Below, piece after piece: positions 1 to 12,539 of a stretch of DNA of 12,539 nt. Position 1 is the first letter of the stretch. Each line of letters opens with the position of its first letter. Under the pieces are notes generated by a model. It did not search any database and was not told where the DNA came from. It saw only the letters and a list, made by a program, of their open reading frames with translations. The DNA lies in the NCBI GenBank assembly GCA_028694545.1, contig JAQVKV010000016.1, positions 1-12,539 of the forward strand, in the 5' to 3' direction. This stretch comes from Zavarzinia sp. (GTDB taxonomy: Bacteria; Pseudomonadota; Alphaproteobacteria; Zavarziniales; Zavarziniaceae). Made by a program: the position numbers and the translations under genes.

Positions 1-1307
1 TTGTCCTCGTTGTAGCGGGCATCCGGCCACAGGATCGGGCTGCCCACGGCGTCGCCGATGACGACGAAGCGCGCGCCATAGACACCGACCGCAAGGCACA
101 GCACCGTCACCGCGATGACGACACGGGGATAACGGTCGAATTTCGCATACTTCCAGATCGTCTCGACCCAGGTGGTGCGGGCGCGGAAGCGCTTCGGGCG
201 TGGCATCAGGCACAGCAGCGAGGCCGTGAAAACGAGTGCGGGCGCGATCGCCAGCAGCCAGGCACCACAGATGATGCCGAGCACCTGAAGGCTGGGCACG
301 CCGATCATGACGAGCACGAAGAATCCGCCCGCCGCCGCGACGATCGCCGTCAGGCTGGGCACGAAGACCTGCGCCAGGCCGCCGACCACGGCATCCCCCA
401 TCGAGACGCCGGGTTGCAGCCGCTCGAACACCCGCGACATGAACTGCACGCAATGCGACAGCACGATGGCGAAGACAAAGACCGGCAGGATGATCAGCAA
501 CGGATCAAGGTTGTAACCGACCAGGGCCATCACGCCGGTGCCCCAGAGGGTACCGACCGCCGCCGTCAGCATGGGAATGAGCACCCCCATCCACGAGCGG
601 AAGTAGACGTAGAGAATGAGGCCCGAGAACACCAGGGAGATGCCGATCAGGACGATCGTGGCGCCGAGATCGTTATAGATCGTACCGAGCAGGACCGGCC
701 GGCCAACCATATGCACCTTGATGCCGTTGGCCGCTTCCTTGGCCCCCAGTTCCTCGATGAAGGTAACCAGCGTGGCGTAGTCCGTATCATCCTTGAAGTC
801 GGCGATGATCATGCCCGCCTTCTCGTCGTTGGAGACGAGGAGACCCCGGTACTGCGCCTTGACCGCCGCCTCGAAAGCCGCCCATTCCTCGGGCGCGCGC
901 GGCAGGTCGGGCCAGGCGATGGCGTTGATGTCGATACGCCCGGCCGAACCGACAATCGCCTTGGTCTTGCGCAGGGTCAGTGCCTGCACCAGGTGACGCT
1001 CGACCGAGGGGTGGAAGTAGATCTCGTCCGCGACCCGCTTGTAGGCGGTCATGAACTTCTCGTTGTAGATCGTGCCTTCCGTGTTCTCGACCATGATCAG
1101 GGTCGTGTTCGCGCCGCCGAACTGGGCGCCGAACTTCGCCATCAGCTCGACGTTCGGATGGTGGATGGGCAGCATCGCCTCCAGCACCACCTTCAGCGAG
1201 AGATGAGTGAACGACATGTAGCCGAGAAATGCCGTCAGCACGAGCATGCACGCCGCGATAATGGCGGCGCGGCGGCGGACGGCGGCCGCGATCCTGTTCG
1301 CGATCAT
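1..1307 (-). CDS. RND/MMPL-superfamily transporter, C-terminus beyond the window
   Basis: Partial gene: 435 codons are visible from an ATG at 1307-1305, and the frame is still open at base 1. The product looks like a COG1033-type RND exporter of the inner membrane. After a short Arg-rich N-terminus comes one membrane helix (about residues 14-33), then a soluble periplasmic domain of about 180 residues. A block of hydrophobic helices follows (about 210-370) containing the sterol-sensing-like stretch NLDPLLIILPVFVFAIVLSH, and another helix starts near 396, as expected for a half-duplicated RND topology. The start has a near-perfect Shine-Dalgarno (AGGAGGT, 7 nt spacing) and overlaps the stop of the YCF48-like gene as ATGA, so the two are translationally coupled. 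Substrate is unknown; from context (DUF1302 porin-like protein, monooxygenase) a lipid or hydrocarbon is a reasonable guess. Family call is firm, function is inferred. Confidence 0.88.
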   Translation of the reverse strand, partial: MIANRIAAAVRRRAAIIAACMLVLTAFLGYMSFTHLSLKVVLEAMLPIHHPNVELMAKFGAQFGGANTTLIMVENTEGTIYNEKFMTAYKRVADEIYFHPSVERHLVQALTLRKTKAIVGSAGRIDINAIAWPDLPRAPEEWAAFEAAVKAQYRGLLVSNDEKAGMIIADFKDDTDYATLVTFIEELGAKEAANGIKVHMVGRPVLLGTIYNDLGATIVLIGISLVFSGLILYVYFRSWMGVLIPMLTAAVGTLWGTGVMALVGYNLDPLLIILPVFVFAIVLSHCVQFMSRVFERLQPGVSMGDAVVGGLAQVFVPSLTAIVAAAGGFFVLVMIGVPSLQVLGIICGAWLLAIAPALVFTASLLCLMPRPKRFRARTTWVETIWKYAKFDRYPRVVIAVTVLCLAVGVYGARFVVIGDAVGSPILWPDARYNED

Positions 1308-2404
1308 TGCGTAACCTCCTGGATGTCGTTCGATTTCTCCTGGGGCGCGTAGGGGCCGCTGGCGTGGGCCGCGGCAAGGATCAGACCGCCCTGCCCGACC
1401 GCGAGCGCGCGCCCGTCGTCGCCAAGGGCGACACCGCCCAGCCAGAGATAATTGAGCCCCACGGCCGGGGCCACATTGGCGGCATCGAGCCCCTTCGGCC
1501 CGACGGTCATCAGCAAACCATTGCCGACGACGACGCCCTCCCGCCCATTGGTGGAAACATCGACAGCCAGCAGGTGCTGCTCGGTTCCAGTCGCAACCGG
1601 CGCGGCGGACCAAACGCCTTCGCTCGCGGACAACGCCAGCAGCGTCCCGTTCAGACCGACGGCATAGCCCCGATTCCCAACGAGGGCGACGTCGAGCAGG
1701 CTCGGATAGGCCTGTTCGGTAACAACCCTCCACACAGCGCCGCCATCCTCCGTCGCCGCGATGACCCCGAATTCGCCGACGACAACAGCGTGCTGCTCGT
1801 CGAGCGCGGAAATGCCGCTGAGGCGGGGCTTGTCGCGCCCCTGGTAATCCGAAATCTCCGACCGGCTCCAGCTTTTGCCGCCGTCCCGCGTCATCAGGAT
1901 CGCGCCCTCGTGACCAACGACCCAGCCGACCTTCTCGCTCGCGAAGTCAACGTCACGCAGATAAAGGCCGGGCTCTTCGTGAATGAGTTTCCAGTTCCGC
2001 CCCTGCGCGTCACTTTCCAGAATGCGGCCGCGATGGCTGACGGCGATGAAGCCGCCCTTGGGGCGCCGCGCAACGCGACGCAGGAGATCGTCGGTCCCGC
2101 TATCGACCAGCGTCCAGGCGCCCTGCCCTTCGGCTGCTACGGCGACAGCACCGTGATATCCGGTCGCGACCGCCATGCCGTCATCGATGACGATGCCGAA
2201 CAATGAATCGGGGAACAGACGAGACGGCTCCGCATCCGCCCTGGCCGGACCGACGACGCCGAACGTGGACGCAGCGACGATCCCGGCTCCACCCAGAGCC
2301 AGAAGATGCCGCCGGCTGATGTTTCCGGCCGGCCGATATGCCCTACTCCGCGCCGCGTCACACGTCTGGTGACCGGCACCCTCCCATTTCGAGAACGCTC
2401 GCAC
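1304..2404 (-). CDS. Secreted YCF48/BNR-repeat beta-propeller protein (HCF136-like)
   Basis: A 366-residue protein. Residues about 29-56 form a signal peptide with a twin-arginine look (SRRHLLALGGAG, then a hydrophobic stretch and ARA before DA), so export to the periplasm, possibly by Tat, is likely. The mature part has repeated blade motifs of the YCF48/sialidase-like propeller, for example GWVVGHEGAILMTRDGGKSW and AVVVGEFGVIAATEDGG. The family includes the plant/cyanobacterial photosystem II assembly factor, but in heterotrophic bacteria these proteins occur beside RND transporters and DUF1302 proteins, as here; their role there is not settled. The GTG start at 2404 is chosen because GGGAGGGACAGCG stands just upstream and no ATG lies before the signal peptide. 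The stop overlaps the RND start (ATGA). A scaffold or accessory role for the RND pump is inference. Confidence 0.85.
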   Translation of the reverse strand: MRAFSKWEGAGHQTCDAARSRAYRPAGNISRRHLLALGGAGIVAASTFGVVGPARADAEPSRLFPDSLFGIVIDDGMAVATGYHGAVAVAAEGQGAWTLVDSGTDDLLRRVARRPKGGFIAVSHRGRILESDAQGRNWKLIHEEPGLYLRDVDFASEKVGWVVGHEGAILMTRDGGKSWSRSEISDYQGRDKPRLSGISALDEQHAVVVGEFGVIAATEDGGAVWRVVTEQAYPSLLDVALVGNRGYAVGLNGTLLALSASEGVWSAAPVATGTEQHLLAVDVSTNGREGVVVGNGLLMTVGPKGLDAANVAPAVGLNYLWLGGVALGDDGRALAVGQGGLILAAAHASGPYAPQEKSNDIQEVTQ

Positions 2405-2445
2405 TGCGCTGTCCCTCCCTTAGGTCACGGCTCTCGTCCGCGTTT

Positions 2446-2473
2446 GCCACCCTTACTGCAAGATCGTTGCCAA
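2446..2473 (-). promoter_or_regulatory. Sigma-54 (-24/-12) promoter for the YCF48-RND pair
   Basis: Reading the minus strand, TTGGCAACGATCTTGCA at 2473-2457 fits the sigma-54 consensus TGGCACG-N4-TTGCW. The invariant GG (2471-2470) and GC (2459-2458) are exactly 10 nt apart, and the -12 element is perfect. The -24 element has AC instead of CG at its last two bases. The predicted transcript start is near 2446, giving a leader of about 42 nt to the GTG at 2404. No hit of the GATTGATC motif was seen close upstream. This is the weakest of the three sigma-54 matches in the window. Confidence 0.55.
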
Positions 2474-2648
2474 CCGGCTCGATGCGGCAGTGCAAAATTG
2501 GTAACAAATTGAATTTGCTTGATTTTTTTAAATTTCGTGACGTGAGGCGACACGCAACGGCAACGCGATGATGCGATGCACATTTCTGATTTGAGACAGG
2601 TCCGATCGCCTGTGGCGAATTTGAATGATTGAATGGCGCAACGGCGCC

Positions 2649-2689
2649 GGCCTGACCGGTGTATCCTCTGAGGATACACCGGTCAGGCC
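2649..2689 (-). repeat. Perfect 20-bp inverted repeat (hairpin) between the DUF1302 and YCF48 genes
   Basis: Two 20-bp arms that are exact reverse complements are separated by a single base (2669); the core reads CCTGACCGGTGTATCCTC / GAGGATACACCGGTCAGG. It lies 15 bp after the DUF1302 stop in the direction of transcription. An RNA hairpin this long should be very stable, so it may end or attenuate transcription, or protect the 3' end of the DUF1302 mRNA. There is no U-run after it on the minus strand, so it is not a textbook intrinsic terminator. The rest of 2405-2703 holds an A/T-rich patch (about 2495-2535) and the sigma-54 promoter, and no gene. Confidence 0.7.
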
Positions 2690-2703
2690 CGCTCCAATCC
2701 GGA

Positions 2704-4602
2704 TCAGAACTGGAAGGTCATCGAGAATTCGATGTTGTCCACGTGATCGGCGATGCCGAGCACGCCCTGTTCGGGGTCCGCCTCGAAATGGGTGAGCTCG
2801 ATGCGGGGACGGATGTGATCGCCGAAATAATTCAGGTCGATCCGCTGGCGGAGGGCGAAGCCAGCGTTCTGGATATCATAGACAACCAGCAGTTCGGTCC
2901 CCAGCTTGCCGTCATCAAAATTGTGGCTGGCAAGCAGCGTCGCGTAATTCTGCACCGGATGAAGCTTCGCGCCATAGGCGGCATAGGGAGCCTGGAACAG
3001 CAGGTCCTCGCCATTCGGCGTGACGATGGTGAAGAACTGCACGCTCGTGAATATGCTGGTGTCCTGCTCGGTCCAGAACGGCAACCAGAGGAAATAGTCG
3101 GCCCCGATCATGAAGGAGATCTGGTCCCTTTCGGTCACCCCGCGCGACGGATCGACGATCAGGGCCGCCGTGCCTTCCTCGCTGTCGCCAAAAACCGTGG
3201 TCGCGATCGCGCGATTGAAAGGCTTGTCGAATTCATAGGAAAATTCGCTGCGCAGGACGGGCGAGACATCCTTGGGCCCGAGGCGCCATTCGACCATGTC
3301 GCGGCTGAAACTGGCGCCGACCAGCTTGCGCCGGTAGTTGTAGTCGAGGTCGAACTTGACGTTGACCGAACAGAACGAACCACCGGGATAGGGGCAGCCG
3401 AGCACCCCTGTCTGGATTGCCGAGGCATCGGCGCCACCGCGCAGCGCGGGCACATAGACACCCTGCACGACGGCCTCCGTCGTCGCGGCGTCGAGCGGCA
3501 CGACGGTGACCGCGTTGCCGCCATCATGCAACGCGTTGCCGACCACGACGTCGGCCCCGGTCAGCTTCACGATCGGCATATCCTGATAACCATAGAGAGC
3601 ATTCAGGGTGGCCTCGCCGCCGGCGACGTCGAACTTCAGGCGCGCGCCGAGGGTCGGCTCGTCCATCATGAAGCGGTCCGGCTCATTGTCGCTCAGGCTT
3701 GCCCCGAAGTAGGCGACGCCGCGACCGCTTGCCTTGTCGATCAGCAGGGGGTAAGGCAGGCCGTAGAGCCCGCCCGAGGTGGCATCGCCTGGCGTCGGAT
3801 TGTTGATGACGAAGCGGCTGTGGTGGTACTCCGGCATATAGATGAGTTCGAGCTTGGGCCTCTCGATCCCCACGGCGCCGAAAGCGTCGCCAATGCCGAG
3901 CCGGCCGAGATCGAGGTCGACCGCCGTCATCCAACTCGGGATGCGCATCTCGTCGGAATCCCCGAAGATGAATTTCTGGCGATAGTCCTGAGCGTGCAGG
4001 ACATCGAGCAAGCGGATGCCGTCCGATTGCCCCCAGGCGCGCACGAACTTGCCGATCTTGACGGCGTAACGGTTCTCCGGATCCGTCACCTTGACTGCAA
4101 ATTCCCGGATCATCTCGTCGTTGAAGTCTGAGAAGAAGACGTTCTGCTCGTCCTCGCTGCCGAAGGGATCACGCGGCGGCATGGCCAGCGGTCCGCCGGC
4201 CGTCCCCGCGCCGGCCCCGTTCAGGTGGTAGCGGAACTGGTCGCGGAAATCGGGCGAGCTGTAGTCCTGGATACCCCGTCCGACCAGATCGCCGCCAATG
4301 TCGCGATAGAGGTCGCCACGCAGCCAGAAATCGGCCGTCACCGTGACGTTGCTGGTCGGCCGCCAGGCCGAGGTCAGTTCGAGCAGATAGGCGGCCTGGC
4401 CGATCTCGACCCCACCCCCGGTGACGGCCTTGTCATAGGCAAGGGCAAGGCCCTGGCGCAGCCGGCCACCGATGGTGAAACCGTCCGCCAGTTCTGTCTC
4501 GGCCAAAGCCGGCGCCGCGGCAACGGACAGCAGCAGAGCGGACGCCACGATCACGCGGCGCGCGCGGCGACACTCTATTATAGGGGACTTGGATTTCGGC
4601 AT
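2704..4602 (-). CDS. DUF1302-family outer-membrane protein
   Basis: A 632-residue protein. The start at 4602 is preferred over the longest frame (to 4812) because it has a strong site (CCAGGGAGGAAGA before ATG), gives a standard signal peptide (Arg-rich n-region, hydrophobic core, ALA before ETE near residue 34) and lies downstream of the predicted sigma-54 transcript start. The DUF1302 signature is clear near residues 180-210: VKIGKFVRAWGQSDGIRLLD, then a DxR-type motif. The chain ends in FSMTFQF, an outer-membrane beta-barrel C-terminal signal. Two cysteines around residues 400-410 (GCPYPGGSFC) could form a disulfide in a loop. DUF1302 proteins are predicted barrels often found with YCF48, DUF1329 and RND genes in hydrocarbon- and lipid-degrading bacteria; no DUF1329 gene is seen here. 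Passage of a hydrophobic monooxygenase substrate or product is inferred from the shared promoter type and divergent arrangement. Confidence 0.87.
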   Translation of the reverse strand: MPKSKSPIIECRRARRVIVASALLLSVAAAPALAETELADGFTIGGRLRQGLALAYDKAVTGGGVEIGQAAYLLELTSAWRPTSNVTVTADFWLRGDLYRDIGGDLVGRGIQDYSSPDFRDQFRYHLNGAGAGTAGGPLAMPPRDPFGSEDEQNVFFSDFNDEMIREFAVKVTDPENRYAVKIGKFVRAWGQSDGIRLLDVLHAQDYRQKFIFGDSDEMRIPSWMTAVDLDLGRLGIGDAFGAVGIERPKLELIYMPEYHHSRFVINNPTPGDATSGGLYGLPYPLLIDKASGRGVAYFGASLSDNEPDRFMMDEPTLGARLKFDVAGGEATLNALYGYQDMPIVKLTGADVVVGNALHDGGNAVTVVPLDAATTEAVVQGVYVPALRGGADASAIQTGVLGCPYPGGSFCSVNVKFDLDYNYRRKLVGASFSRDMVEWRLGPKDVSPVLRSEFSYEFDKPFNRAIATTVFGDSEEGTAALIVDPSRGVTERDQISFMIGADYFLWLPFWTEQDTSIFTSVQFFTIVTPNGEDLLFQAPYAAYGAKLHPVQNYATLLASHNFDDGKLGTELLVVYDIQNAGFALRQRIDLNYFGDHIRPRIELTHFEADPEQGVLGIADHVDNIEFSMTFQF

Positions 4603-4684
4603 TCTTCCTCCCTGGCCACAGCCTTGGTGCCTCGTTGAAACCGGTGGCAGTTCCATTCGTTTTCGGACGAAACCCAACCGATTT

Positions 4685-4711
4685 GAATACATCGAAGCAA
4701 GTGGCATGCCA
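4685..4711 (-). promoter_or_regulatory. Sigma-54 (-24/-12) promoter for the DUF1302 gene
   Basis: On the minus strand TGGCATG (4711-4705), CCAC, TTGCT (4700-4696) fits the consensus TGGCACG-N4-TTGCW with one mismatch in the -24 box and the required GG-N10-GC spacing. The -24 box is identical to that of the tmo promoter. The predicted start is near 4685, giving an 83-nt leader to the ATG at 4602. A GATTGATC site lies about 125 bp upstream, at a normal distance for an enhancer site. Confidence 0.72.
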
Positions 4712-4803
4712 GGCGTTACAGCGCGGCGCGGCACGGGAAACGCCAGCCCGCACGCCACCTTGCGGCGCTTCGATACGGCACCGCGGCAAGCCCCTGTAAT
4801 CCA

Positions 4804-4817
4804 TTTGATCAATCGAA
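4804..4817. promoter_or_regulatory. Candidate activator-binding site 1 (GATCAATC core)
   Basis: TTTGATCAATCGAA is a 14-bp dyad (TTTGAT/ATCGAA, one mismatch) whose core GATCAATC (4807-4814) recurs twice more in this intergenic region. It resembles the TTGATCAA-rich sites bound by DmpR/XylR-type activators. It lies about 125 bp upstream of the DUF1302 transcript start. Binding is inferred. Confidence 0.5.
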
Positions 4818-5111
4818 CCGGGCGGGTTGACGAATTCAGAAAGACACCGCGCCCACCCTCTCCCGCGGCGGCATGCGGAGCGTGTTACCAGACAGGTTTC
4901 CGCGCGCCGCGTTCCCGGCGCGGGCCCGTGGCACGTAATGTCCGCAAACGGGCCAGATCCGGCATGACAAGACCCCGACCACAGTCTAATTTCACGAATG
5001 AGGAGACGTCAGGGGCCAACCGGGGGGATGGGGCCGCTGGCCATAACAAGAAACAAAGAGAAACGCCATGCAGCTTGACCGCGAAGCCGCCGGACCGTCG
5101 CAATTCGTCTC

Positions 5112-5123
5112 ACGATTGATCGC
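5112..5123. promoter_or_regulatory. Candidate activator-binding site 2 (GATTGATC core)
   Basis: CGATTGATCG (5113-5122) contains the GATTGATC core at 5114-5121 and is itself a short dyad (CGAT-TG-ATCG). It lies about midway between the divergent promoters. Binding is inferred from the repetition of the core. Confidence 0.4.
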
Positions 5124-5234
5124 CGCCGACAGGGCGACATATTGAGCCGCTTGCCGCGTGGCCGCGGCGTCAACCACGGGCAATGCACGAAATCGGTAAG
5201 TGATGGACGGAGGGGCCGTCGCGTTGACCGCTGA

Positions 5235-5253
5235 TTTCATGAAACGATCAATC
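5235..5253. promoter_or_regulatory. Candidate activator-binding site 3 (TTTCATGAAA plus GATCAATC)
   Basis: A perfect palindrome TTTCATGAAA (5235-5244) is followed after one base by the third GATCAATC (5246-5253). It is about 255 bp upstream of the predicted tmo transcript start, somewhat far but workable for a looping enhancer site. Binding is inferred. Confidence 0.4.
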
Positions 5254-5476
5254 CCCGCAGCAGCAGCCATACGTCGCGCCACAAGGCCGTGCCGCAACCC
5301 CGGCCGACCCCGCGGCGCAACAACGAACGCGGGTTCGCGTCGGGCAAGAACACGGAAACGCGTTCCCCTTCGGGCGCTACCGGCGCTGGTGCGCTGCAAC
5401 ATGAGAGGTCCCGGCCCATGCCCCCATCCCGCCGTGACCGTGTCGCAGACAAGCAAAGCGGCGGGATCGGAACGCT

Positions 5477-5503
5477 TGGCATGATCATTGCTGTCACTGA
5501 CGA
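5477..5503 (+). promoter_or_regulatory. Sigma-54 (-24/-12) promoter for the tmo operon
   Basis: TTGGCATGATCATTGCT at 5476-5492 matches TGGCACG-N4-TTGCW with one mismatch and exact GG-N10-GC spacing. The predicted start is near 5503, with an 83-nt leader to the ATG at 5586. A sigma-54 promoter is what a XylR/DmpR-type activator needs, and such an activator is encoded just downstream of the operon. Confidence 0.8.
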
Positions 5504-5512
5504 CAGTGGCAG
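5491..5512. repeat. 22-bp inverted repeat across the predicted tmo transcript start
   Basis: CTGTCACTG (5491-5499), ACGA, CAGTGGCAG (5504-5512): the 9-bp arms pair fully if one G-T pair is allowed. It covers about -12 to +10 of the predicted start. It could be a repressor operator or, if transcribed from further upstream, a small hairpin. Confidence 0.5.
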
Positions 5513-5585
5513 GACAAACGTCGCGGCCTGGCATTGCCGATGACGCCATCCGGTCGAAACAGAAGGCCCACAGGGAGGGACAGCG

Positions 5586-7082
5586 ATGTCTAAGCTGGCT
5601 TCAAACGAATATTACGATCTCGTCCGCACGACGAACTGGACGCCGCGCTATGTGGACGAAGCGGAGCTGTTCCCCGAAATGATGTCGGGAGCGCGTGGTA
5701 TTCCGGCCGAGGCGTGGGAAACTTTCGACGAACCCTACAAGGTTACCTACAGCGACTATGTCGCGACCCAGCGCGAAAAGGACGCCGGCGCCTATTCCGT
5801 GAAGGCGGCCCTCGAGCGCGCCAATTACATCGACAGCGCGGATCCGGGTTGGGTCAGCACGCTGCAGGCGCACTACGGCGCCCTCGCCGTCGCCGAGTTC
5901 GCGGCGGCCACCGCGGAAGCCCGCATGGCACGTTTCTCGCGCGCGCCGGGCAATCGCAACATGGCCACCTTCGGCATGCTGGACGAAATGCGCCATGGCC
6001 AGATCCAGCTCTTCTTCCCGCACGAGCACACGAAGCGCAGCCGTCAGTGGGACTGGGCTCACAAGGCGATGCACACCAACGAATGGGCCGCCGTCGCCGC
6101 GCGTCACATGTTCGACGACATGATGTTCACGCGGGATTCGGTCAGCGTCGCCATCATGCTGACCTTCGCCTTCGAGACCGGCTTCACCAACATGCAGTTC
6201 CTCGGCCTCGCCGCCGACGCCGCCGAAGCCGGTGACCACACCTTCGCCAGCCTGATCTCGAGCATCCAGACCGACGAATCCCGTCATGCCCAGCAGGGCG
6301 GCCCGGTGCTGAAGATCCTGATCGAGAACGGCAAGAAGGACGAGGCGCAGAAGATGATCGACGTCATCTTCTGGCGTGCCTGGAAGCTGTTCTCGGTGCT
6401 GACCGGCCCGATCCTCGACTATTACACCCCGCTCGAACACCGGAAGCAGTCGTTCAAGGAATTCATGCAGGAATGGATCATCGGCCAGTTCGAGCGCCAG
6501 CTGAACGACCTTGGCCTTGATCTGCCCTGGTACTGGGACGAGTTCGTCCGCGCCCTCGACGAGACGCATCACGGCATGCACATGGGTGTCTGGTTCTGGC
6601 GCCCGACCGTGTGGTGGAACCCGGCCGCCGGCGCGTCGCCCGAGGAGCGGGAATGGCTGGAAAGCAAGTACCCGGGCTGGAACGCCACCTTCGGTCGCTG
6701 CTGGGACGTCATCACCGAAAACCTGCAGAAGGGCCGCGAGGAACTCACCCTGCCCGAGACCCTGCCGACGATCTGCAACATGTGCAACCTGCCGGTGGTC
6801 GGCACACCGGGTGACGGCTGGAATGTCAAGGATTACCAGCTCGTCCACGAAGGTCGCCTCTATCACTTCGGCTCCGAGGTCGACCGCTGGTGCTTCGAGC
6901 AGGACCCCGCCCGCTATCAGGGTCACATGAGCGTCGTCGACCGTTTCCTGGCCGGCGAAATCCAGCCGCAGAACCTGGCCGGCGCGCTCCTCTACATGAG
7001 CCTGAATCCGGGCGAGATCGGCGTCGACGCCCACAATTACGCCTGGGCCGGCGTCGGCAAGCAGAGCCACGCCGCCGAGTAA
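5586..7082 (+). CDS. tmoA: Toluene/alkene monooxygenase hydroxylase alpha subunit (TmoA-like)
   Basis: A 498-residue catalytic subunit of a soluble diiron monooxygenase hydroxylase; it inserts one O atom from O2 into an aromatic ring or alkene. The six diiron ligands fall at the same numbers as in toluene-4-monooxygenase: E104, E134 and H137 (DEMRH), E197 (FETGF), E231 and H234 (DESRH). The catalytic-pocket T201 and N202 plus Q228 are also present. Pocket positions 100 and 103 are Leu and Ala, where the T4MO enzyme has Ile and Gly as far as I recall. The C-terminal part (about 388-450) carries the YHS-like CNMCNLP region typical of this group. Start is supported by GGGAGGGACAGCG directly before ATG. 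It is the first gene of an operon after a sigma-54 promoter. Length and motifs fit TmoA, and also isoprene (IsoA) and Xanthobacter alkene monooxygenases, so the physiological substrate is uncertain. Confidence 0.95.
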   Translation: MSKLASNEYYDLVRTTNWTPRYVDEAELFPEMMSGARGIPAEAWETFDEPYKVTYSDYVATQREKDAGAYSVKAALERANYIDSADPGWVSTLQAHYGALAVAEFAAATAEARMARFSRAPGNRNMATFGMLDEMRHGQIQLFFPHEHTKRSRQWDWAHKAMHTNEWAAVAARHMFDDMMFTRDSVSVAIMLTFAFETGFTNMQFLGLAADAAEAGDHTFASLISSIQTDESRHAQQGGPVLKILIENGKKDEAQKMIDVIFWRAWKLFSVLTGPILDYYTPLEHRKQSFKEFMQEWIIGQFERQLNDLGLDLPWYWDEFVRALDETHHGMHMGVWFWRPTVWWNPAAGASPEEREWLESKYPGWNATFGRCWDVITENLQKGREELTLPETLPTICNMCNLPVVGTPGDGWNVKDYQLVHEGRLYHFGSEVDRWCFEQDPARYQGHMSVVDRFLAGEIQPQNLAGALLYMSLNPGEIGVDAHNYAWAGVGKQSHAAE

Positions 7083-7115
7083 CGCGGACACAGACAACCA
7101 GACAAAAGGCAAGTC

Positions 7116-7159
7116 GGAGGGGGTTTCACGCCCCCTCCCCCTATCCGGTAAAGGGGAGG
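7116..7159 (+). promoter_or_regulatory. Alternative hairpins in the tmoA-tmoB gap
   Basis: GGAGGGGG (7116-7123) can pair with CCCCCTCC (7131-7138) around a 7-nt loop. The same C-rich strand, as CCTCCCC (7134-7140), can instead pair with GGGGAGG (7153-7159), which is the ribosome binding site of the next gene. The two pairings exclude each other. The first would leave the tmoB site open, the second would hide it. It may also protect the mRNA or set the alpha:gamma ratio. Confidence 0.5.
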
Positions 7160-7166
7160 AAGAACC

Positions 7167-7427
7167 ATGGCAATATTTCCGCTCTCGTCGAATTTTGAAG
7201 GTGATTTCGTCATCCAGCTCGTCGTCGTCGACGATGCCTCGACCATGGACGAAGTCGCCGCCACCTGCGCCGTTCACTCGGTGAACCGCCGGGTCGCGCC
7301 GCAGCCCGGCAAGGTCATGCGTGTCCGCCGTCATTCCACGGGCGAAGTCTACCCCCGTGACATGCAGGTGAAGAGTGCCGGCCTGCTGCCGACCGAAACC
7401 ATTGACGTCATTTTTTCCGACATCTGA
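7167..7427 (+). CDS. tmoB: Monooxygenase hydroxylase gamma subunit (TmoB-like)
   Basis: An 86-residue protein matching the small ubiquitin-fold gamma subunit of the T4MO-type hydroxylase in size, order and sequence (starts MAIFPLSSNFEGDF; RRVAPQPGKVMRVRRHSTGE and the YPRDM segment are typical). It packs on the alpha subunit in the (alpha-beta-gamma)2 hydroxylase and has no metal ligands of its own. It sits 84 nt after the alpha gene, the longest gap in the operon, with a strong site (GGGGAGGAAGAACC before ATG) that may be masked by a hairpin. The cytoplasmic role in the hydroxylase is by family knowledge. Confidence 0.93.
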   Translation: MAIFPLSSNFEGDFVIQLVVVDDASTMDEVAATCAVHSVNRRVAPQPGKVMRVRRHSTGEVYPRDMQVKSAGLLPTETIDVIFSDI

Positions 7428-7444
7428 ATACAAGAGAGACGAGC

Positions 7445-7783
7445 ATGGCATTCGAGAAAATCTGCTCGCTCGACGACGTCTGGGAAGGCGAGATGGAGGA
7501 ATTCACCACGGCCGAAGGTCGTGATGTCCTCGTCGTCTGCATCGAAGGCGGCAAGATCAAGGCCTTCCAGTCGATGTGCCCGCATCAGGAGATCGCGCTC
7601 ATCGACGGCACATTTGAAAACGGCGTGATCACCTGCAAGGCCCATCTCTGGCAGTTCGACAGCGAGACCGGTCAGGGCCTGAACCCGACCGACTGCAGGA
7701 TCGCGGAATATCCGATCAAGATCGACGGCGACGACGTCTTTATCGACGTCGCCGGCATCGAACCCTGCAAATCGCATACGTAA
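7445..7783 (+). CDS. tmoC: Rieske-type [2Fe-2S] ferredoxin of the monooxygenase (TmoC-like)
   Basis: A 112-residue soluble Rieske ferredoxin that carries electrons from a reductase to the hydroxylase diiron centre. Cluster ligands are C45 and H47 (CPH) and C64 and H67 (CKAH), the same numbers as in T4MO ferredoxin. The size equals that of TmoC. It follows the gamma gene by 17 nt with an AGAGAGACGAGC site. A dedicated ferredoxin places the system in the four-component class and apart from three-component phenol hydroxylases and methane monooxygenase. Its electron donor, usually the TmoF reductase, is not encoded in the window. Confidence 0.95.
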
Positions 7784-7796
7784 CCGGGAGAGGAAC

Positions 7797-8114
7797 ATGA
7801 GCACCCATAGCGCCGCCAGTGAAGGCTATCGCAACAACAGGGTCGGTCCGATCCTGCGTGCCGGCGAAGTGGCCCAGGCCGCCATCCAGGCGGTCGAGGA
7901 CGACAACCCGGGCAAGAAGATCCACGTCGAGGACCGGACAGCCTACGTCCGCATCGAGTGCGAGGACGAATGCATCCTGACCCGCGCGTCGATGGAGGAG
8001 GCCCTCGGCCGGCCGTTCCAGATGCGCGAGATCGAGATCAATCTCGGCTCCTTCTCGGGCCAGATCGATACCTCGCCGGACCGCATCCGCTTCTACCTCG
8101 CCAAGCATCTCTGA
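7797..8114 (+). CDS. tmoD: Monooxygenase effector (coupling) protein (TmoD-like)
   Basis: A 105-residue member of the MmoB/DmpM/TmoD family of cofactor-free effector proteins that bind the hydroxylase near the active site, tune O2 activation and regiospecificity, and couple NADH use to oxidation. Typical stretches are [20 protein letters not shown] near the N-terminus and the [15 protein letters not shown] strand region. It starts 13 nt after tmoC with a GGGAGAGGAAC site. Length and position in the operon match TmoD. Confidence 0.93.
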
Positions 8115-8145
8115 CAAGAAACCAATTCCGGGAAGGAACCCCAAG

Positions 8146-9138
8146 ATGTCCGCCGCCCCCGAGCCCCTGAAGCCGCTCAAGACCTGGTCCCATCTCGCCG
8201 ACCGACGCAAGCGTCCCAGCGAATACGACATCGTCAGCACACGGCTGCACTATCGCCGTCGCGACCCGAATGCGCCCTGGGAGCTCGACCCCAATCTGCC
8301 GATGAACGACTGGTACCGGAAGTACTGCAACGAGAGCCCGCTGAAGCATCCGGATTGGGATCTGTTCCAGGACCCGGACCAGCTCGTCTACCGGACCTAC
8401 AACATTCTCCAGGACGGCCAGGAAGCCTACGTCGGTGGTCTGTTCGACCAGTTCAGCGACCGCGGCCACGACGAGATGATCTCGCGCGAATGGATCGCGA
8501 CCCTCGCGTCCTTCTTCGCCCCCGCCCGCTATCTCTACCACGGCCTGCAGATGGGCTCGGCCTATGTCGCCCAGATGGCGCCGGCGAGCACCATCACGGC
8601 CTGCCTCTACCTGCAGTCGGCCGACAGCCTGCGCTGGGTCACCCACACGGCCTACCGCACGGTGGAACTCTCCAAGGCGCAGCCGGACCTCGGCTTCGGC
8701 AAGGACGAGCGCAAGCACTGGGAAAATGATCCCCAGTGGCAGGGCTTCCGCCGTCTGCTGGAGGAAGGCCTCATCGTCTGGGACTGGGCGGAAGCCTTCG
8801 TCGTCTTCAATCTCGTGCTGAAGCCGGCGGTCGAGGAAGCCCTGCTCGGTGTCCTCGCCGATGCCGCACGCAGCAACGGCGACACGCTCTACAGCCTGCT
8901 CTCCCAGGCGCAGATGCGTGATGCGGAGCGTCACCGGCGCTGGGCCTCGCGCCTCGTCGAAATGGCGATGACAGTCGAAAGCAACAAGGACTGGTTGCGG
9001 GCGCGCGTCGCCGACTGGACACCGCGCGCCGAAGTGGCCATCGCCGACTACTGCAAGGCGCTCGGCGAAGCCGAGGCCGGCGCTCGCGCCATCGAGCGCA
9101 TGCATGCGTTCCAGCGTGGCCTCGGCCTGCGCGACTGA
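8146..9138 (+). CDS. tmoE: Monooxygenase hydroxylase beta subunit (TmoE-like)
   Basis: A 330-residue structural subunit of the hydroxylase, related to the alpha subunit fold but without diiron ligands. The segment FQDPDQLVYRTYNILQDGQE (about residues 76-95) is the hallmark of the T4MO-type beta subunit, and the length is close to that of TmoE. It starts 31 nt after tmoD with a GGGAAGGAACC site. It is the last gene of the operon here: 203 nt with a possible terminator follow, then the regulator. A tmoF reductase, which comes next in the known tmo, iso and alkene monooxygenase operons, is absent. Confidence 0.94.
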   Translation: MSAAPEPLKPLKTWSHLADRRKRPSEYDIVSTRLHYRRRDPNAPWELDPNLPMNDWYRKYCNESPLKHPDWDLFQDPDQLVYRTYNILQDGQEAYVGGLFDQFSDRGHDEMISREWIATLASFFAPARYLYHGLQMGSAYVAQMAPASTITACLYLQSADSLRWVTHTAYRTVELSKAQPDLGFGKDERKHWENDPQWQGFRRLLEEGLIVWDWAEAFVVFNLVLKPAVEEALLGVLADAARSNGDTLYSLLSQAQMRDAERHRRWASRLVEMAMTVESNKDWLRARVADWTPRAEVAIADYCKALGEAEAGARAIERMHAFQRGLGLRD

Positions 9139-9147
9139 CGGTCTCAC

Positions 9148-9178
9148 GGCGGATCCGCGCACCGGCGCTGGATCCGCC
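9148..9178 (+). terminator. Possible terminator after the tmo operon
   Basis: GGCGGATCC (9148-9156) and GGATCCGCC (9170-9178) are perfect 9-bp arms around a 13-nt loop, 10 nt after the tmoE stop. No clear T-run follows, so termination may be partial or need Rho. Confidence 0.5.
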
Positions 9179-9272
9179 ACCGTATTGGCGATTGTTACGG
9201 TCACGTTCGCGACGATTGGCATCATCCAACCGAAACCGAACGAAGTTCACGAATCTCTGGAAGCAGGTGTGA

Positions 9273-9281
9273 TGGTATAAT
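9273..9281 (+). promoter_or_regulatory. Extended -10 promoter for the activator gene
   Basis: TGGTATAAT at 9273-9281 is a perfect extended -10 box (TG-N-TATAAT) of the housekeeping sigma factor. No good -35 box lies at 16-18 bp, which extended -10 promoters can do without. The start would be near 9288, with a leader of about 54 nt. It suggests the regulator is made constitutively at low level, independent of sigma-54. Confidence 0.6.
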
Positions 9282-9341
9282 CCAGCATATTTGGAACGCA
9301 TAAAAAAACCGGCGCCAAAATAAAACAACCGGGGGGAAATC

Positions 9342-11126
9342 ATGGCAGCGGTCATCCGAAATTTTGCCACCGCAAGAAACAACATGGCGGACGAGAATTC
9401 ACCATCCCAAAGGTCGCGGAATTTTCCCGAGATGGACGATCTCGCAGCCCGCCTGCGCTTCTGTCCACAGGTAGGGCGGATCTGGCTCGACGACAACCGG
9501 ATGGTCCTCCTGCACAACCATTCGCTGGGCGCCCTGCGCAACGAACTGATCGAGACCATCGGCCTTCAGGGCGCGCGCGCGCTGCTGACCCGCATGGGCT
9601 ATGCCTCCGGCGCGCAGGACGCGGAACTGGCAGTCAAGGTCCGTCACGGCCGTGACTTCTTCGATTTCTTCACGGTCGGCCCCCAGCTCCACATGATCGA
9701 GGGCATCGTCACCGTGGAACCCGTTCGTGTCGAATCCGACGTGAACACCGGACGTTTCTATGGCGAGTTCATCTGGCACGACTCCTGCGAGGACGAAGTG
9801 CACATCGCATCCCACGGCATCGGCACCGACCCCGCCTGCTGGATGCAAATCGGTTATGCCTCAGGTTATACCAGCATCTTCATGGGTCGCCCCATGCTGT
9901 TCCGGGAAGTCGAATGCAGGTCCATGGGCCACGCTGCCTGCCGCATCATCGGCAAGCCGGTCGCGGAATGGTCGGACGCGGACGAGGACCTGCGATACCT
10001 GCAACCGCATGCCTTCGCCAACCGGGGCAGCCAGGGCCCCATCGTCGTGAATGCGACGGCCGCCGGCATGCCCGCGCCCGAGCTGATGGAGACGAGCCGT
10101 TCTCCGGTCAAGGAACTCGTCGGCGCCTCGGCCGGCTTCAACACCGTCTGTCACATGCTCGAGAAGGTCTCGCGTACCAATGCGACCGTGCTGCTGCTCG
10201 GCGAATCCGGCGTCGGCAAGGAGATGTTCGCGCAGACCCTGCACCGTATCAGCGCGCGCGCCGACGGGCCCTTCATCGCGGTCAACTGCGCGGCCATTCC
10301 CGAACACCTGATCGAATCCGAACTGTTCGGGGTCGAGAAGGGGGCCTATACGGGCGCCGTGACTTCGAGGCCTGGCCGCTTCGAGCGGGCCAATGGCGGC
10401 ACATTGTTCCTAGACGAGATCGGCACCCTCAGCCTTGCCGCGCAGGGCAAGCTGCTGCGCGCCCTGCAGGAGGGCGAGATCGAGCGCGTGGGCGACCAGC
10501 GCAGCCGCAAGGTGGACGTGCGCATCGTCGCGGCCACCAATGTCGAACTGCGTCGCGGCGTCACCGAGGGCAGCTTCCGCGAAGATCTCTTCTACCGGCT
10601 GAACGTCTTTCCCATCCACATCCCGCCGCTGCGGGACCGGCGGGCCGACATCCCCCTGCTGCTCAACCATTTCCTTGGCTACTTCTGCCAGCGTCACGCC
10701 AAGACGCTGACCGGCTTCACCCAGCGTGCGATCACCGGCCTCTATTCCTACGGCTGGCCCGGCAACGTGCGCGAGCTGGAGAACATGGTGGAACGCGGGG
10801 TGATCCTGGCACCCGAGGGCGGGGCCATCGACCTGTGCCATCTCTTCACTTCGGGTGAAAAATTCGATTCGGTCGTGCTCGGCATGGATCGGGAAGGTCG
10901 CCTCAATCCGGTGACCGAAGAGCAGAACGCCTCAGGCTCGCCCTCGACCACGTCGAGCCCCGATCAATTGGCGCAGACTGTCCTGCGTTCCCGCATTCCG
11001 CTCGACCAGTTGGAGGAAAGCCTGCTGCGGGGCGCGGTGGAACAGGCCGGCGGCAATATTTCCGAGGCGGCACGCCTCCTCGGCATCAGCAGGGCGCAGC
11101 TGGCCTATCGCCTCAAACGCGGCTAG
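9342..11126 (+). CDS. Sigma-54-dependent aromatic-responsive activator (XylR/DmpR/MopR type)
   Basis: A 594-residue enhancer-binding protein. Domains: XylR_N-like sensor with V4R fold (about 30-206), linker (207-255), AAA+ sigma-54 interaction domain (256-490), long linker, Fis-type HTH (570-593). The V4R zinc site C166, E189, C192, C200 has exactly the spacing of MopR C155, E178, C181, C189; by the same offset of 11, H117 and W145 match the MopR phenol ligands H106 and W134. The AAA+ part has Walker A GESGVGKE (287-294), GAYTGA sigma-54 loop (334-339), Walker B GGTLFLDEIG and REDLFYRLNVF with the arginine-finger region. The HTH reads GGNISEAARLLGISRAQLAY. Binding of an aromatic effector would relieve repression of the ATPase and switch on the tmo operon and probably the envelope genes. 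Start at 9342 has GGGGGGAAATC upstream; M15 is an alternative. Confidence 0.95.
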   Translation: MAAVIRNFATARNNMADENSPSQRSRNFPEMDDLAARLRFCPQVGRIWLDDNRMVLLHNHSLGALRNELIETIGLQGARALLTRMGYASGAQDAELAVKVRHGRDFFDFFTVGPQLHMIEGIVTVEPVRVESDVNTGRFYGEFIWHDSCEDEVHIASHGIGTDPACWMQIGYASGYTSIFMGRPMLFREVECRSMGHAACRIIGKPVAEWSDADEDLRYLQPHAFANRGSQGPIVVNATAAGMPAPELMETSRSPVKELVGASAGFNTVCHMLEKVSRTNATVLLLGESGVGKEMFAQTLHRISARADGPFIAVNCAAIPEHLIESELFGVEKGAYTGAVTSRPGRFERANGGTLFLDEIGTLSLAAQGKLLRALQEGEIERVGDQRSRKVDVRIVAATNVELRRGVTEGSFREDLFYRLNVFPIHIPPLRDRRADIPLLLNHFLGYFCQRHAKTLTGFTQRAITGLYSYGWPGNVRELENMVERGVILAPEGGAIDLCHLFTSGEKFDSVVLGMDREGRLNPVTEEQNASGSPSTTSSPDQLAQTVLRSRIPLDQLEESLLRGAVEQAGGNISEAARLLGISRAQLAYRLKRG

Positions 11127-11172
11127 GCCGCTTCGAGACGAAAGACAGGGACGAGAGAGGACAAGGGCGGGA

Positions 11173-11808
11173 ATGGCGACCAGCAAGGGCCGTCGCGCAA
11201 TCGAAGTGAAACGGTCAGCGCCGGACAGCCCGCCTCTCCCGTTCCCGGACGCCCCCGGAGAGGAAGGCGACGGAACGAAGACGCTGGCCGAACTGGCTTA
11301 CCGGCGCATCCGGGACCTGATCATCGCCGGCGATCTCGCGCCCGACGAGAAGCTGCGCATCGAATATCTGCGCAGAGCCCTTGACATTGGTGCCAGCCCC
11401 TTGCGCGAAGCCCTCTCCCGTCTGTCATCCCACGGGATCGTCGAGATGGAAGGGCAGCGTGGCTTTCGCGTCGCCTCCGTCTCGCTCCCCGCACTCTGGG
11501 ACATCACCGAGACGCGACTCCTGCTCGAAGCCATGCCTTGCGGCGCTCCATCGAGCGGGGCGACGATACGTGGGAGGCATCGGTCGTCGCCGCCTACCAT
11601 CGGCTGCACCGGGCGGAGCAGCGCCGCCAGGCGGCTGCCGGCCGAGCGGGATCTCGCGCATGAACACCGCGCCATCATGGATGCGGCCCTCGCCCGCAAT
11701 GCGGACGAGGCCTGCCGACTCTCGGACGAACACATCATGCGCACGGCAATGGCGATTGCGGCGATTCTGGCGGGACAAAGCCCGCGATCCACGCCGTCGA
11801 CGGCCTGA
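11173..11808 (+). pseudogene. Decayed GntR/FCD-family transcriptional regulator
   Basis: The N-terminal winged helix (about residues 38-105: TLAELAYRRIRDLIIAGDLA through SPLREALSRLSSHGIVEMEG and GFRV) is intact, and the FCD ligand domain starts normally (LWDITETRLLLEAM). At about 11535-11537 the frame slips: normal FCD sequence (LRRSIERGDDTWEASVVAAY, then HRLHRAEQRRQ) continues one frame over from 11538 and stops at TGA 11661-11663. Around 11640 the first frame becomes meaningful again (ERDLAHEHRAIMDAAL and a normal C-terminus). The middle FCD segment with the W-x-R-H-x-x-F-H-x-A-L motif, roughly 50 residues, is missing. So there is a one-base deletion and an internal deletion, and a metal-binding His is lost. 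The open frame could still give a protein with DNA-binding ability but no working sensor. A sequencing error could explain the one-base slip but not the missing block. Confidence 0.75.
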
Positions 11809-11865
11809 TCATGGCCTTGCTCTCTCGGGGAGCAGGCGTGGAGGATCCTTCGGGTCACCGCCAAA

Positions 11866-11942
11866 TGGTCGGGGCGACTGGATTCGAACCAGCGACTTCT
11901 TGCTCCCAAAGCAAGCGCTCTACCAGGCTGAGCTACGCCCCG
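11866..11942 (-). tRNA. tRNA-Pro (anticodon TGG)
   Basis: A 77-nt tRNA on the minus strand. Acceptor stem CGGGGCG/CGCCCCG with C1-G72 typical of bacterial tRNA-Pro, discriminator A, and the CCA end encoded (11868-11866). The D arm is AGCTCAGCCTGGTAGAGC. The anticodon stem CTTGC/GCAAG encloses TTTGGGA with anticodon TGG, and the T loop is GGTTCGAATCC. Confidence 0.97.
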
Positions 11943-11950
11943 AAGGCCCC

Positions 11951-11979
11951 TCCATACACGAGGGACGCCGGGCGTTCAA
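11951..11979 (-). promoter_or_regulatory. Sigma-70-type promoter for tRNA-Pro
   Basis: Minus strand TTGAAC (11979-11974), 17-nt spacer, TATGGA (11956-11951), ending 8 nt before the tRNA 5' end. Two 8-bp arms, CCCTCCAT (11948-11955) and ATGGAGGG (11979-11986), flank it as an inverted repeat of unknown meaning. Confidence 0.45.
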
Positions 11980-12040
11980 TGGAGGGCTGGCCACTCGGTG
12001 CTTGCGAGCGACATCATTCGCCGTCAATATGCGCGCTCTT

Positions 12041-12127
12041 CCACCAGGGGGAGCCGGAGCGCCGGCTGAGAGGTTCCACGCGGAACGACCCCACGAACCT
12101 GATCCGGTTGATACCGGCGTAGGGATG
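12041..12127 (+). ncRNA. TPP (THI-box) riboswitch
   Basis: The conserved thiamine-pyrophosphate aptamer blocks are present in order: GGGGGAGCC, GCCGGCTGAGAGG (12061-12073), CGACCCC, GAACCTGATCCGG (12095-12107), TACCGGCGTAGGGA (ending 12125). The aptamer ends about 11 nt before the ATG of the ABC ATPase, so control is probably at translation start, with high TPP lowering expression. Confidence 0.95.
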
Positions 12128-12137
12128 GGTGCTGCCG

Positions 12138-12539
12138 ATGGTCAACAGCGACCGGCCGGCCGATGCCGGCATGTCCAACCGCGCGTCCTTTGCGCCTTGC
12201 GCCGGGATGGCGCCAGCGCTTGCCGTGCGCGGCGCGGCCCTTTCCTTCGGTTCGACGACCCATTTCCGCGATCTCGACCTCGACTTGCCTGGCGGACGCA
12301 CCACCTGCCTTCTCGGGCCGAGCGGCGTCGGCAAGTCCAGCCTGCTGCGCCTCGTCGCGGGGATCGGCATGGCGGGATTGTCGGGTCGGGTCACGGCGTC
12401 GGACGGGGCGACGCTGGCCGGGCGCACCACCTTGATGGCGCAACAGGATCACCTGCTGCCCTGGGCTTCCGTGCTCGATAACGTGATGCTGGGGGCGCGC
12501 CTGCGGGGCGACGCGCCGGATGCGACGCGGGCCCATGCC
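12138..12539 (+). CDS. ABC transporter ATP-binding protein, TPP-riboswitch controlled (ThiZ/SsuB-like), C-terminus beyond the window
   Basis: Open to the right edge, with 134 codons visible from the ATG at 12138. Walker A is LLGPSGVGKSS (about residues 58-68), and the Q-loop segment is LMAQQDHLLPWASVLDNVML, which is characteristic of the nitrate/sulfonate/HMP branch of importers, unlike ThiQ. With a TPP riboswitch directly upstream, the best guess is the ATPase of an importer for a thiamine pyrimidine precursor (HMP), as ThiZ of ThiXYZ. The start is uncertain: GTG 12129 and ATG 12171 or 12207 are in the same frame, and a TAG at 12120 limits the frame. A start at 12207 would fit the usual N-terminus of the family best (domain starts at APALAVRGAALSF). 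Confidence 0.85.
   Translation, partial: MVNSDRPADAGMSNRASFAPCAGMAPALAVRGAALSFGSTTHFRDLDLDLPGGRTTCLLGPSGVGKSSLLRLVAGIGMAGLSGRVTASDGATLAGRTTLMAQQDHLLPWASVLDNVMLGARLRGDAPDATRAHA

Follow-up and report, generated by a model that had tools for sequence, protein, structure and literature searches.

Sigma-54 boxes that probably place an aromatic monooxygenase operon and envelope genes of a Zavarzinia sp. under joint control

Genes at the locus

The window (the whole stretch analysed, 12,539 nucleotides of contig JAQVKV010000016.1) carries an aromatic monooxygenase operon and an activator gene on the plus strand, and three envelope genes on the minus strand:

1..1307, minus strand: RND/MMPL transporter gene, N-terminal 435 codons, running off the contig edge (PF03176 MMPL, 43.4 bits)
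1304..2404, minus strand: YCF48-like (COG4447-type) propeller gene (PF14870, 73 bits)
2649..2689, no strand: long perfect inverted repeat between the DUF1302 and YCF48 genes, core TGTATCC-N5-GGATACA at 2660-2678
2704..4602, minus strand: DUF1302 gene (AmeA-like, predicted outer-membrane beta-barrel), stand-alone and facing tmoA (PF06980, 31.6 bits)
5586..9138, plus strand: tmoABCDE, toluene/o-xylene-type diiron monooxygenase (Pfam)
9342..11126, plus strand: XylR/DmpR-class sigma-54 activator gene (PF06505, PF02830, PF00158, PF02954)

Across residues 1-490, TmoA was matched to 1t0q, a toluene o-xylene monooxygenase (E 3.9e-279). Toluene 4-/o-xylene monooxygenases have their own reductase, TmoF, encoded in the operon. 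No tmoF gene was found in the tmo operon of the window, where the XylR-type gene follows tmoE; a reductase gene is present in the phenol-hydroxylase operon on contig C245 of the same genome. The activator has a complete XylR_N, V4R, sigma-54 AAA+ and Fis HTH architecture, matches DmpR/CapR 6iy8 (E 5e-139) and contains a GAYTGA loop (GAFTGA or GAYTGA in ten aligned relatives), the GAFTGA-type loop being the contact with sigma-54. A preliminary description of this DNA had assigned a XylR/DmpR-type protein to the window and named the genes behind the three promoters treated below, and the Pfam matches bear out both. The gene is the only one with a XylR_N domain found in the genome (74% complete), just downstream of tmoABCDE on the same strand, and rpoN is present on contig C17. 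Since a search for literature on MopR pocket residues found nothing, no inducer is claimed.

The RND gene start overlaps the YCF48 stop, and the GTG start and ribosome-binding site of YCF48 are alike in four of five aligned relatives. The window part of the RND protein gave 83.6 bits with TIGR00921 (HAE3), against a cut-off of 351.9; for the full-length protein of the related locus L007, TIGR00921 was the best NCBIfam match, at 161.6 bits also below the cut-off. Residues 496-786 (L007 numbering) were matched on contig C226 of the same genome, which carries the C-terminal part of the RND gene, a second DUF1302 gene (DUF1302b; 54% identical to the window copy, with no Pfam match by itself) and a DUF1329 gene. 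In L007, DUF1302, DUF1329, YCF48/COG4447 and HAE3-like RND genes all lie on one contig, and by analogy the parts in the window and on C226 would form one envelope module. Judged by gene families, the set is of the AmeABCD kind. The AlphaFold model of the window DUF1302 protein is beta-rich with an N-terminal helix (mean pLDDT 64), and porins were its best Foldseek matches, with TM to query of only about 0.30-0.34, taken here only as support for a barrel. No match to DUF1302 was found on plasmids. The 81-nt stretch 2630-2710, including the inverted repeat, folds at -55.4 kcal/mol (z -8.4); the core of the repeat occurs at a single place in each of three of the six genomes searched, and once in the Zavarzinia genome studied, and the repeat may be a hairpin or an operator.

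Sigma-54 boxes

Three elements of the GG-N10-GC form precede the boxed units:

5477-5492, plus strand: TGGCATGATCATTGCT, before tmoA; 14/16 columns invariant in 6 genomes
4711-4696, minus strand: TGGCATGCCACTTGCT, before the DUF1302 gene; 14/16 columns invariant in 4 sequences
2472-2457, minus strand: TGGCAACGATCTTGCA, before YCF48-RND; 14/16 columns invariant in 5 sequences

These had been described earlier, and all three proved exact in position and letter for letter, as did the TGGCATG and TTGCT common to the tmoA and DUF1302 boxes; the YCF48-RND box is two positions off TGGCACG. All three have the GG-N10-GC core in a form like the sigma-54 consensus TGGC-N7-TTGCA, as quoted in PMC4630880. 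A fourth such promoter precedes dmpK of the phenol-hydroxylase operon on C245.

Conservation in relatives provides the strongest evidence for the boxes as putative promoters. The tmoA box is present in all six genus genomes, including the one studied, and the YCF48 box in five of six, i.e. in all those with that region covered. The DUF1302 box has a good match in four of the five genomes carrying this copy, the fifth (L088) having a weaker one, TGGCATGAAGCTTGCG; no box scoring at least 14.5 was found before the additional copies of DUF1302 (64-69% identity) in L092, L093 (G004) and L095 (G006). Each box is the most conserved 16-mer of its upstream region in the genus alignments, with 15-23% of columns invariant over the whole upstream regions against 14/16 or, for the dmpK box (5 sequences), 12/16 within the boxes; the box served as the anchor for aligning these regions, and this somewhat favours its conservation. 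The DUF1302 alignment did not include L088 (G003), the YCF48 region of G003 and the dmpK region of G002 lay outside the stretches covered, and the surroundings of the second DUF1302 gene of G006 (C204) were left out of the comparison. A box-like site at the start of DUF1302b (L007 10455-10470, and the same place in L094 of the same genome) was rejected, because it lies inside coding sequence and is unlisted in L011, L076, L082, L086 and L091.

A loose search of the window with 3 mismatches was uninformative, its 17 matches falling below the 20.5 expected in shuffles. The sigma-54 PWM used approximate frequencies from the literature. A genome scan for the rarity of such sites, as had been proposed, found TGGC-N7-TTGC[AT] 42 times in 3,384,942 bases against 38 for the reversed control, and the pattern is therefore hardly enriched genome-wide. 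Three of the 42 matches nevertheless cluster in the 12.5-kb window contig, 0.37% of the assembly, where 0.16 would be expected by length (Poisson ~6e-4). Ten of the 42 begin with TGGCA, namely the three in the window contig, one before dmpK on C245 and others, of which one on C371 was left out of examination. Because the boxes are the most conserved 16 bases upstream and cluster in 12.5 kb, they are very probably real sigma-54 promoters.

Putative activator sites

According to PMC6449761, XylR/DmpR-class activators bind 16-20 nt palindromes in pairs, 100-200 nt upstream and with 29-42 nt between the centres. Matches to the motif of this class (UAS) lie upstream of all three boxes, clear at tmoA and DUF1302 and weak at YCF48:

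2583-2598, minus strand: putative site TGTCTCAAATCAGAAA, at -126 from the YCF48 box; weak, PWM score 14.6
2613-2628: weaker partner of TGTCTCAAATCAGAAA, 30 bp away
4797-4812, minus strand: putative site TTGATCAAATGGATTA, at -101 from the DUF1302 box; 12.0 with DUF1302 sites out of training
4827-4842, minus strand: putative site TTTCTGAATTCGTCAA, at -131 from the same box, 30 bp from TTGATCAAATGGATTA
5184-5199, plus strand: putative site TGCACGAAATCGGTAA; 9/16 columns invariant in 6 sequences, 11.8 when left out of training
5236-5251, plus strand: putative site TTCATGAAACGATCAA, at -241 from the tmoA box; about 9/16 columns invariant in 6 sequences

The likeness of the PWM to the published motif is partly built in, because several of the sites used for training had been chosen for resembling it. 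TTCATGAAACGATCAA, outside training, scored 16.5 (0/200 shuffles as good), TTTCTGAATTCGTCAA 13.4 with the DUF1302 sites out of training (1/200), and the dmpK UAS 15.7 with the dmpK class out (1/200); five other sigma-54-like sites of the genome reached only 5.1-10.2. Under full training, which includes that site, TTGATCAAATGGATTA is the best match in the window. The dmpK and DUF1302 pairs (32 and 30 bp apart) fit the published spacing, whereas those of tmoA, separated by 52 bp and lying 240-300 bp ahead of their box, fall outside it. The plain consensus was positive for the dmpK pairs and for the window DUF1302 and mixed for tmoA; the tmoA pair was equalled by 4/200 shuffles in the window but by 51/200 in L094, and the single dmpK site gave p 0.01-0.33. 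No convincing UAS was found before DUF1302 in L084 (plain consensus and PWM) or in L088 (plain consensus).

The YCF48 sites were never part of the training. The score of TGTCTCAAATCAGAAA was equalled in 4/150 shuffles, or in 12/200 with a longer region, the same rank as that of the allophanate control (12/200). The -126 island is the top PWM match in four of five genus sequences (window, L094, L084 and L082), and the scores summed over all five were equalled in 0/150 shuffles; taken singly, L082 was equalled in 51/150, and L091 has its top match at -156. Upstream of YCF48 in these five sequences, the plain consensus found neither single sites (p 0.11-0.98) nor pairs (equalled by 21 to 125 of 200 shuffles); the conserved island was picked only by the PWM trained on other gene classes.

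YCF48 is present at 20 of the loci comprising the window and 25 found with the DUF1302 protein. Where a XylR-type gene lies within 10 kb, a UAS of at least 15 precedes YCF48 in 7/8, compared with scores above 14 in 2/10 loci (L007, 15.1; L025, 14.3) that lack such a gene and have 450 bp upstream covered; at the eight hyphomonad loci among these ten no score before YCF48 exceeded 10.0. The more distant L012, L013 and L014 have one box before YCF48, and their tmoA match begins 35-43 bp past the DUF1329 match with no box between; there, the envelope genes and the monooxygenase appear to be transcribed as a single unit from one sigma-54 box. At L016, a copy of the module lies 10 kb from a XylR gene and has no box.

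Comparison with known systems

TbuT, an activator of the XylR class, goes together with a toluene monooxygenase and a gene for an outer-membrane channel; the channel, TbuX, is of the FadL family, not DUF1302, and the regulon is not known to include a YCF48-RND part. This TbuT/tbuX toluene regulon is named in PMC6449761. According to the same source, regulons of AphR (XylR/DmpR class) in Betaproteobacteria include COG4447, COG1033, PF07044 and DUF1302 genes, the four envelope families being predicted in Burkholderia sp. 383 under an activator of this class with a similar binding motif; the role proposed is coping with toxic aromatics, and in some species the set is also regulated by AphS (GntR) and AphT (LysR) (PMC6449761). 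What sets the present locus apart is its alphaproteobacterial host, its separate sigma-54 boxes and an additional DUF1302 gene that stands alone and faces tmoA.

EtpR of Aromatoleum aromaticum EbN1, an NtrC/XylR-type sigma-54 activator, controls a catabolic cluster and an 'efflux' cluster next to it, each carrying sigma-54 motifs, and the transcripts of both are lost in its deletion mutant (PMC4630880). That pathway is for anaerobic p-ethylphenol degradation, and the likeness of the 'efflux' cluster to ours is one of control and label. AmeABCD of Castellaniella defragrans, encoded on a catabolic island, comprises DUF1302 (outer membrane), DUF1329 and COG4447 (periplasm) and an HAE3-type RND protein, in gene order A-B-C-D compared with C-D-A-B plus a second DUF1302 here; its substrates are monoterpenes, not aromatics, its deletion lowers monoterpene tolerance, and the words 'monooxygenase' and 'toluene' are absent from the main text of that report (PMC6394551).

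A proposed regulon and its alternatives

The preliminary description had proposed a single regulon of oxidation and envelope genes. Co-regulation is upheld by the conserved boxes, the shared UAS, the one XylR_N gene found and the layout of L012-L014, and one regulon is the best reading of these sequences. As the units appear to carry one type of switch, which is conserved across species, the aromatic-oxidation and envelope genes are probably turned on together. Under this proposal, the activator encoded at 9342-11126 would sense an aromatic compound, bind UAS sites located about 100-300 bp ahead of every -24 box, and allow sigma-54 RNA polymerase to open at tmoA, the stand-alone DUF1302, YCF48-RND(-DUF1302b-DUF1329) and the C245 phenol-hydroxylase/meta-cleavage operon. 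Oxidation would run from toluene/benzene through phenol to catechol and, with all units in one aromatic-induced sigma-54 regulon, the AmeABCD-type system would be made together with these enzymes and would carry hydrophobic aromatics through the envelope, more likely outward than inward, relieving solvent stress. We consider it likely that the units share one XylR-class control, and the explanation as a whole, i.e. three promoters of one aromatic-induced regulon, is credible to a similar degree; for the direction of transport we lean slightly towards export rather than import.

Export is the usual direction of RND pumps. Within the same regulon, the envelope set could quite possibly serve uptake or outer-membrane delivery of hydrophobic substrates: the Pseudomonas putida DUF1302/DUF1329 proteins PP_0765/PP_0766 and their partners PP_2018/PP_2019 are needed for use of Tween 20 and were modelled as substrate transport (PMC10866462), and a DUF1302 protein dedicated to the monooxygenase and encoded beside tmoA would suit substrate supply. 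Against this, deletion of AmeABCD led to more accumulation of Nile Red and less tolerance (PMC6394551).

Control of all units by a single activator is no more than probable, because a paralogous XylR-type gene (X2, 74-76% identical; in G001, G002 and G004) adjoins the envelope genes in relatives. It is the immediate upstream neighbour of YCF48 in G001 (L082) and of DUF1302 in G002 (L084); in G004 (L090) it is found close to a second monooxygenase. The six relatives searched have one to three XylR_N genes each. G005 shares the layout of the window; a single XylR_N gene was found there, 48% identical, and the tmo contig stops after tmoE. The XylR-type protein of the window might thus drive tmoA, and an X2 lost or unassembled here the DUF1302 and YCF48-RND units; at 74% completeness a second gene could be missed. 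We regard this division as unlikely, considering the one XylR_N gene found, the UAS motif common to all units (weak at YCF48), and the C-terminal helix-turn-helix segments of the two paralogues, which are similar, though not identical.

It is more doubtful still that YCF48-RND, behind a real sigma-54 promoter, answers to an unrelated enhancer-binding protein or stress signal outside the aromatic regulon. Its UAS is the weakest of the set, other sigma-54 activators are encoded in the genome (12 PF00158 matches, weak ones included) and the inverted repeat lies upstream; yet its -126 island ranks first for a UAS trained on other genes in four of five genus sequences, and a XylR-type gene lies about 2-3 kb from YCF48 in L009, L011, L012, L013, L014 and L026. 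That the boxes are chance matches in a GC-rich genome, as the near-equal genome-wide counts and the loose window search might suggest, is very improbable given their clustering and strict conservation.

Significance

The link is not new in kind: an AmeABCD-kind set under XylR/DmpR-class control has already been predicted in Betaproteobacteria (PMC6449761), and EtpR is a further precedent (PMC4630880). The locus is thus a well-supported variant from the Alphaproteobacteria, distinguished by its additional stand-alone DUF1302 facing tmoA, rather than a new kind of system. In an experiment with 13C-benzene, Zavarzinia proved to be one of two principal degraders of the compound (PMC5627004), which makes the proposed regulon of interest for bioremediation. 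More tentatively, soluble diiron aromatic monooxygenases might regularly be partnered by a dedicated hydrocarbon-handling envelope machine of the AmeABCD type, both built by one XylR-class regulon. A second, TMO-specific DUF1302 barrel would serve as its gate in the outer membrane, and the partnership would be conserved in Alpha- and Gammaproteobacteria, with fusion into a single transcription unit in some lineages. The little-known DUF1302, DUF1329 and YCF48-RND proteins would gain a concrete, testable role, made with, and presumably for, aromatic oxidation, and the named promoters and putative binding sites would help to choose between export and uptake.

Gene content of the window and its wider cluster

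Pfam matches identify in the window a partial RND/MMPL gene, a YCF48-like gene, a DUF1302 gene, tmoABCDE, a gene for an XylR/DmpR-class activator and a GntR-type gene. For TmoA the match is toluene/o-xylene monooxygenase (1t0q), over residues 1-490, and for the activator it is DmpR/CapR (6iy8). The assembly (3.38 Mb, 74% complete) is divided into 668 contigs. The compared locus L007 carries on a single contig, in order, tmoEDCBA, DUF1302, YCF48, RND, a second DUF1302 gene (DUF1302b), DUF1329 and dmpKLMN. Matching pieces occur in the Zavarzinia genome on contigs C226 (C-terminal part of RND, DUF1302b and DUF1329) and C245 (by Pfam, dmpKLMNOP together with a gene of the catechol 2,3-dioxygenase type; by eye, a ferredoxin-like gene). 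From the L007 layout we infer that both contigs adjoin the window, which would thus be part of a toluene/benzene-to-catechol cluster containing an envelope module of the AmeABCD type (see below). The tmo operon (see window 7167-9138) lacks tmoF, and a ferredoxin-reductase-type protein is encoded in the phenol-hydroxylase operon of C245 (locus L077 3105-4172); this protein might serve both the tmo enzyme and phenol hydroxylase. Other features of the window are:

2649-2689, perfect long inverted repeat (-55.4 kcal/mol, z -8.4, for the folding of an 81-nt stretch)
11173-11808, GntR-type gene after xylR, family match limited to the N-terminal part
11866-11942, minus strand, tRNA-Pro gene
12037-12143, plus strand, TPP riboswitch preceding an ABC-ATPase-like frame (frame by eye)

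By eye, the C-terminal half of the GntR-type gene looks out of frame, and the gene had no match in the tmo-xylR regions of relatives (L080, L083 and L090).

Occurrence and conservation of the sigma-54 boxes

The GG-N10-GC boxes of the preliminary description were found by direct sequence check exactly where it had placed them:

5477-5492, plus strand, box before tmoA
4711-4696, minus strand, box before DUF1302
2472-2457, minus strand, box before the YCF48-RND pair

A loose sigma-54 search of the window gave no enrichment (17 found, 20.5 expected). In a scan of the whole genome, TGGC-N7-TTGC[AT] had 42 matches and the reversed control had 38; 3 of the 42 fall in the 12.5-kb window contig, where 0.16 is expected by arithmetic. 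Two patterns picked once the sites were already known gave 6 matches against 2 for the control (TGGCAYG-N4-TTGC[AT], 2 of the 6 in the window) and 7 against 1 (TTGGCA-N6-TTGC[AT], 2 of the 7 in the window). Other listed matches precede allophanate-hydrolase-like (C118), LLM-type oxidoreductase (C658) and LuxR-type (C334) genes, as judged by eye from ORFs, and the phenol-hydroxylase operon of C245 (Pfam). The C334 box, TGGCATGATTATTGCT (L078, 5418-5433), is near-identical to that of tmoA; it lies after a terminator-like stretch and before the LuxR-type regulator gene (by eye), and its best putative activator site (UAS) scores 10.1.

The boxes were compared in stretches of five relatives from the genus and one from the family, the former (G001-G005) being taken as Zavarzinia because their closest named loci are Zavarzinia and contig positions agree. 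Within the genus, own genome included, the tmoA box is kept in 6/6 genomes, the YCF48 and dmpK boxes each in all five where the region is available, and the DUF1302 box in four of the five with this gene copy, being weaker in the fifth. No box of at least 14.5 precedes the more distant DUF1302 copies (64-69% identical) of L092, L093 and L095. In alignments anchored on the box, which somewhat favours its conservation, it outranks every other 16-mer of each of the four upstream regions in conservation, with 14/16 invariant columns for tmoA (n=6), DUF1302 (n=4) and YCF48 (n=5) and 12/16 for dmpK (n=5), compared with 15-23% over the whole regions.

Putative activator sites and the inverted repeat

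A UAS matrix was built from sites upstream of tmoA, dmpK and DUF1302, some selected for conservation and others for likeness to the AphR motif (PMC6449761), so that its consensus, TTGATCAAATGATCAA, resembles that motif in part because of this choice. When the class under test was excluded from training, the scores were 16.5 for tmoA (0/200 shuffles as good), 15.7 for dmpK and 13.4 for DUF1302 (1/200 each); the DUF1302 gene of L084 had no convincing site by this matrix. YCF48 sites were at no point used for training. The best YCF48 match lies at -126 from the box in the window, L094, L084 and L082 and at -156 in L091; of 150 shuffles, 4, 2, 2, 51 and 7, respectively, were as good, and none was for the sum over the five sequences. 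The window site scores 14.6, above all five controls (5.1-10.2); in a longer region 12/200 shuffles were as good, equal in rank to the allophanate control. Six of the seven best matches in the whole window lie upstream of the three promoters (five distinct places, two being training sites) and the remaining one inside tmoA. Outside the genus, strong sites precede YCF48 in L012 and L014 (0/150 shuffles each) and a weaker one in L009 (12/150). Plain consensus tests found no site before YCF48 in the genus and gave a mixed outcome for tmoA and dmpK.

The inverted repeat at 2649-2689 may be a terminator or an operator. G000 (own genome), G002 and G005 each have the core of the repeat, TGTATCC-N5-GGATACA, at a single place, and it is absent from G001, G003 and G004; in L082/L011, which have a different neighbour gene there, a near form lies upstream of YCF48.

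Distribution and the choice of activator

The comparison covered 25 loci retrieved with the DUF1302 protein, plus the window, and YCF48 is available in 20 of these; related loci were counted separately, so the following counts are not independent. Where an XylR-type gene is present in the DNA compared, a box of at least 15 precedes YCF48 in 7/8 loci, the exception being L016. Among the 10 loci without such a gene and with 450 bp upstream available, a box precedes YCF48 in L007 (15.1) and L025 (14.3), and the eight hyphomonad loci have none above 10.0; upstream DNA was too short to count in L023 and L028. At L016 (6595-13301) Zavarzinia marina has its second copy of the module; this copy is close to xylR and tmo, but its YCF48 gene is not preceded by a sigma-54 box. 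L012, L013 and L014 have one box before YCF48 and none between DUF1329 and tmoA, whose match starts 35-43 bp past that of DUF1329; this suggests that YCF48-RND-DUF1302-DUF1329-tmoABCDE would form a single transcription unit there. The xylR-type gene is divergent to this apparent unit.

One XylR_N protein was found in our 74% complete assembly, and one to three in each of six relatives. Control by a paralogous XylR-type activator is a real alternative, since a paralogue (74%) adjoins YCF48 in G001, another (75-76%) adjoins DUF1302 in G002, and in G005, with a layout like that of the window, a 48% paralogue on a different contig is the only XylR_N gene found.

Function and relation to known systems

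In Castellaniella, AmeABCD (DUF1302, DUF1329, COG4447 and HAE3 RND) is reported to confer monoterpene tolerance, and its deletion to raise Nile Red accumulation (PMC6394551, in excerpt). Use of Tween 20 by P. putida requires DUF1302/DUF1329 proteins, modelled as transport (PMC10866462, in excerpt). Export by the envelope module is weakly favoured. The predicted DUF1302 model is beta-rich and of moderate confidence (mean pLDDT 64), with porins as best Foldseek matches at low TM.

Excerpts of earlier papers describe control by EtpR of one catabolic and one efflux cluster (PMC4630880), a Zoogloea phenol-hydroxylase cluster including sigma-54 regulator, DUF1302 and DUF1329 genes (PMC7012976), and Zavarzinia as one of two main benzene degraders by 13C-benzene probing (PMC5627004). 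Among the literature matches listed, with partial coverage, none describes such a regulon in Zavarzinia by title and abstract. The proposal that a single regulon joins oxidation with envelope genes is well supported by sequence comparison. The same four envelope families are predicted to be under AphR, AphS or AphT in Betaproteobacteria (PMC6449761, in excerpt), and the putative Zavarzinia regulon would be a new, alphaproteobacterial variant of this already known kind of system.
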